A stretch of 64,000 nucleotides of DNA from Pirellulales bacterium (GTDB taxonomy: Bacteria > Planctomycetota > Planctomycetia > Pirellulales > PALSA-1355). Each line of letters begins with the position of its first letter. Positions within the stretch are counted from its first letter, which is position 1. The DNA is taken from positions 248,001 to 312,000 of the forward strand of contig JALHMI010000003.1 in assembly GCA_022844125.1 (NCBI GenBank). The letters are read 5' to 3'. The notes beneath the pieces were generated by a model. It was not told where the DNA came from, did no database searches, and saw only the letters and a program-made list of their open reading frames with translations. The translations under genes and the position numbers were made by a program. Below are positions 1-64,000 of this stretch, in pieces.

Positions 1-155
1 GTATCCAGATCGCGCGCGATCTCCGAGGGCTTCATGTGGCCGCCGCGTTCGTGCAGGGCAATCTCGATGTTCGAAAACTCAAGGTCGACCAGTCGCTGCA
101 AGACTCCGTCCAGCGACAAATTGGGAAAGCATTCGCTCGAAGCGGCAACAAACAC
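1..155 (-). CDS. Sugar phosphate isomerase/epimerase, N-terminal part (cut by window edge)
   Basis: Only the first ~51 codons are present; the gene runs off the left edge. The minus-strand product begins MFVAASSECFPNLSLDGVLQ and continues with LVDLEFSNIEIALHE. That pattern of a first beta strand and first helix is seen at the start of xylose-isomerase-like TIM-barrel proteins (COG1082), which isomerise or epimerise sugars. I chose the GTG start at 155 because GGAGG lies 8 bases upstream of it. The catalytic metal ligands lie outside the window, so the substrate cannot be judged. Family call is an inference from a short stretch. Confidence 0.55.
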   Translation of the reverse strand, partial: MFVAASSECFPNLSLDGVLQRLVDLEFSNIEIALHERGGHMKPSEIARDLD

Positions 156-330
156 GCGCGATCCTCCGTGCACTAAGCTGGTGGTCTCTTCAGCACTGCC
201 GCCCGCAGTGCTTTAACTGGCTGGCATGACTGGGAGCACAGCTTACCGCGATAGCCGCGTGTTTGGCAACACCGCGAAATTACCGGCGCGCCGGCGGACT
301 GCGTTGAGTCTGCTGCGAGCAAGAGTCGCG

Positions 331-359
331 TTTCGCGCCGCTCCCGTCCGCGCTATAAT
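331..359 (+). promoter_or_regulatory. Candidate sigma70-type promoter upstream of sppA
   Basis: A perfect TATAAT lies at 354-359, with the weak -35-like hexamer TTTCGC at 331-336 and a 17-base spacer. It sits about 95 bases before the sppA start. Positions 156-452 hold no credible gene. The -10 is convincing; the -35 is poor. Confidence 0.4.
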
Positions 360-452
360 GTCGGATGCCGCAATTCCAGGGCGGCCGCAGCCGTGCTATC
401 ACCTTGCGCGCCCAGCTCGCGCGAGATTCATTCGCCAACACCAGGTGCCGTC

Positions 453-1529
453 ATGGATCCCCAAAACTCGCCGCAAGGCAACTATGTAAACGCCCAGTAC
501 GTCGACCCCCGCGCGCCGATCCGCGTAATCGTTGAACAGCCCCGGGGGAGTTGGATCGGCCGCCTGATCCGCTGGGGCGTAACCATCGTCCTCCTGCTGG
601 TCGTGCTCGGCATGCTCCTCGGCAACAGCGATTCGCTCCAGGAGGAGCACCATTCACTGAGTGAGACTGCCACCAACAAGATCGCGATCATCAAGATCGA
701 AGGCACGATCATCGGCGCCGAAGGGTACGTCAAGGACCAGATCGAGCAGGTCCGCGACGACGATGACGTGAAGGCCGTGATCGTGCGCGTCGACTCTCCC
801 GGCGGCACCGTTACCGGCAGCGACTATATCTACCACCATCTGAAGCTACTCAAGGCCAAGAAGCAGATTCCAATTGTCGTCAGCATGGGGGGCATCGCTG
901 CCAGCGGCGGCTACTACGTGGCCATGGCAGCCGGCGGAGACGAAAACACCATCTATGCCGAGCCCACCACGTGGACGGGCTCGATCGGCGTGATCATCCC
1001 GCACTACGACTTCGCCAAGCTGATGAAGGAGTGGGATATCGAGGACGACTCGATCGCCAGCCACCCGCTCAAGATGATGGGCAGCCCTACGCGCGACCTG
1101 CCGGAACCTTACAAGGAAGAGGAAGCGACGATTCTCAAAGGCCTGGTCGACTCCAGCTTCGAAGGGTTCAAGGAAATCGTGCTCGCCAGCCGCCCCGCGC
1201 TCCGCGGCGACCAGGCCAAGCAGGATATCGTCTTCACGGGTCGCATCTTCACGGCCAAGCAAGCCCAGGAAAACTTACTCGTCGATCAACTGGGTTTCAT
1301 CGAGGACGCTATCGATCGGGCCCTCGAACTGGGCAATCTCGACCGCGACAACACGCGCGTCGTGGAATACAAAAAGCCGGTCGGCGCGCTCGATGCCTTG
1401 CTGTTCGGTTCGCAATCGCAGAGCCGCACTCGACAACTCGACCTGGCGTCGCTTGCCGACTTGACAGTACCCAGGCCCTACTACCTGTGCACCTGGATGC
1501 CGGTGCTGGCTGGACTGTCGCAGCCGTAG
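453..1529 (+). CDS. sppA: Signal peptide peptidase SppA (short, single-domain form)
   Basis: Membrane-anchored serine protease of family S49, which degrades leftover signal peptides and other membrane-embedded peptides. The 358-residue product has one transmembrane helix at about 37-57 followed by an extracytoplasmic protease domain. DSPGG (114-118) and GGIAASGGYYVA place the nucleophile at Ser151. The general-base Lys of the Ser/Lys dyad is probably Lys207 in HPLKMMGSP, about 56 residues later as in the Bacillus-type enzyme. An upstream in-frame GTG at 393 would add 20 residues unlike the family, so ATG 453 is preferred. It converges on the ECF cassette, with its stop 6 bases from the end of the next gene. 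Confidence 0.9.
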   Translation: MDPQNSPQGNYVNAQYVDPRAPIRVIVEQPRGSWIGRLIRWGVTIVLLLVVLGMLLGNSDSLQEEHHSLSETATNKIAIIKIEGTIIGAEGYVKDQIEQVRDDDDVKAVIVRVDSPGGTVTGSDYIYHHLKLLKAKKQIPIVVSMGGIAASGGYYVAMAAGGDENTIYAEPTTWTGSIGVIIPHYDFAKLMKEWDIEDDSIASHPLKMMGSPTRDLPEPYKEEEATILKGLVDSSFEGFKEIVLASRPALRGDQAKQDIVFTGRIFTAKQAQENLLVDQLGFIEDAIDRALELGNLDRDNTRVVEYKKPVGALDALLFGSQSQSRTRQLDLASLADLTVPRPYYLCTWMPVLAGLSQP

Positions 1530-1535
1530 GCTCGC

Positions 1536-2585
1536 CTAATCCCGCGGCTTGGGGTCTTGGTCCGCGGAGGGCGCGGGCTTGCCATCGCGCTGGCCCCGGC
1601 GCTCGTCTTCGCGCGATTTGTTGCCGCGGCGCGGGCGAAAGTCGCCCGCCGGCCCCGGTCGCTCGTCGAAGGAGCCGCGTGGCGGTCCGCCACCGCGCTC
1701 AAAGTACATTCGCCGCAATTGCTGCAGCATCTCCTCGCGGGGAAGCTTTAGCAGGCGCTCGCGCTCGGCCGGCGGCACTTCGCTCTGCAGAAACCTGAGA
1801 AGTTCCTCCCCTACCAGGGCATTGCCGCGTCGTTCGCGTTGCCAGGCGCTCGAACGCCGCAGCGACGCAAACACCCAACTGCGAATTACGCGCCGCTGAG
1901 CATCAAGCGAGACGACCTTGGCCACTTCGGCCTTCGCCGATTCCGAGAGCTTAGCCGTCAATCTTTCGATATCCTCTTGCGTCACTTTCGAGTCGCTTTC
2001 GTTCTGGCCGCCCCGCGAACGACCAAAGAGCCGGAATACCAGGGCCATCTGCTTCGTGCTGGGATCCGTCTGACGCTGATACCAATCGCGATAGCGCTCG
2101 GGAATGTCCGTCTCCAACTCTTTGCGATGCCGTTGAACGAGTTCATCGATCCACCGTCGGACCGAGCGCATGTCGTCGCGCGTCAGTGGTTCCAAAAGCT
2201 GCGCGTCGCGCTGCGTGCGGCGAAGGTCTTCGATCGCCTCGACCCGATCATGCGGCGTGAGCTCCGCGAGCTGCGCTCGCTGAGCTGTCGAGATCGTCTT
2301 CAGCCACTCGTGGTACCGAGACAAAACCTGCATCAAGCGTGCGGAATCGGGATCGGCCGTGATCTCGGCCTGCAGCGCCCGCAGCCGATCTTGTTCCTCG
2401 GGTGTGAGCGCCTGGAACCGCTCGAACTTGCGGGCCAGATCCTGGCGGGCACTTTCGTCGAGGCTCGCAATGCGCGCTTGACGATCCACCAGATCCTGGT
2501 CCGATAGCTCATCGACGGCCGTGAGCAGCACAACGGCCGCGACCATCGCCAGTGCACGCCCGACATGCGAGAACCTACGAGGCAT
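1536..2585 (-). CDS. Hypothetical exported/membrane-anchored helical protein, third gene of an ECF sigma cassette
   Basis: Unrecognised protein of 349 residues. It starts with a basic stretch and a hydrophobic segment (about 8-24) that could be a signal peptide or anchor. A long charged helical region follows with many Glu/Arg and phrases such as LTPEEQDRLRAL, then a low-complexity Gly/Arg/Asp/Pro tail. The repeated 'x-LTPEE-' style recalls planctomycete DUF3106-like periplasmic proteins, but this is only a resemblance. ATG 2585 is preferred because it overlaps the end of the upstream anti-sigma gene by 11 bases, implying translational coupling. Position suggests it works with, or is a target of, the sigma/anti-sigma pair. 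Confidence 0.7.
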   Translation of the reverse strand: MPRRFSHVGRALAMVAAVVLLTAVDELSDQDLVDRQARIASLDESARQDLARKFERFQALTPEEQDRLRALQAEITADPDSARLMQVLSRYHEWLKTISTAQRAQLAELTPHDRVEAIEDLRRTQRDAQLLEPLTRDDMRSVRRWIDELVQRHRKELETDIPERYRDWYQRQTDPSTKQMALVFRLFGRSRGGQNESDSKVTQEDIERLTAKLSESAKAEVAKVVSLDAQRRVIRSWVFASLRRSSAWQRERRGNALVGEELLRFLQSEVPPAERERLLKLPREEMLQQLRRMYFERGGGPPRGSFDERPGPAGDFRPRRGNKSREDERRGQRDGKPAPSADQDPKPRD

Positions 2586-3078
2586 TATCGCCCTCCGCAT
2601 CTTCAAACAGATGCTCGCGGTCGAGCGCGCGCAGGAAGTCCACGTCCTCCACCTGGTAAAACAGGTCGATGTTTTCGATCACTGGCAAATCGCGCAGCAA
2701 AACCTCGTTCGGGTCGGGCCAGGCCTGCCGGCCGATCACATAACCCACGGCGAGTGCGGCAACCATGGCGATGACGCCGGCCAGTCGCTGGCGCTGTTTG
2801 AGCTTCGGTAGCGCCAGGTTGACCTCCTCGGCCTCCTTGGCGGCGGCGACGGCCACCATTTCCAGCGTCGTCTTGGTGAACTTCTCACCGACGTCTGCCC
2901 GAGGGAGCCGGTCGAGCAAGTCCCAGGTCCGTTCGAGCTTCTGCAATTGCCCGCGATACGTCGGATCGCGCGCGAGACGATCCTCCACCCGGCGCACGCT
3001 CGCTGCATCGAGCTCGCCGTCCAGATAGGCGGTCAGCTCGTCGTCGATTTCGGGTTGGGCGGATTCGTGTTTCGTCAT
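2575..3078 (-). CDS. Membrane-anchored anti-sigma factor-like protein
   Basis: A 167-residue protein directly downstream of an ECF sigma gene (22-base gap). The N-terminal cytoplasmic segment (about 10-60) includes ELTAYLDGELD and RRVEDRLARDP, the typical opening of anti-sigma domains. The Cys/His residues of the zinc-binding (ZAS) form are absent. One transmembrane helix lies at about 98-116, followed by an extracytoplasmic tail of ~50 residues. The likely role is to hold the neighbouring sigma factor inactive at the membrane until an envelope signal arrives. Function is inferred from architecture and position. Confidence 0.75.
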   Translation of the reverse strand: MTKHESAQPEIDDELTAYLDGELDAASVRRVEDRLARDPTYRGQLQKLERTWDLLDRLPRADVGEKFTKTTLEMVAVAAAKEAEEVNLALPKLKQRQRLAGVIAMVAALAVGYVIGRQAWPDPNEVLLRDLPVIENIDLFYQVEDVDFLRALDREHLFEDAEGDNAS

Positions 3079-3100
3079 CGCTTAAGTCGTCTTGCGCTGG

Positions 3101-3736
3101 CTATTGCGGCCGTGTGCCGTCGTCAAAGTAGGGCTCCAGCAATTCCTTGAGGTTCACTCGGGCTCGCGAAAGCAGGCTCTTCACCGCCTGCGGAGTCAGC
3201 TCCATGGCCGAGGCAATGTCGGCGTAGCTCATATCTTCGAATTTGTTTAGCAGCACGGCCATCCGCTGTCGCTCGCTCAGCCCCTGCATGGCCTCGCGCA
3301 CGACATCGCGGAGCTCGGCCTTGTCCATCTGCCGGGTTGGCATCGCGCCGCTCGCCGCCACGGCAATTTTGTCCAGCGTGCCGAAACCGCCGGACTCGGT
3401 TGCCCGGGCGGAGATGTTCACCTCGGGCCTGCGGGAGCGGCTTCGCAGCGCATTGGCCGCCACGTGATTGGCGATCGTGTACAGCCAGGTGGAAAACTTA
3501 GCTCCCGCGACATACCGTTTTCGCGCCCGATAAACCCGCAGGAACACCTCCTGGGCCAGATCCTCCGCCTGGTCGCGCCGCCCGACGAGGTGCTCAAGCA
3601 CCGTCACCAGTCGATTCTGATAGCGGAGCATGAGTTCGTCGAACGCCGCGGCATCGTCGTCGCGCACCTTCAGCATCAACCGCACGTCCGGGTCTTGCAG
3701 TTGGTATCTCTGGGCTGAAGACTCGCTGACCGCCAA
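3101..3736 (-). CDS. ECF-family RNA polymerase sigma-70 factor
   Basis: Region 2 is visible in AFDELMLRYQNRLVTVLEHL, then DQAEDLAQEVFLRVYR and FSTWLYTIANHVAANALR. Region 4 is GLSERQRMAVLLNKFEDMSY followed by the recognition helix area LTPQAVKSLLSRARVNLKE. Region 3 is missing, as expected for ECF factors. The open frame extends upstream, but the homologous part begins near QLQDPDVRLML. I chose TTG 3736 (211 residues), which has GAGG 8 bases upstream. GTG 3763 and ATG 3676 are alternatives; the last would lose part of region 2. First gene of a three-gene cassette with an anti-sigma factor and a helical exported protein. Confidence 0.85.
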   Translation of the reverse strand: MAVSESSAQRYQLQDPDVRLMLKVRDDDAAAFDELMLRYQNRLVTVLEHLVGRRDQAEDLAQEVFLRVYRARKRYVAGAKFSTWLYTIANHVAANALRSRSRRPEVNISARATESGGFGTLDKIAVAASGAMPTRQMDKAELRDVVREAMQGLSERQRMAVLLNKFEDMSYADIASAMELTPQAVKSLLSRARVNLKELLEPYFDDGTRPQ

Positions 3737-3937
3737 GTGTGGCGCCTCGCGCTTTGGGGGCACATTGCTGGGGGAGCCTGCCGGAGCATGGTCGCTCCCT
3801 GGAACCTCCCAGTATACCCGCTCAGCCGGTCGCCAACCCCCAAGGTATTGAACGCCCAACAAGGGCCAGGGTTTCGCTCGACAGCCCCGCATGCGGTGGC
3901 TAGGGTGGTTGGAACACCTCGAGGAACCGCACAAAGC

Positions 3938-4726
3938 ATGCGATCCGATCTGACTGGACGAACCGCCGTCATTACCGGAGGCTCCCGCGGCATTGGCCGG
4001 GCGGCCGCCATCATGCTGGCCCAGGCCGGCGCTCGGGTCTTCACCGGCGACCTTCACCCCCGCGACGAGAACGGTGAACTCTTCGGTTCGCTAGGCATCA
4101 CCGAACTGACTTGTGATGTCCGCCGGGAGAGCGATGTCCGGCAACTCGTCGAGCGGGCCCTCCCAGCGAATGGCGGGTTGCATGTTCTGGTCAGCAACGC
4201 TGGTATCAGCATGGCCGGCCAGGTGCCCGATCTGGCCGCGAAGGATTGGGACGACTGCTTCGATACCAACCTGCGGGCGGCCTTCCTGCTGTCGAAGTAT
4301 GGCATTCCGCATCTGCGAGCGGGCGGCGGTGGCTCCGTCGTTTTCGTATCCAGCAATGCCGGTCTGCTGCCGCGGGCACACGATCCCGCTTACTCCACGA
4401 GCAAGGCCGCGCTGGTTGCCCTTGCGCGAAGCCTGGCACTTTGCCATGCCGCGGACCGCATTCGGTTCAACTCCGTGTGTCCCGGACCGGTTTCCGAGAC
4501 CGGTCTCATCGACGACGCTGTTCTGGCGGCCGCCGATCCCAAGGCGGCCGCCGAGGCATTCATCGAGGCCAGCCCCCTGGCCCGGGCACTAGGCCGAATG
4601 ATCACCCCGGAGGAAGTAGCCGCGGCAATCCTATATCTGGCCAGCGACACGGCGGCACTGGTGACTGGAACGGCCCTACGCATCGATGGGGGTAAATCCC
4701 TGGGCGTTCCACCAGCGAGCGAGTAG
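3938..4726 (+). CDS. Short-chain dehydrogenase/reductase (SDR family)
   Basis: NAD(P)-dependent oxidoreductase with a Rossmann fold, 262 residues. The cofactor loop TGGSRGIG is at 13-20, SNAG at 86-89, the catalytic Tyr152 and Lys156 in YSTSK, and the C-terminal IDGG motif near the end. FTGDLHPRD after the second strand carries an Asp at the position that usually favours NAD over NADP. The open frame extends to 3737, but ATG 3938 gives the family's normal N-terminus and has GAGGAA upstream. The substrate cannot be told. It is transcribed divergently from the ECF sigma gene across about 200 bases. Confidence 0.85.
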   Translation: MRSDLTGRTAVITGGSRGIGRAAAIMLAQAGARVFTGDLHPRDENGELFGSLGITELTCDVRRESDVRQLVERALPANGGLHVLVSNAGISMAGQVPDLAAKDWDDCFDTNLRAAFLLSKYGIPHLRAGGGGSVVFVSSNAGLLPRAHDPAYSTSKAALVALARSLALCHAADRIRFNSVCPGPVSETGLIDDAVLAAADPKAAAEAFIEASPLARALGRMITPEEVAAAILYLASDTAALVTGTALRIDGGKSLGVPPASE

Positions 4727-4747
4727 GCCAAAACATGGCAATGCAGC

Positions 4748-4777
4748 TTGCATGTTTCGGCAAATCGGGGCTATCAT
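4748..4777 (+). promoter_or_regulatory. Candidate promoter for the redoxin/cytochrome/monooxygenase gene
   Basis: TTGCAT (4748-4753) and TATCAT (4772-4777) are separated by 18 bases, about 65 bases before the start codon. The match to sigma70 consensus is moderate. Confidence 0.35.
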
Positions 4778-4843
4778 AAGCCGGTAAGAGGCACTTCCTG
4801 CGTCCGATTCCGGTCTAACCGATTCCTCTTCGGGTTTATTGCC

Positions 4844-6784
4844 ATGAGACGTTCTGGTCAATTGTTGTGGGTCGCTCCCCTGTGTGCTGTTTTGGCGGGC
4901 AGCCTGCTTGTCGAGCGCGGTATAGCGAAAGACGCCACAGCGTCGAAAGATGTGTCCGCCCGAATTGGAGAAACGGTCGCGGACTTCAGTCTGCAAGACT
5001 ATCGCGGCAAGCCATTCTCGCTGGCCGAAGTGAAAGATTCGAAAGTCATTGTTGTTGCCTTTCTTGGCGTCGAGTGCCCCCTAAGCAAGCTGTACGCTCC
5101 CAAGCTCGTGAAGCTGGCCCAGGATTACGAAGGCAAGGGCGTCACCGTTATTGGTGTCGATCCAAATCGCCAGGACGCCGTCACCGAGATGGGCGCGTTC
5201 GCAAGCGAGCACAAGCTTAACTTCCCGCTGCTCAAGGACCTGAACAACAAGCTCGCTGACGAAGTCGGCGCCGCACGCGTGCCGCAAGTCTTCGTGCTCG
5301 ATGTCGATCGCAAGATCCGCTACGCGGGGCGAATCGACGACCAGTACGGCTTCGATACCGGATCCGGCTATGCCAAGCCGAACGTCAGCCGCCATGACCT
5401 GACAAGCGCCATCGACGAACTGCTGGCCGGCAAAGAGGTCAGCCAGCCGGAAACCGAAGCAATCGGCTGTTTGATCGGACGCGTTCGGCCTGTGGCGGAC
5501 AATGCTGCGGTGACTTACTCGAAGCACATCGCCCCGATCTTTCAGGACCACTGCGTCGAATGCCATCGCCCGGGCCAGATTGGTCCGTTCGCGTTGCTGT
5601 CGTATGATGACGCCGTTGGCTGGGGCGAAATGATCGAAGAAACGGTGCGCGAAGGTCGCATGCCGCCCTGGCATCCCGATCCGAAGTTTGGGCACTTCCG
5701 CAACGACATTTCGTTGTCTGCCGAAGAGAAGGAATTGATCTCGCAGTGGGTCGCCGCAGGCTCGCCCGAGGGTAATCCGAAAGACCTGCCGCCGGCGAAG
5801 GAATTTGCCAGCGAGTGGATGATGCCCGGCAAGCCGGATGCGGTGTTTTACATCGCCGATGAACCTGTCGACGTCCCGGCCGAAGGCACCGTAGAGTACC
5901 GCTACTACACGACCAAGACCGGCTTCACCGAAGACAAGTGGGTCAAGGTGGCCGAATGCATGCCGGGCAATCGCGCGGTAGTCCATCACATCATTGTGTT
6001 CCTCAAGCCGCCCTCCAAAGCGGGCGAAGCGGGTAGCGGTCGCGGCGCCGCCCGCGGCACGGCTTCCTTCGGCCAGCTTTGCGGGTTTGCACCCGGCACG
6101 CGGCCGATCGTGCTCGAGCCTGGCATGGCCAAACTGATCCCGGCCGGCTGGGAGCTTGTGTTCCAGATGCACTACACGCCGAACGGCTCTCCACAAAAAG
6201 ATCGCAGCGCCGTGGGCCTCAAGTTCTGCGATCCGGACACCGTGACCCATCGCGTGGCCACCTCGAATGCCATCAACGGCATGTTTGCCATTCCGGCGGG
6301 CGATCCGAACTACAAGGTCGAATCGACTCGGACCTATGGCCGCGAGGTGAAGCTGCTGTCGGTCTTCCCGCACATGCATCTGCGGGGCAAGGATTTCCAT
6401 TACGAGCTGATCTACCCCGACGGCCGTAAGGAAACGATCATGAACATGCCGCGGTACGACTTTAACTGGCAGACCAGCTACATCTTCGACAAGCCGATGG
6501 AACTGCCCGCCGGCACGACGATGCACTGCACCGCGCACTTCGACAATTCGGCAGACAACCCCGCCAATCCCGATCCGACGAAGACCGTCCGCTGGGGCGA
6601 TCAGACGTGGGAAGAAATGATGATTGGCTGGTTCGACATCGCGATTCCCAAGGATTGGGACATCGCCGAGGTGTTGCCGCCGCAAGGTCGTCGCTCGCGC
6701 GGCGAAGACGCCGACGAAAAACGCACCGGCGGTGAAGAGACCGAAGCCGGCGCCGAGGACTCACCCGCCGAACCTGCCGGCTGA
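4844..6784 (+). CDS. Redoxin - cytochrome c - copper monooxygenase-like fusion, exported
   Basis: A 646-residue exported protein with three modules. After a signal peptide (1-28), residues 40-200 form a thioredoxin-fold redoxin domain (AhpC/TSA type) with a single candidate Cys78 in GVECPLSK; a peroxiredoxin-like reading is possible. Residues 222-310 are a cytochrome c-type segment with one heme-binding CVECH (237-241). Residues 330-605 resemble the peptidylglycine/dopamine-beta copper type II monooxygenase fold: VHHIIVF (His381, His382), QMHY (His443) and FPHMHLRGK (His510, His512) are candidate copper ligands. The tail is Glu/Arg rich and disordered. ATG 4844 is chosen because it begins the signal peptide. 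It is followed by a strong terminator, so it is probably monocistronic. Substrate unknown. Confidence 0.85.
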   Translation: MRRSGQLLWVAPLCAVLAGSLLVERGIAKDATASKDVSARIGETVADFSLQDYRGKPFSLAEVKDSKVIVVAFLGVECPLSKLYAPKLVKLAQDYEGKGVTVIGVDPNRQDAVTEMGAFASEHKLNFPLLKDLNNKLADEVGAARVPQVFVLDVDRKIRYAGRIDDQYGFDTGSGYAKPNVSRHDLTSAIDELLAGKEVSQPETEAIGCLIGRVRPVADNAAVTYSKHIAPIFQDHCVECHRPGQIGPFALLSYDDAVGWGEMIEETVREGRMPPWHPDPKFGHFRNDISLSAEEKELISQWVAAGSPEGNPKDLPPAKEFASEWMMPGKPDAVFYIADEPVDVPAEGTVEYRYYTTKTGFTEDKWVKVAECMPGNRAVVHHIIVFLKPPSKAGEAGSGRGAARGTASFGQLCGFAPGTRPIVLEPGMAKLIPAGWELVFQMHYTPNGSPQKDRSAVGLKFCDPDTVTHRVATSNAINGMFAIPAGDPNYKVESTRTYGREVKLLSVFPHMHLRGKDFHYELIYPDGRKETIMNMPRYDFNWQTSYIFDKPMELPAGTTMHCTAHFDNSADNPANPDPTKTVRWGDQTWEEMMIGWFDIAIPKDWDIAEVLPPQGRRSRGEDADEKRTGGEETEAGAEDSPAEPAG

Positions 6785-6820
6785 TTTTGCCTCGGCTCCG
6801 CGGTTAACATCCAGTTATCG

Positions 6821-6864
6821 CGGCGTGGATCGGAACAATTTTCTGATCCACGCCGGTTTTTTTT
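6821..6864 (+). terminator. Rho-independent terminator
   Basis: Perfect 11-base stem CGGCGTGGATC (6821-6831) and GATCCACGCCG (6845-6855) around a 13-base loop, followed by G and eight T residues (6857-6864). It lies 37 bases after the redoxin-fusion stop codon. Confidence 0.9.
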
Positions 6865-6983
6865 CGTCGCGTGGCAGGTCCGCGCGGTCCTGGGGCGTCA
6901 CCGGTTGGCGGGCACCCCCAGTGGAACTAAACTAGCTACTTGTAGCAACAACTTCGAGGCTACTGGAGAGGTTTGATTAATTG

Positions 6984-7388
6984 ATGGGAGTGAATATGCA
7001 GGACCAGCATTTCCGTCGCAGCTTTGACTTCCTGCTGATCTCCGCCGTTTGCGTGGCGCTAGGCGGTTGCGCCGAAGCGATGCCTCCGGAACACAAGGCG
7101 GCCGTCTTGCGCATGCAGGGACTCGGTGGCAAAGTGTTGTTCGCCGAAGGCGGTTATCGATTGAATATGCAGAACTCCCGCATCACGGACGAGGACCTCA
7201 AAGACTTGCACAAAGTTCAGAATCTCAAGGGGCTCGATCTACAGGGCGCTCGGATCACCGACGAAGGGCTCCAGGAAATCGCGAAGTTGAAGTCCCTCGT
7301 CAGCGTTACCCTGACCGGGACCCCAACGACCCCCGAGGGGCGCGAGGCGCTACGCAAGGCCCGCCCCGACATGACGGTTAAACACTAG
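6984..7388 (+). CDS. Small lipoprotein with leucine-rich repeats
   Basis: A 134-residue protein with an N-terminal lipoprotein signal; the lipobox LGGC puts the lipidated Cys at residue 29. The rest holds two to three short leucine-rich repeats: DEDLKDLHKVQNLKGLDLQG, ITDEGLQEIAKLKSLVSVTL and TTPEGREALRKA. This spacing is the type common in planctomycete LRR proteins. It is probably a protein-binding envelope lipoprotein with no enzymatic role visible. ATG 6984 has GGAGAGG 12 bases upstream; ATG 6996 with GGGAG 5 bases upstream is an equally good start and keeps the lipobox. The function is unknown. Confidence 0.75.
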   Translation: MGVNMQDQHFRRSFDFLLISAVCVALGGCAEAMPPEHKAAVLRMQGLGGKVLFAEGGYRLNMQNSRITDEDLKDLHKVQNLKGLDLQGARITDEGLQEIAKLKSLVSVTLTGTPTTPEGREALRKARPDMTVKH

Positions 7389-7401
7389 TTCGCGACCGAA
7401 A

Positions 7402-7893
7402 CTAGCTTCGGCCGGCGGACACACGCCCGGCACCGAACAAAATCTCTTCAATCGCCCGCTGGCGAAAGCGAAATATCTTCTCGAGCTCTCGCCGCACCAG
7501 CGGGTGCATGAGCCGACCCAGCGGTCCCCCCGGGATCCGATACTTCACCTGGTCTTCAATCAACGTCCCCGCGCCGCGCTGCGGATCAACGTGATCCTGA
7601 AAGCGGTGCGTGTGAATCCACTGTCGATACGGTCCTTGCAGCTGCTCGTCGACGAACACATGCGGCGGATCCCAGCGGCTTATCAGGCTCCGCCAGGTAA
7701 GCGGCAGTCCGAACACGCGAATTCGATACTCGATTCGCGTCCCCTCGCGCATCTCGAACGGGCCGGGCGTCTTGATCTGAAAACCCATGCCCGGAGGCGT
7801 GATCCGAGCCAGATTCGCCGCCTCGGCAAAGAACCCGAACACCTGCTCGCGCGGAAGCGGCAAGAACATCGATTTTTCCAGCACATATTCCAC
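7402..7893 (-). CDS. SRPBCC (START/Bet v1-fold) family protein
   Basis: A 163-residue single-domain protein matching the SRPBCC ligand-binding fold. It has the opening strand EYVLEKSMFLPLPREQVFGF, the PPGMGFQI turn, and IEDQVKYRIPGGPLGRLMHP near the last helix. The variant with these motifs is the one annotated as CoxG-like or cyclase/dehydrase in many bacteria. Ligand and role are not known. It is convergent with the LRR lipoprotein gene, with 13 bases between the stops. A metallophosphoesterase gene lies 68 bases upstream on the same strand, so the two may form an operon. Confidence 0.75.
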   Translation of the reverse strand: MEYVLEKSMFLPLPREQVFGFFAEAANLARITPPGMGFQIKTPGPFEMREGTRIEYRIRVFGLPLTWRSLISRWDPPHVFVDEQLQGPYRQWIHTHRFQDHVDPQRGAGTLIEDQVKYRIPGGPLGRLMHPLVRRELEKIFRFRQRAIEEILFGAGRVSAGRS

Positions 7894-7961
7894 GGCCTGA
7901 TCTCCTTTGCCGCACTAACCGCAGCCGCCCGCCGGTTTTCACTGCGGGCAAACCGAAACAA

Positions 7962-8834
7962 CTACTCGGGCCTTCCGACAACCGGTTCCGGCGTCGATTG
8001 CGGCTGGAGATAGTGCAAGTGCCGCCGCGGAAAGGTGTGCCGGCTGATCGGAGCAAAACCGCCGAGCTGGTCGAAGTACATGTAGTGCGTGATCAGAATC
8101 ACCTCGGGGCCGATCTGCACCAGGTTGAACGAGTTCTTTTCGCGCTCGCGCGCTCGCCCCCGCCGGGAGGTGGTCGTGCCCGATTGCACCACGATGATTC
8201 CCGCCGCCGGCGTTTTGCTGCGATAGATGTCCAGCGAGTTGCCGATGTAGGCCCGGTGCAAGTGGCCGCCCAGGATCAACTCGACCCCGAGCTCGTTGAA
8301 GCGGTCCAGAGCCTCGCGGGCTCGCCACATGACGTCGTTGCGGTCGTCGTAGTCCGGCGCCGGGGCAAAATGGTGATGAGCCACGACGATCCTCGCCGCC
8401 GAGGCCGGCGCCTCGCGAAACGCCCGGGCGGCAAACTCGATCTGCCAGCGATCGATCCGCCCATTGGTGATCGCCAGCAGCGGCGAAGTGGTGTTGATCG
8501 AAACAATCACGGCGTCGTCCGTCGTGAGGACCGAGTCGAGCTCGTCGGCGATGTGCTCACGATAGTTCGCATAGGGCCGCAGCAGCCGCTCCAACACCCG
8601 GTACAGCGGCACGTCGTGATTTCCGGGCGTGACGACGCGCGGGACCTGGGGCAGTTTTTCCAGAAATTTTCTGGCATCCGCAAACTGCGCGGCCTTGGCC
8701 CGCTGCGTAAAATCGCCGCTGGCCACGACGAGGTCTGGAGCCAGTTCTTCGGCGGCGCGAAGCACGGCCTCGCCAACGTGCGGCAGGTAGGCCGGTCCAA
8801 AGTGCAAATCTGAAATATGCAGGATCGTGAGCAT
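7962..8834 (-). CDS. Metallophosphoesterase (calcineurin-like)
   Basis: A 290-residue binuclear-metal phosphoesterase. All family blocks are visible: ISDLHFG (Asp9, His11), SGDFTQR (Asp41), PGNHD (Asn72, His73), VAHHHF and GGHLHRAY. The layout matches the Icc/CpdA branch, whose members act on cyclic nucleotides or other phosphodiesters. The substrate here cannot be read from sequence. There is no signal peptide, so it should act in the cytoplasm. Confidence 0.88.
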   Translation of the reverse strand: MLTILHISDLHFGPAYLPHVGEAVLRAAEELAPDLVVASGDFTQRAKAAQFADARKFLEKLPQVPRVVTPGNHDVPLYRVLERLLRPYANYREHIADELDSVLTTDDAVIVSINTTSPLLAITNGRIDRWQIEFAARAFREAPASAARIVVAHHHFAPAPDYDDRNDVMWRAREALDRFNELGVELILGGHLHRAYIGNSLDIYRSKTPAAGIIVVQSGTTTSRRGRAREREKNSFNLVQIGPEVILITHYMYFDQLGGFAPISRHTFPRRHLHYLQPQSTPEPVVGRPE

Positions 8835-9160
8835 GACGTGTGAGCTTATCGACCTCGGGCCGCGCTTGGAACCTGGGAGAGCAGCGAATCTGCGTAGCGC
8901 CGTAACTTATGGGGGCACCGCGATCGGCTCCGGTACTCTGGCTGCAAATTCTCTAGCGACGATAGCTTACGGCGGATAAGATGAATCCCAATCGGTTCTC
9001 CAGGACCTGCTGGCAGTCGATTCGCACCGTACTGCTGGCCAGGTGGAGAGCCGGATGGATGGGTCGTGCAATCCACATGAAATCCTAACCTGCCCCTAAT
9101 ACCGCCATGGTACCAATGACGCTCAAAGAAGCATCAATGGGTATTTTGGAAAAGGTGGAT
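8835..9160. other. Intergenic region between divergent genes
   Basis: About 325 bases between the metallophosphoesterase (minus) and the response regulator (plus). A 76-residue open frame on the minus strand (8846-9076) has no family features and no ribosome site. I see no convincing Pho-box direct repeats or hairpin. Confidence 0.5.
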
Positions 9161-9850
9161 ATGGCTGCCCATCGCGTCCTCGTCGTCGACGACGAAGAGG
9201 ATCTGTTGGAATTGATTCGGTACAACCTGAGCAAGGAGGGGTTTCAGGTTCACTGCGTGGCGTCTGGCGAAGAGGCGATTTCAAAAGCCCGTTCGCTGTT
9301 GCCCGACGTCGTGCTGCTGGATTTGATGCTGCCCGCGGTCGACGGCCTGAGCGTTTGTAAAACGCTCAAGAGCGATCCGCAAACACAGCGGATCCCCATC
9401 ATCATGCTCACGGCCAAGACGGCCGAATCCGACGTGGTCAGCGGCCTGGAAATCGGGGCCGATGACTACATCACCAAACCCTTCAGCCCCCGGGTGCTGC
9501 TGGCTCGCATGCGAGCCATCTTGCGTCGGAAGTCGAGTACCGTGCTCGACGAAGACCCCAGCACGATCCGCGTGCACGAACTAGTGATTCATCCCGGTCG
9601 GCACGAGGTTCTGCTGCGCAGCCAACCCGTCGAGCTGACGTTCACCGAATTTCGGCTCTTGCAGTTTCTGGCCCGCAAACCGGGCTGGGCTTTCTCGCGC
9701 AGCCAGATCGTCGATGCGGTGAAGGGCGAAGATTATCCGGTGACTGAGCGGAGCGTCGACGTGCAGGTGGCCGGGCTCCGCAAAAAGCTTGGCGATCTGG
9801 GGCACTACATCGAAACGGTGCGAGGTGTTGGCTACCGCTTCAAGGAATAG
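9161..9850 (+). CDS. PhoB/OmpR-family response regulator
   Basis: A 229-residue two-component regulator. The receiver domain (1-120) has the acidic pocket DDEED (10-14), phosphoacceptor Asp54 in LLDLMLP, and Lys106 in ITKPFSP. The C-terminal winged helix (about 130-229) ends in RSVDVQVAGLRKKLG and ETVRGVGYRFKE, the PhoB/OmpR DNA-binding type. ATG 9161 is preferred because AAGGTGG is just upstream and the receiver starts immediately; in-frame ATGs at 9107 and 9137 would add an unconserved leader. The partner histidine kinase starts 3 bases after the stop. It probably controls phosphate or envelope genes, but no pst or phoU genes are nearby to confirm this. Confidence 0.88.
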   Translation: MAAHRVLVVDDEEDLLELIRYNLSKEGFQVHCVASGEEAISKARSLLPDVVLLDLMLPAVDGLSVCKTLKSDPQTQRIPIIMLTAKTAESDVVSGLEIGADDYITKPFSPRVLLARMRAILRRKSSTVLDEDPSTIRVHELVIHPGRHEVLLRSQPVELTFTEFRLLQFLARKPGWAFSRSQIVDAVKGEDYPVTERSVDVQVAGLRKKLGDLGHYIETVRGVGYRFKE

Positions 9851-9852
9851 CC

Positions 9853-11622
9853 ATGCCCAAGCGCCGCCTGGTGTGGCATCTGTTCCCGGCGTTCGGCCTG
9901 CTGGCCCTGGCAGCAGCGATCCTGCTCGGTTGGGCCGGTCTGCACGTCCTCGAAGCCAGCCTCGTCGAAGCCACCCGTCGTGAGCTGACGAGCCAGGCCG
10001 ATTATCTAAACGCCCTGCTCGGGCCGGAAGTGCCCCTGGACCGCTCCGAGTTCGGTCGGCAACTGCGCTGGCTGGAACAAGCGGCCAGCATTCGCACCAC
10101 CTTGATCCTGGCCGATGGCTCGGTCGATCGCGACAGCCGCAGTCGGCCTGAAGAGTTCGAAAATCAAACGGGCCGGCCCGAAATTGCCGCCGCGCTGCAC
10201 GGCGAGACCGCCGACGCCGTCCGCTATAACCCGGGCCTCGATCAACGCGTGCTTTATCTGGCCGTGCCGATATACCGGCATGACGAACTGTTCGGCACGT
10301 TCTATCTGAGCAAGTCGCTCGGCGCGATCGACGCCGCCGCGGCCAGGCTGAAGACCTGGGTCGCGGGTGTGGGCATCGTGCTGCTCGCCAGTGCGCTCTT
10401 GCTCGCCTGGCGTGCGGCGAGCAACCTTGCCGAACCGCTCGTGCAACTTCAGGAGGCGCTCTCGCGCTTCGCGCACGGCCAGCGCGGCACAAGAGTCACG
10501 GTACCCGACGCCCGCGAGCCGGGCGAACTTGCCGAAACGTTCAATCGCACCGCCGACCTGCTGCAGCGCCAGATCGCCGTCCTGACGCAAAACAACAACG
10601 AGCAGAAAGCCGTGCTGGCCAGCATGGCCGAAGGCGTGCTCGCCGTCGACAGCCAGGAGCGAATCATCAGCATGAATCGCGCTTCGGGGCGGCTGCTGGG
10701 GCTCGACCAGGCGCAAGCGCAAGGACGCCGCCTGCAGGAAGTCGTCCGCAATGCCGATCTCAGTCGCTTCGTCAGCCGGGCACTCACAAATCATGAAACC
10801 ATTGAGTCCGATATCGTCCTGCTGGGTGAGCGCGAACGTGTCATGCAGGCTCAGGGCTCAGCCTTGCACGACGTTGACGGTCAGGCGATCGGCGCCGTAA
10901 TCGTGCTTAACGATGTGACCGACTTCCGCAAGCTGGAGATGATCCGCCGCGACTTCGTGGCCAACGTTTCGCACGAGCTCAAGACTCCGGTCACTTCGAT
11001 CAAAGGCTTCGTCGAGACCCTGCTCGATGGAGCGAAAGACGATCCGGTCGACTCCGAGCGGTTCCTGCGAATCGTCGCCAAACAGGCCGACCGGCTGCAC
11101 GCGATCATTGAAGATCTGCTGGCCCTCTCAAAAATCGAGCAGAGCGAAGACAGCGAAGAACTGCAGGTCGAGTCGGCTCCCGTGCGACCGCTGCTGGAAA
11201 GCGCGATCACCACCTGCGTCGCCACCGCCAGCGACAAGGAAATCGGAGTCGTGCTCGAGTGCCCGCCGCAGATGTCCGGCAAGATCAACGCCCTACTCCT
11301 GGAGCAGGCGGTGGTAAATCTACTCGACAACGCCATCAAATACAGCGAATCCAAACGCTGTGTTCGCGTATCTGCTACCGCAACTGGGAAAGAGCTGGCG
11401 ATCTCCGTTGCCGATCAAGGGCCTGGCATTGCCGAAGAACATCTGCCGCGAATCTTCGAGCGGTTCTATCGCGTCGACCGGGCTCGCAGCCGCAAGCTCG
11501 GCGGCACCGGGCTGGGCCTGGCAATCGTCAAGCACATCGCCCAGGCGCATCACGGCCGAGTGACCGTGACCAGCACGGTCGGCGCCGGCACGACGTTTAC
11601 AATTCACGTGCCGCTCGCCTAG
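9853..11622 (+). CDS. PhoR-like membrane sensor histidine kinase
   Basis: A 589-residue kinase that should phosphorylate the adjacent response regulator. Order of parts: TM1 (10-33), periplasmic sensor of ~135 residues, TM2 (170-187), HAMP linker (188-240), PAS domain (250-360), HisKA with phosphoacceptor His374 in NVSHELKTPV, then the HATPase_c domain. The N box is DNAIKYS (492-498), G1 DQGPGI (521-526), F box FERFYRVD, and G2 GTGLGLAIVKHI. The HAMP-PAS-HisKA order is that of PhoR and WalK-type kinases. It begins two bases after the regulator's stop, so the pair is cotranscribed. Confidence 0.88.
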   Translation: MPKRRLVWHLFPAFGLLALAAAILLGWAGLHVLEASLVEATRRELTSQADYLNALLGPEVPLDRSEFGRQLRWLEQAASIRTTLILADGSVDRDSRSRPEEFENQTGRPEIAAALHGETADAVRYNPGLDQRVLYLAVPIYRHDELFGTFYLSKSLGAIDAAAARLKTWVAGVGIVLLASALLLAWRAASNLAEPLVQLQEALSRFAHGQRGTRVTVPDAREPGELAETFNRTADLLQRQIAVLTQNNNEQKAVLASMAEGVLAVDSQERIISMNRASGRLLGLDQAQAQGRRLQEVVRNADLSRFVSRALTNHETIESDIVLLGERERVMQAQGSALHDVDGQAIGAVIVLNDVTDFRKLEMIRRDFVANVSHELKTPVTSIKGFVETLLDGAKDDPVDSERFLRIVAKQADRLHAIIEDLLALSKIEQSEDSEELQVESAPVRPLLESAITTCVATASDKEIGVVLECPPQMSGKINALLLEQAVVNLLDNAIKYSESKRCVRVSATATGKELAISVADQGPGIAEEHLPRIFERFYRVDRARSRKLGGTGLGLAIVKHIAQAHHGRVTVTSTVGAGTTFTIHVPLA

Positions 11623-11634
11623 ACCGCCAGAGCA

Positions 11635-12231
11635 TCAGGGCAGCGGCGGCCAGGGGTACTCGATGTACCTTGCAGCCCGCTCGGCCACTTCCTGACCAAG
11701 CAGCTTCGCCACGACGTGAAACGACATGTCGATGCCCGAGGCCACGCCCGCCGAGGTAATCACGCGGCCGTTATCGATCACTCGCGTGTCGTCACGCACT
11801 TTAACCTTCGGACCAACTTCGCGCAGCAAGTCCAGCGCCAGGTGATGCGTCGTGGCTTCCAGCCCATCGAGCATCCCGGCCTTCGCCAGAAGCAGCGAAC
11901 CGGTGCAGACCGAAAGCACCAGTTCGCAGGCAGCCGCTTGCTCATAGATCCAGGCCAGCACGTGCTCGTTGTGAATTAGTGGCCTGGTCCCCTGCCCGCC
12001 CGGAATCAGCACGATGTCGAGCGGCGGGCAATCAGCGAAGCCATAGTCGGGAATTACCTTCAGGCCGTTGCGCGCCGCCAGCGGTTCGGCCGTGTGACCG
12101 ACCGTAAGCACGCGAAATGTGCCGGGCTCGATCTGGTTTCCTGTGACCGAAAAGACCTCGAACGGTCCGCAAAAGTCGAGAACTTCGACATCGGGGAAGA
12201 TGAAGATGCCGAGGGTGTATGTGCGGGGCAT
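11635..12231 (-). CDS. DJ-1/PfpI family protein (class I glutamine amidotransferase-like)
   Basis: A 198-residue protein with the flavodoxin-like DJ-1/PfpI fold. The nucleophile elbow LSVCTGSLLLAKAG places Cys109 at the active site. VEVLDFCGPFEVFS near the N-terminus (15-28) and the LIPGGQG loop (75-81) are typical of the isonitrile hydratase/AraC-N-terminal branch. Without the C-terminal HTH of that branch it is probably a stand-alone enzyme (hydratase, glyoxalase or chaperone type); which one cannot be told. It converges on the kinase gene, with 12 bases between the stops. Confidence 0.82.
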   Translation of the reverse strand: MPRTYTLGIFIFPDVEVLDFCGPFEVFSVTGNQIEPGTFRVLTVGHTAEPLAARNGLKVIPDYGFADCPPLDIVLIPGGQGTRPLIHNEHVLAWIYEQAAACELVLSVCTGSLLLAKAGMLDGLEATTHHLALDLLREVGPKVKVRDDTRVIDNGRVITSAGVASGIDMSFHVVAKLLGQEVAERAARYIEYPWPPLP

Positions 12232-12267
12232 GGCGACAACTCGCAGGTACCGACGATGGAAACGAAC

Positions 12268-12295
12268 AAGCCCAGGGAATGCATTCCCTGGGCTT
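12268..12295 (-). terminator. 28-base perfect palindrome, likely terminator of the PDZ/ECF operon
   Basis: AAGCCCAGGGAATG followed directly by its exact reverse complement (14 bases per half). It lies 53 bases past the end of the PDZ gene on the minus strand and 36 bases before the DJ-1 gene start. On the minus strand it is followed by a modestly T-rich stretch (CTTGTTCGTTTCC). A true terminator is plausible, but an operator-type palindrome for the DJ-1 gene is also possible. Confidence 0.5.
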
Positions 12296-12348
12296 AATGT
12301 AGTGGAATCCAGCGTCGCTCGTCCACGAGATTCCGCGTGTAAGGGTGC

Positions 12349-13563
12349 TCAATCCTTCTTGCGATCTTCGCGCAATTCGTCGATCTGATCGTAGATCCGG
12401 TGGATGTCCTTTTTGATCTCCCGCAAGCTGCATGCGATCGCTTCGAACTCTTCTGACTTCACCTGTTCCTTCATTAGCCTCCGCACGTTTTCAGCATGCT
12501 CTTTTGGCTGGCTTGGATCCTGGGAGGTGATGACGAAACCACGCGGTTGCCCCGTCAGGAGCGGCGCTGCAATCTTCACGTTCGGCGCAAAACTAATTCC
12601 GATCGGTCCTTTACCCAGCATGCGATCTACGTGCGGCCGTACGTCCTCAGGCAGCTTGTCGAGCGATTCTTCAGAGACTTCCCACTTTTCTTCGCCACGC
12701 GAGACTTCGATCTTCGCCGGCTTGCGCCCTTCCTTGCGGACCGAGATCGAAACTCCCTCCGGCAATTCAGCACGTTGGGGCAGCATGTCGCCGTGCACCA
12801 CCTGCCCCGGTCGGATTACCTGCATCCGCACGTCGACGCCGGCGCCCTTTAGTTTCTCGCGGATCTTCGATTCCAGCTTGGTGATTTCTTCGTCGATCTC
12901 GATCTTCGGCAACTCAGCGTTGAGGCTGCCCCTGAGTTGATCCGTGCTGCGTGGCTGTACCACGATAGTCAGCTTCTCGCCCCCCCGAATCACTTCAAAC
13001 TTCAGCTCATTGCCTTCCGAATCAGTCAGCGTCCGTACCAGATCGGCCGGCGACTTGACGTCCTGCTCGGCCACCATGATGACGATGTCGTGCGGCTTCA
13101 GGCCAGCCTTCTCGCCTGGGCCGTCCTTTTGCACCGCGTCGATCAAAACGCCTTTCCCCTCAAGCTTCAGTTGGGAATCGAGCGTTTTCGACACGGGCGC
13201 GACTTCCAGGCCGAGTTGATAGGGAGCCGGGGGCAAATCGAACTTCAGCCCGAATGGCAAGTCCTTCGCGGCTTCGCTGGCTGCTTTAGACACTTCCTCG
13301 ACGACTTCTTCAGCGGCGTGTTGCGCATGCTCCGCAGCCTCCGCGGCGATCTTGGTCGCCTTCTCCTGCGCCTTCGTGGCAGCTTCAGCAGCAATCGCCT
13401 TCGCCGCTTCGGCCGCTTCCTCGGCGACCCGCTGTACCGACTCGGTCACTTCAATCTCGATCTCTTCCGCATGTGACGGCTCTTGCGCCAGCAGCGGCTG
13501 CTGACAAAGCAGCAACGCCATTGCCGTCGTGCCGGCACAAAGCCACGGATGCTTGTTACTCAT
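12349..13563 (-). CDS. Exported PDZ-domain protein with Ala/Glu coiled coil
   Basis: A 404-residue protein with a signal peptide (1-26, ending LLAQE). A long Ala/Glu/Lys helical stretch (31-100) is predicted to form a coiled coil. One PDZ domain (about 115-203) contains GKGVLIDAVQKDGPGEKAGL and the hydrophobic-peptide-binding loop. The C-terminal half is charged and unrecognised. No protease domain is present, so it is likely a binding or adaptor protein in the periplasm. ATG 13563 has GAGAGGG about 9 bases upstream; the longer frame from 13620 lacks this. It lies 66 bases downstream of an ECF sigma/anti-sigma pair and is probably the third gene of that operon. Confidence 0.8.
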   Translation of the reverse strand: MSNKHPWLCAGTTAMALLLCQQPLLAQEPSHAEEIEIEVTESVQRVAEEAAEAAKAIAAEAATKAQEKATKIAAEAAEHAQHAAEEVVEEVSKAASEAAKDLPFGLKFDLPPAPYQLGLEVAPVSKTLDSQLKLEGKGVLIDAVQKDGPGEKAGLKPHDIVIMVAEQDVKSPADLVRTLTDSEGNELKFEVIRGGEKLTIVVQPRSTDQLRGSLNAELPKIEIDEEITKLESKIREKLKGAGVDVRMQVIRPGQVVHGDMLPQRAELPEGVSISVRKEGRKPAKIEVSRGEEKWEVSEESLDKLPEDVRPHVDRMLGKGPIGISFAPNVKIAAPLLTGQPRGFVITSQDPSQPKEHAENVRRLMKEQVKSEEFEAIACSLREIKKDIHRIYDQIDELREDRKKD

Positions 13564-13629
13564 AGTTCGAATCCCTCTCGAATGCGACCTTGTTGGATAC
13601 TTCCCCAAAAACCGATGCACCCAGGCCGG

Positions 13630-14352
13630 CTACAGCCGCTGAACCTCGGGCGATTGAATGTGCATCTCCTCGACCGGCACCAGCACACGCCGACCATCCG
13701 GCAGATCCACCGGCCAGAGTTGCTGCTGCCGATCCACCTCGAATCCGTCGCGCTGAAACTGTTGCGCCAGCGCGCCGGAAACCGCCGACGATCGGCCCGC
13801 CGCGTCCACGGCCGCATCGTCCGATTCGACCAGCGGCAACTCGATCGAGTCGTCCCCGCCAAAAGGTCGCCAAGTAAACCTGGTCGGCGTGATCTCCGCA
13901 TCTGCGAGGTCCGGGGCATCGACCTTGGCCGGTCCCTCCGAATTCTCAGGAAGCGAGGTCTCGCTATTCACCGCGCCACCGGCGATCTCAGGTGTTCGTT
14001 CGCTACGATCAGCAAGCTGCTGCCCCACCAGAAACGCCGCGAGCACGCTCGCCGCGAGTGTCAGCGGCCAGGCAATCCAGCCGAGTCGGCGAGTCGGCGT
14101 TAACGTTCGACTGAGCGATGCCTCGTGAGCGACGATCGGTTCATTCGCCGCTCGCGAGAGTTGCCAGCCAAACGTCTGTGCCTCGACAAACGCCAGGGCG
14201 CACTGCCGCCACGCGCCCGGCTCGTCGTCGAGCGCGGCGAGCAGCGCCCGGCGATCTTCGATCCCCAACTCTCCGTCGACCAGCCGATCGAGAACTTGTT
14301 GCGGACGACTGCGAAACCCTTGCATGACGTTCATGCTTTCTTTTGCACTCAT
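13630..14352 (-). CDS. Anti-sigma factor-like membrane protein
   Basis: A 240-residue protein whose ATG overlaps the TGA of the upstream ECF sigma gene by 4 bases (ATGA), implying translational coupling. The cytoplasmic N-terminus has VLDRLVDGELGIEDRRALLAAL, the start typical of anti-sigma domains, without zinc ligands. One transmembrane helix lies at about 91-111. The extracytoplasmic part is acidic, and ends in a compact region (PVDLPDGRRVLVPVEEMHI). The likely role is to sequester the partner sigma factor. Assignment rests on position and architecture. Confidence 0.78.
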   Translation of the reverse strand: MSAKESMNVMQGFRSRPQQVLDRLVDGELGIEDRRALLAALDDEPGAWRQCALAFVEAQTFGWQLSRAANEPIVAHEASLSRTLTPTRRLGWIAWPLTLAASVLAAFLVGQQLADRSERTPEIAGGAVNSETSLPENSEGPAKVDAPDLADAEITPTRFTWRPFGGDDSIELPLVESDDAAVDAAGRSSAVSGALAQQFQRDGFEVDRQQQLWPVDLPDGRRVLVPVEEMHIQSPEVQRL

Positions 14353-14882
14353 GCTTCCACTCCCGCGCCGCTGACTTCTGCCAGTTCGCGCCGCAAGCAG
14401 GCCCGCGCCCGATGCAGCCGGCTTTCGACGGCGCTTTCCGTAATGCCCAGGTGCTGGGCCAGTTGTTCGTAACTCCAATGTTCGGTGTACTTGAGCAGCA
14501 ACATTTCGGCTTCGCGGCGCGGGATCTTCCGAATCGCGCTGCGAACCATCGTCTGCCGCTCGTCCGCCAGCAGCCAATCCAGCGGATCGATCGCCCGTCC
14601 GTCAAACTCCACAGGTTGCGCGCGCTCGGCATAGCGCTGGGTGAGCTTGCGATGGCGCCCCTGCCTCCGCCGGTACAAGAGCGACTGGCGAACCGCCAAT
14701 CGATACAGCCACGGCACCGCTTTGCCGGCGTCGACGAGCGGAGCTTGCTGTTTGATCGCGGCCACGGCCACCTCCTGCATCACTTCGTCCACGGCGGCAC
14801 TCTCCCCGACGCGTGCAAACACGACGGTTCGTAGCCAGCGGTCGTGCTGGCGAAGCAGGTTGAGCCAATTCGCTTGCGGCAT
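14349..14882 (-). CDS. ECF-family RNA polymerase sigma factor
   Basis: A 177-residue sigma factor. Region 2 is AAVDEVMQEVAVAAIKQQ and VPWLYRLAVRQSLLYRRR. Region 4 is IRKIPRREAEMLLLKYTEHWSYEQLAQHLGI followed by TESAVESRLHRARACLRRE. The region-2 DEVMQEV replaces the more usual DDLxQE, so it is a somewhat divergent member. First gene of a sigma / anti-sigma / PDZ-protein operon. The 378 bases upstream (14883-15260) hold no gene I can support. Confidence 0.85.
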   Translation of the reverse strand: MPQANWLNLLRQHDRWLRTVVFARVGESAAVDEVMQEVAVAAIKQQAPLVDAGKAVPWLYRLAVRQSLLYRRRQGRHRKLTQRYAERAQPVEFDGRAIDPLDWLLADERQTMVRSAIRKIPRREAEMLLLKYTEHWSYEQLAQHLGITESAVESRLHRARACLRRELAEVSGAGVEA

Positions 14883-15182
14883 CGGTTGCTTATCTAGGGA
14901 TTGCTAATGTCCGCCGTTCCGCGGCTGCTTCCTGGTGCCTTGTCAAACTCTTGAATTTCGGGCCGGTCTTTCTTTGCAACCCGACGCGGCAATTCCGCCT
15001 CGCCCACGCGTCGGGTTAGGATGCCATGACTCGAATTTCTGGACATGACAAGCGACCGGAGTCCGCGGGCGACACGATATAGTTACCGCACGAGCATCTA
15101 TCCTTCGCAAATTCTCGCAGAAACTTGGCGGTAGTCGCCCCGGTTCGTTGCGAGCCGAATATAAGTCCTTTCCGGGGGCCCG

Positions 15183-15211
15183 TTTTCAGCTACGGCCACG
15201 CACCCTAAAAT
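15183..15211 (+). promoter_or_regulatory. Candidate promoter for the EVE-bioF operon
   Basis: TTTTCA (15183-15188), a 17-base spacer and TAAAAT (15206-15211) give a good sigma70 match, 50 bases upstream of the EVE gene. The rest of 14883-15260 shows no other clear feature. Confidence 0.5.
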
Positions 15212-15260
15212 ACACTCCCCGCTCTGACGATTTCCGCATCCTCAAAAGGCGATTCCCCGC

Positions 15261-15815
15261 ATGGCAGCAAAGCCCCAGTACTGGCTCGTCAAAAGCGAAC
15301 CGGACTGTTTTTCCATCCAGCACCTGGCCGCCAGCCCCAAACAGACCACGTTCTGGAGCGGCGTGCGTAACTACCAGGCCCGTAACTTCATGAAGGCTAT
15401 GCATGTGGGCGACCGCGTGCTGTATTACCATTCGAGTTGCGATCCGCCTGCCGTGGCGGGCGTGGCCGTCGTGGTTAAAGAAGCCTATCCCGACCATACG
15501 GCCCTGGATCCTCAGGACGACCACTACGATCCCAAGGCCACGAAGGACAAACCGATCTGGGAGATGGTCGATCTGAAGCTCGAACGCATTTTTGACGCGC
15601 CCGTACCGATTGGCGCCCTGCGAGGCGTAAAGTCGCTGGCTGCGATGGAACTGCTCAAGACGGGCTCGCGGCTTAGCGTGCAGCCAGTGCGGCCGAACGA
15701 GTTCGCAACCGTGCTCGAACTGGCGGACCTGCAACCTGCCGAGGCGTCCGCCACGGCACCGAAAAAGACAGCGTCGAAGAAACCCGTGAAGAAAAAGGCC
15801 GCACGTGCCAAATGA
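15261..15815 (+). CDS. EVE domain protein
   Basis: A 184-residue protein of the EVE/PUA-like superfamily (thymocyte nuclear protein 1 type). It has the signature opening YWLVKSEPD, FWSGVRNYQARNFM, and GDRVLYYHSSCDPP, then GVAVVVKEAYPD. These domains bind modified bases in DNA or RNA. The last ~35 residues form a Lys/Ala-rich tail that may contact nucleic acid. The next gene, bioF, starts 11 bases before this stop, so the two are translationally linked although their roles look unrelated. Confidence 0.88.
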   Translation: MAAKPQYWLVKSEPDCFSIQHLAASPKQTTFWSGVRNYQARNFMKAMHVGDRVLYYHSSCDPPAVAGVAVVVKEAYPDHTALDPQDDHYDPKATKDKPIWEMVDLKLERIFDAPVPIGALRGVKSLAAMELLKTGSRLSVQPVRPNEFATVLELADLQPAEASATAPKKTASKKPVKKKAARAK

Positions 15816-17010
15816 TCCCGGCGCCGCCGATGGCGCAATCCTCAACGCGACCGATCCGCTCGACTGGCTCGAGGGCGAGCTTCGCTCTCTCGATGAGCGG
15901 TCGCTGCTCCGCAGGCTCGCCACCCACGAAGGTCCGCAGCAGGCCGAGATCAACATTGGCGGCCGCACGTACGTGAACTTCGGCTCCAACGATTACCTGG
16001 GCCTCGCGGCCGATTCACGCCTGGCTGCCGCCGCTCAATTAGCCATCGCTGCGGAAGGGACCGGCGCAGGCGCGAGCCCGCTGGTGACGGGGCACAGTTC
16101 CCGGCATCAAGCGCTGGAGCAGAAAATTGCGGCCTTTGAAGGCACCGAAGCCGCGCTGGTTTTCAGCTCGGGCTATGCCGCGAATGTGAGCGCCATCACG
16201 GCGCTCGTCGAACGGGGCGATGCGATCTATTCCGACTCGAAGAATCACGCCAGCATGATCGATGGCTGCCGCCTCTCGCGCGCCGCGGTGCACGTGTACT
16301 CTCACTGCGACGCAAGCTCGCTGGCAGAACGGCTCGCCGCCACAGCCGCGCAGTACCGCCGACGGATGATCCTCACCGAAAGCGTGTTCAGCATGGACGG
16401 CGATCTCGCGCCGCTCGTGCAACTCGCCGAGCTGGCCGAACGCTTCGATTGCATGCTCGTCGTCGACGAAGCGCACGCCACCGGCATCTTTGGATCTCGA
16501 GGGCGCGGCGTCTGCGAGCAACTCGGCGTCGAAGAACGTGTACACGTGCGGATTGGCACGCTCAGCAAAGCACTCGGTTCGGCCGGTGGCTTTGTCAGTG
16601 GCAGCCGCCAGCTCATCGAGTGGCTCGTGAACCGCGCCCGGCCGTACGTGTTCTCCACCGCCCTGCCCCCGGCAACCTGTGCCGCGGCCGCCGCCGCCCT
16701 GGAAATCGTCGAGCGGGAACCGCAGGCCCGCCAGCGGCTTCTGGCCCAGGCCGAAAGGCTGCGCTCGCGACTGCGCGAAATTGGCCCGACTGTCGGAGCC
16801 AGTGCCAGCCAGATCATTCCACTGATTGTCGGAAATCCGGAGCGAGCCCTGGCGCTCTCAGCCCGGTTGCGCGCCACGGGTTTGCTCGTGCCGGCGATCC
16901 GGCCTCCGTCGGTTCCGGCGGGGGAATCGCTGCTAAGAATCAGCCTCTCAGCCGCTCACAACGAGTCCCACGTGGAGCGGTTGATTGCCGCCTTGGCATG
17001 CCGATCGTAG
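15805..17010 (+). CDS. bioF: 8-amino-7-oxononanoate synthase
   Basis: PLP-dependent enzyme that condenses pimeloyl-ACP (or -CoA) with L-alanine in biotin synthesis. The 401-residue product contains FGSNDYLGLA (59-68), GTGAGASPLVTGHS, the DEAHATG loop (221-227) and Lys255 in GTLSKALGSAGG, which should bind PLP. All are typical of the alpha-oxoamine synthase family. KBL (2-amino-3-ketobutyrate CoA ligase) is the alternative within this family, but the N-terminal DPLDWLEGEL start favours BioF. The start is GTG 15805 within the end of the EVE gene. No other bio genes are in the window. Confidence 0.85.
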   Translation: MPNDPGAADGAILNATDPLDWLEGELRSLDERSLLRRLATHEGPQQAEINIGGRTYVNFGSNDYLGLAADSRLAAAAQLAIAAEGTGAGASPLVTGHSSRHQALEQKIAAFEGTEAALVFSSGYAANVSAITALVERGDAIYSDSKNHASMIDGCRLSRAAVHVYSHCDASSLAERLAATAAQYRRRMILTESVFSMDGDLAPLVQLAELAERFDCMLVVDEAHATGIFGSRGRGVCEQLGVEERVHVRIGTLSKALGSAGGFVSGSRQLIEWLVNRARPYVFSTALPPATCAAAAAALEIVEREPQARQRLLAQAERLRSRLREIGPTVGASASQIIPLIVGNPERALALSARLRATGLLVPAIRPPSVPAGESLLRISLSAAHNESHVERLIAALACRS

Positions 17011-17079
17011 GGGTTGTGCCAGCGCGCAGAAGCCCTTGTGCGGCAGGAATTTGCGGCTGTGTGCAGGTGGCCGCGAAAC

Positions 17080-17108
17080 TTGACAGTCGCGGTCAGGCCA
17101 TTTAGTAT
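17080..17108 (+). promoter_or_regulatory. Strong sigma70-type promoter
   Basis: Consensus TTGACA at 17080-17085, 17-base spacer, TAGTAT at 17103-17108. It lies ~160 bases before the membrane/coiled-coil gene, leaving a long leader. The rest of 17011-17266 shows no gene. Confidence 0.65.
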
Positions 17109-17266
17109 CGATAGTTACCCAGGACGCTTCGAGCAAAGCGACGTAAGTCCCATCTCTGCTCGGAAATACGTGCAGTCGGCGCGAGCGAGGACGCGAGCCG
17201 GCAAACGACTCTTCTCTTCTCACGACCGGTAACAGTCTCGCCCCGTAACAGCGCGAAGCGGCTTCG

Positions 17267-18508
17267 ATGGCATATGTGCTCTTAGGCATCCTGGTGCTCG
17301 GCCTCGTGGCGTCGATCTATATCGCCGTCATGAGCTCGAAGACGTGGCCGATCTACCAGACCGTGCTCGTCGTGTTCCTGTTCATCGCTTTGATGGCGTT
17401 CTTCTACCTCGGCGCGCGCACGCTGAAGACGCACCAGGCCTGGCGCGAAGCGTACAATCGCAACGTCGCGCAGGCCGAGCAACTTGAATCACAAATCCTG
17501 CCGTTGGCCGGCGGCATGGATCCGCAAGGCGTCAGCGTCACGGGTGACATTCCGCGACTGAAGCACGAGCTGTCGATGGCGGTTCGCTCGCGGGGCGGCG
17601 GCGTGTTCTACAACGTCAAAGCCACGGGCCTTGCCGATGGCGTGCTCAGCGTGACGCTTGCTCCGCCGGGCAGCTTGCCGCCGGTGGAGAAGCCTGCTGC
17701 AACTCCTGTCGAACCCGGCGAGGAAGGCGCGGTCGAAGACCCAGCAGTCGCGGAAGAGCCGCCGGCTGAACCAGCACCCGCCGAAGGTGCCCCGGCAACT
17801 GGCGCACCCGCCGAAGGTGGTCAGGCGCCGGCATTCGCACATGGCCTCGTGCCGAACAGCATCGTGTTTGCCTTTGAGCAGAAACCCATCTCGGCCGGCG
17901 GCCGCTACCTTGGTGAGTTCAAAGTCACCGAAGGCGCCGGCGACAATCCCAACATCAAGCTCGCGGCGAACCTGCCGCTCACCGAGGCACAGGCCAAACG
18001 CCTGGAAGCGGCCGCTGCCGAAACTCTCGTCCTGTTCACGACGATGCCGCCCGACGATGCGACGCTGTTCGCCTCGCTGGAGCCAGCCCAGCGGGCCGCG
18101 ATTCTGCCCGCCGAAGTGGCCGAGGAATTCGCCAGCGCCGACCGACCCCTGCGCGATTACCTCCAGTTCTTCCACGAGGACTACGTCCAGCGGGGCCTGA
18201 TCGCCGACTCGATCTCGCAAACCACGAGCAACATCCAGCGGACCGAAGCTGCCGCGGCCGAAGCCGCCAAGGAAGCCACTTTCCGCGAAACCGAGAAAAC
18301 GAACCTCGCCGCGGAACTGACTGGCTTTCAACGCGAATCCCAGGCGATTGCCGCTTACAAGAAGTCGCTCGAGGACTTACTGGCTCAGACCCGCAACCAG
18401 CTCAAGGCCACGTACCTCGAAAACCGCAACGCGGCGGCCACGCTGACCCGGGCCCAGCTTGAAGCAGCAGACGAGATCAACCGCCGCACGAATCTCGCGT
18501 CCCAGTAG
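17267..18508 (+). CDS. Hypothetical membrane protein with Pro/Ala/Glu linker and C-terminal coiled coil
   Basis: Unrecognised 413-residue protein. Two transmembrane helices at about 4-22 and 31-50 are followed by a soluble region. Residues 135-190 are a low-complexity Pro/Ala/Glu/Gly linker. The last ~110 residues (QTTSNIQRTEAAAAEAAKEA onward) are strongly coiled coil. It resembles planctomycete-specific conserved proteins of unknown function, which I judge only by style. Preceded by a clear promoter; the rhomboid gene follows after 153 bases. Confidence 0.75.
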   Translation: MAYVLLGILVLGLVASIYIAVMSSKTWPIYQTVLVVFLFIALMAFFYLGARTLKTHQAWREAYNRNVAQAEQLESQILPLAGGMDPQGVSVTGDIPRLKHELSMAVRSRGGGVFYNVKATGLADGVLSVTLAPPGSLPPVEKPAATPVEPGEEGAVEDPAVAEEPPAEPAPAEGAPATGAPAEGGQAPAFAHGLVPNSIVFAFEQKPISAGGRYLGEFKVTEGAGDNPNIKLAANLPLTEAQAKRLEAAAAETLVLFTTMPPDDATLFASLEPAQRAAILPAEVAEEFASADRPLRDYLQFFHEDYVQRGLIADSISQTTSNIQRTEAAAAEAAKEATFRETEKTNLAAELTGFQRESQAIAAYKKSLEDLLAQTRNQLKATYLENRNAAATLTRAQLEAADEINRRTNLASQ

Positions 18509-18661
18509 CAAATCCACTCCCTTGGGGTCTGCGCCCGGCACGCTTTCTCAGGAGTGCTGCACTTTCCGCGGCCCCCACGGCGCGATATCTTTCTTAGCAG
18601 CACGGCATGGCCGCACTTTCCGGTGCGCGAAGGCCACTCTCCTCCCAGCGCGAGCCGCCGA

Positions 18662-19525
18662 ATGGGCATCTACGATCGACCGTACCTGCAAGAGGAAGAA
18701 TACGGCGGCGGCGGCAATTGGAGCCCCGGTCGGTCGATGGTCGTCACCGTGATCATCGCCAACGCAGTGGTCTGGATCGTCAACGGCCTGTTCGACAACC
18801 AGATCAATCCCTGGCTGGGACTCGTGGTCGACGAGGGTGCCCAGCCCTGGCAGGTGTGGAGACTTGCCACGTATGGATTTGCTCACTTCAACTTCATGCA
18901 CATCCTGTTCAACATGATCGGCCTGTTCATTTTCGGGCGCGAGATCGAGGGGATTTACGGCCGCTTCGAGTTTCTACGGATCTACCTGGCGGCCATCGTC
19001 CTCGCCGGACTGGTTTGGCTCGCGATGCAACTTGCCTCGGGACAGCCTGCCGTGCTGATGGGTGCTTCCGGCGGCGTGTTGGCCATCGTGATGCTATGGA
19101 TCCTGCATTTCCCGATGCGGATGATCTACATCTGGGGCGTCCTGCCGGTCCGGGCCTGGATCCTGGGAACAATCTATATTGCCAGCGATCTGCTGGGGCT
19201 GCTTGGCGTCACCGGTCGCAACGAGCAGGGCCCCCAGGTAGCCAACATCGCGCACTTAACCGGCGTGGCTTTCGCCTATGCCTATTACCGAGGCAAGTTG
19301 AATCTGGGTCGACTCATCCCGACGCGGCTCAGCGATCTCAAAGTGCCCGGCTTCCGACCGAAGCTGCGAATCCACGACCCGGACAAGAAGTCGAAGGACC
19401 TGAGCCGCGAGGTCGACGCCATCTTGGAGAAGATCAGCCGCGAGGGCGAAGGCAGCCTGACCCGCAAGGAACGCAAGACACTGGAAGAGGCCAGCCGGCA
19501 GTACCAGCGGCGCAAGCAGCCCTAG
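18662..19525 (+). CDS. Rhomboid family intramembrane serine protease
   Basis: A 287-residue polytopic protein. The catalytic dyad is Ser136 in MGASGGVLA and His198 in IAHLTGVAFAY. The supporting motif HFNFMHILFNM (75-85) supplies the oxyanion His/Asn residues. Six or so transmembrane segments span 26-210. The soluble C-terminal tail (about 230-287), with LSREVDAILEKISREGEGS, is the acidic/basic helical extension common on bacterial rhomboids of this type. ATG 18662 starts the conserved region; the longer frame from 18554 adds unconserved sequence. It cleaves transmembrane substrates, which are unknown here. Confidence 0.9.
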   Translation: MGIYDRPYLQEEEYGGGGNWSPGRSMVVTVIIANAVVWIVNGLFDNQINPWLGLVVDEGAQPWQVWRLATYGFAHFNFMHILFNMIGLFIFGREIEGIYGRFEFLRIYLAAIVLAGLVWLAMQLASGQPAVLMGASGGVLAIVMLWILHFPMRMIYIWGVLPVRAWILGTIYIASDLLGLLGVTGRNEQGPQVANIAHLTGVAFAYAYYRGKLNLGRLIPTRLSDLKVPGFRPKLRIHDPDKKSKDLSREVDAILEKISREGEGSLTRKERKTLEEASRQYQRRKQP

Positions 19526-19744
19526 CGGCGGTGTTGGTTGGTCCGTCCCCGGCGACACCCAAGACGTGCTCAGGAGGGTCCGGTTTTCCCGCATTCTGCG
19601 CCGGGGACTTGACGCTATCACCGCACTGTCTTAGGCTTTCGAGCACACGGTGCAAGTGATCTTGTCTCGACAAGACCGACTTCTATAATCCGTTGACCCC
19701 AAGCTTGACGGCAGAATCCCTGCTTGCGGGTGGTGACCGTACAA

Positions 19745-19817
19745 GCGGGCGTAGCTCAGTTGGTAGAGCACGACGTTGCCAACGTCGTTGTCGTGGGTTC
19801 GAATCCCATCGCCCGCT
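19745..19817 (+). tRNA. tRNA-Gly (anticodon GCC)
   Basis: A 73-base cloverleaf. The acceptor stem GCGGGCG pairs with CGCCCGC at the 3' end, with T as discriminator. The D arm is GCTC/GAGC. The anticodon stem CGACG/CGTCG encloses loop TTGCCAA, giving anticodon GCC. The T arm contains GTTCGAATCCC. The 3' CCA is not encoded. Confidence 0.96.
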
Positions 19818-20008
19818 CTTGTTGTGTTTCTCGGATCTTGCGCGTGGGCCGAGAGTTAAGTCCGCATGTTTGGCGGGCCCGCGCGGCACGGCGAGGAGCG
19901 CAAGCGAAGCCATTTCGTAAGCGGAGCCGCAGGTGCACATTGATGCGGCCCCACGCGAGCATGCCGCCGCGTTGACATCGTAATCCAAGAAAGCCCCCGA
20001 CCAATTCC

Positions 20009-21496
20009 ATGATGGCAGCCCCTGAGAATCCGTCCGTCGAAGACGAAGCCGCCGAAGGCGAAGTCACGAAGCTGAACCTCTCGATCAAGGTCGACAGCCC
20101 GTCGGCCTGCGAGCGTCACGTGACCGTGACCGTTCCGCGCGAGGAAATAGAACGCTACTACGACAAGGCTTACACCGAGTTGATGCCCAGCGCCGCGATC
20201 CCCGGCTTCCGCGCCGGCCGCGCCCCGCGCAAGCTCGTTGAGTCGCGCTTTCGCAAGGATGTCGCCGAGCAAGTCAAAGGCTCGCTGCTGCTTGACAGCA
20301 TGACGCAGGTCACCGAGGACGAGAAATTTTCGGCGATCAGCGAACCCGACTTCGATCCCAAGGCCGTCACGATTCCGGACGACGGACCGATGACCTTCGA
20401 GTTCGACATCGAAGTTCGCCCGGAATTCGACCTGCCCAAGTGGGAAGGCCTGAAGGTCGAACGGTCGGTGCGCGAATTCGCGGCCGCCGACATCGATAAG
20501 CAGCTCGAACGGATCCTGGCCCGGCATGGCCGCCTGGTACCGCACGACGGTCCCGCTTCGAGCGGCGACTACATCAGCTGCAATCTCGCGTTCAAGAATG
20601 GCGCGGTCGAGCTCTCCAGCTCGAAGGAAGAGGTCATCCGCCTGCGTCCGGTGCTGAGCTTTCGCGACGGCCGAATTGAAGACTTCGACAAGGCTCTCAA
20701 AGGCGTCAAGGCCGGCGAGACCCGCGAAGCCACGGCCAAGATTTCGGCCGACGCTCCCAACGAATCGCTGCGGAACCAGGAAATCACCGCCGTCTTCGAA
20801 GTGCTCGAAGTCAAGAAGCTCGAGCTGCCAGAGCTTGATGAAGCGCTGCTCGAGTCCCTGGGCGGCTTCGCCAATGAAGGCGAGCTTCGCGATGCGATCA
20901 AAGAAGATCTGACTCGCCAGCTCGAATATCACCAGCAGCAGGAAGCCCGCCGGCAGATCACCGGGCTGCTCACGGCCAGCGCCACCTGGGAGCTGCCGCC
21001 GGACCTGTTGCGTCGGCAATCGCGCCGCGAACTCGAACGAGCCGTGCTCGAACTTCGTCGCAACGGCTTCAGCGATCAGGAAATCCGCGCCTACGAGAAC
21101 GACCTGCGTCAGAACAGCATGGCCTCCACCGCCAAGGCCCTCAAAGAGCATTTCATTCTCGAACGGATTGCCGAAGACCAACACATCGAAGCCGAGGCCG
21201 ACGACTACGATGACGAAGTCCGCCTGATCGCCCAGCAGAGCGGCGAAAGCGCGCGGCGCGTGCGGGCTCGCCTGGAGAAGGGCGGCCTGATGGATGCTTT
21301 GCGAAACCAGATCATCGAACGCAAAGTGATCGAGCTCGTGCTCTCCAAAGCCACGTTCAAGGATCTGCCGTACAAGCCCGAGGGAGTCGAGACCGAAGCC
21401 ATCGAGCAGTCGGCTGGTGGTGACGAGCCGGAAATTCCCGAGGCCTCCAGCGCCGGCGAGGCCGAGCCGCTGAAGCAAGCGAAGGACCGAGAATAA
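20009..21496 (+). CDS. tig: Trigger factor (ribosome-associated chaperone)
   Basis: A 495-residue chaperone that meets nascent chains at the ribosome exit. The N-terminal ribosome-binding domain carries GFRAGRAP at 66-73, the family signature loop. The central FKBP-like segment follows (about 170-260) and is degenerate, as in many non-proteobacterial forms. The long helical C-terminal domain runs from ~270 to 460, with an acidic tail. Two ATGs (20009, 20012) are possible starts. The order tig-clpP-clpP follows a widespread gene arrangement linking nascent-chain folding with Clp proteolysis. No clpX is present in the window. Confidence 0.93.
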   Translation: MMAAPENPSVEDEAAEGEVTKLNLSIKVDSPSACERHVTVTVPREEIERYYDKAYTELMPSAAIPGFRAGRAPRKLVESRFRKDVAEQVKGSLLLDSMTQVTEDEKFSAISEPDFDPKAVTIPDDGPMTFEFDIEVRPEFDLPKWEGLKVERSVREFAAADIDKQLERILARHGRLVPHDGPASSGDYISCNLAFKNGAVELSSSKEEVIRLRPVLSFRDGRIEDFDKALKGVKAGETREATAKISADAPNESLRNQEITAVFEVLEVKKLELPELDEALLESLGGFANEGELRDAIKEDLTRQLEYHQQQEARRQITGLLTASATWELPPDLLRRQSRRELERAVLELRRNGFSDQEIRAYENDLRQNSMASTAKALKEHFILERIAEDQHIEAEADDYDDEVRLIAQQSGESARRVRARLEKGGLMDALRNQIIERKVIELVLSKATFKDLPYKPEGVETEAIEQSAGGDEPEIPEASSAGEAEPLKQAKDRE

Positions 21497-21678
21497 TTAT
21501 TAACCGCGGCGCACCCGCGTCAGCCCAGGCCGCACGGAGGCGGTTGTCGATGCGATTCATTTTCCCGACCTCGACCGCCGCGGGTCGGGTGCGATAATTC
21601 CCGAAGTGGAGCCCCGCTGAGCGCGACAGCGCGCAGCGGCCGTTCCGCCGGATAAGTGAAACTGAGGATCAACGCAAC

Positions 21679-22272
21679 ATGTCATATCGCGACTACCAGC
21701 GCCAGCGGCAGATGACGCTTGGCGATCTGCTGCTGGAGAATCGCATCATCCTGCTGCAGGGCGAGATTCACGACGGCAACGCCAACGAACTCGTCATGAA
21801 GCTGCTTTACTTGCAGAGCGAAAACCGCCGCAAGCCCATTCACTTCTACATCAACTCACCAGGCGGCAGCGTCACGGCCACGCTCGCCATCTACGACACG
21901 ATGCAGATCTGTTCTTGTGAAGTGGCGACGTACTGCGTCGGCCTGGCTGCCAGCGGCGGCGCCGTGCTGCTGGCCGGCGGAGCCAAGGGCAAGCGATTCG
22001 CCCTGCCCCATGCCAAGGTGATGATCCACCAGCCGTACGGCCAGGTGGGCGGACAGGTTTCGGATATCGAAATTCAAGCCGACGAAATCATCAAGACCCG
22101 CGAAGTGCTCAACAAAGTGCTGGCCGATCACACCGGCCAGCCGATCGAACGGATCGCCAAGGACACGAATCGCGACTACTACATGAACTCGCAAGAGGCG
22201 AAGGCCTACGGCGTCGTCGACGAAATCCTGACCAAGGCCCCGGTCACCACTCCGGACGAAGAAAAAGATTAA
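21679..22272 (+). CDS. clpP: ATP-dependent Clp protease proteolytic subunit, divergent paralogue
   Basis: A 197-residue ClpP-fold serine protease. [16 protein letters not shown] (59-72) and MIHQP carry the oxyanion loop and His117. The Ser is Ser92 in AASGGAVLL, where nearly all canonical ClpPs have AASMGA; Gly replaces Met next to the nucleophile. The Asp lies in [10 protein letters not shown], again variant from RDTxRDRF. It may therefore form mixed rings with the canonical ClpP encoded 57 bases downstream, or have altered specificity. The N-terminal segment [20 protein letters not shown] also differs from the usual IPxVxE start. Follows tig by 182 bases. Confidence 0.9.
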
Positions 22273-22328
22273 CCACCGCTGCGGCGCCGCGACACCCACC
22301 GTGCGACGCGCGAGGAGATAATGCTGCT

Positions 22329-22943
22329 ATGCCCCTGATTCCATTCGTCATCGAAAAGAGCGGCCGCGAAGAGCGGGCCATGGACATCTACAGCCGGCTG
22401 CTGAAAGACCGGATCGTCTTTCTCGGCACGCAGGTCAACGATGAAGTGGCCAACGCGATTGTCGCCCAGCTCTTGTTCCTGCAGTCGGAAGATCCCAAGG
22501 CCGACGTCCATCTGTACATCAACTCGCCTGGCGGCAGCGTCACGGCGGGCATGGCCATTTACGACACCATGCAGTTCATTACCTGCGACGTGGCTACCTA
22601 CTGCATCGGCCAGGCCGCCTCGATGGGCGCCGTGTTGCTCACGGCCGGCGCCCGCGGCAAGCGGCACGCCCTGCCAAGCGCTCGGATCATGATCCACCAG
22701 CCGCTCGCCGGCATGGAAGGCACCGCCGAAGAGATCATGATTCACGCCACGGAGTTCAAGAAGGTCAAAGCCAAGCTCAATCAGATCTTGATTAAGCACA
22801 CCGGCCATCCAATCGACCAGATCGAGCGCGATACGGATCGCGACCGCTTCATGACGGCCGAAGAAGCGATGGAGTACAAGTTGATCGACCGCGTGATCGA
22901 GCACATGGAAGACAAGCCGGCCGGCACGCAAGCCGCCCACTAG
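22329..22943 (+). CDS. clpP: ATP-dependent Clp protease proteolytic subunit, canonical
   Basis: A 204-residue canonical ClpP. It starts with the usual [20 protein letters not shown], whose axial-loop residues dock the ClpX/ClpA ATPase. The triad is Ser98 in [10 protein letters not shown], His123 in MIHQPLAG, and the Asp of [10 protein letters not shown]. Residues [19 protein letters not shown] match the end of the fold. GAGGAGATAATGCTGCT precedes the ATG, so translation should be efficient. It is in the same operon as the divergent ClpP and tig. Confidence 0.95.
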
Positions 22944-22974
22944 AGTTGGTAGTTTCTCGAGATTGTAAGTCGAA

Positions 22975-23002
22975 GAGAACCGCTTCAGGAGGAAGCGTTC
23001 TC
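22975..23002 (+). terminator. Candidate hairpin after clpP
   Basis: GAGAACCGCTTC pairs with GAAGCGTTCTC (one bulged C) around the loop AGGAG, 31 bases after the clpP stop. No T-tract follows, so it could be a processing or attenuation hairpin. Confidence 0.35.
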
Positions 23003-23105
23003 GCCGGTAATGCGACGCCTCACTTCCCGCATTGGGCGTCGTGGCCGGACCGTGTTTTAAGGTTTCAAATCCGCTCCGCACGCTTTTCTGTCGCATGAGG
23101 CGAAC

Positions 23106-24119
23106 ATGAGAACGTTGCCCTTGGCCTTTGCCCTGGCGCTCGTCGCCGCTGCGCTCGGCTGCCGCACCAACACCAACGAGTTCCTCCTGGAACAAGAGTC
23201 GCGGATGTTCGAGGACGAAGTCTACGCCCTCGAAGCCGAGCTCGACGCCTGTTGCCAGGAAAAGAACTCGCTCCAGCGCGAGAACGAGGAACTGCGGCGA
23301 CAAGTTGCCGGCGGTGGTGGCGGCAACAGCTATCGCGCGCCAGCGTCGGTCACCGGGCCGGCCCAATCGGGCTCGCGCGCTCCGCTGACCGAAGCGCCCC
23401 GGCTCGAAGCTCCCTCGATTGAACTTCCCGAACCAAGCAGCACGCCCCCCGATACGCTATTGCCCGGCGATCAGGAACCGGCACTCCCCGGTCCAGGTGC
23501 CGGATCGGCGCTGCGCCGCCAACCGGTCGAACTTGCCATCAACCGCCGCATGACGGGCGGTATGGACCGCGACCGGGCCGATGGCGACGAAGGCATCATG
23601 GTGTTCGTCGAGCCGCGCGACGATGAAGGCCGCCTCACGCGCACGCCGGGCGCGGTTTCTGTCGTCGTGATGGATCCCTCGAAGACGGGCAAGGAATCTC
23701 GCATCGCTCGCTGGGATTTTCAGGCCAACGAATTCTCGAAGCACTTCAAGAAGTCCGCCCTTGGTGAAGGCCTTGTGTACGAGCTGGATTGGCCGAATGG
23801 GCCGCCGGCAAGTCGCGACCTGATGTTGTTTGTCCGCTACATCACGCCCGAGGGCGCCAAGCTCACCAGCGATGCGCCGCTGAACATTCGGCTGGCCGGC
23901 GACTATCCGCGCGAGACGGTGGATGCCCTCGTCGAAACGAAACCGCAGCCGGAAACCGCTGCGCCAGCAGCAGAACCGCAAACCGAACTCGCCGCCGACC
24001 CGGCGCAAGACGCCTCCAAAAACGTCACCGTCGCTGGAGAGGCGGAGCCTCGTTCGCGCGCACTGATCGGCCCGCGCGAAGCCCGGTCAAATCGACCGGA
24101 GTGGAAGCCGTTCCGCTGA
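23106..24119 (+). CDS. Hypothetical lipoprotein with coiled coil
   Basis: Unrecognised 337-residue protein. It has a lipoprotein signal with lipobox ALGC (Cys19). A coiled coil (about 25-70, ending SLQRENEELRRQV) is followed by a Pro/Ser-rich linker to residue ~140. A compact domain (about 145-265) follows: EDVxVEP-like strands, DGDEGIMVFVEPRDDEGR, MDPSKTGKESRIARWDF and DLMLFVRYITPEGAKL. A disordered Pro/Ala/Glu tail ends the protein. It is probably an envelope structural or binding protein. It converges on metG. Confidence 0.72.
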   Translation: MRTLPLAFALALVAAALGCRTNTNEFLLEQESRMFEDEVYALEAELDACCQEKNSLQRENEELRRQVAGGGGGNSYRAPASVTGPAQSGSRAPLTEAPRLEAPSIELPEPSSTPPDTLLPGDQEPALPGPGAGSALRRQPVELAINRRMTGGMDRDRADGDEGIMVFVEPRDDEGRLTRTPGAVSVVVMDPSKTGKESRIARWDFQANEFSKHFKKSALGEGLVYELDWPNGPPASRDLMLFVRYITPEGAKLTSDAPLNIRLAGDYPRETVDALVETKPQPETAAPAAEPQTELAADPAQDASKNVTVAGEAEPRSRALIGPREARSNRPEWKPFR

Positions 24120-24230
24120 GGGGCGTGAGCACAATGGATCGGTGCCAGCGGTGGCCGTACTCGGCTCACCGGTGCTCCGTCATTTACCCCCTACTCCCCT
24201 GCCCTTGCCTTAAACCTCTCTGCCTCGTCT

Positions 24231-24274
24231 CCTCTCTGTGTCTCTGTACCTTTGTGGCTCTGCGTTAAGATTCT
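24231..24274 (+). repeat. Dispersed intergenic repeat, copy 1
   Basis: A 44-base pyrimidine-rich stretch (CTCTCTGTGTCTCTGTACC, then TTTGTGGCTCTGCGTTAAG) that matches 30762-30805 at most positions and resembles 26678-26763. It lies between the convergent lipoprotein and metG genes. The unit reads TCTCTGYGTCTCYGTRCC followed by TTTGYGRCTCTGCGTTA. Nothing else is seen in 24120-24290. Confidence 0.65.
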
Positions 24275-24290
24275 CGCGGCACTTGATTGC

Positions 24291-26450
24291 TCAATGCACC
24301 CGCTGGCCCGGCTTCGCCCCACTGTCCGGATTGAGCAAATAAATCTCGGTGCCGCCGGCGCCGGCCGCCACGACCATCCCTTCGCTCACGCCGAACGTCA
24401 TCTGCCGGGGCGCGAGGTTCGCTACCACGATCACCAGCCGGCCAATCAGCTTCTCCGGCTCGTAGGCGCTCTTGATCCCAGCAAACACGGTGCGCGTGTT
24501 GTCGCCGCCTAGCGAGAGCGTGAGCTTTACGAGCTTCTTTGCCTTCGGCACTTCCTCAGCGTTCACCACCCGGGCCACGCGCAGATCGACCTTCGTAAAA
24601 TCGTCGATCGAGATCACGTCCGTCACGAGCGGTTCGGCTTCGAGCGCGGCTCCACTATCAGCTTCAGGTGCCGCGGGAGCCGCGTCGCTCGTCGGCTGAG
24701 ATTGTGCATCGGTCACTTTCGGTTCCTCTTTACTGGCTTCAATCATCGCTTCGAGCTGTGCCGGCTCGACGCGCTTGATCATATGTTTGAACTGGTTGAT
24801 CTTCACGCCCACGAGCGGCTTGCCGACGTCTTCCCAGCGACTGACCCCCTGCCCCAGCAGTTCTTCGGTCTGGTTTCTCAGACTCGGCAGCACCGGCGCC
24901 AGATAAATCACGAGTTGCCGAAACAGGTTCAGCGAAATCGTGCAAGCGTTCTGCAGTTCCACCGCTCGGGCCGAGTCGTTCTTCAGCTTCCACGGCGCGG
25001 CGTTGTCGACAAATTGGTTCGCCTTGTCCGCGAGCGCCATGATCAGCCGCATCGCCCGGTTGTAGTCGCAGGCTTCATAAGCCGTGGCGATCGCCTCCCC
25101 TTCGGCAGCCGCGGTGGCAAACAACCCGCCATCGTCGGGATACGTCGGCGAAAGGCCCACGTCCTGAATGAACTTGGCCGTCCGGCTGGCGAGGTTCACC
25201 ACCTTGCCCACCAGGTCGGAGTTCACCTTGCTGACGAACTCGTCGCGGTTCAGGTCCAAATCGTCGAGCCCCGGGCCGAGCTTCGAGGCGTAGTAGTATC
25301 GCAAGTAGACCGGATCGAGATGATCGGCGTACGTCGCCCCGCGAACGAACGTCCCCTTCGATTTCGACATCTTCTCGCCGTCGACAGTCAGAAACCCGTG
25401 CACGTGAATCTTGGTTGGCAAATTGAACTCCGCCGTCTTCAGCATTGCCGGCCAGAACAGCGTGTGGAAGTACGTGATGTCTTTGCCAATGAAGTGGTGC
25501 ACTTCGGCCTTCCCGCCGCGCCACCAGTCGTCGAGCTTCTGCCCGTGCGTCTTGCACCATTGGGCTGTCGAAGCGACATACCCAATCGGCGCGTCGAACC
25601 ACACGTACCAATAGTTGCCAGGACTGTCGGGAATCTCGAAGCCAAAGTACGGGGCAGGGCGTGAGACGTCCCAGTCGCGCAAGGGGTCACCCAGAAAATG
25701 CCCGGCCAGGTAGTTTGCAATCTCGCGCTGCAGGTGGTCGCCCGACTGCGTCCAATCCTGCAAGAACCCATGCAACTGCTCGATCTGCACGAACAAGTGA
25801 TCAGCCGATCGCATCTCCGGCGTGGTGCCCGAAAGGGTGCTCTTGGGATTGATCAGATCGGCTGGCGTGTATGTCGTGCCGCACTTGTCGCAGCTATCGC
25901 CGTACTGATCGGGCGACTTGCAGTTGGGACAGGTGCCTTTCACGAACCGATCGGCCAGGAACGTGCCGGCTTTCACGTCGTAAAGCTGCGTGACTTCCTT
26001 TTCGTGCACGAGCCCCGCCTTGCGCAGCTTGGCCCAAAACTCTCCGCACAGCTCGCGATTCTCGTCGCTGTGGGTGCTGCCGTAGTTGTCGAACTCGATA
26101 TGAAACCTGGCGAAATCCGCGATGTGGGCCTCGCGCATGTCGGCGATCAAGGCTTCTTCGCTGCGTCCTTCCTGGCGAGCGCGGATCATGATCGCCGTGC
26201 CGTGCGTGTCGTCGGCACAGATATAAATGCATTCGTTGCCGCGCAGTTTCTGGAACCGGACCCAGATGTCGGTCTGGATGTACTCGACCAGGTGCCCGAG
26301 ATGGATGTGTCCATTGGCGTAGGGCAGGGCGGCGGTCACCAGGATGCGGCGTTTGGCCGGCGAGGCGGAGGGAGTTTTCGAATCTGCCACGGGCTGTTTC
26401 TTATCGTGTGTGCGAGCGAATGCGCGGATTCCTTTACGCGAAGCGAACAT
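24291..26450 (-). CDS. metG: Methionyl-tRNA synthetase with C-terminal tRNA-binding domain
   Basis: Class I aminoacyl-tRNA synthetase charging tRNA-Met, ~719 residues. HIGH is HLGH (50-53) after ALPYANGHI. The zinc knuckle is CPNC (174-177) and CDKC (187-190), the MetG1 type. KMSKS is at 360-364. After the anticodon-binding helices and an acidic/Ala-rich linker, an EMAP/Arc1p-like tRNA-binding domain closes the protein ([20 protein letters not shown], then [11 protein letters not shown]). The start is uncertain: ATG 26450 is used, but the first 20 residues are unconserved, and GTG 26390 is a good alternative. Neither has a strong ribosome site. Confidence 0.95.
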
Positions 26451-26507
26451 TGTACCCGGCTGACCCTGTTTTCGTGAGCCCCGGAATTGAGCTGTCTCGC
26501 TGGGTCC

Positions 26508-26763
26508 GTGAAACGCCAAGACGCGGAGACGCCAAGACGCAACAAGGGCAGGGGGGAAGAGTTTTAACACAGAGACATATAGGAACTGCGACACAGAGAT
26601 AGAGGACGAACGGCGGCAAATGTTCACAGCGACGTACGTCGGTATTCCCAGTCTCTCATTCCCCTTTCTTCCTTGCATCTTGGCGACTCTGCGCCTTTGC
26701 GTTTCACGACCCTGCCAGTCAGCTATCCGTGTCTCTGGCCCTCTGTGTCCCTGTGTTAAGTTC
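26508..26763. repeat. Repeat element with inverted ends in the metG-blaI intergenic region
   Basis: The 30 bases at 26508-26537 (GTGAAACGCCAAGACGCGG...) match the reverse complement of 26678-26707 with four mismatches. A second inverted pair lies at about 26564-26600 (TTAACACAGAGACAT...) and 26728-26763 (...CTCTGTGTCCCTGTGTTAA). The parts belong to the same degenerate family as the copies at 24231 and 30762. No transposase or gene is inside. It occupies most of the 404-base gap between metG and blaI, so it separates the two divergent transcription units. Confidence 0.65.
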
Positions 26764-26786
26764 CGCCGGACCCCGCCAACCTGCTC

Positions 26787-26838
26787 TTGACGCCCTCAGA
26801 CGAAATGTCTTATCCTCCCCTCAGACAACTCATCTGAG
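26787..26838 (+). promoter_or_regulatory. Promoter and candidate BlaI operators for the blaI-M56 operon
   Basis: TTGACG (26787-26792) and TATCCT (26811-26816) with an 18-base spacer form a promoter 39 bases upstream of the GTG. Two short dyads overlap it: AGAC-gaaat-GTCT (26798-26810) lies inside the spacer, and CTCAGA-N7-TCTGAG (26820-26838) covers the probable transcription start. Both share CTCAGAC, 25 bases apart. BlaI/MecI-family repressors bind paired dyads placed like this, so autoregulation is likely; this is an inference. Confidence 0.5.
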
Positions 26839-26854
26839 CGGAAGGAGCCCCCGC

Positions 26855-27274
26855 GTGTCGCCGCAGAATCTACGTCTCACGGATGCCGAGTTCGCGGTCA
26901 TCGAGCCGCTCTGGGAGCATGGCCCTCAAACGATCCGCCAGCTCACCGCCAGGCTCTATCCGGCCCAGTCCACTTCGGACTATGCCACGGTGCAAAAGCT
27001 GCTAGAGCGGCTGGAAGCCAAGGAATGCGTGGAGCGCGACCGCCAGCAGACGCCGCACGTGTTCCGAGCATCGATCGAGCGCGAAGCTCTGATCGACGAT
27101 CACCTGCAGCAAATCGCCGACCGGCTTTGCGAAGGATCCCTCGTCCCGGTCCTGAATCAGCTCGTCCAGCGGGTGTCGCTCTCGAAGGCCGAACGCTCGG
27201 CCCTGCAAAAGCTGCTCGAACAGCCGCACTCGCAGTCTGGCGCGAGCGCCAAGTCCCGGAGGAAGCGGTCATGA
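26855..27274 (+). CDS. BlaI/MecI/CopY-family transcriptional repressor
   Basis: A 139-residue winged-helix repressor. LRLTDAEFAVIEPLWEHGPQ starts the family N-terminus, and STSDYATVQKLLERLEAKEC is the recognition-helix/wing region. The C-terminal dimerisation helices end in a Lys/Arg/Ser-rich tail. GTG 26855 is chosen: GGAAGGAG lies 8 bases upstream, and the upstream part of the open frame is not protein-like and covers the promoter. The M56 peptidase gene overlaps its stop by 4 bases (ATGA). In BlaR1/BlaI pairs the membrane peptidase triggers loss of the repressor after signal binding; a similar scheme is likely here, with an unknown inducer. Confidence 0.9.
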   Translation: MSPQNLRLTDAEFAVIEPLWEHGPQTIRQLTARLYPAQSTSDYATVQKLLERLEAKECVERDRQQTPHVFRASIEREALIDDHLQQIADRLCEGSLVPVLNQLVQRVSLSKAERSALQKLLEQPHSQSGASAKSRRKRS

Positions 27275-30200
27275 TCATCACGCTCCTGGAGATCGGGCTC
27301 TCAAACGCGGTGGTCGCCTCGCTCCTCGCCGTCGTGGCGGTTGTCGTGACCAGGCGTATGCGCCCGCAGTGGGCTCTGGCCATCTGGTTGCTCGTACTTG
27401 CCAAGTTGCTCATGCCCCCGCTGTGGACCGTGCCGCTTGCTTCGCTGCGAGCACCTGTGCCTGCTGAAGTGCCGGCCGAGTTCGTCTCCTGGAACCAGGC
27501 TGAGCATCCCGTTGCTTTTTCGACGGAAGCGAGCGTCGTGGTAGCCGATGCTCAGCTCGAGCCGCTCCCGATCACAGAAGCAGTGGTCGAACCGCCAACC
27601 ACGACCATTTCTTTCCCTACTCTGGTGCTCGCCGCCTGGGGCTTCGGCACGGTGTGCTGGAGCGTCCTGGCCGCGCGGCGTATTCGTGGCTTCAGCACGC
27701 TGCTCAAGCACACACGACCGGCGCCCTCAGCGCTGCAGGCGACAATCGACGCACTTTCCGCCGAGATCGGCCTCCGCCGCGCGCCTGTGCTGCGCATCAC
27801 CAAGCGCCGGATCGCGCCGCTCGTCTGGGCGTTCACTCGCCGCACGACGATCCTGCTGCCGGCTGCGCTCGTGGAGCAACTTTCGCCCGATGAACTCAGG
27901 GCCCTGCTGCTGCACGAACTCACCCACCTGCGGCGGCGCGATCACCTGGCCAAGCTCCTGGAACTCGCGGCCGTAGCCGTTTACTGGTGGCTGCCCACTG
28001 CGTGGTGGGCTCGCCGCCAGGCCGATCGCGCGACTGAAGGCTGCTGCGACGCGGAGGTCGTAACTCGGCTGACCGGCGACGCCCGCAGCTACGCCTCGGC
28101 CCTGGTGAAAACGATCGACTACCTTTCGGAATCAACCCAGCCGCTACCGCTCGGAGCCAGCGGCTTTTCGCAGTTCGGTCTCGTATCAAGGAGGATCGAG
28201 ATGATTCTACAGCCACTACCCGCGCGACGCGCGAGTTGGAAGTCGCGTCTGGCAATCGTTGCCTTTGCCCTGCTGGTGCTGCCGGTTTCCGTCCGTTCGC
28301 TGTGGGCGGAACCCCCGGCGCCGGGGAGCGAGGGCGAATCGTCCCTCCCACCACCTGGTGACGAGACTTCCATTGCAGCCCAACAGACCTCCGATCCGTT
28401 GCCGGTCATGAGCGATGCGCAGAGAGCAGCTCAGCAGAAAGCCGACCTCGAGTATGATCCCGGCCATTCGGGCGACGACCAGAAGCTTAAGCTCGGATTT
28501 CCGAAAGACGATTCGCTGCCTGCCGCCCTCGGCCTCGCCCAGGCACTCTACCATGCTCAACTCGCGGCCCAGATGAACACTTTCTTTAGGCAGTACTTCA
28601 GCAAAGAGAGCCTGCAGCGAGCGAAAGACGAGCTCGCCAAGCTGGAGCAGAAAACGGATGATGAGCGGCAGCAGAAAACGATTGCCATCCGTGATGCCCA
28701 GCTCAGCCAGCTCGAGACCAGGCAAACCGCGTTCGCATCGGGCGACCTCCCCGTCGAAGAGCTCATTCAGACTCAGCGAGAACTGGCTGAAACCGAGTCG
28801 GCGCTGGCCAGCGCAATTTGCCCTGAGACCTGGTCCGGCGAAGTCCTGCGGATGCAAGCGAACTATGCAATCGCCACCGACGCACTGAACCGCGCTCGCA
28901 AGACCTGGCAGGAAGTTCATAAGCGGCTTGAAGTGGATGGTACCGAGGCAGCCACCGAGGCCCTCGCCCGAGAGCACTTTTACCAGTGCAAGCAGCAGTG
29001 TCAGAATGTGATGCAAGCCGCCCTCGGCGATTTCGGTCAACATTACTCGCAGGATAGCATTGACCGCGACATGGTAAGCGAGTTGCATGCCACGCAAGGC
29101 GCCGAATGGCGAACCTACTCGATCCCAGGTTCCACGACAGTCGGTGCGACGCTCACCAAACTCGATCCGCCTTCGGACGAGGAAATCATGCGTGCTTTGC
29201 ATCGCAAGCTCTTCAGTGAAGGTCGCTCTCCGGCAAAGGGTGACATCAAGATCGTCAAAGAGCTGCGCGCTACCTACGTCGATGATCCGCGTGTTCATCC
29301 CGAGGTCGGCCAGGCCCAGCGGCACCATGCGATCTACAAATGCACCGTAGGTTATGTCGAGCTGGAAGACGATCAGACCATCGAAGTGTTCTACATCGAT
29401 CACAATCATCTGCACCGCTTCGACAAGACACCTCAACAAGCGCAGACCGGCGAACCGGAAGCCGCATCAAGAGATTCTGAAGTTGCACCGGCCGGCGGCG
29501 AGTTCATTTCCACTAAAGAGCCGGGGAAGGCATGGATCTCCAGCGCAGCAGATTTGATCGACAATGACGTCTTTGAATCCAAAGCGAAGGCGTTGGCCCT
29601 GAATGCTAAAGGAGATTCGGCTCTTGCCGAAACCAATGCGAAACGGCGGGACGCCGCGGCGCGCCAGCTTGAGGCAATGGAGTCCGCCTATGAAGCGGGC
29701 ACGGTGACGATCGATCAACTCCTCGAAGCGCAGCGGCGGCATAGCGAAGCGCAGATGGTCTACTACCAAACCATCCTGCAAACCGATTTGGATTCCGCCG
29801 ACCACCGCCGCCTGCTTCATGAAGCCAATGTCGTCGTTGCCAAAGATGCCACGATCTCGGCTCGCCGCACCTGGCAAAAGGCATACGCAAAGTATCGGCA
29901 AGGCGTTCAAGGAGGCGAGGCCTCGGTCGAAGCCCAGGCTCGTGAGCAGTTCTACCAGTTCAAGCAGCAGTTCGAGCAAGCCAAACGTGGCTACCTGGAG
30001 GAACTCGAGCGGCAAGGCAAAGCGCCGAGCGAACGCACTTCTCAACGCGCACGCCAGCCGAAGACCGAAGCTGACAAGCGCATTCAGGCTGAGATGAATC
30101 GGGTTTCGATACTCGGTCCGATTGCCTCCGGTGAGACGCCGACGACTCTCGATCCGCCTGGCGACGAGGAAGTGTTGCGTGTCTGGCGGCAAAAACTCGT

Positions 30201-30747
30201 CCCCGCCGGGTGGCCGATCCCTAGCAAGATTACTCGCATCGCGAAGGAACTGGTCGCCACGTACACCGACCCACCGCGTATGTTTCCGTTGATCGGTAAA
30301 GCTGAGATGCACCACGCACACTATAAGTGCACGGTGACTTGCGAAGACGAGCAGGGAAAGAATAGCGAATCTGTATTATTTGTCGATCATCATCACCTGC
30401 ACCTCATGTCCACGCTGCACCACACTCCACCGGCCAACACCAGTTCCAGGCCGGTCTTCGAGATTCGCAAGCAACTCGTGCAGCTCAGGCACTTTCAGAT
30501 CCAACTCGCCCGTGAAAGAGTTAAGCTTGCCGACCTCGAGCAGCAGTACGCTGACAACCAGCGGAAGCAACTGGACATGGCCCAGGATGACGAAAGTGCA
30601 CTTGCCGCGCGACGCGCCGAGATCGAACGCCAGAAGTGGCGAATCAAGCAACGAGAGCTTGAGCTGCAAGCAGCCAAGAACCTCTATGAGAAACAGGCTT
30701 CGAACGCCGAGTCATCGCCGGTCATACCAGTGGATAAGCATGATTAA
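27271..30747 (+). CDS. M56 (BlaR1-type) membrane metallopeptidase with large duplicated C-terminal module
   Basis: A 1158-residue protein translationally coupled to the BlaI repressor. The first ~345 residues are a BlaR1-like M56 peptidase: transmembrane helices at about 5-25, 33-52, 115-135 and 325-345, zinc motif HELTH at 215-219, and a downstream acidic ligand region ATEGCCDAE. Residues ~350-1158 replace the usual penicillin-binding sensor. They hold two copies of a ~260-residue unit (about 470-716 and 780-1046). Each copy has a TolC-like coiled coil (EAQRR/QTQREL, then ARKTWQ and EQFYQFKQQ) and a compact domain with TLDPPxDEE, HHAxYKCTV and a D-H-x-H-L-H motif. A final coiled coil runs from 1065 to 1145. 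GGAGGAAGCGGTC precedes the ATG. Confidence 0.85.
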   Translation: MIITLLEIGLSNAVVASLLAVVAVVVTRRMRPQWALAIWLLVLAKLLMPPLWTVPLASLRAPVPAEVPAEFVSWNQAEHPVAFSTEASVVVADAQLEPLPITEAVVEPPTTTISFPTLVLAAWGFGTVCWSVLAARRIRGFSTLLKHTRPAPSALQATIDALSAEIGLRRAPVLRITKRRIAPLVWAFTRRTTILLPAALVEQLSPDELRALLLHELTHLRRRDHLAKLLELAAVAVYWWLPTAWWARRQADRATEGCCDAEVVTRLTGDARSYASALVKTIDYLSESTQPLPLGASGFSQFGLVSRRIEMILQPLPARRASWKSRLAIVAFALLVLPVSVRSLWAEPPAPGSEGESSLPPPGDETSIAAQQTSDPLPVMSDAQRAAQQKADLEYDPGHSGDDQKLKLGFPKDDSLPAALGLAQALYHAQLAAQMNTFFRQYFSKESLQRAKDELAKLEQKTDDERQQKTIAIRDAQLSQLETRQTAFASGDLPVEELIQTQRELAETESALASAICPETWSGEVLRMQANYAIATDALNRARKTWQEVHKRLEVDGTEAATEALAREHFYQCKQQCQNVMQAALGDFGQHYSQDSIDRDMVSELHATQGAEWRTYSIPGSTTVGATLTKLDPPSDEEIMRALHRKLFSEGRSPAKGDIKIVKELRATYVDDPRVHPEVGQAQRHHAIYKCTVGYVELEDDQTIEVFYIDHNHLHRFDKTPQQAQTGEPEAASRDSEVAPAGGEFISTKEPGKAWISSAADLIDNDVFESKAKALALNAKGDSALAETNAKRRDAAARQLEAMESAYEAGTVTIDQLLEAQRRHSEAQMVYYQTILQTDLDSADHRRLLHEANVVVAKDATISARRTWQKAYAKYRQGVQGGEASVEAQAREQFYQFKQQFEQAKRGYLEELERQGKAPSERTSQRARQPKTEADKRIQAEMNRVSILGPIASGETPTTLDPPGDEEVLRVWRQKLVPAGWPIPSKITRIAKELVATYTDPPRMFPLIGKAEMHHAHYKCTVTCEDEQGKNSESVLFVDHHHLHLMSTLHHTPPANTSSRPVFEIRKQLVQLRHFQIQLARERVKLADLEQQYADNQRKQLDMAQDDESALAARRAEIERQKWRIKQRELELQAAKNLYEKQASNAESSPVIPVDKHD

Positions 30748-30761
30748 CCGCTCGAATTAGG

Positions 30762-30805
30762 TCTCTCTGCGTCTCCGTGCCTTTGCGACTCTGCGTTAGA
30801 ATTCT
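30762..30805 (+). repeat. Dispersed intergenic repeat, copy 3
   Basis: TCTCTCTGCGTCTCCGTGCC followed by TTTGCGACTCTGCGTTAGA; aligns over 44 bases with 24231-24274. It fills most of the 82-base gap between the convergent M56 and glnE genes, the same context as copy 1. Confidence 0.65.
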
Positions 30806-30829
30806 GCCCGATTCCCTGCGGGTCAATTA

Positions 30830-33800
30830 CTACTGCCCTGCCTGCTCGAACAACCGCTCCGTGCGCCGGCGGTTCTCGGCCGTGTACCGCCGGCAATCGT
30901 CCAAGAGCGCCTCGCGGCCGCTATAGCCCAATAGCCCCGCCAGCTTCGCGATCTCGCGTGCTTCTTCCGGCAGGTCATCGCGGGCCGTGGTGCTCATCAG
31001 CCGCAGTCGGGCTTGAATCGTCCGCAAGAAACGGAAGCTCGTCACGAAATATTCGTGATCGTCGCGCGAGAGCACCCCCGCCGCTTGCAGCGCGTGCAGC
31101 GCATCGAGCGTGCCGGGTAGTGCAATCTCCGGCATCTCGGCCGCATACTTGAGCACCAGCATCTGGACCAGGAACTCGATATCCACCAGGCCGCCGGGCC
31201 CGCGCTTCAGGTTACCCGGCGTTGCGGTGACTTCCAGCCGCTTGCGCATCTGCCAGATGCTGGCCACGTTCTGCGCGTTCCACTCGGGTCCGAAGGCGGC
31301 CTGTCGAATCGCGTCCATCGACAGCTCTGCCGCTCGCGGCGAACCATACACCACGCGTGCCTTGCACAGCGCCTGCCGCTCCCAGAGTTGCCCCTGTTCG
31401 GAACCAAAGTACCGCGAGAACTCGGCCAGCGACGTGGCCAGGGGGCCGCTCCGCCCGGTGGGTCGCAACCGCGGATCGATCTCATATAGCCGGCCGTACG
31501 GCCCAAGCTGACTGGCGACCTTAATGATCCGCTGCGCGAGCTCGCTGAAAAAGTGCTGGTTGTTGGTCGTCTCCTCGCGGCGCGAACGGCGCAGCGGCAC
31601 CGTCATGCCGTCGCCTTCATACAGGAAGATCAAATCCAGGTCGCTGTAGTAATTCAGCTCGCGCCCGCCGAATTTGCCCATCGCCAGGATAATCAGTTCG
31701 CAATCCGTCCGATCGTCCCCTTCGTCCCCGACGGTCGGGCGACCCAAGCGTGCCACCAGCCTGTCGTACTCTCGCCGCGTGATCTGCTCCAGGCACACTT
31801 GGGCGATGTCCGACAGTGCGCCGGTCGTGGCTTCGATCTTCTCCTTACCCAGGATATCGCGGATGCCGACCCGCATTTGCTGCGCGTTCTTGAAGCTGTG
31901 CAGCGCCGGCTCGATGTCCTCGGCTCCGCGGCATAGCTCGGCCAGCGTGCCGCGCAGCACCTCCATTGTCGGCAGCTTGTCGAGCAACAAACTATCGAGC
32001 AGTTCGTCGAGCATGCCCGGGTTGCTGGTCAAAATGCCCGAGAGGTATTGGCTCGACGAGCACAGTTCGACATAGAGCTTCAGCGTGGGCGGGCTGAAGC
32101 TGAACAGCTCCCAGAGCACGCCCTTGCCACCCAGCGAGTCGCTCACCTTCGAAAGATCGTTGAGCGTCGAATCGGGGTCAGGCGTTTCGGCGATCGCGCG
32201 GAGCAGGGCAGGGGCGATCGCCGCCAGAAAGTGCCGGCACCGCCGCGTCGAGAGGAACCGAATCTTCTCGGTCGACAGCTCCATCAAGTTCCGATACGCC
32301 TGCCGCACATCGCGAAAATTGTAGCGGCCCAGAATCTCCGCGATTTGCTCTTCGCCCGGCTCGGGGTCCAGCACCAGGTCGCTTTCGGGCTCCGTGCGCG
32401 CATCATCGCTGAACGCGTCATGCAACAGGTGATCGAGAATCTTGCGATTAACCTCGGTCTTGTTCGCATAGTCGCTCTGAAACTGTTCGAGCGCCGTATT
32501 CTCCGCGTCGGAGTAGCCCAGGCGAATCGCAACTTTGCGCATCTCTTCCGGATCGCTGGGCAGCAGGTGCGTTTGCAGGTCGAACATGATCTGCAGCCGA
32601 TGCTCGATCTTCCGCAGAAATGCGTAGTTCTCCTCCAGCAGCGTCCGCTCCTGGCCGGTCAGGCAACCGCATTGCTCTAGCTCGAGAATTGCTTCGAGCG
32701 TGTTGCCGGTCCGCAGCGCCGGCAGGTCGCCGCCGTTCAAGAGCTGCAGGAACTGAATCACGAACTCGATGTCGCGAATCCCGCCGTGGCCGGTCTTCAC
32801 GTTCAGGCTGTCGGCCCCATCGCGATGCGTTCGATGTTCGATCCGCCGCTTGAGCGCCTTGATGCCCGTGATGTCGGCACGGCTCAGGTAGCGGCGATAG
32901 ATCCACGGTTCGAGTTGCTCGAGAAACGCCCGGCCCAGGTCCAGGTCGCCCGCGATTGGCCGGGCCTTGACCATCATCTGGCGTTCCCAGGTGCGGCCAG
33001 TCGTGTCGTAATAATGGAACGCGGCGTCGAGCGCAATGGCCGTCGGTCCGGCGGCGCCTTGCGGCCTGAGTCGCAGGTCCACGCGATAGGCCGCGCCAAG
33101 TTCGGTCGCCTCGGCCAGCAGCTTCACCACTTCGCGCACCAGGCGCTCGTAATACTCACTGGCCGCGTGCTGCTGCATCGGGTCGGCCGAGCGCGGCGGC
33201 TCATAGAGAAACATCAAGTCGATGTCGCTCGAATAGTTGAGCTCCGTGCCGCCCAGCTTGCCGAGCGCAAGCACCACAAATCGGCCCGGCTCGCCGTCGC
33301 GCGCCGCCGGTTGACCCGGGCTGCGACGCGCGTTGATCCGCGCTCGCGCGCCTCGAACCGCGGCTTCGACGATCGCATCAGCCAGGTACGATATCTGCCG
33401 AGTGACCGTGCTCACGGGTTGGCCGCGAATGATGTCGCCATAGGCGATCCGCAGCGTTTCGCGACGTTTGAAGCGGCGCAGGGCCGCGGCCACGGCCGGA
33501 TCATCGCCGGCCAGCATGTCGATCTCCGCGGCCAGCTCGCTGACCAGGTACTCGCGGGCGACCGGCTGTCCTTCGGTAATCCGCAGCAGGTCATAGCTTT
33601 CGCTGTCCTGAATCAGCACGTCGCTCAGGTGCTGGCTGGTGGCAAATATCTGCAACAGGATCGGCAGGGCTTCGGAGTCGCGCTCAAACAGCGTCGCCAG
33701 CGACAGTGGACTGCGGACGCTGTCGAAAAACCGATCCAGATTGTTGAGCGCCATGTCCGGATCGCTCGACGCCGGCAGATGCGCGGTGAGCTGATCGGCG

Positions 33801-33952
33801 ATGGTGCCCATCAGGTCGAGCGTCACGCCGCTGGTGGCAATCCGCACCAGGTTGCCATGGGCGCGATCGGTTTGCCGAATGCCGAGCGAGCGAAGCCAAG
33901 CGTCCGCTTCGGCCGGCTGGTCCAGGTAGCGATGGATCTCTTCGACGAGCAT
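30830..33952 (-). CDS. glnE: Glutamine synthetase adenylyltransferase/deadenylase
   Basis: A ~1040-residue bifunctional enzyme that adds AMP to and removes it from glutamine synthetase according to nitrogen status. Two nucleotidyltransferase halves are visible: GGTELNYSSDID (234-245) and GGRELNYYSDLD (762-773), each with the metal-binding DxD. The first belongs to the deadenylase half and the second to the adenylylase half in the characterised enzyme. Helical linkers such as GHGGIRDIEFVIQFLQ and RGPGGLVDIEFLVQML follow each. ATG 33952 fits the family N-terminus; GTG 34048, 2 bases after the miaB stop, would add 32 unconserved residues. No glnA or glnB is in the window. Confidence 0.92.
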   Translation of the reverse strand: MLVEEIHRYLDQPAEADAWLRSLGIRQTDRAHGNLVRIATSGVTLDLMGTIADQLTAHLPASSDPDMALNNLDRFFDSVRSPLSLATLFERDSEALPILLQIFATSQHLSDVLIQDSESYDLLRITEGQPVAREYLVSELAAEIDMLAGDDPAVAAALRRFKRRETLRIAYGDIIRGQPVSTVTRQISYLADAIVEAAVRGARARINARRSPGQPAARDGEPGRFVVLALGKLGGTELNYSSDIDLMFLYEPPRSADPMQQHAASEYYERLVREVVKLLAEATELGAAYRVDLRLRPQGAAGPTAIALDAAFHYYDTTGRTWERQMMVKARPIAGDLDLGRAFLEQLEPWIYRRYLSRADITGIKALKRRIEHRTHRDGADSLNVKTGHGGIRDIEFVIQFLQLLNGGDLPALRTGNTLEAILELEQCGCLTGQERTLLEENYAFLRKIEHRLQIMFDLQTHLLPSDPEEMRKVAIRLGYSDAENTALEQFQSDYANKTEVNRKILDHLLHDAFSDDARTEPESDLVLDPEPGEEQIAEILGRYNFRDVRQAYRNLMELSTEKIRFLSTRRCRHFLAAIAPALLRAIAETPDPDSTLNDLSKVSDSLGGKGVLWELFSFSPPTLKLYVELCSSSQYLSGILTSNPGMLDELLDSLLLDKLPTMEVLRGTLAELCRGAEDIEPALHSFKNAQQMRVGIRDILGKEKIEATTGALSDIAQVCLEQITRREYDRLVARLGRPTVGDEGDDRTDCELIILAMGKFGGRELNYYSDLDLIFLYEGDGMTVPLRRSRREETTNNQHFFSELAQRIIKVASQLGPYGRLYEIDPRLRPTGRSGPLATSLAEFSRYFGSEQGQLWERQALCKARVVYGSPRAAELSMDAIRQAAFGPEWNAQNVASIWQMRKRLEVTATPGNLKRGPGGLVDIEFLVQMLVLKYAAEMPEIALPGTLDALHALQAAGVLSRDDHEYFVTSFRFLRTIQARLRLMSTTARDDLPEEAREIAKLAGLLGYSGREALLDDCRRYTAENRRRTERLFEQAGQ

Positions 33953-34050
33953 CTGGCGGCTGCGATTCTGCTGACGGCTAACGATTCTGCTGGCGGCGAG
34001 ACGGGCGGGACCAACCGACTTCGGACTTGTGAGACCAGACTGCCACACAA

Positions 34051-35469
34051 CTATAGACTATAGACCTCCGGTCCCACGTGCGAAGTGACCACGCTGCCGA
34101 AGAGCGTGAACGCGTTCGCGTCGTACACGGCCACGTCCAAAAGCTGGCCGATCTGCCGGCGATTGCCGTCAAACACCACGATCCGATCGCACATCGTCCG
34201 TCCTACGAGTTGCACGACCGGCCTCTCATCCTCGCCATGCTTGATGGCGTTCTTGCTCGGCCCCTCGACCAGCACCTCGACCTGCCGGCCGATGAACGGC
34301 TGGTTGTCCTCTTCGCTGATCGCGTTCTGGATCGCCAGCAGCTGATTGTTCCGCCGCTTCTTCACATCCTCTGGCACGTCATCCGGAAACAGATCCGCGC
34401 TCTTGGTGCCCGGGCGTTCCGAATACTTGAAGATGAAGCTGTTCTTGAACCGCGACTCGCGCACCAGCTCCACCGTCTCGGCAAAGTCCTCGTCCGTTTC
34501 GCCGCAGAAGCCCACGATGAAGTCGCTCGTCACAGTCGCCTCGGGCACCGTCGCGCGAATCCGGCTCATCATCTCGCGGTATTCTTCGACCGTGTAGCCG
34601 CGCTTCATCATCTTCAGCATCCGGTTCGAACCGCTCTGCGCGGGCACGTGCAGATAGGTCGAAACTTTCGGCAGATCGCGCACCGCCTGCAACAGGTCGT
34701 CCGTCATGTCCTTCGGATAGTTCGTGACGAACTTCACGCGGTCGATGCCGGAAACGTCCTCGAGCGCCACGAGCAAATCGCTCAGTCGCCACATCCGGCC
34801 GTCCGCTTCGTGGCGATAGCTGTTCACGGTTTGGCCTAGCAGTGTGATCTCGCGGCAGCCTTCGCCGGCAAGCTGCCGGGCTTCGGCCAGGATCTGCGAC
34901 GCAGGCCGGCTCTGCTCGGGTCCGCGCACGCTCGGCACGATGCAATAGGTGCAAAACTTGTCGCAGCCGATCATGATCCGCGCGAACGCCTGAAACGGCG
35001 TCGGCCGCATCGACGGATCGCGCAGCGGGTCGTAACTTTCGAAGCTCTGCTCGACCTCGTGCCGACTGCCGGCCTTGCGGTCGAGACTCACTTCGAGCTG
35101 CTGACCGTCGCCCGCGGCGATCTTTTCCAAGAGCTCGGGAATCTGATGCAGTTGGCCCGGGCCGACGATCAGGTCGACGTACGGCGCCCGCTCGAAGATC
35201 AGCTTCTGATCCTTCTGAGCCATGCAGCCCAGCACGCCGATGATTTTCCCCGGGTTATGCGTCTTGGCGTGTTTGAGCCGGCCGAGAGCACTGTAGATCT
35301 TGTCCTCGGCATGCTGCCGCACGCTGCACGTGTTGAACAGGATCGTATCGGCGTTCTTGGCCGAATCGGTCAGCTCGTAGCCCGCCTTGCGTAGCGAGGC
35401 CACGACCAGCTCGCTGTCCAGCATGTTCATCTGGCAGCCGACGGTTTCGATATAGAGCTGTTTGGCCAT
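34051..35469 (-). CDS. miaB: tRNA-2-methylthio-N6-dimethylallyladenosine synthase
   Basis: Radical-SAM methylthiotransferase modifying A37 of tRNAs that read UNN codons. The 472-residue protein has the N-terminal UPF0004 domain with Cys12, Cys48 and Cys82 for the auxiliary [4Fe-4S] cluster. The radical-SAM motif CDKFCTYC (Cys169, Cys173, Cys176) follows, then a C-terminal TRAM region (EVLVEGPSKN onward). The YIETVGCQMN start and FNTCSVRQHAEDK are specific to MiaB rather than MtaB or RimO. It lies directly upstream of glnE on the same strand and may be cotranscribed with it. Confidence 0.94.
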   Translation of the reverse strand: MAKQLYIETVGCQMNMLDSELVVASLRKAGYELTDSAKNADTILFNTCSVRQHAEDKIYSALGRLKHAKTHNPGKIIGVLGCMAQKDQKLIFERAPYVDLIVGPGQLHQIPELLEKIAAGDGQQLEVSLDRKAGSRHEVEQSFESYDPLRDPSMRPTPFQAFARIMIGCDKFCTYCIVPSVRGPEQSRPASQILAEARQLAGEGCREITLLGQTVNSYRHEADGRMWRLSDLLVALEDVSGIDRVKFVTNYPKDMTDDLLQAVRDLPKVSTYLHVPAQSGSNRMLKMMKRGYTVEEYREMMSRIRATVPEATVTSDFIVGFCGETDEDFAETVELVRESRFKNSFIFKYSERPGTKSADLFPDDVPEDVKKRRNNQLLAIQNAISEEDNQPFIGRQVEVLVEGPSKNAIKHGEDERPVVQLVGRTMCDRIVVFDGNRRQIGQLLDVAVYDANAFTLFGSVVTSHVGPEVYSL

Positions 35470-35601
35470 AAGTACGGGACAGGGCAGGGGTGCACGTGCG
35501 AAGTTGAAGCCCGGCGGGAGTTTAGCCTCCGCCGAAGCACCCTATTTTAGCCCACCGACTGGCACCTCGGCCAGACAGGAATTCGGCCGCGAAACGCTGC
35601 G

Positions 35602-36579
35602 TTAGGTAGGCCCGAACCGCTCGCCCGCGCGTACCGGATAACCCCGCAAGAACTCGCTCGCGCTCATCGCTTTCTTTCCGGCGGGCTGGACCGACTCGAT
35701 TCGCAGAGCGCCATCGCCGCTGGAAATCACCAACCGATCGCCGGATGCTTCCAACACGATGCCGGGGTCGACGCCTTTCGTGTCGCCCGATTCCAGCCAC
35801 ACGCGGTCCAGAATCACCCGCAGCGGTTCGCCGCCAGTGCGATGCCAGAACGTGAACGTCCGCGGCCAGGGCTCGAGCGCCCGCACCTGGTCCTTGATGG
35901 CCACGGCCGCGCGGGTCCAGTCGATCGCCCCTTGCTCTTTCTTGAGCCGCGGAGCTTTCGTCACGAGCGCTGCGTCTTGCGGAATTGACTGGGCCGTGCC
36001 GGCTGCCAGTCGCGCGATCGACTCCATCACCAGCGGCACGCCAAGTTCCGCCAGCCGCGGTTCGACCTCGGCCGCGGTTTCATATTCACCGACGGGAATA
36101 CCTCCCTGAGCGATCGCCGGCCCGGCGTCGAGCTGCGGGGTCATGTGAATCACGGTGACCCCCAGCTCCCGTTCGCCGTGCAGCAGCGCCCAATTGATCG
36201 GCGCTGCGCCGCGATACTTCGGCAGCAGCGAACCATGCAGGTTGATGCCCCCCAGCCGCGCGAGCTCCAGCACCTCGGGCTTCAGAATCTGCCCATAGTC
36301 GCACACCACAAGCAGATCAGGTTGATAGCTCGCCAGCACCATCCGCGCGGTCGAGGCGTTAATGCTCTCCGGATCGTGCACGGGCGTGCCGTGCTCGGTG
36401 GCGAGCGCCCGCATCGGATTGGGCGGCGTCTTGGTCCTGCCTTTCTGCGGTCGATCGGGCCGCGTGAACAGCGCACGCACCTCGTGGGGCGAATCGTAAA
36501 TCGCCCGCAGCGTTGGCACCGCGAACGGCCCCGTCCCCATCATCACGATTCGCAATGATTCTTGCTCGCCTCTAGTCAC
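35602..36579 (-). CDS. fmt: Methionyl-tRNA formyltransferase
   Basis: Transfers the formyl group from 10-formyltetrahydrofolate to initiator Met-tRNA. In the 325-residue protein the catalytic residues are Asn113 and His115 in INLHGSLLPKYRGAAP and Asp151 in TPQLDAGP. The C-terminal OB-like domain (about 210-325) binds tRNA. The opening LRIVMMGTGPFAVPTL is typical. The usual partner gene def (deformylase) is not adjacent; the TPP-enzyme gene is 26 bases upstream on the same strand. Confidence 0.94.
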   Translation of the reverse strand: MTRGEQESLRIVMMGTGPFAVPTLRAIYDSPHEVRALFTRPDRPQKGRTKTPPNPMRALATEHGTPVHDPESINASTARMVLASYQPDLLVVCDYGQILKPEVLELARLGGINLHGSLLPKYRGAAPINWALLHGERELGVTVIHMTPQLDAGPAIAQGGIPVGEYETAAEVEPRLAELGVPLVMESIARLAAGTAQSIPQDAALVTKAPRLKKEQGAIDWTRAAVAIKDQVRALEPWPRTFTFWHRTGGEPLRVILDRVWLESGDTKGVDPGIVLEASGDRLVISSGDGALRIESVQPAGKKAMSASEFLRGYPVRAGERFGPT

Positions 36580-36605
36580 TTATTCAACAGTCCTCTCTGA
36601 TTCGT

Positions 36606-38294
36606 TCAAACCTGCGTTGAACCCAGCAAGTTGCCACCCAGCGTGGGATGACCAATACGTTTGTCCCCCACCACGTTAATTACGGCGGGCTTGCCTGAAG
36701 CCAGCGCTCGCTCGAGCGCCGGCACGATCTCGTCCGGCTTCTCGACGTGTTCGCCGTGGCAACCAAGTTCCTGGAAGATGCGGTCGTAGCGAATCCCAGG
36801 AATCATGTCGAACGGATCCGTCCGCCCCTTGAGCAGCGGCATCTGCTCGAAACTCGGACCCCACGAACTGTTGTTCCACAACACCGCAATGACTGGAATC
36901 TTGTACTTGGCGGCGGTCTCCATGTCCCAGCCGCCGATGCCCATCCCGCCATCGCCGATCACCGTGATCACTTGCTTACCCGGCCGGCCGAGCTGCGCGC
37001 CGATCGCCATTCCGATGCCGTGCCCCACCGGCGCAAGCGGCCCCGCGTCGACGATCTGCCCCGGTGCGCGCACCGTCCAGTGATGGCTGATATAGCCCGA
37101 GAGCGTGAAGCTGTCGACCACGACCGTCGCGTCCTTGGCGGCGACCTTCACCAGATCAGCGATCAGCCGATCGGGATGAATCGGCACTTCGCTGGAGGTC
37201 TTCGCCACACGCTCGCGAACGAGCGCCCGAAACTTTTCGCGCGCCGTGTTCACTTCTTCGCGCCAGGCGCTGTTCTTCGCCTGCGGAAAGTCGCGCTGGC
37301 GAGCTTTCACCGCGTCGATCAATTGCCGCAGCACGAGCTTCGGATCGCCGACGATGCCCACGTCCGCCGGCACTTGCCAACCGACCCGCGCGGGCGTGGC
37401 GTCGATCTGCACGTACGTCGCCTTATCGGTCCAAGTCGGCGGCTGGCCGAACTTCTCGCCGCTCCAGAAGCGGAAGCCGATCGCAATCACCAGGTCCGCG
37501 CGCCCCGTGAACGGCTTCTTCCAGGCGCCTTGCACAGCCAGCGGGTTCTCTTCAGAAAGCGAACCATGCGCCGCGCGACGTGTATACGTCGGCGATTGTG
37601 TCAGCTCGGCGAGTTCCGCGAGTTCCGCCGCTGCGCCACTCCAGAACACCCCATCGCCACCCACCAGCAGCGGTCGCTCAGAGTGTGCCAGCAGGTCGGC
37701 CACGCGCTCGATACTCCGCGAATCGCCCGCCGACCGCAGGTCGTCGACGCCATAGACCTTCGCGCCGGGAACCTGCTCCGTTTCTTCGCCCTGGTGATAG
37801 AGTACGTTCGTGGGAATCTCGAGGACGGAAACGCCCTGCGGCGGCAGCATCGTCTGGCGATAGGCCTGCCGGGTGTCGAACGAGATCCGGCTCCAATCGA
37901 GCACGCGATGTGTGAACTTGCTGAACGAGCGGCAGATGTCCGCGCCGTACGCCTCTTGGAACGACCCCAGGCCGTCTTCACCCATCGGATGCTGGCCGGA
38001 GATGCACAACACCGAGCTGCCGGTCAGCCCCGCCACGCACAATCCCGTCACGGCGTTCGTCAGTCCACAGCCGGCCGTGACGCAACATACGCCGGGCTGG
38101 CCGGTCACGCGGGCGTAACCGTCGGCGGCGTAGGCCGTGGCCTGTTCATGCCGCATGTGGATCAGCTTGATCCCGTTGTTGTTCAAGTTCGCCAGGATCG
38201 GAAACAGGTGCCCGCCGTTGATCGAGAACAGGTACTTGACCTGCTGCTCGCCGAGCACCCGGCCGATCAGCGTTCCGCCATCGACGACCGCCAT
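36606..38294 (-). CDS. Thiamine diphosphate-dependent enzyme (acetolactate synthase large-subunit family)
   Basis: A 562-residue three-domain ThDP enzyme. Catalytic Glu50 is in MRHEQATAYAADGYAR. The central domain spans ~190-330. The C-terminal ThDP/Mg site starts with GDGG at 447 and ends in NN at 474-475. The family includes acetolactate synthase, benzoylformate and oxalyl-CoA decarboxylases and phosphonopyruvate decarboxylase. No regulatory subunit gene (ilvH/ilvN) is adjacent, so a catabolic acetolactate synthase or decarboxylase is as likely as biosynthetic IlvB. ATG 38294 has GGAGGG 8 bases upstream; the GTG at 38324 lacks one. Confidence 0.85.
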   Translation of the reverse strand: MAVVDGGTLIGRVLGEQQVKYLFSINGGHLFPILANLNNNGIKLIHMRHEQATAYAADGYARVTGQPGVCCVTAGCGLTNAVTGLCVAGLTGSSVLCISGQHPMGEDGLGSFQEAYGADICRSFSKFTHRVLDWSRISFDTRQAYRQTMLPPQGVSVLEIPTNVLYHQGEETEQVPGAKVYGVDDLRSAGDSRSIERVADLLAHSERPLLVGGDGVFWSGAAAELAELAELTQSPTYTRRAAHGSLSEENPLAVQGAWKKPFTGRADLVIAIGFRFWSGEKFGQPPTWTDKATYVQIDATPARVGWQVPADVGIVGDPKLVLRQLIDAVKARQRDFPQAKNSAWREEVNTAREKFRALVRERVAKTSSEVPIHPDRLIADLVKVAAKDATVVVDSFTLSGYISHHWTVRAPGQIVDAGPLAPVGHGIGMAIGAQLGRPGKQVITVIGDGGMGIGGWDMETAAKYKIPVIAVLWNNSSWGPSFEQMPLLKGRTDPFDMIPGIRYDRIFQELGCHGEHVEKPDEIVPALERALASGKPAVINVVGDKRIGHPTLGGNLLGSTQV

Positions 38295-38476
38295 GGGAAA
38301 GACCCTCCGCAAGAATTGCTGCACCGCTCGACATGCAGGAGACCTGCCGCGTCGCGCTCAATCTACCGCTCGCCGCCAATCGTCGCAATGATGCTGCAGT
38401 GCCGCAGTTGACTTTGGGTATGCTAGTAGCTGGACGCGCGGGTACGGTCTGTTACTGGCTTTCCGAGGCACTCGAG

Positions 38477-39034
38477 ATGTGTCAGCAAGTCGTGTGGCGA
38501 ATACTCTCCAGTGCCGCCCTGGTCGCGAGCCTTTACGCGGCGTACGTCGTGGGCGATGGCAGTAGTTCCGACGCAAGCGTGCTTGCCGCTTTCACGTTCG
38601 TCCTCGTGACAGCCACTCTCTGGGTACTTGTTGAAGCGAACGCCGAGGGACGTCGCTGGTTCGCGATTGGGGCCTCATGCGGGATTGCGGCGTCGTTGAT
38701 CCTCATGCTCATTCGTGACCCAGGGATACTCGCATTCAACATCCTGGGCAAGTATTCACAGAACGAGATGGGGCCAGTCTTTTATTCGGGGTGGGGCAGC
38801 GCAGTGCTGACCGCCTGGCTGGCTATGCTGTGTGGCCTGGCCGGAGCAGCGCTGGGGATTCTAAGATCGCGCCGCCCGGGCGTGCCCATTGGTCTTGTGT
38901 GGTTTCTGATGTTCGCGGGCTTTTTTTGGCTGCGAACCTTGGCCGCCCACGAACGGCCAGATCCGGACGCGGTTGGACGGGTGACAGCCGAAAAGTGGCC
39001 GGGAATGACTCCTCACCGGCTCAACTTCTACTGA
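38477..39034 (+). CDS. Hypothetical polytopic membrane protein
   Basis: Unrecognised 185-residue protein with about five hydrophobic segments (RILSSAALVASLYAAYVV, VLAAFTFVLVTATLWVLV, FAIGASCGIAASLILMLI, AVLTAWLAMLCGLAGAALG and GLVWFLMFAGFFWL). ATG 38477 has GAGG about 8 bases upstream and begins the first helix; the open frame reaches back to 38333. No family assignment. It converges on the AlkD-like gene with 14 bases between the stops. Confidence 0.62.
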   Translation: MCQQVVWRILSSAALVASLYAAYVVGDGSSSDASVLAAFTFVLVTATLWVLVEANAEGRRWFAIGASCGIAASLILMLIRDPGILAFNILGKYSQNEMGPVFYSGWGSAVLTAWLAMLCGLAGAALGILRSRRPGVPIGLVWFLMFAGFFWLRTLAAHERPDPDAVGRVTAEKWPGMTPHRLNFY

Positions 39035-39048
39035 TTTGCATCGTGCCG

Positions 39049-39750
39049 TCATTTCGTTGCCGCCCTTTTCCGCCCCGCTTGTTGCTTGCGATGCGCAAGC
39101 GTCTTCTTGATGTAGGCCGCAGCGTCGGGCGTCTTGCATGCCGTGTCGCCGTGATCGACTTCGACCTTGCCAATCCGCCTGGCTGCCGCGAGCGCGAGCT
39201 TTCGTAGTGCAGCGCTGCGCACCCCGATCGCGATCAGTGCGCCATTCATGCCGTAGCGGGTCCTGTTCGGCGCGGCATGGATGCGCTTCTCGATTTGCTC
39301 GACCAGCGGCTTGAAATACTCATCCTCAAGCTCGGCGTCGTTCATCGCCAGGCGCGCCGTAATGCTCCACCCGACGTACGACAGCAATTCGCCTTTGGCC
39401 TCGCGCCACTTGTCGGCTTTGCTCTTTCCATGCCTCGAACGGGCAATCACTCCGCCAACCGCATCTCCAACGACATGGTCTTCAACGTCCTTCATCCACC
39501 GGTTCAACTCGCCCGCCTTCAGCGCCGCCGGATCGGCGATCATCGTGGCCAGAATCCGGGCATCGTGGTTTTCGGTTTTCCACAATTCGAGCGCGAGCAG
39601 ATGGTTCGTCTTCAGCCGCTTGGCGAGAATGTCGAGGTCCTTGTAGCTCACGCCAAACATCGGCCCACGCACGCCGTGCCGGCCGTAGGTTTTGCGAGTC
39701 TGGGCAGAACCGCGCGATTCGAGCTCGCGCAACAATGTTTCAGCATCCAC
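39049..39750 (-). CDS. DNA alkylation repair protein (AlkD-like HEAT-repeat family)
   Basis: A 233-residue helical protein of the AlkC/AlkD superfamily (PF08713). FGVSYKDLDILAKRLKTNHLLALELWKT and ENHDARILATMIADP match the first repeats, followed by WMKDVEDHVVGDAVGG. Characterised members are DNA glycosylases that excise positively charged alkylated bases using a HEAT-repeat cradle. This copy belongs to the subgroup with a Lys/Arg-rich tail (HRKQQAGRKRAATK), which may add DNA affinity. Enzyme activity is inferred from the family only. Confidence 0.85.
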   Translation of the reverse strand: MDAETLLRELESRGSAQTRKTYGRHGVRGPMFGVSYKDLDILAKRLKTNHLLALELWKTENHDARILATMIADPAALKAGELNRWMKDVEDHVVGDAVGGVIARSRHGKSKADKWREAKGELLSYVGWSITARLAMNDAELEDEYFKPLVEQIEKRIHAAPNRTRYGMNGALIAIGVRSAALRKLALAAARRIGKVEVDHGDTACKTPDAAAYIKKTLAHRKQQAGRKRAATK

Positions 39751-39895
39751 TGGGGCTCTCCCTGCTCAGGCTGAGTTCATTTCAGAATTCTGCCCGCGCA
39801 CCTCGCTTGCTACAATGCCCGGCTTACGGAGATCGAATCACCATTGCGTGTGTCATCTTGGTGAGTGCCTCATCTTGGAAACGCGGGCGGGCAGT

Positions 39896-40897
39896 ATGAA
39901 ACTGGTGATGTATCCGGCCGTCGAGCCGGAGCGGCTGGCAAGGATCGTGCGTGCGGCCGACCCGATCCAGGTCATCAATGCGGCTTCCACGGAACAGGCC
40001 GTCGCGGAAATCGCTCAGGCCGATTGCTTCTTCGGCAAGTTGTCGCCCGAGCTGCTGGCGGCCAGCACTCGACTTCGCTGGGTGCAATCGCCGACGGCCA
40101 GCCTCGAACATTTCCTGTTTCCCGAGCTCGTCGCCCATCCGCTGGTGCTCACCAACATGCGCGGACTGTACAACGACGTCATCGCCGAGCACGTGCTGGG
40201 CATGATGCTCTGTTTCACGCGGCATCTGCACAGCTATGTCCGGCAACAAATGAGCGGCCATTGGGCGCCGATCGGAGGCGAAACCCAGCGGCAATCGTTC
40301 GCGACCGGCCCCGGCGTACAGAGTACGATCGATCGGGCGCACCGGCAACTCGGCGACCTCTCAGCCGGCATTGTCGGCCTGGGGAGCATCGGCCGCGAGA
40401 TCGCCTCGCGGCTGGCGAGCTTCGGGATGCGCGTGATTGGCGTCGATCCGATCGTCAACGATCGGCCGCCCGGCGTGGCCGATGTGCTGAAGCCGGCGCA
40501 ACTCAACGAACTGCTCGCCGCGAGCGACTTTGTGATCATCGCCGCGCCGCATACGCCTGACACCGAGCAGATGTTTCGCCGGCAACAGTTTCAGGCGATG
40601 CGTCCCGGAGGAATTCTGATCAACATCGGCCGCGGAGCGATCGTGAATCTGGACGAACTGGTCGCCGCCTTGGCCGAGGGTGAGATCGCCGGGGCAGGGC
40701 TCGACGTCTTCGAAACCGAGCCGCTGCCGGCCGAGCATGCCCTCTGGAAGTTCCCCAACGTCCTCCTGACGCCGCACGTCGCCGGGCAAAGTCCGCGGAT
40801 CGCCGAGCGGCATCTGCAACTGCTCGAAGAGAACCTGCGGCGATTCACCGCCGGCAAGCCGCTGCTCAACGTCGTCGACAAGCAGCGCTGGTTCTAA
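39896..40897 (+). CDS. D-2-hydroxyacid dehydrogenase
   Basis: A 333-residue NAD-dependent oxidoreductase. The dinucleotide site GLGSIGREIA is at 161-170, with Asp184 in GVDP capping the adenosine ribose and favouring NAD. The catalytic set is Arg246 (NIGRGAIV), Glu275 (DVFETEP) and His294 (TPHVAG). It falls in the branch annotated as glyoxylate/hydroxypyruvate or phosphoglycerate dehydrogenase-like; the real substrate is not evident. ATG 39896 starts the conserved domain; the longer frame to 39692 overlaps the AlkD gene antisense. TACAAT at 39811-39816 is a likely -10. Confidence 0.88.
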   Translation: MKLVMYPAVEPERLARIVRAADPIQVINAASTEQAVAEIAQADCFFGKLSPELLAASTRLRWVQSPTASLEHFLFPELVAHPLVLTNMRGLYNDVIAEHVLGMMLCFTRHLHSYVRQQMSGHWAPIGGETQRQSFATGPGVQSTIDRAHRQLGDLSAGIVGLGSIGREIASRLASFGMRVIGVDPIVNDRPPGVADVLKPAQLNELLAASDFVIIAAPHTPDTEQMFRRQQFQAMRPGGILINIGRGAIVNLDELVAALAEGEIAGAGLDVFETEPLPAEHALWKFPNVLLTPHVAGQSPRIAERHLQLLEENLRRFTAGKPLLNVVDKQRWF

Positions 40898-40980
40898 CGC
40901 AGCACCAGGAAGTTCGGACGCCGCAAGTGGCCGCGCTGCGGCTCATCGGGCTCGGCGAAATAAGTTCCGGCCAGGCAAGT

Positions 40981-41085
40981 CTACGGCCGCACGCGATTGG
41001 ACTCGGCGGCGTGCCGGGCCACGACGTCGTAGCACACGAACAGCCAGATAGCCGAAAACATCACGGTCATTGCAACTTCGAGCAT
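40981..41085 (-). CDS. Candidate 34-residue single-pass membrane microprotein
   Basis: Begins MLEVAMTVMFSAIWLFVCYD and ends in a basic polar tail (ARHAAESNRVRP). One hydrophobic helix spans about 4-20. GAGAG lies 4 bases upstream of the ATG. It sits in the otherwise empty 40898-41232 region. Too short for family evidence; it could be chance. Confidence 0.3.
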   Translation of the reverse strand: MLEVAMTVMFSAIWLFVCYDVVARHAAESNRVRP

Positions 41086-41232
41086 GAAACTCTCGCGCGG
41101 CGGGGGAGGGCGGGTCGACCAGCCTGTCATCGGCTGCGCCTGCACGCACGCTCCAATCTTTCGCGCTCGGCCCGGCAGGGGCGATACGATCGCCAACCTC
41201 GCGGCCGACGCATCGCACCCGACCCGCAAACC

Positions 41233-41481
41233 TTAGCGAAATTGCTTTGCCTTGCTGGAGGCTGCCTGCAGCTTGGACTGGCGATCGAGATCGCTTTCCG
41301 CGCCGACCACCCAGCGTTCCAGCTTCTCGATCCATTCGAGAGCTTTGCGATCGTGCAATTCGACCTGCTCCAGCCCGGCGCTGTCGGCGGTCAGGCTCAA
41401 ACGACGCACCTGGGCGGCGACGTCGAACAGTCGCAACGCCAGGGCATCGAGCCGGCCGGCATCATAGGCTTCTCGGGTCAT
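41233..41481 (-). CDS. Hypothetical small helical protein
   Basis: An 82-residue product starting MTREAYDAGRLDALALRLFD, amphipathic and rich in Ala/Leu/Arg/Glu, with KALEWIEKLERWV near the end. No family recognised. ATG 41493 is an alternative start 12 bases upstream. Codon-position GC bias looks gene-like and no better frame exists here. It is divergent from the small basic protein at 41711, with repeated TTTTGACCAT motifs in between. Confidence 0.5.
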   Translation of the reverse strand: MTREAYDAGRLDALALRLFDVAAQVRRLSLTADSAGLEQVELHDRKALEWIEKLERWVVGAESDLDRQSKLQAASSKAKQFR

Positions 41482-41605
41482 AGTTTTGACCATTACTATG
41501 GGTTCGTCGTCTGCCCGGCAGCAAAAGCCAACGGCGGTCACAGCTTACGGCAAAACGCCTGCAATGTCGAGACAAGTACTGCATTTTCTCGATGCTACAT
41601 ATAGC

Positions 41606-41640
41606 TTGTCCGGCGCAAAATGGCCCAATATTTTGACCAT
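41606..41640 (+). promoter_or_regulatory. Candidate promoter with repeated TTTTGACCAT motif
   Basis: TTGTCC (41606-41611), 17-base spacer and TATTTT (41629-41634). The -10 overlaps TTTTGACCAT at 41631-41640. The same ten bases recur at 41484-41493, inside a CATAGT-N10-ACTATG dyad (41479-41500) at the 5' end of the divergent gene. This gap (41494-41710) is unusually AT-rich for the window. Confidence 0.4.
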
Positions 41641-41710
41641 AATTTGAGTTGTAATATGGCCACTTTCTGCCCTACGATGCTTCCAGTTGCAAGCACTTCA
41701 CCCCTCAGAA

Positions 41711-41956
41711 ATGCCCAAAAAACGAAGTCGCCGAATCGTGTCCCGAGATCCCATGAAACCCCGCAAAACACGTCCACACTCCCCGTTTCGCTCGCGGCGA
41801 GGCCAGGCCGGAAAACGCCTTGCCGGGCAGCGAGAGGCCGATCGCCCAACGCCTCGCCTCGACTCGCTCTGGGACCTGCCGACTTGGGACGAGATGGAAG
41901 AGCCATTGCCCGAAGTTGGGGATTTTTGGATCGAGCCCGACGACCGAGAGATTTGA
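41711..41956 (+). CDS. Hypothetical small protein, basic N-terminus and acidic C-terminus
   Basis: An 81-residue protein. The first half is strongly basic (PKKRSRRIVSRDPMKPRKTR), the second acidic and aromatic (SLWDLPTWDEMEEPLPEVGD). This bipolar layout is seen in nucleic-acid-binding or antitoxin-like small proteins, but no family is recognised. It lies 63 bases upstream of the HTH/zinc-ribbon gene on the same strand, downstream of an AT-rich promoter region. Probably real, function unknown. Confidence 0.5.
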   Translation: MPKKRSRRIVSRDPMKPRKTRPHSPFRSRRGQAGKRLAGQREADRPTPRLDSLWDLPTWDEMEEPLPEVGDFWIEPDDREI

Positions 41957-42019
41957 CCCGCCCCTGCGATTGCCGACACCGTCCAACGAATGAAGATTAT
42001 CGCCCTGCCGGAGACTGCC

Positions 42020-42457
42020 ATGTTACCGCAAGCCAAGATCGAAGAAGTGGAGAAGTTGCTCGCCGAGGGGAAGCTCTCGCAGCGGAAGATTTCCTTGCTG
42101 ACCGGAGTTTGCCGGTCGATTGTCAGTCAAGTTGCCTCTGGCGAGCGTCCCGACTATTCCAGTCTGTTTGAGCCCGACGCGGAAAGTCTCGAGCCGAGCG
42201 GCGAGATCGAGCGCTGCCCCACCTGTGGTGCAAGGGTCTACATGCCGTGCCGGCTGTGCCACCTGCGCAGCTCGTCTGAGGAAGGCACACTCAAGCGATA
42301 TCGCCGCCGCGCCAAGCAGAAAGCCTCGCGCCGCCTGCTGGCTGCAGTACTGCGCCGGCAACAAGTCGAGCAGGCGCTGGCCACCGAAGCGATTGATTCG
42401 GCTGCCAATCGAACCGAAACGAAGCCGGTCAACGACGGCCAGGAAGAGAAACCTTGA
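42020..42457 (+). CDS. HTH plus zinc-ribbon DNA-binding protein
   Basis: A 145-residue protein. Residues 4-42 form a helix-turn-helix: VEKLLAEGKLSQRKISLLTG, then VCRSIVSQVASGERPDY, similar to resolvase/sigma-4-type HTHs. A zinc ribbon follows, with CPTC (66-69) and CRLC (77-80). The C-terminal helix is Arg/Lys rich (KRYRRRAKQKASRRLL). ATG 42020 has GGAG 7 bases upstream; the earlier ATG 41990 has none. Likely a transcriptional regulator. It precedes the Deg protease gene by 56 bases on the same strand, so it may control or be cotranscribed with it. Confidence 0.68.
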   Translation: MLPQAKIEEVEKLLAEGKLSQRKISLLTGVCRSIVSQVASGERPDYSSLFEPDAESLEPSGEIERCPTCGARVYMPCRLCHLRSSSEEGTLKRYRRRAKQKASRRLLAAVLRRQQVEQALATEAIDSAANRTETKPVNDGQEEKP

Positions 42458-42513
42458 CCCGCAGTTCTACAATAGTGCAGTTACACGCTGAGATTGCTGG
42501 AAAGGATGCGGTC

Positions 42514-43542
42514 ATGTCCTACTTGCGTTTGATCAGTGACGAAAGCGAACTGGAGCGGCAACGAAAAGCCAGCGAGCCAGGCGCCGAGCAGCAACGCGAG
42601 GAGGCCGCGGCGCTCGACGCCTTCAGCCAGGTCGTGATGCGCGTGGCCGACACGCTGATGCCGACCGTGGTGAACATCCGCGCCCCGCGCGGCCAGCGCG
42701 GCGGATCCGGTAGCGGCGTATTCTTTACCCCCGACGGCTTTCTGCTCACGAACCATCACGTGATTCAGGGGCAGACCGAAGTCCGCGTGCGCACGAACGA
42801 TGGACGCGAACTCGCCGGCCGCGTGGTTGGCGCCGATCCCTGGACCGACCTGGCGATCGTCCAGGCTGATAGCTCGGGCCTGCCGTTCGCCACGCTCGGC
42901 GATTCGGCGGCGCTCCGTGTGGGTCAACTGGCCGTGGCGATTGGCAGTCCGTTTGGTTTCGACTCGACGCTGACAGCGGGCGTCGTAAGCGCGCTGGGGC
43001 GATCGCTTCGCAGCATCACCGGGCACCTCGTGGACAACGTGATTCAGACTGACGCCGCGCTAAACCCCGGCAACAGCGGCGGCCCGTTGGTCGACAGCCG
43101 CGGCCACGTGATCGGCATCAACACCGCTATCATCCAATCGGCGCAAGGCATCTGCTTCGCGATTCCCATCAACGCCGCCAAGCACATCCTGCCGCAGCTC
43201 ATGCAACACGGCCGCGTCGTGCGTGGTTACCTGGGACTGCACGGTCGCAGCGTGCCCCTGGCCCAGCCGCTGGCCCGGTTGCATCACCTGACGCAGGAGT
43301 CTGCCGTCGAAGTCGTGGCCGTGGAAAAAGATGCACCCGCCGACCAGGCCGGTATCGAAGCGGATGATCTGATCGTGTCGCTCGGCGACGAGCCGGTCAC
43401 CACCGTCGACGACCTGCATCGCCTGCTCACGCAATTGCCGGTCGGCATTCCAAGCTCGGTGATGATTCTCCGAGGTCAGCGCCGATTGCAGCGATTCGTC
43501 CTGCCGGAAGAGTATCCTCACTGGGATCCGGCAAAGCGGTAG
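42514..43542 (+). CDS. Trypsin-like serine protease with PDZ domain (Deg/HtrA family), no export signal
   Basis: A 342-residue S1C protease. The triad is His82 (LTNHHVI), Asp112 (WTDLAIV) and Ser188 (NPGNSGGPL). One PDZ domain (about 245-335) contains DAPADQAGIEADDLIVSLGD. Unlike DegP/DegQ, the N-terminus (MSYLRLISDESELERQRKAS) has no signal peptide or membrane helix, so a cytoplasmic location is suggested. ATG 42514 has AAGGA about 8 bases upstream. The open frame from 42454 overlaps the previous gene by 4 bases, but its extra residues do not supply an export signal either. Confidence 0.88.
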   Translation: MSYLRLISDESELERQRKASEPGAEQQREEAAALDAFSQVVMRVADTLMPTVVNIRAPRGQRGGSGSGVFFTPDGFLLTNHHVIQGQTEVRVRTNDGRELAGRVVGADPWTDLAIVQADSSGLPFATLGDSAALRVGQLAVAIGSPFGFDSTLTAGVVSALGRSLRSITGHLVDNVIQTDAALNPGNSGGPLVDSRGHVIGINTAIIQSAQGICFAIPINAAKHILPQLMQHGRVVRGYLGLHGRSVPLAQPLARLHHLTQESAVEVVAVEKDAPADQAGIEADDLIVSLGDEPVTTVDDLHRLLTQLPVGIPSSVMILRGQRRLQRFVLPEEYPHWDPAKR

Positions 43543-43641
43543 TAATCGACCAGGCCATTCTTCTAGTCCTTAAATCCGGGGAATATGTTCTCGCGGAACA
43601 ACACGCATGGTCCGGCGCTGACTCCGGGCGGCGCCGCCGCC

Positions 43642-43647
43642 TATAAT
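43642..43647 (+). promoter_or_regulatory. -10 element upstream of ald
   Basis: Perfect TATAAT 47 bases before the ald start. No convincing -35 in the GC-rich sequence before it. Confidence 0.4.
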
Positions 43648-43694
43648 TCCCGCGGCGTGAATGAAGCACTTTTCAGCCCAGGCGAGGACCGGCC

Positions 43695-44804
43695 GTGATC
43701 GTAGGCGTACCGAAGGAAATCAAGCGCGACGAATATCGCGTGGCGCTGCTCCCTGTCGGCGCGGAAGAACTCGTCAGAGCAGGGCACCGCGTGCTGGTCG
43801 AGCAGGGGGCCGGGCTCGGCTCGGGACTTACCGATCAGCACTACGCGAAGGCGGGAGCCGAAGTGGTTTCCACCGCGGCGGAGGTATTCGCCGCGACCGA
43901 CATGATCGTGAAGGTCAAGGAACCGCTCGAAGCCGAGTGGCCACTGCTCAGACGCGGCCAGACGCTGTTCACCTACTTTCATTTCGCTGCCGATCGCCGG
44001 CTGACTGAGGCCGTCCTCGCCAGCGGCGCGACGGCCGTCGCTTATGAAACCTTGCGCGACGACCAGGGCCGCTTGCCACTGCTCACGCCCATGAGCGAAG
44101 TCGCCGGGCGCATGAGCATCCAGGAAGGGGCCAAGTATCTCGAGCGCCCACAGATGGGACGCGGCATCCTGCTGGGCGGTGTGCCGGGCGTTGCGCCGGC
44201 GCACATCACGATCCTGGGCGGCGGGATCGTCGGCGCGAACGCAGCCAAGGTGGCCGCCGGCTTTGGTGCAGACATCGGACTGCTCGACATTAACATGGAC
44301 CGGCTGCGTTATCTCGACGATATCATGCCGGCGAATGTCGACGTACTGTTCAGCGACCGGCACATCGTCCGCGAACAGCTCGAACGGGCGGACCTGGTGA
44401 TCGGCGCGGTGCTGATTCCCGGCGCGAAGGCTCCGCGACTGATCGAACGCGACGACCTCAAGCTGATGAAGCCCGGCAGCGTGATTATCGACGTGGCCAT
44501 CGATCAAGGGGGCTGCGTGGCCACGAGCCGCCCCACCACGCACAGCGAGCCGACGTTCATCGTTGACGAAGTCGTGCACTACTGCGTCACGAACATGCCC
44601 GGCGCCGTGGGCCGCACGAGCACCTACGCCCTGTGCAATGTGACGCTCCCCTGGGTGCTGGCCATCGCTGCGCGCGGTATCGAGCGCGCCGCCACAGAAC
44701 TTAAACCCGTCGCGCACGCCGTGAACATCATCGGTGGCGAGGTGACCAACGCGGCCGTAGCCCGAACGTTCGACTTGCCGTACGTAAACCGCTTCGGGGC
44801 GTGA
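43695..44804 (+). CDS. ald: Alanine dehydrogenase
   Basis: NAD-dependent oxidative deamination of L-alanine to pyruvate and ammonia, or the reverse. The 369-residue protein begins with the family signature VGVPKEIKRDEYRVALLPVG. Lys74 in VKVKEPL and the active-site His in YFHFAAD are present. The NAD-binding loop ILGGGIVGANAAKVA is in the second half, followed by DVAIDQGGC. The C-terminal SYALTN-like block appears as RTSTYALCNVTLPWV. Start is GTG 43695. A strong palindromic element follows the stop immediately. Confidence 0.94.
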   Translation: MIVGVPKEIKRDEYRVALLPVGAEELVRAGHRVLVEQGAGLGSGLTDQHYAKAGAEVVSTAAEVFAATDMIVKVKEPLEAEWPLLRRGQTLFTYFHFAADRRLTEAVLASGATAVAYETLRDDQGRLPLLTPMSEVAGRMSIQEGAKYLERPQMGRGILLGGVPGVAPAHITILGGGIVGANAAKVAAGFGADIGLLDINMDRLRYLDDIMPANVDVLFSDRHIVREQLERADLVIGAVLIPGAKAPRLIERDDLKLMKPGSVIIDVAIDQGGCVATSRPTTHSEPTFIVDEVVHYCVTNMPGAVGRTSTYALCNVTLPWVLAIAARGIERAATELKPVAHAVNIIGGEVTNAAVARTFDLPYVNRFGA

Positions 44805-44853
44805 AAAACGGTGCCAGGAAACTTTTCCCGGAAACGGTTCGTGGCACCGTTTT
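44805..44853 (+). repeat. REP-like palindromic element, probably also the ald terminator
   Basis: AAAACGGTGCCA (44805-44816) pairs perfectly with TGGCACCGTTTT (44842-44853). The 25-base centre contains TTTCC/GGAAA that can form an inner stem. A partial second TGGCACCG follows (from about 44859). GTGCCAGGAA...TGGCAC elements of this kind recur as dispersed repeats in many bacterial genomes; the T-run suits a terminator. Confidence 0.6.
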
Positions 44854-44876
44854 CAAATTGGCACCGCTTTAAAATT

Positions 44877-45050
44877 TCAGCGGCCATAGAAGCCCCGCGT
44901 GATCGGACCAGCGAACAGCATCAGCAGGATGCCGAGTGGCGCCGTTCCCAGCGGTCGCAACAATAGCCAGGCGATGATGCCGATTGAGCCAACCGCCATC
45001 GCCAGTCCCGAGAATCTCACAAGGACATTGAACAACTCGCCCGGTCGCAC
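44877..45050 (-). CDS. Small hypothetical membrane protein
   Basis: A 57-residue protein with two hydrophobic helices (SGLAMAVGSIGIIAWLLL and LGILLMLFAGPI) and a basic end. The GTG start at 45050 has AAGGAG 7 bases upstream, the best ribosome site locally; an overlapping longer frame with MWGVSADAAH lacks one. It lies 94 bases downstream of the TPR gene on the same strand. Function unknown. Confidence 0.6.
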   Translation of the reverse strand: MRPGELFNVLVRFSGLAMAVGSIGIIAWLLLRPLGTAPLGILLMLFAGPITRGFYGR

Positions 45051-45144
45051 TAACGTTCTCCTTCTTGCGATGAAATGAAAAAGGTTCGGGGTGTGAGCAG
45101 CATCCGCGGACACTCCCCACACCCCGGCGCCTTGGCATAGCGGG

Positions 45145-45678
45145 TTACTTCGCCACCTTCTCCTGGGCGAGTTTCAGTTTGGCCGCCGTCTGCGTGTCCT
45201 GCGGCTCGGCCTTCACGATCTCTTCGAGAAGCGGAATCGCGTCCCGGTAGCGCTCTTGCTCAAGATAGGCGTAAGCCAGGCCGTAGGTGCCCGCATTGAC
45301 GCCCGAACTTTTCTTGAGCATGTGCTCCCAGACCTTGATCGCGCCATCGAGGTCCCCTTCCGCCCGCAGCACACGTGCGAGCCCGTTGAGTGCGCCGCCG
45401 GCGTCGGGATCTTTCTTGAGGACGACTTCGAAGTGCGGTTTCGCGGCCGCGGCATCGCCGCTGTTCAGCAGTGCCCAACCCAGCCCATTCGAAATGTTCG
45501 GATCGCCAGGCTTCTCCTTCAGCAGCTTCTCAAAGATCTCGCGGGCTTCAGCGTTGCGACCCTGGTTAAAAAAGCGCCAAGCCTGCATGAACTCCTCGTT
45601 CGACGCCGAAGCCTCGGCGGGCTCGATCAGTTGCCGCAACTCCGCGGGAAGCTGCCTGGCTTTCGCCGCGGCGAGCAT
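45145..45678 (-). CDS. TPR protein, C-terminal fragment (split by frameshift)
   Basis: A 177-residue reading frame made of tetratricopeptide repeats: NEEFMQAWRFFNQGRNAEAR, NISNGLGWALLNSGDAAAAK, GALNGLARVLRAEGDLDGAI and GTYGLAYAYLEQERYRDAIP. It continues the repeat pattern of the overlapping upstream frame at 45627-46349. The two join sensibly if one base is added in the CCC run at 45696-45698 (GGG on the coding strand), which would read VVDSGEGDDSAQQMLAAAKA. Either a recent pseudogene, a programmed shift or an assembly error. Shown separately because no in-frame upstream start with a ribosome site supports independent translation. Confidence 0.65.
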   Translation of the reverse strand: MLAAAKARQLPAELRQLIEPAEASASNEEFMQAWRFFNQGRNAEAREIFEKLLKEKPGDPNISNGLGWALLNSGDAAAAKPHFEVVLKKDPDAGGALNGLARVLRAEGDLDGAIKVWEHMLKKSSGVNAGTYGLAYAYLEQERYRDAIPLLEEIVKAEPQDTQTAAKLKLAQEKVAK

Positions 45679-46349
45679 TTGCTGGGCGCTGTCGTCCCTT
45701 CGCCGGAGTCGACGACCTTCTTGGCCCAGCGTTCGGCGTTCTTCCAGTCCCCTTCGAGCAAGTACACCTTGGCCAGGCCATACCAGGCGGCCGAGGCGGT
45801 GGGAGCCGCCTTGAGCAGATACTTCTTCGCGTCCTTGTAATTGCGATCAAAGAGCGCGATCTGCCCCAGGCCATTCAGCGCCGCCGCATGCCTGGGTTCC
45901 AGCGCGATCACCTTCTTGAACGCTTCGGCCGCTTCCTTGCGCCGCCCCGTATTGAAGTTGCACCAGCCGAGGCCATTCCAGGCATTGGTGTTTTTCGGAG
46001 CAAGCTTCACGGCGGCAGCAAATTTTTCGCGGGCCGCCTCGGGATCTTGTTGCCAGAGAGCCCAGCCCTGCTGCGCAAGTTGGGCCGACTCGTCCGCGGC
46101 CACCGCCGAATCGGCAGTGCCGCTCCAGAGCACGAGAGTAAGTCCCGCCAGACTTAACGTCGCCAGCAGGGCCAATCCTCCAAGTGTGATGAGAATAGTT
46201 TTCCGCCGATGACGTTTCCGTTCCTCGCTCTGCAGCGACCTGACTAGTAAGTCGTCGCCTCGCTGCATTGCCAGTTCAAGTCGGTCGTCATCGGTGGCCG
46301 CGGCGGCACTTCGGCCAACCCGCGAACTTTTGTTATGCCAAGCGCGCAT
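45627..46349 (-). CDS. Membrane-anchored TPR protein, N-terminal part (frameshifted)
   Basis: A 240-residue frame. The cytoplasmic N-terminus (1-48) has ELAMQRGDDLLVRSLQSEER, one transmembrane helix lies at about 50-75 (ILITLGGLALLATLSLAGLT), and TPR repeats follow: QLAQQGWALWQQDPEAAREK, NAWNGLGWCNFNTGRRKEAA and AALNGLGQIALFDRNYKDAK. After VVDSGEG the frame runs into unrelated sequence (TTAPSKCSPRRKPGS) and stops. The repeat array resumes in another frame (45145-45678). The intact protein would have ~390 residues. It lies 87 bases downstream of a DUF2089 regulator gene, and probably in its operon. Confidence 0.7.
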   Translation of the reverse strand: MRAWHNKSSRVGRSAAAATDDDRLELAMQRGDDLLVRSLQSEERKRHRRKTILITLGGLALLATLSLAGLTLVLWSGTADSAVAADESAQLAQQGWALWQQDPEAAREKFAAAVKLAPKNTNAWNGLGWCNFNTGRRKEAAEAFKKVIALEPRHAAALNGLGQIALFDRNYKDAKKYLLKAAPTASAAWYGLAKVYLLEGDWKNAERWAKKVVDSGEGTTAPSKCSPRRKPGSFPRSCGN

Positions 46350-46436
46350 GGGGGCCCCCGAGTCATCAATGGCGAGTGCACAGGCGAGCGAAGCGGCCGC
46401 CCCGCGCTGGTGCGCTCACTTACGCCAGAGAACGAT

Positions 46437-46814
46437 TCAAATACGTTTGATCAGCCGCGCGGCTTCCTCGGCGTTCGATTTGCCCGGCTCGACCGCATCG
46501 AGCAGGTTGCCGCGCACACGTTGTGTTTTGGCGATCTCGCCGCGAATGGCTTCGATCACCTTGTCGAGTCGCGAACGCACGGTCGGGTACGACACGCCGA
46601 CCTGCTCCGCGATTTCTTTGAGGTTGCCACTGGCCAGCACGAACATCTCGACAAACCGCTGATGCTCGACCGGCAGCCCGGCCAGCCGCGACATACCAAA
46701 CGCCCCGTTGACGGCCACCTGGCAGGCGTCGCACGTCATTTCGCTGACGTGCATGGCCTGGCCGCAGTAGGGACAGTCGTTGCCGACGGGTCGTGGCTCG
46801 GGGCTCGCATTCAT
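46437..46814 (-). CDS. DUF2089 family zinc-ribbon/HTH protein
   Basis: A 125-residue protein. The zinc ribbon is CPYC (14-17) and CDAC (28-31), and the DUF2089 core follows: MSRLAGLPVEHQRFVEMFVL, then GNLKEIAEQVGVSYPTVRSRLD, a helix-turn-helix. Probably a transcriptional regulator; the family has no firm assigned function. ATG 46814 is favoured because the promoter just upstream places the transcription start near 46853; ATG 46850 is possible only as a leaderless start. It heads a unit with the TPR gene and perhaps the small membrane protein. Confidence 0.85.
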   Translation of the reverse strand: MNASPEPRPVGNDCPYCGQAMHVSEMTCDACQVAVNGAFGMSRLAGLPVEHQRFVEMFVLASGNLKEIAEQVGVSYPTVRSRLDKVIEAIRGEIAKTQRVRGNLLDAVEPGKSNAEEAARLIKRI

Positions 46815-46860
46815 GGGTTTCTCGGCTCTTCGAGAGGCCGTAATGTTCATTCGTGAATGC

Positions 46861-46889
46861 CTTATATCCCACAGACTAAATAAAATCAA
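46861..46889 (-). promoter_or_regulatory. Promoter of the DUF2089 gene with flanking inverted ATTCACGA boxes
   Basis: On the minus strand TTGATT (46889-46884), 17-base spacer and TATAAG (46866-46861). ATTCACGA occurs on the plus strand at 46891-46898, and its inverse TCGTGAAT at 46851-46858, one on each side of the core promoter and about 40 bases apart. The gene product has an HTH, so autoregulation is plausible. Confidence 0.55.
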
Positions 46890-47117
46890 CATTCACGATG
46901 AAAACTATCCATGAAATCAATAAACGCGGCCTGTTACGTCACAAACCGTCCACCAGCCTGCCGAGAGCTGTTGACGCTCCGAAGGTTCCGCTGGGCCGGA
47001 TCGCAAGTTCGCCACAAAAGCATCGCCAGCCGCGCTGGCCTGCTTTTTCTGGCGGCCAATTGGAATGCGGCAACAAGGCCGGCACGACGGAGGCGCAAGA
47101 GTCCGCGCCCCAGACGT

Positions 47118-47201
47118 TTAAGAAGTGCTGCCCATCGACATCACGAACAGCATCCCGCTGATGACGATGCCGAGGAGCAGCAGCAGTTCGTCGAATAGCA
47201 T
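47118..47201 (-). CDS. Candidate 27-residue hydrophobic microprotein
   Basis: Starts MLFDELLLLLGIVISGML and ends SMGSTS. It is almost entirely one transmembrane helix. No ribosome site is evident. It is the only protein-like item in the 46890-47572 gap, which otherwise shows no gene; a plus-strand frame at 46898-47161 looks spurious. Chance is possible. Confidence 0.28.
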   Translation of the reverse strand: MLFDELLLLLGIVISGMLFVMSMGSTS

Positions 47202-47400
47202 GGGGATCGCTGACGGTAAGGTTGGTTCGCAGTCGGGGCCCCCGCCGGGCCTTTAGCCAAAGCGTAGGTCGCCAATCGCAGCCACCGAGGGCGCCCCCAG
47301 CCAAGTGCAAGTCACCGCTTTGGAATAAATGAGGTCGGAAAGGTCGAATTATTGGGGTCAGTCGTAGGGGTTTTGCCGCGCCACGACCCGGCCGAATGAC

Positions 47401-47438
47401 GCCTATTTCCTTGATTTTCCCTGTTGGGACAAATAGGC
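47401..47438 (+). promoter_or_regulatory. Inverted repeat upstream of the PEP-CTERM cyclophilin gene
   Basis: GCCTATTT (47401-47408) and AAATAGGC (47431-47438) form a perfect 8-base dyad around 22 bases that include TTGATT and CCCTGTTGGG. It is 135 bases before the start codon, in a locally AT-rich patch. It could be an operator or the stem of a leader hairpin. Confidence 0.35.
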
Positions 47439-47572
47439 TAAATCTTTGGCCGAGTCGCGTCGCCCGCTTCGGCGGCGGCGGGGTGCAGCGAGGCACGATT
47501 CGCACCCCCCCCCCTGGCGCACCCCCTCTCAACTGACACGGCACTTGGAAAACGGAATCATCGGGACTAGAG

Positions 47573-48580
47573 ATGCTCAGGCAACTTCGTTCGCTCGTTG
47601 TTCGCTCCGGCCTCGTGGGGGCCCTGCTGCTGATTTGCTCGGCTCAGCCGGCGCACGCCGGAACGCTCGTGACCATCAGCACCAACATGGGCGACATCAA
47701 GGTCGATCTGTTCAACGAAGTCACGGTCCAGACGGTCGACAACTTCGTCAACCTGATCGCCGCGGGTCGCTACACAAACACGATTTTCCATCGCGTTGAC
47801 GACGACTTCATGATCCAGGGCGGCGGATTCGACCTCAACTTCAACGCCATCCCGAACAACGGCCCCATCGCGCTCGACTACCAGATCAAGAACCGCCGCG
47901 GCACGATTGCCATGGCACGTCAAACGCAACCGAACACCGCCACCAGCCAATTCTTCATCAATACGGTCGACAATTCCGCAGGCCTGGGTCCTGGCGGATG
48001 GTCCGCCGACGGTTACACCGTCTTCGGCTGGGTCGTGGACGGCATGGAAGTGGTCGACGCGATCGAGGCAGTGCCCATTTATCAATTCGCCTCCCCGTTC
48101 GGCGAGTTGCCCTTGCGCAACTATATCTCGGGCGCCGAAATTCAGAACTCGAACAAAGTCATCATCCAATCGATCTCCATTGCCGAGCAGCATCCCTCTT
48201 ATCAAAACCCCATCTTTGCGCCCGACACCAACAACGACGGCAACCTGAATAGCCAGGATGCCCTGCTGATCATCAACTCTCTGCTCACCGTCGGCTCCGC
48301 ACATGACGCCAACGCCACTTACATCACGGACACCTACAAGTACTTTGATGCCAACGGCGACGGGCGCGTGAACTCGCAAGACCTGCTGCTGGTGTTCAAC
48401 GCGATCCTTTCCCAAAACGCGGCCGCATCCCTCGTGGCCTCGCCGATGGCCTCGCCGATGGCCTCGCCGATGGCCTCGCCGATGGTGGTTCCCGAGCCAG
48501 CCACCTGGAGCCTGCTGCTAACCGCGCTCGCGTCGCTGGGATTCGTCGGCTGGCGACGCCGCAACCGCCGAGCCGGCTAA
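47573..48580 (+). CDS. Secreted cyclophilin-type peptidyl-prolyl isomerase with dockerin repeat and PEP-CTERM anchor
   Basis: A 335-residue exported protein with four parts. The signal peptide (1-29) ends in AHAG. A cyclophilin domain (31-203) contains FHRVDDDFMIQGGG (72-85) and SQFFINT (125-131), typical of small bacterial PpiA/B enzymes. A type I dockerin-like pair of EF-hand loops follows: DTNNDGNLNSQDALL (218-232) and DANGDGRVNSQDLLL (259-273). Then come four tandem ASPM repeats (289-304) and a PEP-CTERM tail: VPEPATWSLLLTALASL and WRRRNRR (307-333). It should be exported, then processed or anchored by an exosortase. The exosortase gene is not in the window. Confidence 0.9.
   Translation: MLRQLRSLVVRSGLVGALLLICSAQPAHAGTLVTISTNMGDIKVDLFNEVTVQTVDNFVNLIAAGRYTNTIFHRVDDDFMIQGGGFDLNFNAIPNNGPIALDYQIKNRRGTIAMARQTQPNTATSQFFINTVDNSAGLGPGGWSADGYTVFGWVVDGMEVVDAIEAVPIYQFASPFGELPLRNYISGAEIQNSNKVIIQSISIAEQHPSYQNPIFAPDTNNDGNLNSQDALLIINSLLTVGSAHDANATYITDTYKYFDANGDGRVNSQDLLLVFNAILSQNAAASLVASPMASPMASPMASPMVVPEPATWSLLLTALASLGFVGWRRRNRRAG
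48437..48484 (+). repeat. Tandem 12-base repeat inside the cyclophilin gene
   Basis: Four in-frame copies of GCCTCGCCGATG, encoding ASPM each time, between the dockerin segment and the PEP-CTERM tail. The copies are identical, so slippage could change the linker length between strains. Confidence 0.9.
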
Positions 48581-48717
48581 ACTCCCGCATTTCCTCGCGC
48601 TTCGGTACCGTCGTCTGCCCGCTGGCAGTCGGACCTCCCGCGCTGCATAATGGTCGCTCGCGGAGCCGCTCGCTCCCGCGCTAGCCCACCGATCACGCAC
48701 CTGAGGACCCACCCGCC

Positions 48718-49404
48718 ATGAAATTCCTGCTTCCGCTGCTGGTTGCCGCCGCTATCTTCGTTGTTCCCGCAGTCTCGCTCGCCGCGGATAACACACCGCC
48801 CGAAGGCTTCACTGCGCTCTTCAATGGCAAGGACCTCAGCGGCTGGAAGGGCCTGGTCGGCAACCCCGTGACCCGCGCCAAGATGAGCCAGGACGAAATG
48901 TCCAAGGCCCAGGCGGAAGCCGACCAGCGGATGCGCGACCACTGGAAGGTCGTCGATGGCGTTCTCATGTTCGACGGCCAGGGCGATAGCCTCTGCACGG
49001 TCGAGGACTACGGCGATGTCGAGATGTTCGTCGACTGGAAGCTCGAACCCAAGGGCGACACCGGCATTTACCTCCGCGGCGCCCCGCAGGTCTCGATCTG
49101 GGATCCCGCCGTCTCGGCCCCGGAACCCGGCATCGGCTCGGGCGGTTTGTTCAACAACCAGAAGCATCCTTCGCGTCCGACGGCGCTGGCCGACAAGCCG
49201 GTCGGCGAGTGGAACACGTTCCGCATCAAGATGGTCGGCGACAAGGTTACCGTGTGGCTCAATGACAAGCTGGTGACCGACAGCGTTGTGCTCGAAAACT
49301 ACTGGGAGCGCGACAAGCCGATCTACCCGACTGGCCAGATCGAGTTGCAGAACCACGGCAACACGCTGTACTTCAAGAACATCTATCTGAAGAAGCTCGA
49401 CTAG
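48718..49404 (+). CDS. DUF1080 family secreted protein (3-keto-disaccharide hydrolase fold)
   Basis: A 228-residue exported protein with a signal peptide (1-22, ending SLAAD). FTALFNGKDLSGWKG is the DUF1080 signature opening. GDVEMFVDWKLEPKGDTGIYLRG and WNTFRIKMVGDKVTVWLND are the jelly-roll strands. Characterised relatives hydrolyse 3-keto-glycosides; this protein may act in polysaccharide breakdown, but substrate evidence is lacking. GAGGA lies 9 bases before the ATG. It ends back-to-back with ligD, with no bases between the two stop codons. Confidence 0.88.
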   Translation: MKFLLPLLVAAAIFVVPAVSLAADNTPPEGFTALFNGKDLSGWKGLVGNPVTRAKMSQDEMSKAQAEADQRMRDHWKVVDGVLMFDGQGDSLCTVEDYGDVEMFVDWKLEPKGDTGIYLRGAPQVSIWDPAVSAPEPGIGSGGLFNNQKHPSRPTALADKPVGEWNTFRIKMVGDKVTVWLNDKLVTDSVVLENYWERDKPIYPTGQIELQNHGNTLYFKNIYLKKLD

Positions 49405-52077
49405 TCAGCTCGCGCCCAGCTTCTTCCAGATCGTCTTGGTGATTGCCTGTCGCACGTCGGCGATGCCGTCCCATGGATCGCGCTTCAGGTTCTTGAGCCG
49501 TGCCGGCACGTTGGCAAGCGTGAACTGAGCGGCGGAGCGAACGTGCGCCAGTTCATCCCACGAGATTGGCATCGACACGGGGCAGCCATCCTTCGCCCGC
49601 GTGGAGTAAGCCGCGATCCAGGTGGCGCCGCGCCCGTTGCGCAGATAGTCCAGATAGATCTTCCCACCGCGGGCGGCCTTCGACATGTTCGTCGTGTACC
49701 GCTCCGGATCGGCTAGCGCAACCGCGCCGGCCACGTCGGCGCAAAACTGCTTGGCGTCGTCCCAGTCCGTGCGGCGATCGATTGGCACGACCACGTGCAG
49801 CCCCTTGCCCCCCGTCGTTTTCAGAAAAGTCACGAGCCCCAGGTCGGCGAAGAACTCGCGGATCTGCCGCGCGCTTTCCACCACGCGTTTCCAGGGCAGA
49901 CCTTCGTCCGGATCGAGATCGAAGACCAGCCGGTCCGGTCGCTCGACGTTGTCGGTGCGCGAACCCCAGACGTGAATCTCGAGCGTGTTCATGTGCACGA
50001 GCGAGAGCAACCCGTCCAGATCCTGCACCACGGCATATTCAATCTTCTTCCGCTTCTCGGCAATCACGATCCGGCCAAGTGCCTCGGGCATCCCCTTGTC
50101 GGCATGCTTCTGATAGAAGCACTGCCCACGGATGCCGCCCGGACAGCGCACCAGCGTGAGGGGCCGCGCTACCAGGTGTGGCAGAATCCAATCGGCGATG
50201 CTCGCGTAGTACCCTGCGAGTTGGCCTTTCGTGACGCCATCATCCGGCCAGAGTACTTTTTCCGGATGCGTCAATCGCACGCTCTTGAGAAGATCCGGCA
50301 TGGCATTGTTCCCATTGCGTGAGGAGGCCTTGCTCACGGAGTTACTTTTCGACGAGGCGTTCGGCACTTGCTTCAGTGGCACGGGGCGTTCGCGGCGCAC
50401 GTCCTTGGCGGCTTTATCCTCGCGCAGCCCCAGGTACGCCGGATGCCGCAGGTGCCCATCGCGTGTCCACTCTCCAAACGTGACCTGGGCCACAAGTTCC
50501 GGCTTCACCCAGTGGACGGCGCGTGCCTGGCCGGTGCGGCCAGTGAGATCAACGAACGGCGACTTGGCCTGCTCGAGCTTCGCCAGTCGCTTTCGCAATT
50601 CTTCCAGCACACGGTCGCTGAAGCCGGTCCCTACGCGGCCCGCATAGCGCAACTCATGTTCTTCGTCGTAGTAACCGAGCAGCAGCGCGCCGAAACCCAC
50701 ACGCGAACCGGCCGGCGGCGTGAACCCGCCAATCACGAACTCTTCGCGATGCGCGCACTTCACCTTGACCCAATCGGTGCTGCGGCCCGGCACGTATGGC
50801 CGATCGCGGCGCTTGCAGATGATCCCTTCCAGACCGCGCTTGCAAATCTCCTCATAGAATTCCGGCCCCTGGCCGGCGAGGTAGCCCGCGTCGCGGATCG
50901 GGCTCTTGGGGTGCGTTGCTACCGTGGCCAGCAGCTGCTTCCGCCCATCGAGCGGAACTTTCATCAGATTCCGCCCATCGAGATAGAGCAGATCGAAAAC
51001 GTAGTACACGAGCTGGCCGGCTCGACTTTCGGAGAACGCGTTCTGCAAGTCCTGGAAACTGGAACTGCCATCGGCTGCCAGCGCGACAACTTCCCCGTCC
51101 AGTACGGCGGAGCCAACACCGAGCCCTCGCGCAGCTTGCACCAGGTGCGGAACGCGAGCGGTCCAGTCGAGTCCGTTGCGGCTGGAGAACGTGACGTTCC
51201 GCCCCTCGATGCGGCAGATCATCCGATAGCCATCGAACTTGATCTCGTTCAGCCAGTTGTCGCCGGTGGGCGCCGCTTTCACGAGCGTGGCGAGTTGCGG
51301 CTTGATCCTGGCCGGCATCGCCATCTTCTTGGCCGTCGTCAGTTCGGCGAGCGCAGCCTTGCGCGACTTGGGGTCGGACCGAGTTGCTGCGCTCACTTTG
51401 TGAGCCGGGACGTTCCCGTTGCGCGAAAACTTGCGAGTGGACGACCAGCGGCGACTGCCCCCTTTGCCGGCCGCGATCTCGTCCATTGTGCGGCCCGTCG
51501 CGACGCTGTTCGGCTCCCGCTCCAGGATGCCGTCCTCGTCCCCTTCGATCGCTTCCGCGTCGCGGACCTTGAACAGAAACCACGGCTCCTTGCCGTGGTC
51601 GCTTGCCGGTGCGCGTCCGCCGCTGCGCTTCACCAGCACCCATTCGCCCCGCAACTTGTCGCCGTGCAGCGTGAAGTGCAGCTTGCCCTGGCGATACGCG
51701 GCCGCCGGGTCTTCGTCCATCGACCAGGTGCCTTGATCCCAGAGCATCACGGTGCCGCCACCGTACTCACCCTGAGGAATCGTCCCCTCGAACGAACCGT
51801 ACTCCAGCGGATGATCCTCGACGTGCATCGCCAGGCGCTTAACGCTGGGATCGACACTGGGGCCTTTCGGCACGGCCCAGCTCTTGAGCACGCCTTCGAT
51901 CTCCAGGCGGAAATCGTAGTGCAGGTGACTCGCGGCGTGCTTTTGAATGCAGTACGGCCACCCGTGCCTGGACCGCGTACTGGGCTTGTTCGCAGCGGCG
52001 CTCTTCGCGCTGGCGGTGCCACGCGGCTCGGTGGTCTTTTGAAAATCGCGTTTCTGGCGATAACGTATCAGCGACAT
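49405..52077 (-). CDS. ligD: Multifunctional ATP-dependent DNA ligase D
   Basis: An 890-residue enzyme of bacterial non-homologous end joining, with domains in the order phosphoesterase-ligase-polymerase. The N-terminal 3'-phosphoesterase domain (about 38-185) has QKHAASHLHYDFRLE and IPQGEYGGGTV. The ligase domain has the adenylated Lys280 in EIKFDGYR and a motif IV-like region GLEGIICKRRD. The C-terminal primase-polymerase domain (about 600-890) has the metal motif DLDPDEG and GGKGLHVVVPI. Thr/Ser/Lys-rich linkers separate them. No Ku gene is nearby in this window. The gene converges on the DUF1080 gene. Confidence 0.93.
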   Translation of the reverse strand: MSLIRYRQKRDFQKTTEPRGTASAKSAAANKPSTRSRHGWPYCIQKHAASHLHYDFRLEIEGVLKSWAVPKGPSVDPSVKRLAMHVEDHPLEYGSFEGTIPQGEYGGGTVMLWDQGTWSMDEDPAAAYRQGKLHFTLHGDKLRGEWVLVKRSGGRAPASDHGKEPWFLFKVRDAEAIEGDEDGILEREPNSVATGRTMDEIAAGKGGSRRWSSTRKFSRNGNVPAHKVSAATRSDPKSRKAALAELTTAKKMAMPARIKPQLATLVKAAPTGDNWLNEIKFDGYRMICRIEGRNVTFSSRNGLDWTARVPHLVQAARGLGVGSAVLDGEVVALAADGSSSFQDLQNAFSESRAGQLVYYVFDLLYLDGRNLMKVPLDGRKQLLATVATHPKSPIRDAGYLAGQGPEFYEEICKRGLEGIICKRRDRPYVPGRSTDWVKVKCAHREEFVIGGFTPPAGSRVGFGALLLGYYDEEHELRYAGRVGTGFSDRVLEELRKRLAKLEQAKSPFVDLTGRTGQARAVHWVKPELVAQVTFGEWTRDGHLRHPAYLGLREDKAAKDVRRERPVPLKQVPNASSKSNSVSKASSRNGNNAMPDLLKSVRLTHPEKVLWPDDGVTKGQLAGYYASIADWILPHLVARPLTLVRCPGGIRGQCFYQKHADKGMPEALGRIVIAEKRKKIEYAVVQDLDGLLSLVHMNTLEIHVWGSRTDNVERPDRLVFDLDPDEGLPWKRVVESARQIREFFADLGLVTFLKTTGGKGLHVVVPIDRRTDWDDAKQFCADVAGAVALADPERYTTNMSKAARGGKIYLDYLRNGRGATWIAAYSTRAKDGCPVSMPISWDELAHVRSAAQFTLANVPARLKNLKRDPWDGIADVRQAITKTIWKKLGAS

Positions 52078-52155
52078 GGGCTTGCGCTCAAACCGTCCGG
52101 TGAGCTTTTCGACCCCTCACAGCACCCGGTGAGAAACAATCCACAGGGGCAACTA

Positions 52156-54105
52156 TTATGCCACGTGCGGCGTTTCCGCGGCGGCTGATTTCCGCGCGGA
52201 GTACTCGCCCAGCAAGCCCAGCAGCGAGCCGTCGATCGGCTTCGCCAGGCAGGCATCGCAGCCCGAGAGCCGGCTCTGCTGGAGTTGTTCCGGCCGTGCA
52301 TCGGCCGTGAGTGCCACGATGAATCCTTGATAACCTTCGCCGCGCAAGCGTTCCGTGGCCGTGAACCCGTCCAATTGCGGCATCTGCACGTCCATCAGAA
52401 TGACGTCAAACGGCATGCCGGCCCGCTCGGCGGAAAGCGCCGCCTGAATGGCCCGCTCGCCGTCCTCCACGGCGAGCACGTCGGCGCCGGCCTTGCCGAG
52501 AATGAACGAAACCAGCTCACGGTTATCGGGACTGTCGTCCGCCACCAGCACTCGGCGGCCTTTCAGCACAACCAACGGCGACGGCCCGAGGTCGCTCGGA
52601 CTTGCGGGCGAACCGAGGTTTTCGTAACGCAGTGCATGACTGCCGGCCGCGATCGAGACGATGAACGTGCTTCCCTGACCTGGGGCGCTTTCGACGTGGA
52701 TCTCGCCCCCCAGCAGATTCGCGAGTCGCCGGCTGATCCATAAGCCCAGCCCACTCCCGCCATACAGCCGGCTCGTCGATTCATCGCCCTGGGCAAACGG
52801 ATAGAACAGCTTGTCGATCTGGCGCGGCGTCATGCCGATGCCCTCGTCTCCAATGCGGAATTCCAACAGCGGATTCGCCCCGTCGCCGGTGTAAGTAGCT
52901 CTCAGTCGTATCGCGCCTTGCGAACTGAACTTGATCGCGTTGCTCACCAGATTGAGCAGGATCTGCCGGAGCCGCATCGGGTCGGTGATGATCGAGCGCG
53001 GCACGCAGTCGCCAACTTCGACCTCTAGTGCGATGCGCTTGGCGTCGGCCCGGACCTGCATGAGTTGCACGACGTCGCTGACGATCCGCCGCGGCGAACA
53101 GGGAACCAGCTCCACCGCGAGCTTCCCCGATTCGAGTTTCGAGAGGTCGAGAATGTCGTCCACCAGTTTGAGCAGATACTCGCTATTGCGGCGAATCGTC
53201 CGCGCGGCCTTGAGATGTTCGGCATCCGTCAAGCTGCCAATCAACACGTCGGCATAGCCCAGGATGGCCGTCATCGGCGTGCGGATTTCGTGACTGACCG
53301 TGGCCACCAGGTTGCTCTTGGCCGCGTTGGCGTCTTCTGCCTCGGCCCGCGCTTTCTGCAGTTCTTCGGCCTGCGAGTGTAACTCGTCGCGGATGCGTTC
53401 CAGCCGCTCGGTGTACCGTCGGAAGTTGGTCGTCCGTTCGCGAAATTCCACATCCAGCAAGCGATTGGCATCTTCCAGCCGGGCCTGACTGATTGCCGAG
53501 TTCCAGGTTTCCCGCTCGGCCAGGCGAATCACCAGCACGAGCGCCGCAACCTCGAGTAGCACAAACGCCAAACGCTCCCACGCTTGTTGGGCGGCATTGG
53601 CGTTGGGCGACCACAGGCTGCCGTGCCCCAGGTTGTGCAGCAGCACCAGCAGCGCCGCCACCACCAGCACCCGCCAGTCGCGATAACAGGCCAGGATCGC
53701 CAGCGAACCAAACACCGGAAAGTGGCTGCCCGTGTGACCGGCCGAGAACTGAAAGAGCAGGGCGGCCCAGATCATCTGGCAGACCGCCACGATATACCGC
53801 GTCGGACGCGCGCCGGGCCAGCGCCAGATCGACACCAGCGGGATCAGCGTGGCAAACGTTCCGAGGACCGTCACTGAGCACAGCGGCGAGCCCGCGAAGA
53901 ATGTGTCGGCAAATTTCGGCCAGCGTGGATTGGCCGGCGCGATCCAAATCGCCGCGGCGATGCCGGCCAGCCATTGAGCCACAAACAGCCAGGCAAATAG
54001 CCGATCGGTGCGGCGGCCAATCGCCAACGATTGTTGGGCGACCAGTTCGCCAGCGCGATCTTGCGCAAGGTCGTACGTTCGACTTAGAGCCGATGCGGCA
54101 GTCAC
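52156..54105 (-). CDS. Hybrid sensor histidine kinase with N-terminal membrane domain and C-terminal receiver
   Basis: A 649-residue membrane kinase. Residues 35-195 hold about six transmembrane helices with HTGSHFPVFGSLAILACYRD, which resembles the 'EAHFHFFV...YRDWR' type membrane sensor seen on many chemotaxis and cyclic-di-GMP proteins. A coiled coil (210-262) follows. HisKA has His272 in TVSHEIRTPMTA. The HATPase_c boxes are NLVSNAIKFS, GDEGIGM and GGSGLGLWIS. The receiver domain has Asp572 in VILMDVQMPQ. An internal receiver suggests a phosphorelay. The divergent HD-GYP response regulator at 54473 is the likely partner. Confidence 0.9.
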   Translation of the reverse strand: MTAASALSRTYDLAQDRAGELVAQQSLAIGRRTDRLFAWLFVAQWLAGIAAAIWIAPANPRWPKFADTFFAGSPLCSVTVLGTFATLIPLVSIWRWPGARPTRYIVAVCQMIWAALLFQFSAGHTGSHFPVFGSLAILACYRDWRVLVVAALLVLLHNLGHGSLWSPNANAAQQAWERLAFVLLEVAALVLVIRLAERETWNSAISQARLEDANRLLDVEFRERTTNFRRYTERLERIRDELHSQAEELQKARAEAEDANAAKSNLVATVSHEIRTPMTAILGYADVLIGSLTDAEHLKAARTIRRNSEYLLKLVDDILDLSKLESGKLAVELVPCSPRRIVSDVVQLMQVRADAKRIALEVEVGDCVPRSIITDPMRLRQILLNLVSNAIKFSSQGAIRLRATYTGDGANPLLEFRIGDEGIGMTPRQIDKLFYPFAQGDESTSRLYGGSGLGLWISRRLANLLGGEIHVESAPGQGSTFIVSIAAGSHALRYENLGSPASPSDLGPSPLVVLKGRRVLVADDSPDNRELVSFILGKAGADVLAVEDGERAIQAALSAERAGMPFDVILMDVQMPQLDGFTATERLRGEGYQGFIVALTADARPEQLQQSRLSGCDACLAKPIDGSLLGLLGEYSARKSAAAETPHVA

Positions 54106-54318
54106 GTCAAGATATTCCCCGAACCAACGGTCGCACGGAGCGATCTCTGGCCGATGGTTGAATTTTCACGCGTCCAGGAGTGGCATCGTGCGGGAACGAC
54201 AGGTTGTGACATGCGCGATCCGCACTCCCCAAGCCTAGGTCGAGAGCGACCATCGCTCCGGTGTCGTGTCCTATCAGGGTCGCCGCGACGGGCCAATCGA
54301 GGCCTGTCTGGCGCGAAT

Positions 54319-54390
54319 GTTCCGAATGAACGGAACCTGCGGCACGGTTGGTGACGCGAGTTTGACACACACATTCGCGCAACCTACCGT
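54319..54390 (+). promoter_or_regulatory. Dyad and promoter upstream of the HD-GYP gene
   Basis: GTTCCG-AATGAA-CGGAAC (54319-54336) is a perfect 6-base dyad. TTGACA (54362-54367), 17-base spacer and TACCGT (54385-54390) follow. Both lie in the 367-base gap between the divergent kinase and regulator. The -10 is weak. Nothing else is seen in that gap. Confidence 0.45.
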
Positions 54391-54472
54391 TTCAGAGCCT
54401 TTTTCTCACACTCTTCTCGACCACCGCTCCCGGCGTGCTCGCGGTGTCGACCGAACAACGTGGAATCGCCCG

Positions 54473-55504
54473 ATGCAGGTTCTTGTCGTCGATGACAACC
54501 CGATCGCGGTCGACATGTTGGAGAACACGCTGCGCCGCGCCGGCTATGACGTGGTGACTGCCAGCAGCGGCCGCGCGGCCCTCGAGATTCTCGATAGCGG
54601 AGCCTGCCAACTCGTCATCACCGACTGGGAAATGCCCGAGATGACGGGCCTGGAGCTCTGCCGGCGAATCCGCTACCTGAGCACGCTCAACTATATTTAT
54701 GTGATCCTGCTCACGGCGCGGCACGACGCGTCCGACTCGATTGAAGGCATGACCGCCGGGGCCGACGACTTCATCGTCAAGCCGTTCCAACCCAGCGAAC
54801 TTGTCCTGCGCGTCAAGGCTGGTGAGCGACTGCTCGCGCTCGAAACGCGCGAACTGCTCATTTTCGCGCTGGCCAAACTGGCCGAATCGCGCGACAGCGA
54901 CACCGGGGCGCACCTGGAACGCGTGCGCACCTATTCGCGGATCATCGCCGAGTACCTGCTCAAGCTGCCCAAGTATCGCGACCAGGTGAATGCCGAATTC
55001 GTGCGGCTGATCTATCTTACCAGCCCGCTGCACGACATTGGCAAAGTAGCCGTGCCTGATCAGATCCTGCTCAAGCCAGGCCCGCTCACGGAAGAAGAAT
55101 TCGAGGTGATGAAGACGCACACCACGCGCGGCGCCGAGACGCTCGACGCGGCGCTCAAGCAGTACCCCTCGGCCCGCTTCCTGCGCATGGCCCGTGACAT
55201 CGCCGCTAGCCATCACGAGTGGTACGACGGCTCGGGCTATCCGCGCGGCCTGGCGGGCCAGGCCGTTCCGCTCTCGGCGCGGATCGTCGCCCTGGCGGAT
55301 GCCTACGACGCACTGACCAGCAAGCGTGTGTACAAGGACGCCTTCACGCACGACAAGGCTCGCGCCGCGGTGATCAAGGGACGCGGAACGCACTTCGACC
55401 CCGATGTGGTCGATGCCTTCCTGGCGAACGAAACCAAGTTCGTCGCCGTGCAGCAAACGCTGTCCGATGAAGCGCCGCTGCAGACCGCACTGCTGCAGGT
55501 CTGA
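54473..55504 (+). CDS. Response regulator with HD-GYP cyclic-di-GMP phosphodiesterase domain
   Basis: A 343-residue regulator. The receiver domain (1-118) has Asp51 in ITDWEMPE and Lys103 in IVKPFQP. The HD-GYP domain follows, with the HD pair His187-Asp188 in PLHDIGKVAVPD and GYP in DGSGYPRGL (252-260), plus ALADAYDALTSKRVYK. HD-GYP proteins of this RpfG type hydrolyse cyclic di-GMP when phosphorylated. ATG 54473 starts the receiver; the frame back to 54266 is not conserved. It is divergent from a hybrid kinase. Confidence 0.92.
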   Translation: MQVLVVDDNPIAVDMLENTLRRAGYDVVTASSGRAALEILDSGACQLVITDWEMPEMTGLELCRRIRYLSTLNYIYVILLTARHDASDSIEGMTAGADDFIVKPFQPSELVLRVKAGERLLALETRELLIFALAKLAESRDSDTGAHLERVRTYSRIIAEYLLKLPKYRDQVNAEFVRLIYLTSPLHDIGKVAVPDQILLKPGPLTEEEFEVMKTHTTRGAETLDAALKQYPSARFLRMARDIAASHHEWYDGSGYPRGLAGQAVPLSARIVALADAYDALTSKRVYKDAFTHDKARAAVIKGRGTHFDPDVVDAFLANETKFVAVQQTLSDEAPLQTALLQV

Positions 55505-55673
55505 CATCTCGTTGGCAATCAACTGAGTATCGACGCGTCTACCCGCGGACTTAAATCTTTCGCGGCAGATATTCTCGCACGGACTGCTGGCCGCGCGGCG
55601 CGCGACTAAGTGGTAAACTACCCCTGGCCCACCACTCGCTCTCCCACCTTTATCGCCCACCGGAGGAACTGTC

Positions 55674-56021
55674 GTGCGTAAACTGATTCTGGCTGGCTTC
55701 CTGGCCGTCGCCGCGTGCGGCGCTGCAGTTGCCCTGGCCGCAGAAAACATCTCCCCGGAAACTGGCCCCCCCTGCCAGATTCCAGTCACCAAGGCCTATC
55801 GCATCAAGCCGGGCTTCTGTCCCCAGGCTCTGGTGCGCATGATCCCCGCCGCGGTTGGCCCGGCCTGCTGCGGTTGCGATTGCGGTCCCTACGGTATCCC
55901 GCCGATTTACGCCGCGGGCCAGAACGTGCTCGTCCGCCAAACTCCCGAAATGCAAGAACGCGTCGCGGAGTTTCTGACCGAACTGGGCGCCTGGGAACCG
56001 ATCAAGAAAACGAAATACTAG
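55674..56021 (+). CDS. Small secreted Cys-rich hypothetical protein
   Basis: A 115-residue exported protein. GTG 55674 has GGAGGA 6 bases upstream. The signal peptide (1-22, ending ALAAE) is followed by a short Cys-rich part with GPACCGCDCGPYGIPPIY and a helix VRQTPEMQERVAEFLTELGA. The last part resembles segments of planctomycete secretin-associated proteins, but it is too short for assignment. It probably stands alone, 169 bases after the HD-GYP gene. Confidence 0.7.
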   Translation: MRKLILAGFLAVAACGAAVALAAENISPETGPPCQIPVTKAYRIKPGFCPQALVRMIPAAVGPACCGCDCGPYGIPPIYAAGQNVLVRQTPEMQERVAEFLTELGAWEPIKKTKY

Positions 56022-56095
56022 GGCGTCCGAGCAACTTTCGTGGATTGCCGGCGCTCGCAGGTGGCGGGGCGCTTACGCCGCTGCACGCGGGGCAC

Positions 56096-56101
56096 TATAA
56101 T
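56096..56101 (+). promoter_or_regulatory. -10 element upstream of glcD
   Basis: Perfect TATAAT 53 bases before the glcD start, with no clear -35. Confidence 0.4.
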
Positions 56102-56154
56102 CAGCGGCTTATCACTCGCTTGTTGCTTCACCGCTTAAAAAGCCCACGGCGCTC

Positions 56155-57594
56155 GTGATCTCGCCCGCTCTGCTTCCGGTTGCCAACGAACTCCGCCGCC
56201 TGCTGGGTGACGAGAACGTCCTGGCTGCGCACTCAGACCTCGTGGTTTACGAGTGCGACGGCTTCGTGATCGAAAAGAACTGCCCGGACGTCGTCGTCTT
56301 TCCGCGCAACACCGCAGACGTCGCGCAGGTCGTCCGCCTCTGCAACGAGCACGACGTGCCGTTCCTGCCGCGCGGCGCCGGCACCAGCCTCGCCGGCGGC
56401 TGCCTGCCCGTCGGCGGCGGGGTGATGATCGTCTTCACCCGGATGAAGCAGATCCTCGAAATCAACCTCCGCGATCGCTACGCCATCGTGCAGCCCGGGG
56501 TCGTCAACGTCTGGCTCACCAATGCCCTCAAGGGCACGGGCTATCACTACGCTCCGGATCCATCAAGCCAGGGCGCCTGCACGATCGGCGGCAACGTGGC
56601 CACCAATTCCGGCGGCCCCCACACGCTCAAGTACGGCGTCACGGTAAACCACACGCTGGGGATCGAAGCCGTGCTGGCCGATGGTTCGATCGTCCAGTTC
56701 GGCGGCCCCGTTGAAGACGCGCCGGGCCTCGACCTGACCGGCGCGCTCGTGGGCAGCGAAGGCACGCTCGCCATCGTCACTAAAATCTGGGTTCGCCTGA
56801 CCAAGAATCCCGAGGGCGTCCGCACGCTGTTGGGCGTGTTCGATTCGGTCGAAGACGCCACGAACTCGATCAGCGAGATCATTGGCGCGGGGATCATTCC
56901 CGCCGCGCTCGAAATGATGGACCAGGGCATTCTGGCCGCGGTCGAAGCCGCGTTTCACTTCGGCTTCCCGCTCGATGCTCAGGCCATTCTACTGATCGAA
57001 GTCGACGGTCTCGAAGCCGGCCTCGATTCACAGCGAGACGAGATCATCGAGCTCTGCATGAAGACCGGTGCTCGCGAAGTCCGCCAGGCTCGCGATGCCG
57101 CAGAGCGGCTGCTGCTCTGGAAGTCGCGCAAGCAGGCCTTCGGCGCCGTGGGCCGCTTGAGCCCCAGCTACTGCACGCAGGACGGCGTCGTCCCCCGCAC
57201 CAAGCTCCCGCATATCCTGAAGCGAATTACCGAAATCAGCGCCAAGTACAGCATCCGAATCGTCAACGTGTTCCACGCGGGCGACGGCAACATCCATCCG
57301 ATTCTGCTGTTCGACGAGCGCGACGCCGAGCAGGTGTCGCGCGTCCTCAAGGCCAGCGATGAAATTCTCGAAGAGTGCATCGCCTCGGGCGGCAGCGTCA
57401 CGGGCGAGCACGGCATCGGCGTTGAGAAGATCAGCCTGATGAACAAGCTGTTTACCCCAGACGACCTTGCCGCGATGACGCGCTTGCGAATGGCCTTCAA
57501 CCCCACCGGTCGCTTGAGTCCTGCCAAGATGCTCCCCACGGCCGGCGCCTGTGGACTGGAACAAGTGCACCCCGGCCGCCGAGCGGCGATGTGA
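56155..57594 (+). CDS. glcD: Glycolate oxidase subunit GlcD (FAD-linked)
   Basis: FAD-binding catalytic subunit of glycolate (or D-lactate) oxidase, 479 residues. The PP-loop FLPRGAGTSLAGGCLPVGGG binds FAD, and NSGGPHTLKYGVT belongs to the FAD_binding_4 domain. The C-terminal FAD-oxidase domain has VFHAGDGNIHPILL and the GEHGIGVEK motif. Start is GTG 56155. First gene of glcDEF, with glcE starting at its stop codon. The complex passes electrons from glycolate to the membrane quinone pool; glycolate comes from photorespiration-type metabolism or algal products. Confidence 0.9.
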   Translation: MISPALLPVANELRRLLGDENVLAAHSDLVVYECDGFVIEKNCPDVVVFPRNTADVAQVVRLCNEHDVPFLPRGAGTSLAGGCLPVGGGVMIVFTRMKQILEINLRDRYAIVQPGVVNVWLTNALKGTGYHYAPDPSSQGACTIGGNVATNSGGPHTLKYGVTVNHTLGIEAVLADGSIVQFGGPVEDAPGLDLTGALVGSEGTLAIVTKIWVRLTKNPEGVRTLLGVFDSVEDATNSISEIIGAGIIPAALEMMDQGILAAVEAAFHFGFPLDAQAILLIEVDGLEAGLDSQRDEIIELCMKTGAREVRQARDAAERLLLWKSRKQAFGAVGRLSPSYCTQDGVVPRTKLPHILKRITEISAKYSIRIVNVFHAGDGNIHPILLFDERDAEQVSRVLKASDEILEECIASGGSVTGEHGIGVEKISLMNKLFTPDDLAAMTRLRMAFNPTGRLSPAKMLPTAGACGLEQVHPGRRAAM

Positions 57595-58907
57595 TGGGTG
57601 CCACCATGACAGCCAACTCCACTGCCGCCAAATCCACTGCCGCGAAATCAACCGCCGCCGTGGGTCAGCCGTTACCCCTGGCCGAAACGCACACGCCTGC
57701 CGACCAGGCGGCGCTCTCCGCGGTACTGGCCGATGTCCACACTCGCGGAGTGGCGGCCTACCCGATCGGTGGCGGAACAAGCCTCGACTATGGCCTCACG
57801 CCCGCCACACCCGGCGTCGGCGTCATTCTTACCAGTCTCGACCGCGTGATTGACTACCCGGCGCGCGACATGACAGTCACGGTCGAGGCCGGCATCACGC
57901 TCGACGCGCTGTCCAAGACGCTCGTCGCGGAGCGCCAGTGGTTGCCGGTCGAAGGGCCCCAGCCGCACGTGGCCACGCTCGGCGGCCTGATGGCCTCGGC
58001 CTGGAGCGGTCCACGCCGCTATGGCTACGGCACGATGCGCGACTACGTGATCGGTATGACCGCGGTCGACATTCGTGGCGTGCCATTCAAGGCCGGCGGA
58101 CGCGTGGTGAAGAACGTCGCGGGTTACGACCTTTGCAAACTGCTCACTGGCTCGTTGGGCACGCTCGGCGTGATCTCACAAATCACGCTCAAGACGCGAC
58201 CGGTTCCCGAACGGACCGCGCTCTTATCCTGCGAACTGCCGAGCTGGGAACTCGCCGAGCGTCTGCTGGCCGCGGTCATCGATTCGCGCACCACGCCCGT
58301 CGCCGTCGAACTGCTCACCGGCCCGCTGTGGCGCGAGCACCCCAGCCTCGGCATGCTTACTGCCGGAAGCATGGGCCGGTTGGTCGTGGCCCTCGAAGGC
58401 ACTGCGCCCGAAGTCGACTGGATGCTCGGGCAACTGGCGGCCGAATGGCGCGAGCTGGGCGTCCCGACCGCGCACGTCATCGTCGGCGATGCTGCGACCA
58501 AGCTCTGGGAAACACTTAACGAGTTCGCGGGCTTTCCCGACGCGCCGCTGGTGCTGAAGGGCAGCGTGCCGCCAAGCCGAGTGACTGAATTCATCGCCAC
58601 GCTGCAAACGGTCGATCCCCAGGCCTCGATTCAGGCCCACGCCGGTAACGGGATCGTCATTGCCCGGTTCGAGCAGTTCTCGCCGGGCGACATCTCGGCC
58701 GCGATGCTCAGTCGTTTACGACCGGCCGCGCAGCGCTCGGGCGGCAGCGTGATTGTGCTCTCGAGCAACGTCGAGGGCTGGACGCGCCAGGCCTGGTGGG
58801 GTGGCCTCGGACCCGCCGCTCCCTGGATGCAGAAGGTCAAACACGAGTTTGACCCGGGCAACCTGCTCAACCCTGGCCGCTTTGCCTACGATAGTACTGG
58901 CGATTAA
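57594..58907 (+). CDS. glcE: Glycolate oxidase subunit GlcE (FAD-binding)
   Basis: Second flavoprotein subunit, about 437 residues. AYPIGGGTSLDYG is the FAD-binding loop and VTVEAGITLDALSKTL belongs to the FAD_binding_4 domain. GRVVKNVAGYDLCKLLTGS is typical for GlcE. ATG 57594 overlaps the glcD stop (TGATG); ATG 57606 is an alternative that omits five residues. The N-terminal 20 residues are Thr/Ala/Lys repeats (TAAKSTAAKS). Same operon as glcD and glcF. Confidence 0.9.
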   Translation: MGATMTANSTAAKSTAAKSTAAVGQPLPLAETHTPADQAALSAVLADVHTRGVAAYPIGGGTSLDYGLTPATPGVGVILTSLDRVIDYPARDMTVTVEAGITLDALSKTLVAERQWLPVEGPQPHVATLGGLMASAWSGPRRYGYGTMRDYVIGMTAVDIRGVPFKAGGRVVKNVAGYDLCKLLTGSLGTLGVISQITLKTRPVPERTALLSCELPSWELAERLLAAVIDSRTTPVAVELLTGPLWREHPSLGMLTAGSMGRLVVALEGTAPEVDWMLGQLAAEWRELGVPTAHVIVGDAATKLWETLNEFAGFPDAPLVLKGSVPPSRVTEFIATLQTVDPQASIQAHAGNGIVIARFEQFSPGDISAAMLSRLRPAAQRSGGSVIVLSSNVEGWTRQAWWGGLGPAAPWMQKVKHEFDPGNLLNPGRFAYDSTGD

Positions 58908-58925
58908 GCTCTTCACGCAGCAACC

Positions 58926-60248
58926 ATGACACAGCACGCCACCGACGCCGAAGCCTCGCCCACGCCGACCAATCCCGGCGCCGGGATCGACTACGGCTTG
59001 TTTCTCGACTGCGTGCATTGCGGACTGTGTACTTCGGCTTGCCCCACCTACGTTGAAACCGGGAACGAGAACGATAGCCCGCGCGGCCGCATCTACCTGA
59101 TGCGCAGCGTGACCGACGGCCGGCTCGATCTCACCAGTGAAGTCCGCAGGCACTTGGAGCTGTGCCTCGATTGCCGGGCCTGCGAGACGGCTTGCCCCTC
59201 GGGCGTGCAATACGGCAAGCTGATTGAACCGTTCCGTGTGGCCATGGAAGCGGGCTCGGCCACCAGCAAAACGCACGACTGGTTCCATCGCTGGATTCTG
59301 TTCCGCCTGTTTCCGTATCCGAAACGCTTGCGCGTAGCGCTTGCACCGGCACGGATCGCTCAGACCCTGCGGCTTGATCGCGCCGCCCGCTCGCTGGGGC
59401 TGTTGAATCTGCTGCCATCGCGGCTAAAGCAGATGGTCGACATGTTGCCGCCGCTTCCGGCTCGGCAACCGGCGCTTCCGGATCTTTTGCCGGCGATTGG
59501 CAAGCGACGCGCTCGCGTGGCGCTGTTCACCGGTTGCATTGGCGATGCGATGTTTCAGCCCACGAATTGGGCAACGGCCCGCGTCCTGCAAGAGAACGGT
59601 TGCGACGTGCTCGTGCCGCGCCTGCAGGCCTGCTGCGGCGCAATCCACTTTCACGCCGGCAGCAGCGAGCCAGCCCGCGAGTTTGCCGACGCCAACGTCG
59701 CGGCCTTTAACGAAGACGACGTCGACGCCGTGATTGTAAACATCGCCGGCTGCGGCGCCATGCTCAAGGACTATGGCCATCACTGGCACGACATCCACCA
59801 GCCCAAGCGCGAGGCCTTCGCCCACAAAGTGCGTGACATCAACGAGTTTCTTGATGGTCTCGGCCTGATTCCACCCACGGGCGAGATCCCGGTCACCGCT
59901 ACCTACCACGACGCTTGCCACCTGGGACATGCACAGAAGATTCGCGAGGCCCCGCGTCGCCTGCTCGCGCAGATTCCCGGCCTCAAGCTCCGCGATCTGC
60001 CCGAGACCGAACTCTGCTGCGGCGCAGCAGGCACCTACAACCTCACCGAAACCGAGATGGCCGAGCGTTTGAGCAAGCGCAAGCTCGCCAACATCAAGAG
60101 CACTGGCGCCGAGTGCCTGATCACGGCCAACGCCGGCTGCCAGCTTCAGATCGCGCGCGAAGCCCGCTCTCAGGGCTATCCATTGTGGGTCGTGCACCCG
60201 CTCGATCTATTGGACATGAGTTATCGCAACGCGTACAAGCGGCGGTAG
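58926..60248 (+). CDS. glcF: Glycolate oxidase iron-sulfur subunit GlcF
   Basis: A 440-residue electron-transfer subunit. Two [4Fe-4S] clusters are bound by Cys29, Cys32, Cys35, Cys39 and Cys80, Cys83, Cys86, Cys90. The C-terminal half has two CCG domains, with LQACCGAIHFH and ETELCCGAAGTY. It should carry electrons from the flavin subunits to the quinone pool. It begins 18 bases after glcE and closes the operon. Confidence 0.92.
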   Translation: MTQHATDAEASPTPTNPGAGIDYGLFLDCVHCGLCTSACPTYVETGNENDSPRGRIYLMRSVTDGRLDLTSEVRRHLELCLDCRACETACPSGVQYGKLIEPFRVAMEAGSATSKTHDWFHRWILFRLFPYPKRLRVALAPARIAQTLRLDRAARSLGLLNLLPSRLKQMVDMLPPLPARQPALPDLLPAIGKRRARVALFTGCIGDAMFQPTNWATARVLQENGCDVLVPRLQACCGAIHFHAGSSEPAREFADANVAAFNEDDVDAVIVNIAGCGAMLKDYGHHWHDIHQPKREAFAHKVRDINEFLDGLGLIPPTGEIPVTATYHDACHLGHAQKIREAPRRLLAQIPGLKLRDLPETELCCGAAGTYNLTETEMAERLSKRKLANIKSTGAECLITANAGCQLQIAREARSQGYPLWVVHPLDLLDMSYRNAYKRR

Positions 60249-60700
60249 ATTCTGCTGCCGCGTGTGCGGGCCTCCTCGGGTGGCCCCGACAACTTGTTGT
60301 CAGGGTGCCTCCGGCACAGGAGGGTTCAGGACGGAGCAAAATTCACACGCAAGCTTGCCCTCCCCTAGCGCCTTGCTTGGATCTTCCGGTTGGTTCGAGG
60401 GCCACCGAACTTGTCGCTGCTGCCCGCGCTGGTTGTTGGGTGTCATGCTCACGCGCAGCGCAGCCAGCGCGAGCATGCTTCTCATGCACACTGGATTTGC
60501 GAACCTAAACCTGCCGAGTCCTGCCCTCCTTCGCCTGCTCGCGCTGCGCGTGAGCCATGGCTACCGAACAATCGGCCGCGATTGCGAACTTTCCCAAGCT
60601 TGCTCATGTCGTGTCGTCTGTCTCTAACTCGTGCGCGAGTCAGGCTGGTGCTGAGCCTAGCTTCGCTCATACCGATTCATAACTCAGGAGCCCCTCTCTC
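60249..60700. other. Gene-poor region with several inverted repeats
   Basis: No credible gene. A hairpin GACAAC-TT-GTTGTC (60288-60301), extended by CCC/GGG, sits 39 bases after the glcF stop and may end the operon. GCTCACGCGCAGCGC (60447-60461) matches the exact reverse complement at 60541-60555. CATGCTC/GAGCATG (60444-60450, 60471-60477) forms a smaller dyad inside. It resembles a decayed mobile or REP-type element. Confidence 0.5.
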
Positions 60701-61243
60701 ATGTCCTCTCTCTCCGTTGTCCACCGCCTGCACGAGCATCGCATGTGGGTCAATCACAAACTGCTCGACGCGGTCGAGGCCCTGCCGCCTTCCGCGTTGC
60801 GAACGCAGCATACGATCGGGCAGGGCGCTCTCTGGCGCTCGCTGATGCACATGTACGCCGCGGAATGGGCCTGGCTCGCGGCTCTCGGCGGTAACGAATC
60901 TCCGGTGCTCCCCGGCGATCGGCCGGATGGACTACCGGGAAATCAGGAAGTCGCCGGCGGCGTGAATTCGCTCGCCGAGTTGCGTGCGGCCTGGACCCAA
61001 GTCGATCGCCAGTGGAACGATTACCTCGAAACCCTTACCGAAGGCGACCTTGAAACTCCCGTCTACAAGGTCTCTTCCCTGCAGCAAACTCGCCAGGGAT
61101 GCCGGCGAATCGACGTGCTGCTGCACGTTTGCACCCATGCCCACTATACGGCGGCCCAAACGATCAATATGCTGCGGCAATCCGGCGCGGCGTCGCTTCC
61201 CGATCCGATGCTGATCAGCCTGGCCCGAGCAGAGTTCAAATAA
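60701..61243 (+). CDS. DinB-like helical-bundle protein
   Basis: A 180-residue four-helix-bundle protein of the DinB/YfiT superfamily. RLHEHRMWVNHKLLDAVEAL is helix 1, and LWRSLMHMYAAEWAWLAALG is helix 2 with His50. VLLHVCTHAHYTAAQ near the end gives His142 and His146, completing the usual three-His metal site. Members act as metal-dependent thiol transferases or have unknown roles. The gene lies 67 bases before a Gfo/Idh/MocA gene and may be cotranscribed with it. Confidence 0.78.
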   Translation: MSSLSVVHRLHEHRMWVNHKLLDAVEALPPSALRTQHTIGQGALWRSLMHMYAAEWAWLAALGGNESPVLPGDRPDGLPGNQEVAGGVNSLAELRAAWTQVDRQWNDYLETLTEGDLETPVYKVSSLQQTRQGCRRIDVLLHVCTHAHYTAAQTINMLRQSGAASLPDPMLISLARAEFK

Positions 61244-61310
61244 GGCTCAGCTTGATGTGCCGCACGCCGGACAGCTCGCCACCACAAGCGCACCTGGGAG
61301 AACCATCGCA

Positions 61311-62354
61311 ATGATTCGAGTGGGCATCGCCGGCATCGGCTTCATGGGCATGATCCATTATCTCGCCTATCAGAAGGTGAAGGGCGTGAAGGTCGTCGCG
61401 CTTTGCGAAACGCTCCGCGAGCGTCTCGAGGGCGACTGGCGCGCGATCAAGGGCAACTTCGGCCCGGCCGGCACCATGATGGATCTCTCGGGCATTGCGA
61501 AGTACGACAAGCTTGAAGACCTGCTCGCTGACCACAAGGTGGATGTCGTCGACATCTGCCTGCCGCCGGCGGCCCATGCGCCCGTCGCGATCAAAGCCTT
61601 CAAGGCCGGCAAGAACGTATTCAGCGAGAAGCCGATCGCACTGGCCGCGGCCGATGCCACGAAAATGGTCAAAGCCGCCGAGACCGCCGGCAAGCAGCTC
61701 CTCATCGGCCAGGTCCTGCCATTCTTCCCGGAGTATGCCTGGGCCTATCGTGCGGCCACCAGCGGCAAGTACGGCCGGCTGCTCGGCGGCCACTTCAAGC
61801 GAATCATCTCCGACCCGCAATGGCTCAAGGACTTCTATGATCCGGCCAAAGTCGGCGGCCCGATGCTCGACCTGCACGTGCACGACGCCCACTTCATCCG
61901 CCTGCTGTTCGGCATGCCGCGCTCGGTGGCGACCAGCGGCCGGATGCGCGGCGAAGTGGCCGAGTACTTCGTCTCGCAGTTCACGTTCCACGATCCGCGG
62001 CTCGTCGTCAGCGCACAAAGCGGCGTGATCCATCAGCAGGGCAGGGGGTTCTCCGCCGGTTTCGAGATCCATCTCGAAAAGGCCACGCTGCTGTACGACT
62101 TCTCCGTCCTTGACGGCAAACCCGAACTCAGCGTTCCACTCACTGTGCTCCGCGCGGACGGCAAGGTCGAACGTCCCCCGATGACCAGCAGCGATCCGGT
62201 CGATTCGTTCGTGGCCGAACTTACCGAGGCGGCCAAGTCCTTCAAGAGCGGGCGGCCTTCCGCGCTATTGGACGGCCAGCTCGCGCGCGACGCGGTGGTG
62301 CTCTGCCATAAGCAAACCGAGTCGATCAAGAAGCGCAAGCCGGTGAGCGTCTGA
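61311..62354 (+). CDS. Gfo/Idh/MocA family oxidoreductase
   Basis: A 347-residue NAD(P)-dependent sugar-type dehydrogenase. The Rossmann opening VGIAGIGFMG (4-13) and the EKPIAL motif (106-111) are present; the catalytic Lys is Lys107. The second domain has GGHFKRIISDPQW and HVHDAHFIRLLFG with the His residues expected near the substrate. It lacks a Tat or Sec signal, so it is cytoplasmic. The substrate is unknown; relatives act on inositols and keto-sugars. ATG 61311 has GGGAG 10 bases upstream. Confidence 0.88.
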   Translation: MIRVGIAGIGFMGMIHYLAYQKVKGVKVVALCETLRERLEGDWRAIKGNFGPAGTMMDLSGIAKYDKLEDLLADHKVDVVDICLPPAAHAPVAIKAFKAGKNVFSEKPIALAAADATKMVKAAETAGKQLLIGQVLPFFPEYAWAYRAATSGKYGRLLGGHFKRIISDPQWLKDFYDPAKVGGPMLDLHVHDAHFIRLLFGMPRSVATSGRMRGEVAEYFVSQFTFHDPRLVVSAQSGVIHQQGRGFSAGFEIHLEKATLLYDFSVLDGKPELSVPLTVLRADGKVERPPMTSSDPVDSFVAELTEAAKSFKSGRPSALLDGQLARDAVVLCHKQTESIKKRKPVSV

Positions 62355-62652
62355 CGTCGTAGCATCGCCACCGTTTCCTCGCTGTCACAGGACACTTCGT
62401 CGGCCGCCGACCGCCCGGTGGTTCGCTGCTAACTATTATTCCGGCTGGGTAAAAACGCCCGTCGGGGGGCTCGTCTCTCGTCGCCGCGCCCCCTGTCCAG
62501 TGCGCGCATTGCGTGTATTCATTACCTGCGGCGCGCACCGCAAACCGCGCTTTTTCTGCCGTAAATCCTACGGCCGCCATGTTCTGCACCCCGTGGTATC
62601 GGGTCTGCCGGATGTACTGCCCCCGGCGGCGAAAAAACTTTCTCGTCGTTTT

Positions 62653-62681
62653 TTGACCATCGCCAAATCGTGACCTATAGT
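62653..62681 (+). promoter_or_regulatory. Strong sigma70-type promoter for the S41 peptidase gene
   Basis: TTGACC (62653-62658), exactly 17 bases, TATAGT (62676-62681); 120 bases before the start codon. The rest of 62355-62801 holds no gene I can support. Confidence 0.65.
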
Positions 62682-62801
62682 GAATTTGGCCGGCGCCTCG
62701 AGACCCACCTAGCGCGGCTGCGCGTTTTGTTTGACAACACGAGCGACAGCGAGCGGACGAGCGCGGCGCGGCTCGCAAGACGCATCACAACGGAAGGCCC
62801 C

Positions 62802-64000
62802 ATGCATAAGCTTAGCCAGCGGTGGTTTCTTCTTGCGCTAGTCCTGGCCTGTGTGGCGAATGTAGCCCTTGCGCCCGCGGCCCTGGGCCAGATTCAGATC
62901 GCTCCCGCTCCGCAGTCGGTCGCCGAGATCGAAAGCGTCATCGAGCGGGCCACGCGACTCGAGTCCGAGCAGCGGTGGGGCGAAGCCCTCTCGATTTATG
63001 AAGAGGCCCTGCGCGAACATCCCGACCATTCAACCTTGGGCAATCGTCACAACCTGGCCAAGATTCACTACGACCTCACTCGGCGCTACAACGACTCCAG
63101 CTTCGTGCGGGCGATCAGCACGCTCGATGAGAAGCAAGCGCTCGGCATGTACTCGGAAGTGCTGGTCAAGGTCGAAACGCATTACGTCGCGGCCCCGAAC
63201 TGGAACGCCCTGGTCAGCCGCGGCACGCAGGACCTGCAGATCGCCCTTTACCAGAAGCAGTTCGCCGGCCAACATCTTGCCGGTAAGTCGCGTGCCGAGC
63301 TTGATGAGTTCTCGCAGACGATCGGCCGCTGGCAGGCCGAGCGGAATATCCAAACCCGGCAGCAAGCGGTGGATACCGTTGCCGCGCTCGCGAACTTTGC
63401 CCAGCAGCGTCTCGGCATTCCGCGCTCGGCCGCCACGCTCGAGTACACCTGTGCCGCGATCGGCGCCTTGGATGCTTACTCCGCGTTTCTCACCAGCGAC
63501 CAGCTCACCGACGTCTACTCGCAGATCGAAGGCAACTTCGTGGGTCTGGGCATCGAGCTCAAGGCCGACGACGGCGCCCTGTTGATCGTCGATGTGATTA
63601 ATGGCAGCCCCGCCCAGCGGGCCGGCATCCGCAAGAACGACCGGATCATCGAAGTCGACGGACAGCCGACCTCGAAGTTCTCGACCGATCAGGCCGCCGA
63701 CCTGTTGCAAGGCCCCGAAGGCAGCTCCTGCCAGGTGGTCCTGAAAAACGACGCCGGCCAGACCCGCCAGCTCACCGTCCGCCGCGAGCACGTCGAAGTT
63801 CCCAGCGTGGACGACGTGAAGATCGTCGACCGCGACTTCGGCATCGGCTACCTGAAGCTCACCTGCTTCCAGAAAACCACCAGCCGTGATTTGGACGCCG
63901 CTCTCTGGAAGTTGCACCGCGAAGGCATGCGAAGCCTGATCATCGACCTGCGTCGCAACCCTGGCGGTCTGCTCACTGCCAGCGTCGAAGTCGCCGACAA
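62802..64000 (+). CDS. S41-family C-terminal processing protease (partial, runs off the window)
   Basis: About 400 codons are present and the frame is open at the right edge. A signal peptide (about 1-30, ending AALGQ) is followed by a helical region (40-200; it contains a TPR-like WGEALSIYEEALREHPDH). A PDZ domain (about 245-325) has GNFVGLGIELKADDG and PAQRAGIRKNDRIIEVDG. The start of the S41 protease fold follows: FGIGYLKLTCFQKTT, then LIIDLRRNPGGLLTASVEV. The catalytic Ser/Lys lie beyond the window. GGAAGG is 5 bases upstream of ATG 62802. It is the CtpA/Prc type, which trims or degrades envelope proteins. Confidence 0.85.
   Translation, partial: MHKLSQRWFLLALVLACVANVALAPAALGQIQIAPAPQSVAEIESVIERATRLESEQRWGEALSIYEEALREHPDHSTLGNRHNLAKIHYDLTRRYNDSSFVRAISTLDEKQALGMYSEVLVKVETHYVAAPNWNALVSRGTQDLQIALYQKQFAGQHLAGKSRAELDEFSQTIGRWQAERNIQTRQQAVDTVAALANFAQQRLGIPRSAATLEYTCAAIGALDAYSAFLTSDQLTDVYSQIEGNFVGLGIELKADDGALLIVDVINGSPAQRAGIRKNDRIIEVDGQPTSKFSTDQAADLLQGPEGSSCQVVLKNDAGQTRQLTVRREHVEVPSVDDVKIVDRDFGIGYLKLTCFQKTTSRDLDAALWKLHREGMRSLIIDLRRNPGGLLTASVEVAD

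Follow-up and report, generated by a model that had tools for sequence, protein, structure and literature searches.

BlaI/M56 pairs are familiar chiefly as beta-lactam sensors, and the pair encoded in the Pirellulales DNA analysed here (the window, a stretch of 64,000 nucleotides from contig JALHMI010000003.1) raises the question of which signal would be followed by a BlaR1-like protease whose ectodomain holds other material. The pair and the elements ahead of it are located as follows.

26795 to 26813, no strand assigned: operator-like palindrome 1, CTCAGAC-N5-GTCTTAT, putative in function (sequence, repeat search, pattern search)
26820 to 26838, no strand assigned: operator-like palindrome 2, CTCAGAC-N5-ATCTGAG, lying 25 bp downstream of palindrome 1, putative in function (sequence, repeat search, pattern search)
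26855 to 27274, + strand: blaI-type repressor gene (Pfam Penicillinase_R, 2.6e-23; sequence)
27271 to 30747, + strand: gene of the M56 (BlaR1-like) signal protease with a mosaic ectodomain, 1158 aa (ORF; Pfam Peptidase_M56, 2.6e-32)
27271 to 28311, + strand: transmembrane and M56 protease part, residues 1-347 (Pfam match, sequence)

The M56 ORF begins at ATG 27271, which overlaps the stop codon of the directly upstream blaI by 4 bases, and ends at 30747; blaI has a likely GTG start at 26855, preceded by GGAAGGAG, and a longer ORF opens at 26729. The Peptidase_M56 match (PF05569, 2.6e-32) spans profile positions 2-296 of 296, with the HEXXH motif present as HELTH at residue 215 (27913-27927) and the acidic third ligand region as EGCCD at residue 256; hydrophobic stretches lie at about residues 1-31, 34-56, 117-135 and 323-347. 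The protein is thus like BlaR1 and MecR1, which work with BlaI and MecI (MEROPS M56; BlaR1 cryo-EM, Nature 2023, PMC9834060), in its HEXXH protease part, its N-terminal transmembrane segments, the last transmembrane helix ahead of a C-terminal ectodomain, and the repressor gene adjoining it upstream. It differs in that the ectodomain, about 810 aa, is a tandem of TolC and lipoprotein pieces in place of a penicillin-binding domain; the view of the earlier note that the penicillin-sensing domain is missing was borne out, as no transpeptidase-like domain was matched in Pfam at E up to 1, and the NCBIfam model blaR1_generic, whose cut-off is 400 bits, scored 71.8 over residues 13-336 only. The locus encodes a BlaI/M56 repressor-protease signalling pair without a recognisable penicillin-binding domain, in a genome with 10 M56 matches.

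The two 19-bp palindromes (consensus CTCAGAC-N5-RTCTKAK, 25 bp apart) stand ahead of the likely blaI start, and it is a good guess that they are BlaI operators. A genome-wide search gave no excess of this motif (8 sites against 13 for a control pattern), so only autoregulation of BlaI through the two palindromes is suggested; a wider operator regulon was considered and rejected, the contexts of the other sites having told nothing clear. Direct repeats, GACGCCAAGACGC and ACACAGAGA, are also present in the intergenic DNA at window positions 26506-26600 and 26676-26760, and closer to blaI are strings that resemble them and look complementary; CTCTGTGTCNCTGTG, as an exact string, is found a single time in the genome.

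A tandem module in the sensor position of the M56 protein had been proposed in the earlier note, with the alignment of residues 470-716 to 780-1046 as its test, and this is confirmed: 36% of the 252 aligned columns are identical between copy 1 (residues 474-715) and copy 2 (793-1044), with 142 bits and E=4e-43. The self-alignment score of 371 compares with 36.8 +/- 5.9 for 500 shuffles, about 57 standard deviations higher, and each part is significant by itself, the coil scoring 167 against 34 for shuffles and the His-rich section 223 against 28; at only 36% identity, the copies are therefore old. All residue numbers given earlier are right when counted from ATG 27271, and the shared motifs stand where they were placed, with some corrections to their wording. 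ARKTWQ at 542 in copy 1 corresponds to ARRTWQ at 864 in copy 2; the coil motif is present in both copies, as HFYQCKQQ at 569 in copy 1 and QFYQFKQQ at 893 in copy 2; the supposedly common TLDPP is found in copy 2 (TLDPPGDEE, about 959) and reads KLDPP in copy 1 (KLDPPSDEE, about 630). HHAxYKCTV likewise occurs in both (HHAIYKCTV at 685, HHAHYKCTV at 1014), the third His of HHxH being Ile in copy 1, and the units close with HNHLH at 711-715 and HHHLH at 1040-1044. Beyond this repeat, the protein has a tail (residues about 1063-1139) with two further TolC-like segments.

A search of the ectodomain against its own genome, followed by pairwise and profile comparison, traced its parts to two other genes: one of the TolC family (L011, on contig C1 of G000; 823 aa, Pfam OEP 6.6e-23), and one for a lipoprotein of 196 aa (L010, on contig C2) which has no match in Pfam or NCBIfam. 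The derived segments, all on the + strand, are as follows.

28585 to 28803: stretch with weak likeness to TolC, opening unit 1, residues 439-511 = TolC 511-591 (23%, E=0.008; pairwise comparison)
28861 to 29004: TolC tip-1 hairpin copy of unit 1, residues 531-578 = TolC 311-360 (46%, E=6e-7; pairwise comparison)
29122 to 29415: lipoprotein-derived His/Cys domain of unit 1, residues 618-715 (43% to the genome's own lipoprotein, E=5e-26; pairwise and profile comparison)
29620 to 29778: TolC tip-2 hairpin copy of unit 2, residues 784-836 = TolC 545-597 (57%, E=8.5e-14; pairwise comparison)
29827 to 29970: TolC tip-1 hairpin copy of unit 2, residues 853-900 = TolC 311-358 (65%, E=2e-14; pairwise comparison)
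30061 to 30417: lipoprotein-derived His/Cys domain of unit 2, residues 931-1049 (38%, E=7e-27; pairwise and profile comparison)
30457 to 30549: TolC segment of the tail, residues 1063-1093 = TolC 499-529 (i-E 9e-7; profile search)
30568 to 30684: TolC segment of the tail, residues 1100-1138 = TolC 399-436 (59%, E=7e-8; pairwise comparison and profile search)

The coils had been described as TolC-like, and they prove to be true homologues, namely hairpin copies of the genome's own TolC at 46-65% identity. Each of the two conserved pieces is about 50 residues long and has one of the two periplasmic TolC tips at its centre; these tips are where TolC-family channels meet adaptor proteins. The likeness to TolC extends to the tip hairpins (57% and 65% identity in unit 2) and the two further segments of the tail, while the beta-barrel segments (about 120-277 and 437-499 of the genome's own TolC) have no match in the M56 ectodomain, and the two colinear repeats of a TolC/OEP protein are absent. 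The order is also reversed, tip 2 preceding tip 1 in the M56 ectodomain and tip 1 preceding tip 2 in the genome's own TolC; this is clear in unit 2, tip 2 being weak in unit 1, and in the real TolC genes of the order the two hairpin matches lie apart and in the order opposite to that of the ectodomain. TolC material has thus been reordered, duplicated and fused to an inner-membrane protease. The neighbours of the TolC gene itself, a methyltransferase and a WYL regulator, are uninformative.

The remaining part of each unit is the whole alpha/beta His/Cys domain of an envelope lipoprotein of Pirellulales and Planctomycetia (HHAHYKC...DHNHFH), at 38-43% identity; an HMM of the lipoprotein detects the two M56 copies with i-E 6.8e-26 and 3.5e-28. 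The His/Cys motif domain is retained, whereas the lipobox, the small free-standing form and a loop of about 11 residues are missing, and two copies are embedded in one 1158-aa protein. The lipoprotein occurs in almost every genome sampled from the order and in a family that belongs to a second order of the class, and in most of the phylum it was not found (21 of 294 genomes); its named records are mostly from Pirellulales. In most of 16 genomes read, its gene is grouped with genes for BON, TPR (YfiO-like), ExbB and ExbD proteins; on contig C2 (L054:44-9462) the gene order is TlpA-like, BON, His/Cys lipoprotein, TPR, ExbB, ExbD, and it is kept in most of those 16. Elsewhere (G053:C198:1952-4250; L034, L292) two lipoprotein genes lie close to each other, one of them without the loop that the M56 copies lack. 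Large open frames at lipoprotein matches in three relatives were considered and proved to be ordinary lipoprotein genes.

The ectodomain is composed of TolC and lipoprotein copies, and with such a make-up the first signal to consider is one from the envelope or the export machinery. Our preferred reading, held tentatively and at slightly less than an even chance, is that the ectodomain would be a duplicated mimic of an export-channel docking surface, through which the protease may sense the partners of an export machine. That it binds TolC or lipoprotein partners, and so follows the state of export, is suggested by the homology, the conserved tips, the recurrence of TolC parts in two M56 lineages and an E. 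coli precedent: a small lipoprotein, YbjP, binds the periplasmic part of TolC (eLife 2026, PMC13082787, PMC13095208), a complex that serves by analogy only, without homology shown to the Pirellulales lipoprotein.

The best-surviving alternative, which we consider rather unlikely, is that the two His/Cys domains bind a transition metal and that the protease is switched by metal occupancy alone, with the TolC-like coils serving only as stalks. Across 90 lipoprotein homologues H143, C149, D179 and H182 never vary, conservation of H144, H146, H180 and H184 is 94-98%, and both M56 copies retain nearly all of these residues, one His being gone in copy 1. Structure models were obtained for the lipoprotein alone (pLDDT 72) and for unit 2 with the tail (mean pLDDT 79); the domain arrangement of the latter is unsure because its pTM is 0.46. 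Unit 2 is predicted to form two helical hairpins (8-33/39-64 and 68-102/109-139, with the GTVT and GGEA tip loops at their turns), then an alpha/beta domain with HHAHYKC on a strand at 239-250 and further strands around HHHLH at 265-269, the model ending in the long tail hairpin; the lipoprotein is predicted as a helix packed with long antiparallel strands. The His/Cys motifs fall on neighbouring predicted strands in both models, and the cluster is a plausible, predicted metal site. Fold searches with the His/Cys domain gave a best Z of 5.3 in VIA-align and nothing at E<=0.001 in Foldseek, which does not imply a new fold; unit 2 also matched nothing at E<=0.001, its helix-dominated matches including CusC and OprM among many unrelated proteins. 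Another M56 protein of the order (L072:1459-3093, + strand, in G122) closes with a long stretch rich in His, Asp and Glu, which may be a metal-binding ectodomain and lends the metal reading some further weight. Against it, the conserved residues come with the lipoprotein and their conservation speaks first for the lipoprotein's own role, so the inherited His cluster need not be the sensing site; moreover, a plain stalk would not call for TolC tips as well conserved as these. A metal signal is possible and would be compatible with the docking-surface mimic.

The distribution of the module bears on a second alternative, that the ectodomain is a passive spacer or oligomerisation element from domain shuffling, with a true signal unrelated to TolC or the lipoprotein. 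No orthologue of the whole protein was found in 97 relatives or in 396 genomes of the order, nor in a scan of genome contigs with the whole protein; glnE-miaB is kept in two genomes of the same family, and the stretches read beside glnE hold neither blaI/M56 nor metG. The module survey proposed earlier thus had a divided outcome, since the exact mosaic occurs, as far as searched, in one genome only and is not shared among the 396, while TolC pieces recur in other M56 sensors. In L068 (G149) and L090 (G177) the M56 ectodomain is a colinear TolC without either barrel segment; L090 matches TolC 277-432 (4e-41) and 500-620 (1e-26) and otherwise only a short N-terminal stretch. Both have blaI directly upstream, at 46-47% identity to the blaI of the window, the closest of those compared. 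A tree of the protease domains of 62 M56 proteins unites the present protein with L068, L090 and the secretin-like L121 (support 97/91); within this clade, a tighter group of the present protein with L068 and L090 has 98/41 and is uncertain. When searched for with a profile, the two-hairpin module turned up in another M56 protein of the same genome (L048), in L200-L206 and in small secreted proteins; these M56 carriers form a separate clade (100/100). Four of the small secreted-looking proteins (L207, L208, L209, L210) contain little besides the TolC-like two-hairpin module. A joint clade of both TolC-bearing M56 sets was rejected (p-AU 0.014, indicative since the group had been defined following an initial inspection), and M56 sensors therefore probably acquired TolC parts on two or more occasions.

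Other export components are found in the same position. The 2276-aa M56 protein L206:3526-10353 (+ strand, G021) carries an HlyD/CusB-type adaptor domain (7.6e-12) followed by the TolC-like two-hairpin module, and two M56 proteins have secretin-like ectodomains, one in the same genome (L001:1402-3582, + strand, contig C3; 1.1e-5, slightly below the Pfam cut-off) and one in G362 (L121:1551-4322, - strand; 2.3e-5, just below it). On contig C8 of the same genome, L049:2847-6326 (- strand) has five Poly_export (Wza-type) stretches (E=4e-35); the same contig holds L047:1058-5296 (+ strand), an M56 gene with one in-frame TAG just past the CCDE region (435 + 977 aa), which is a pseudogene or a sequencing error. 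A Pfam survey of 52 M56 proteins gave CarboxypepD_reg in 7 ectodomains, WD40 in 6, Secretin in 4 and LRR in 3, and across the order these ectodomains differ greatly (WD40, CarboxypepD_reg, LRR, HEAT); given this mixture and the Poly_export stretches of L049, export-machine parts are a recurring, not the sole, theme. An open-library literature search found no paper on TolC-bearing M56 sensors.

A spacer is favoured by this diversity, by the commonness of coils and by the restriction of the mosaic to one genome. It is at odds with the retention of specific tip segments at 57-65% identity while the barrel segments are absent, with the probable entry of TolC parts at least twice, and with the HlyD and secretin-like domains of other M56 sensors; we regard it as doubtful, and less probable than the metal switch. 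That the gene is decaying or misassembled, with functionless fused fragments, would fit the scrambled segment order and the single genome and is very improbable in view of an uninterrupted 1158-aa frame with codon-position G+C bias throughout, an intact HEXXH motif, an intact blaI with start overlap, and the age of the copies.

The docking-surface mimic is supported by the repeat, the segment-wise homology, the segment order, the recurrence in M56 sensors and the blaI pairing. Also in its favour are the predicted placement of the tip loops at the hairpin turns of unit 2, the HlyD, Poly_export and secretin-like parts of other M56 proteins, and the position of the lipoprotein gene beside BON, TPR, ExbB and ExbD. 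Counting against it are the lack of an excess of operator sites, the fold searches described above, in which coils match many unrelated proteins, and the restriction of the exact mosaic to one genome. The variety of M56 ectodomains also counts against it, as loose shuffling of domains could have brought in export parts among many others. Under the mimic reading, the ectodomain, anchored in the inner membrane, would bind a periplasmic partner that normally docks on the TolC tips and/or the lipoprotein; an HlyD-type adaptor or an ExbB/ExbD-linked complex is a candidate. A change between the free and engaged states of this partner, perhaps governed by how far the His/Cys site is loaded with metal, would shift the last transmembrane helix and activate the cytoplasmic HEXXH protease; BlaI would then be removed from the two palindromes ahead of blaI, raising expression of the blaI/M56 pair and of further targets. 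The partner, the signal, the direction of response and the regulon are the inferred elements of this scheme.

The mimic may belong to a wider class of decoy-channel sensors, a possible though somewhat unlikely generalisation, in which M56 proteins carry barrel-less copies of export channels (TolC, possibly secretin and Wza-type) and the docking of partners would give a transcriptional read-out of the assembly or occupancy of export machines. Pirellulales genomes hold many BlaI/M56 pairs, and ectodomains made of export-channel pieces, present in at least two M56 lineages, give part of them a concrete, testable signal; the present protein also draws a link between the order-wide His/Cys lipoprotein of the ExbB/ExbD locus and TolC-type export. 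If the reading is true, sensing would proceed by imitating the binding surface of a partner; the make-up of the ectodomain suggests that, for some BlaR1-like proteases, export machinery may be what is sensed, in place of antibiotics.
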